Origin: Deltaproteobacteria bacterium RIFOXYA12_FULL_61_11
GTDB taxonomy: Bacteria > Bdellovibrionota_F > JAHFAK01 > YA12-FULL-61-11
Assembly (NCBI GenBank): GCA_001799195.1
Contig: MGSU01000261.1
Coordinates: forward strand, 1-6,457
Reading direction: 5' to 3'
DNA: 6,457 bases
The translations under genes were made by a program, and so were the position numbers. The notes below the pieces were generated by a model. That model worked only from the letters and a program-made list of their open reading frames with translations. It searched no databases and was not told where the DNA came from. How positions within the stretch are numbered: position 1 is the first letter of the stretch; every line of letters begins with the position of its first letter. Below, piece by piece: positions 1 to 6,457 of the stretch.

Positions 1-1244
1 CGGACACGAACTTCGTCGAAGAGTTGGGGGACGACGAAGCGGCCGGAGAGGAAGCCGACCAGCTCCAGGCCGATCTGCTTGAGGACGTCGTCGACGCCGA
101 CGATTTCCTCGGCGAGGACGTCGCGGCCAGTTACTTCCTCACCGCCGAGGATGCGGAACCGGCCTTCGATGCTGAGGGCCGGCGAGCCCTGGACCCCGCC
201 AAGAAGGTTCGCGAGCGAGTACTCTACCCCTGCACGACCAAACCGTGCAGGGTCAAGAAAGTAGTCTGGGTCCTGACCCGCGGTGTGGCCCCGGCCCGCT
301 CGGTGGTCGTGGAGAAGCACTTTACCTATTCCTCGGTACGCGGGGCCCGCGACGGAGATCGCAATCTCACCACTGCCTACCGTCCGAACAACGCCGACAA
401 CCCGGGGAAGCCGTTCTGGGTCTTCGCGAAAGTCACGAGGCTGATCCGCTTCGAACACGGAAATCTGAAAGAGATCATCCACAACGAACATTTCGAGGAC
501 CGCAAAGCACGCGCCTATCTCAATGTGCGCAGGGTGTTGCAAAAGCCCCGGCCCGGGGTCGAACGCATCGTCAACCTCCGCACCTATCAGACGAATGGCG
601 AAGGAGTCGGTACCGGCGAGGTAACCCGGCGCGTCGTCTTTACCAACGGCAGTATCCGCCAGCACATCACCACCTTCACCCGTACCGCCGGGGTGGACAA
701 GGGCGAATTCAAAGGACTAGACCGGAAGGGGCGTCGCCGCAGCGGCAGCTTCGAGATCAAACGCAAGGGCGACGGTTGCCCCATCAACGACGAAGGCACC
801 ATGGCCCTGGTCCTGATCTATCCGGCCCCCGTGACCACCACGAACTTGCCCGACTTCCTCAGGGCAGAAGAACAGGGGGATGTTGCGGTTTCCAGTACCA
901 CAACTGCTGTGGTGCCCCTGACCAGGAAACGCGAACGGCTCGACATCACCTTGGGGAGTGGCAAGCGCACGACCAAGGGGACCTTGACCATGTCGAACGA
1001 CACGAAGCGCACGAAAGAAACCGTGCAGACCATCATCCGTCCGCTCGCCTGTGCCAATTACCAGGGTCGTTACAAGGCCACGGTCATGGGCACCAAGTAC
1101 AACCGGGCCACCATCGACCTCATTCGTCAGGTTTGGCAAGGCTTTACCAGGACCCATGGGGTGATCACCAACCGCGACGGTACGAGGAAGAAGGTCGATT
1201 TCGTGGCCTACCAAGGTGTGCGCCTCGGGAAGAAGTTCCAGTAA
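1..1244 (+). CDS. Hypothetical protein, 5'-truncated by window edge; acidic N-terminus and beta-rich basic body
   Basis: I do not recognise this protein. The reading frame is open from nt 3 to the TAA at 1242-1244. The first possible start inside the window is a TTG at 24, with no clear ribosome binding site. Sense codons precede it and no ATG occurs in frame until about nt 800, so the true start probably lies left of the window. The first ~50 visible residues are very rich in Asp, Glu and Ala. A CTTKPC pair of cysteines follows near nt 231, then a Lys/Arg- and Thr-rich body to the end. That body contains recurring strand-turn-strand stretches with Asn-Gly, Gly-Ser or Asp-Gly turns (about nt 633-720, 930-1010 and 1158-1210), resembling amphipathic beta-sheet repeats. 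No catalytic motif or membrane segment is visible. Without the N-terminus I cannot say whether it is exported. It is convergent with nadE, 22 nt apart. The coding assignment is fairly secure from ORF length; the function is unknown. Confidence 0.75.
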   Translation, partial: DTNFVEELGDDEAAGEEADQLQADLLEDVVDADDFLGEDVAASYFLTAEDAEPAFDAEGRRALDPAKKVRERVLYPCTTKPCRVKKVVWVLTRGVAPARSVVVEKHFTYSSVRGARDGDRNLTTAYRPNNADNPGKPFWVFAKVTRLIRFEHGNLKEIIHNEHFEDRKARAYLNVRRVLQKPRPGVERIVNLRTYQTNGEGVGTGEVTRRVVFTNGSIRQHITTFTRTAGVDKGEFKGLDRKGRRRSGSFEIKRKGDGCPINDEGTMALVLIYPAPVTTTNLPDFLRAEEQGDVAVSSTTTAVVPLTRKRERLDITLGSGKRTTKGTLTMSNDTKRTKETVQTIIRPLACANYQGRYKATVMGTKYNRATIDLIRQVWQGFTRTHGVITNRDGTRKKVDFVAYQGVRLGKKFQ

Positions 1245-1266
1245 TCCGCCAGGTTCCCGCAGGCAG

Positions 1267-2067
1267 TTACTTCACCCCTTTCAATGAACATATCGGTGGC
1301 ATGCGGAGTTTGTGGGCGCTGGCGAGGTGCCGTCGCAGGTAGAGTTGTGCCACCTCGCATTGCCGAGAGGAAAGACCTGGGATTTCTTGGAGCCCTTGCA
1401 GAGTCAGACCGGGATGACTGTTCTGGAGGGTCAGGGCCCACTCCAACTCGGCGTAGCTCGCGCCGATTTGTTCCTCGTCGCTGGGGCTTCCTTCCCAGAG
1501 GCCGTCCGTGGGCGCGGCCCGGCGAATACCCTCGGAAACCCCGAGAAAGGCGCCGAGTTCGTAGACCTCGGATTTGACGAGGTCGCCGATGGGCGAGAGG
1601 TCCACGCCCCCGTCCCCGTACTTGGTGAAGAAACCGACCCCGAAGTCCTCGATCTTATTGCCGGTGCCGCACACCAGAGCCGAGGAGGCATTGGCCGCGG
1701 CATAGAGCGCGGTCATGCGCAGGCGCGAGCGGGCGTTCGCCAGGGCCAGAGGAGTTCGAAAGTCCTCGGGCAGGTCCTCGGTCAGTCGATCGAAGGTCAA
1801 GGTGAGGTCGAGGGTCCTTGGGGTGACGTTCACGAAGGTCGTGTCCAGGAAGGTGAGATGCTCGGAGGCCAGAGCGAGTTGGCCGGGAGCTTGGTGGATC
1901 GGTAGGCTGAGGGCGGTGACCGGCAGGCCGGTGTGGCCGCACAGGGTCGAGCAGACCGCCGAATCGATGCCCCCAGAAACGCCGATGACGAGGCCGTGCT
2001 GCCCGGCCTCCCGCACCTGCCGGCAGAGCCAGGTGACGAGGTGGTGCGTTACACTCCCGCAGTCCAT
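1267..2067 (-). CDS. nadE: NH3-dependent NAD+ synthetase
   Basis: This enzyme makes NAD+ in the cytoplasm from nicotinic acid adenine dinucleotide, ATP and ammonia, the final step of NAD biosynthesis. From the ATG at 2067 it has 266 residues, the size of the short ammonia-using form; no N-terminal nitrilase (glutaminase) domain is present. The ATP-pyrophosphatase P-loop SGGIDS is at about residues 31-36. The family motif NARSRLRM is at 111-118. GTGNKIEDFGVGFFTKYGDGG (about 134-154) runs into DLSPIGDLVKSEVY (156-169), and PTDGLWEG is at 186-193. An in-frame GTG at 2091 would add eight residues and overlap the upstream lipoprotein gene by 8 nt. I prefer the ATG because AGGG lies 8 nt before it and conserved sequence starts only later. 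It begins 16 nt after the lipoprotein stop, so the two are probably co-transcribed. All key motifs are intact. Confidence 0.96.
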   Translation of the reverse strand: MDCGSVTHHLVTWLCRQVREAGQHGLVIGVSGGIDSAVCSTLCGHTGLPVTALSLPIHQAPGQLALASEHLTFLDTTFVNVTPRTLDLTLTFDRLTEDLPEDFRTPLALANARSRLRMTALYAAANASSALVCGTGNKIEDFGVGFFTKYGDGGVDLSPIGDLVKSEVYELGAFLGVSEGIRRAAPTDGLWEGSPSDEEQIGASYAELEWALTLQNSHPGLTLQGLQEIPGLSSRQCEVAQLYLRRHLASAHKLRMPPICSLKGVK

Positions 2068-2083
2068 GGTGCTTTCCCTGAGT

Positions 2084-2746
2084 TCAATCACTCGTGGGGA
2101 GGACCTGGTACTCCCCGACCTCTGCCGTGCCCTGTTGGCCGAGGAGATCGACCTCGGAGACGGTGAAGGAGATACGGTCCCCCTTGTTCAGCCCGGGCAG
2201 TACGGTTTCCTCCGCACCATAGCCGGCGAGGAGGTGGTAGATATAGTACTCACCCTCGAGCCCGATCCCTCCCTCTTTTGGCGGCGTGTATGAGACCGTG
2301 TTCCCTTGGGTCGTCTCGGTTCCTTCCAGAATGCGGCGCAGTTTGGCAGGGCGGGCGCTGTAGCGCAACCGGAGGGTGAGTTCTTGCCCCACGCTCAGGC
2401 GCAGCACGGATTGGGGATCCTCGGCGCGATCGAGGGCCGTGATCTCGACCTTGGCACTGTCGGCGGGGTCGTTCGGCCCCTGTTCAAAGATCGTATCGAG
2501 GGTCACTTCCACTACTTCTGCCGTAACCACGGCTGAGGCCGCGCGGGCCAGGCCGGGCTCCGGTGTACCCTCGTCCGGCAGTCCACTAGGGGGGGGGGGG
2601 TACGTCTGCGCGGTGGACGTATCTTGATTATTCGTCATCGAGGAGGGGAGGGCATTGTTGCCACTGGTGCGGTCCCCATCCTCGGAGGCCGGTTCGCAGC
2701 CGTAGGTCAACCCGAGAGCGAGCGCGAAGGCCAAGAGGGTCTTCAT
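2084..2746 (-). CDS. Small lipoprotein of unknown function with a C12 homopolymer in its coding strand
   Basis: The ATG at 2746 is preceded by GAGGAA at 7-nt spacing, a strong ribosome binding site, so I reject the longer frame reaching 2842. The 220-residue product starts MKTLLAFALALGLTYGC, a short signal peptide whose LTYGC fits a permissive lipobox. Cys17 would be lipidated after signal peptidase II cleavage. Residue +2 is Glu, so outer-membrane sorting is likely in a Gram-negative. Residues 18-70 form a low-complexity Ser/Asn/Thr/Pro/Glu linker with four prolines at 50-53. These come from 12 consecutive C on the coding strand (2589-2600). Residues ~72-220 look like one compact beta-rich domain: VVTAEVVEVTL, then a VGQELTLRLRY strand, and GDRISFTVSEVDL near the end. 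I recognise no family. It lies directly upstream of nadE. One base more or less in the C tract would truncate the protein in the linker. Confidence 0.87.
   Translation of the reverse strand: MKTLLAFALALGLTYGCEPASEDGDRTSGNNALPSSMTNNQDTSTAQTYPPPPSGLPDEGTPEPGLARAASAVVTAEVVEVTLDTIFEQGPNDPADSAKVEITALDRAEDPQSVLRLSVGQELTLRLRYSARPAKLRRILEGTETTQGNTVSYTPPKEGGIGLEGEYYIYHLLAGYGAEETVLPGLNKGDRISFTVSEVDLLGQQGTAEVGEYQVLPTSD
2589..2600. repeat. Homopolymer G12 (C12 on the coding strand of the lipoprotein gene)
   Basis: Twelve uninterrupted G on the plus strand encode the four prolines at residues 50-53 of the lipoprotein. In the present length the gene is in frame. I worked out the alternatives by hand: 13 C puts a TAG immediately after the tract, and 11 C leads to a TAG at 2514-2512, so either change ends the protein in the linker. 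Long mononucleotide tracts are classic slipped-strand sites and also sequencing-error sites; the sequence alone cannot tell which applies. Confidence 0.95.
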
Positions 2747-2779
2747 GGCAGGGTTCCTCGAAGAGTTACAACTGGGGGT

Positions 2780-2809
2780 AAGGTAGCCTAAAGAGCAGGA
2801 CTCTGACAA
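2780..2809 (-). promoter_or_regulatory. Possible sigma70-type promoter for the lipoprotein-nadE unit
   Basis: On the minus strand TTGTCA (2809-2804, five of six matches to the -35 consensus) is followed after 18 nt by TACCTT (2785-2780, three of six matches to the -10 consensus). Transcription would start roughly 25-30 nt before the lipoprotein ATG at 2746, a sensible leader length. The -10 match is poor, so this is only a candidate. Confidence 0.25.
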
Positions 2810-2815
2810 GTCGTG

Positions 2816-2827
2816 CGACCACGGTCG
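2816..2827. promoter_or_regulatory. Short palindrome in the divergent intergenic region, possible operator
   Basis: CGACC and GGTCG form a perfect inverted repeat separated by two bases. It sits a few bases outside the candidate -35 box of the lipoprotein promoter and upstream of the candidate promoter for the radical SAM gene. Its position would suit a regulator binding between divergent promoters. Arms of five bases arise often by chance in GC-rich DNA. Confidence 0.2.
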
Positions 2828-2853
2828 TTCTCGACAGCTCAACCGGACGAACC

Positions 2854-2882
2854 TTGCCGAACGGCCGAAGAGCGATTAGATT
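2854..2882 (+). promoter_or_regulatory. Possible sigma70-type promoter for the radical SAM-rudS unit
   Basis: TTGCCG (2854-2859) and TAGATT (2877-2882) are spaced by 17 nt, each with four of six consensus matches. This would give a leader of about 65 nt before the radical SAM ATG at 2954. The location in the 207-bp divergent gap is what adds weight; the boxes themselves are ordinary. Confidence 0.3.
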
Positions 2883-2953
2883 AGCCCAGGATTACGCTCT
2901 CTGGAAGCAGGATGGAAGGAGCGATGTACCCACTCGTGGACGCAGGATGAAGG

Positions 2954-4129
2954 ATGAACAACCGGAACCCCGCTGAGCGGCGCTCGCGGTTTTTGCCGAT
3001 AGCCTGGAACTGTTTGGTGAACCGACGTTCGCCGATGGGCTTGATCCACTTCGTGACCAACCGCTGCAACGCGAAGTGTGCCCATTGCTTCCACGGATAC
3101 GGCCGCGAGGTCGAACAGACCGCTCGAACCGGCTTGTTCTCACATCCCGGTGACGCCGAGTTGCGCCTCGATGAGCTCGAGCAGCTCGCTCGGCACCTCG
3201 GTCCTTGCCTGTTCAATGTCAACCTCAGCGGCGGCGAGCCCTTCCTGCGCGAGGACCTCGAGGCCATCGGCCGAGCCTACCTCGGACTCGGAGGGGCGGC
3301 TTCCCTCTTTGTCAGCACCAACGGCAGTTTTCCCGAACGCGCCCTCTCGTTGGCCAGGATGGTCGCCGTGGAGTATCCTGACCGCGTGCTCTTCCTGTCC
3401 ATCTCCTTGGACGACTTGCCCGAGCGGCACGACCGCGCCAGAGGGATCCCCGGCCTCTTCGAAAACGCACTCGCGACCTACCATCGCGCGAGGGAGGTTG
3501 CCTCCAACGTGCGTTGCCTGATCAACCTGACTGTGTCCGAGTACAACTACCGCAGCGCTGCGGCCGCGTATCATCACCTCATCCGGGATTGCGGCGTGCG
3601 GAACCTCACCCTCGGGATGGCCAGGAACGAGGGTTTCTACACCGCCTCCAAGGGCTTGGAGGCGGAAGTCCTGGCCACGCTCGAAGCAGTGCAAGGCTTC
3701 CTCCGGAAGGACCGACGGGCCGGACGTCTCGAGAGTCCGTCGGAGGCGAGCGGCCTCTTGGCCACCATGCACGAGGCCAAGAACCGACTCCAGACCCAGT
3801 TCCTCGAGAACCAGCGACGCCAGCCGGGCTATGTGCTCGCGTGCCGGGCCGCGGCGCTCTTCGGCATCCTCGGGCCGAGCGGCGAGGTTTTTCCCTGTGA
3901 ATTGGTGCCGCGTTCTCTGGGTAATGTGCGGGATTATTATTACGAATTCATTGACTTGTGGCACGATTCCAAGGCCGAGGCCATGCGCACTTGGATCGCG
4001 ACGACCCGTTGTCACTGTACCTACGAATGCGCCTGGACCTACAACCTGCTCGCCGACTGGGGTTGTCTCGGAGCCATGGCCGGCCTGGGGTTGTGCACGA
4101 GGATCGGTCGGCCGCGCACCGACGGGTGA
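2954..4129 (+). CDS. Radical SAM protein with SPASM-like auxiliary cluster region
   Basis: This is a radical S-adenosylmethionine enzyme of 391 residues; its substrate is unknown. The cluster-binding CxxxCxxC is at Cys38, Cys42 and Cys45 within TNRCNAKCAHCF. The SAM-binding GGEP is at 93-96, a strand ending STNGS is at 121-125, and SLDDLPERHD is at 151-160, as in the partial TIM barrel of SPASM/Twitch-type enzymes. The tail carries Cys297, Cys315 (GEVFPCE), then Cys353, Cys355 and Cys359 (CHCTYEC), suitable for at least one auxiliary iron-sulfur cluster. The ATG at 2954 is preceded by AGGA at about 6 nt; a later in-frame ATG (residue 28) would leave almost nothing before the core, so I keep the first. 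The TGA at 4127-4129 is 3 nt before the rudS start, implying one transcript. Related tails occur in peptide-, carbohydrate- and RNA-modifying radical SAM enzymes, so the family alone does not set a substrate. No signal peptide is present. Confidence 0.92.
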   Translation: MNNRNPAERRSRFLPIAWNCLVNRRSPMGLIHFVTNRCNAKCAHCFHGYGREVEQTARTGLFSHPGDAELRLDELEQLARHLGPCLFNVNLSGGEPFLREDLEAIGRAYLGLGGAASLFVSTNGSFPERALSLARMVAVEYPDRVLFLSISLDDLPERHDRARGIPGLFENALATYHRAREVASNVRCLINLTVSEYNYRSAAAAYHHLIRDCGVRNLTLGMARNEGFYTASKGLEAEVLATLEAVQGFLRKDRRAGRLESPSEASGLLATMHEAKNRLQTQFLENQRRQPGYVLACRAAALFGILGPSGEVFPCELVPRSLGNVRDYYYEFIDLWHDSKAEAMRTWIATTRCHCTYECAWTYNLLADWGCLGAMAGLGLCTRIGRPRTDG

Positions 4130-4132
4130 ACG

Positions 4133-5092
4133 ATGGAAGCCTCTCCCCTCGGTCCGGTCCGCGTGTTGGTCAGCGCCTGTCTCCTCGGCGAAGAGGTTCG
4201 GTACGACGGGAAGCACACGTACGACGCCTTCCTGGTGGAACAGTTAGGGCGCCATGTCGTGTGGGAGGGCATTTGCCCCGAGCGGGACAGCGGTATGCCC
4301 ATCCCGCGACCCCCGATGCGGCTTATCGGCGAAGCTGCCGCCCCACGGCTCATCAGCCGTACCGGGGCTGATCTGACCGAACAGATGCAGCGTTTCATAG
4401 AGAGAAAACTGGCGGCCCTCGAGGCGATCGAGTTGTGCGGCTATGTGTGCAAGTCCAATTCGCCCAGCTCGGGTATGACCCAGGTACACATCTATGACGA
4501 GCAAGGCCGGGCTGCCGGCACAGGTTCGGGACTTTTTACGGCTGCCTTCCTACGGCGCTTTCCCCTGATCCCGGTGGAAGAAGAAGGCCGTTTGCGCGAT
4601 GCTCGGTTGCGCGAGGCCTTCATCGAGAGGCTCTTCTGCCGACGGCGCTGGCTCGATCTGATGGCCTCGGGACCCGATCGCGGCACCTTGGTTGAGTTCC
4701 ACACCGAGCACAAGTTCCTCCTCCTATCGCATGGTCGCCGCGGGTATACCGAACTGGGTCGGTTGGTCGCCGCTGCCAAGGACTACGAACCGCAAACCCT
4801 GTTCGCGACCTACGAAAAGATGTTCATGGCAACTCTGGCCCAACCGAGTACGGTGAAGAAGGTTCTCGACGTCCTGCAACACCTGCTCGGCTTCTTCAAG
4901 GAACAACTCAGCGGAGACGAGAAACGCGAACTGCTCGAAACCTTCGAAACCTATCGCCGTTCTCAGGTGCCTTTGATCGTGCCGCTCACCCTGATCCAAC
5001 AGTACGTGCGCAAGTACGAGGTGACCTATCTCGCCCGTCAGGTGTATCTCTCGCCCTATCCGGCCGACCTGATGCTGCGCAACAGTCTGTGA
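4133..5092 (+). CDS. rudS: TudS (DUF523)-DUF1722 fusion, tRNA 4-thiouridine desulfidase (RudS-type)
   Basis: The 319-residue protein joins two domains. The N-terminal TudS/DUF523 domain (about 9-150) shows VSACLLGEEVRYDG at 13-26, CPE at 48-50, a PIPRPP loop at 56-61, KSNSPSSG at 107-114 and GTGSGLF at 129-135. The C-terminal DUF1722 (YbgA-like) domain (about 183-317) shows LVEFHTEHKFLLLSHG near 186-201 and ends YLSPYPADLMLRN. TudS proteins are [4Fe-4S] desulfidases acting on thiouracil. Fusions with DUF1722 (RudS) remove sulfur from 4-thiouridine in tRNA, with DUF1722 proposed to bind the tRNA. Cys16 and Cys48 are probable cluster ligands. The usual third Cys of SPSCG is Ser113 here, while Cys102 and Cys106 lie just before it. 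Length matches the fusion family. The ATG at 4133 follows the radical SAM stop by 3 nt, with a modest GGGTGA as ribosome binding site. Family assignment is secure; the exact substrate is inferred from the family. Confidence 0.92.
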   Translation: MEASPLGPVRVLVSACLLGEEVRYDGKHTYDAFLVEQLGRHVVWEGICPERDSGMPIPRPPMRLIGEAAAPRLISRTGADLTEQMQRFIERKLAALEAIELCGYVCKSNSPSSGMTQVHIYDEQGRAAGTGSGLFTAAFLRRFPLIPVEEEGRLRDARLREAFIERLFCRRRWLDLMASGPDRGTLVEFHTEHKFLLLSHGRRGYTELGRLVAAAKDYEPQTLFATYEKMFMATLAQPSTVKKVLDVLQHLLGFFKEQLSGDEKRELLETFETYRRSQVPLIVPLTLIQQYVRKYEVTYLARQVYLSPYPADLMLRNSL

Positions 5093-5104
5093 TTATTTAG
5101 GTAA

Positions 5105-5131
5105 AGGGGAATAGGACGAACACGCTCCCCT
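5105..5131. terminator. Weak hairpin between convergent genes, possible bidirectional terminator
   Basis: AGGGGA (5105-5110) and TCCCCT (5126-5131) are perfectly complementary arms around a 15-nt loop, located 12 nt after the rudS stop and about 30 nt past the end of the HD-GYP gene. The position between convergent genes fits termination. No good U-run follows in the plus direction; in the minus direction TTTACC and a short A/T-rich stretch follow. The large loop makes it weak. Confidence 0.3.
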
Positions 5132-5142
5132 GCATCGAAGCC

Positions 5143-5163
5143 AACCAACTCGTGAACCAACTC
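5143..5163. repeat. Two 9-bp direct repeats, AACCAACTC
   Basis: AACCAACTC occurs at 5143-5151 and 5155-5163, separated by GTG. The second copy overlaps the stop codon of the HD-GYP gene (5162-5164). Probably a small local duplication; no function is apparent. Confidence 0.5.
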
Positions 5164-6259
5164 ACCACGGGGCGAAATTGAAGGTGTAGTGCTTTTCCTC
5201 GAAGAGCCTGATGGCCACGTCGACCACCGCGGGGTCGTAGAGTTCACCGCGGTTGCGCAAGATCTCTTCGAGGGCCTTGTCGAGACCGAGGGCGGGACGG
5301 TAGGGGCGATGCGAGGCCATGACCTCGATCACGTCGGCCACGCAGAGGATGCGGGCCTCGAGCAGGATCGCTTCACCGACGAGGCCAGCCGGGTAACCCG
5401 AACCGTTCCAACGTTCGTGGTGCTGCAACACGCTCGGGGCGATCGGCCAGGGGAACTCGATGTTCTTGAGGATGTCGTAGCCGACCTCGGGGTGGAGTTT
5501 GATGATATTAAACTCGATCTCGCTGATCCTGCCCGGTTTCGACAGGATCTCGGCCGGGATGTAGATCTTGCCGATATCGTGGATGATGCCCGCGAGGCGG
5601 ATGCCCTCGACCCGTTTCTCGGGGAGTTGCATCTCTTGGGCGATGGCCTGGGCGAGGTCAGAAACGCGGCGCTGGTGTCCGGCCGTATAGGGATCTCGGA
5701 TCTCGAGGGTCAAGGAGATCGCATGGATGATGCCCTCCATGGTCCGCTGCATCTTGACGAAGCTCTGCCTCAGGTTCTCTTCCTGCTGCTTGTGCGCGGT
5801 GATGTCGCGGATGATGCCCTGGTAGCCCATGGGCTCATGGTCGTCCGAGAGCCACACCGTGGAGGTGAGGAGACAATCGAGCAGCTTGCCATTCTTGTGC
5901 TTGAGCTTCACCTCGTATTCGCGGACGAAACCCTTCTGTTCTATCTCTGACTGGAACCGGGCCCGGTCATGGGGACAGTGATAGAGCTGCGAGGCCTCGC
6001 GGCCGATGATGTCCTCGCGGGAATAACCGAAGAGCTCCAATCCGGCGCGGTTGATGTCGACAAAACGTCCGTCGCGGGACGTCACATAAATGGCATCCCT
6101 CGAGCCCTCGAAGAGGTTGTGCAACATGCGCTCGCCGTCCCGGACCGACTTGTCCATCCCGCTTAACCCATCTAAACGGGTGCGCAATTCCCCGACTTGG
6201 AGAGTAAGGCGATCGAGTTCGGCGAGGAGTTGGGGTTTGGTCCGGCGGTCTTGAGCCAT
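5162..6259 (-). CDS. PAS domain-HD-GYP cyclic-di-GMP phosphodiesterase
   Basis: This 365-residue soluble protein is a predicted signal-controlled hydrolase of cyclic-di-GMP. Residues 8-34 form a short Leu-rich likely coiled coil. A PAS domain spans about 42-155, with DAIYVTSRDGRFVDIN at 55-70, the FGYS loop at 77-80 and a terminal GYQGIIRDIT at 145-154. The HD-GYP domain (about 175-350) has His195 in AGHQRRV, the HDIGK metal motif at 227-231, His256 in KLHPEVGYD, HHERWNGSGYP at 280-290 and Asp309 in CVADV. All expected metal-binding residues are present, so activity is likely. The GYP motif has Asn instead of the more usual Asp in DGxGYP. There is no receiver domain, transmembrane segment or signal peptide, so sensing would be cytoplasmic through the PAS domain; its ligand is not evident. 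The ATG at 6259 has GAGG four nt upstream. It is convergent with rudS and looks monocistronic here. Confidence 0.95.
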   Translation of the reverse strand: MAQDRRTKPQLLAELDRLTLQVGELRTRLDGLSGMDKSVRDGERMLHNLFEGSRDAIYVTSRDGRFVDINRAGLELFGYSREDIIGREASQLYHCPHDRARFQSEIEQKGFVREYEVKLKHKNGKLLDCLLTSTVWLSDDHEPMGYQGIIRDITAHKQQEENLRQSFVKMQRTMEGIIHAISLTLEIRDPYTAGHQRRVSDLAQAIAQEMQLPEKRVEGIRLAGIIHDIGKIYIPAEILSKPGRISEIEFNIIKLHPEVGYDILKNIEFPWPIAPSVLQHHERWNGSGYPAGLVGEAILLEARILCVADVIEVMASHRPYRPALGLDKALEEILRNRGELYDPAVVDVAIRLFEEKHYTFNFAPW

Positions 6260-6364
6260 GTTGCCTCGCTCCTCGGTGGTCCGTCTTTTGTTGATCTTGG
6301 TGCGGTGACCCTAACCCGACGTAGGGGTTGGCCGGATGTTCCTCCTACCATTTCATCGATAGCG

Positions 6365-6423
6365 GGTCAAATGGGCTACAGCCGGAGGGTGTGCGTCAGC
6401 AAAGAGGGGATAGGTGCTTGACC
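6365..6423. repeat. Inverted repeat GGTCAA ... TTGACC around 47 nt
   Basis: Perfect 6-bp arms lie at 6365-6370 and 6418-6423, extendable by one G-U pair on the plus-strand RNA. Between them are two very small potential hairpins: GGC-TACA-GCC at 6374-6383 and TGC-GTCA-GCA at 6392-6401. Each arm reads TTGACC, a -35-like box, on opposite strands. This could be an operator pair or a folded leader. I match it to no known riboswitch class. Confidence 0.35.
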
Positions 6424-6445
6424 TTTCCTGGCGGTGTGATATTGT
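6418..6445 (+). promoter_or_regulatory. Sigma70-like promoter directed out of the right edge
   Basis: TTGACC (6418-6423, five of six consensus matches) and TATTGT (6440-6445, four of six) are separated by 16 nt in a non-coding stretch. It would drive a divergent gene beyond the window. On the minus strand the same bases give TACAAT (6446-6441, five of six matches to -10), whose -35 would lie beyond the edge; that could serve the HD-GYP gene with a leader of about 180 nt. Confidence 0.4.
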
Positions 6446-6457
6446 AGATGAACGTCT

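Follow-up and report, generated by a model that had tools for sequence, protein, structure and literature searches.

The run of 12 consecutive C residues in a predicted lipoprotein gene (positions 2084-2746, minus strand) is probably an ordinary proline-rich lipoprotein spacer that is spelled almost only with CCC, with no dedicated switch. Four adjacent prolines, a preference for CCC, and weak constraint on the linker would together leave a C run as a by-product; like any such run, the tract is probably slippage-prone and would yield occasional frameshift mutants. The tests within the genome lean against a dedicated switch because the run count fits protein sequence and codon usage, because the longest run lies in an RmlD-like enzyme, because none of the other runs of at least 9 bases revealed a lipoprotein out of frame, and because the gene directly precedes what is apparently the sole nadE. 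We infer that selection for switching at this tract is lacking. The run, its frame, and the genome-wide counts given below are direct observations.

The Lipoprotein Gene and Its C Tract

The window, the whole 6,457-nt stretch analyzed, is contig 261 of a 4.64-Mb genome (342 contigs, 87% complete). The only homopolymer of at least 6 bases in it is C12 at 2589-2600 on the minus strand (G12 on the plus strand). This tract lies in an ORF of 220 aa that runs on the minus strand from an ATG at 2746, with a GAGGAA motif just 5′ of it, to a TGA at 2084-2086. The N terminus of the product is MKTLLAFALALGLTYGC, comprising a basic residue, a hydrophobic stretch, and a lipobox Cys within residues 15-35 (Cys17); the lipoprotein call uses a PROSITE-type pattern. 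The predicted signal peptide, MKTLLAFALALGLTYG, ends just before Cys17. Like lipoproteins with a type II signal peptide and a Pro/Ser/Thr-rich tether, the product has a short signal peptide and its Cys17 follows a lipobox-like LTYG, but in contrast to the canonical lipobox, it has Thr rather than Leu at −3. Cys17 is followed by a Ser/Thr/Asn/Pro-rich linker, probably disordered, and then by a domain of ∼150 aa, the arrangement of tethered bacterial lipoproteins; unlike in those proteins, however, the domain has no recognized family, with no match in Pfam, NCBIfam, or the PDB. Judging from these sequence features, the protein would be exported and carry a lipid on Cys17, with a flexible linker as its tether. 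No homologs were found in 58 other genomes (one from the same phylum), GTDB contigs, or plasmids, and tblastn against the sampled loci, including a route through nadE synteny, matched the lipoprotein to itself alone. AlphaFold without an alignment gave a pLDDT of 35.

Across the tract, the codons read TAC-CCC-CCC-CCC-CCT (Tyr and four Pro), such that the 12 C residues comprise the last base of TAC, three CCC codons, and the leading CC of CCT. The assembled length is in frame, and the frame is kept at lengths of 9, 12, 15, and 18. Gain of one C or loss of two (lengths 13 and 10) leads to a TAG at 2588-2586 and a product of 52-53 aa, and loss of one C or gain of two (lengths 11 and 14) leads to a TAG at 2514-2512 and a product of 77-78 aa. 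As at phase-variable loci, a pure mononucleotide run of slippage-prone length lies inside a gene, and a change in its length shifts the frame and truncates the product. This arithmetic bears out an earlier note, which had described 12 consecutive C residues on the coding strand within the Pro-rich linker of a putative lipoprotein, a TAG right after the tract on gain of one base, a TAG at 2514-2512 on loss of one base, and expression only at lengths equal to 12 modulo 3. A further point of the note, that the purity of the Pro codons is notable, stands only in part: the tract is pure C, but its fourth Pro codon is CCT and not CCC, the tract taking one base from the Tyr codon TAC and two from CCT. 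Moreover, the purity argument is weaker than stated because Tyr-Pro-Pro-Pro-Pro at the codon usage of this genome gives a run of at least 12 in ∼5% of cases.

The ORF has a coding score of 34, with the same frame favored before and after the tract. Because coding potential favors one frame on both sides, we take the assembled C12 to be the ON length.

Genome-Wide Run Counts and Chance

Whether the tract is more than chance depends on the null model, and an excess is not clearly present. The whole genome holds 64 C/G runs of at least 9 bases, 21 of at least 10, 6 of at least 11, 3 of at least 12, and 1 of 13. With base composition estimated from 306 kb of sampled sequence (61.9% GC), a null of independent bases predicts 4.9 runs of at least 12 against the 3 observed. 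A second-order Markov null predicts only 0.31, an apparent tenfold excess, and at 9 bases or more, it predicts 24 against the 64 observed. We counted the excess at both lengths against an ordinary linker. It favors a phase-variable locus, and in Bordetella pertussis, a null of the same kind flagged runs that were later found to be polymorphic (PMC1891110).

The most relevant null for a proline linker is synonymous-codon resampling, in which proteins are held fixed and synonymous codons are redrawn (279 kb of called genes, scaled genome-wide). On coding strands, this null predicts 4.7 C runs of at least 12 against 3 observed and 91 runs of at least 9 against 27 observed; long coding C runs are therefore, if anything, rarer than expected. 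The null is generous because it overpredicts short C runs as well (489 of at least 5 bases vs. 295 observed), and when rescaled by the observed deficit (∼0.3), it gives ∼1.4 runs of at least 12. Among Pro codons, this genome uses CCC most often (0.38-0.43). None of the 36 sampled PPP runs is spelled purely with CCC, which, together with the generosity of the null, we counted against an ordinary linker; the PPPP of an MnmA-like gene is spelled CCC-CCT-CCA-CCG, with mixed codons. A GC-rich, CCC-preferring genome is expected to have a few proline linkers with a C12, and a C run alone is therefore weak evidence of phase variation.

Other Long Runs in the Genome

We examined 63 distinct runs of at least 9 bases: called genes contain 27 as C and 14 as G, and the other 22 fall outside them. 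Genes were called with a simple periodic Markov scorer, and single calls may be wrong. Called genes account for 91% of the sampled sequence, and 22 of 63 runs outside them is expected if constraint removes runs from genes. By gene number, lipoproteins are overrepresented among the coding C runs of at least 9 bases (10 of 27 vs. 17 of 239 genes; p = 6e-5). A special enrichment of C runs in lipoproteins was rejected when measured against PPP content (p = 0.23): lipoproteins hold 9 of the 36 PPP peptides (25%), close to their share of C runs, and this closeness supports the reading of the tract as an ordinary linker.

All lipoprotein genes found with runs of at least 9 bases are in frame, and no lipoprotein in an off state was found: at the 22 noncoding runs, as judged by these gene calls, no lipoprotein-like frame extended into the run. 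Separately, one C10 among those 22 (L047:3030) may instead belong to a 659-codon ORF, within its signal region. No C/G run in the genome exceeds the C13 on contig 248 (L038:6257-6269), which sits in frame in the stretch encoding an RmlD-like (dTDP-4-dehydrorhamnose reductase) domain. The other C12 of the genome occupies codons 3-7 of a lipoprotein-like ORF of 392 aa on contig 68 (L039:1839-3014, minus strand), an ORF that the automatic lipobox pattern did not pick out. By its position right after the start codon, this second C12 is a better candidate for phase variation than the gene in the window. We counted against an ordinary linker that each C12 in the genome falls near the 5′ end of a lipoprotein-like gene. 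Two further lipoprotein genes, on contigs 132 and 141 (L175 and L177), carry an in-frame C9 ∼15 residues or less from the lipidated Cys.

The Downstream nadE Gene

An ammonia-type NAD synthetase gene, nadE, lies at 1267-2067 on the minus strand (Pfam PF02540, 2.5e-42). Its likely start, placed by alignment with other NadE proteins, is the ATG at 2067, which is 16 bases past the lipoprotein stop. No consensus promoter was seen between 1900 and 3000, and the two genes presumably form one operon. nadE is the only full-strength NAD_synthase match in the genome, a weak second match being an MnmA-like ORF; the nearest NadE proteins, ∼50% identical, are in Bacteroidota, Neisseriaceae, and Desulfobacterota. 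A frameshift at the tract would leave several hundred (>400) untranslated bases upstream of nadE and could in this way lower its expression.

Alternative Explanations

The main alternative is that the gene is a phase-variable (contingency) lipoprotein, in which slipped-strand mispairing at C12 would truncate the product at ∼52 or ∼77 aa, and slippage in the other direction would restore it. We consider this doubtful, but several features favor it: a stop is soon reached after either shift, runs of C9-C12 are found in several other lipoprotein genes, and the tract, in a GC-rich genome, is within the length range of known C/G switches (PMC1891110). In the B. pertussis genes tcfA and bapC, C/G coding runs were shown to differ in length from strain to strain or within cultures (PMC1891110), and two further reports describe such C/G-run length variation for Neisseria nalP, mspA, and hmbR (PMC3723659 and PMC3786947). 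The window gene resembles these switches in that a pure C/G run lies in a gene for an exported protein (export here being predicted) and a one-base change truncates the product. In contrast to them, C12 is known here from one assembled length, and codon usage explains the run count. Nothing in the analysis marks the source organism as a pathogen or commensal.

Further evidence against switching is the uniformly in-frame state of the run-bearing lipoprotein genes noted above, together with the likely polarity on the only nadE found. In addition, mononucleotide slippage is generally lowered by mismatch repair, and the genome encodes MutS and MutL, which supports an ordinary linker. Should the tract prove to switch, this uncultured, almost unsampled phylum would have a contingency locus that might also affect NAD synthesis.

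A second alternative is slippage of RNA polymerase or the ribosome on the C run, which would produce a constant frameshifted fraction at any DNA length and would buffer output without acting as a switch. Homopolymer runs are known to cause transcriptional slippage in bacteria, but here the explanation is improbable: there is no meaningful alternative frame downstream, the 77-aa shifted product ends in an unrelated tail, and the RNA around the tract folds no better than shuffled sequences do (z −0.14). A terminator-like site on the plus strand at 2597-2625 was taken as chance.

It would be more speculative still to regard the lipoproteins with C9-C12 in or near proline linkers as a phase-variable surface repertoire in which the window gene also tunes NAD synthetase by polarity, and we give this little credence. 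Least probable is a C12 length misassembled by one or more bases in the short-read consensus: the source is fragmented and incomplete and sequencing error is common at long homopolymers, but the assembled length keeps the frame, with the coding signal in one frame on both sides.

Neighboring Genes

The open-ended ORF at 3-1244 (413 aa) scores strongly as coding and matches no Pfam or NCBIfam family. Positions 2954-4129, divergent from the lipoprotein gene, encode a radical SAM protein that matches SPASM weakly; a 2-thiouracil desulfurase-DUF1722 fusion follows at 4133-5092. On the minus strand, positions 5162-6259 encode a PAS and HD-GYP-type (HD_5) protein, a probable cyclic-di-GMP phosphodiesterase.
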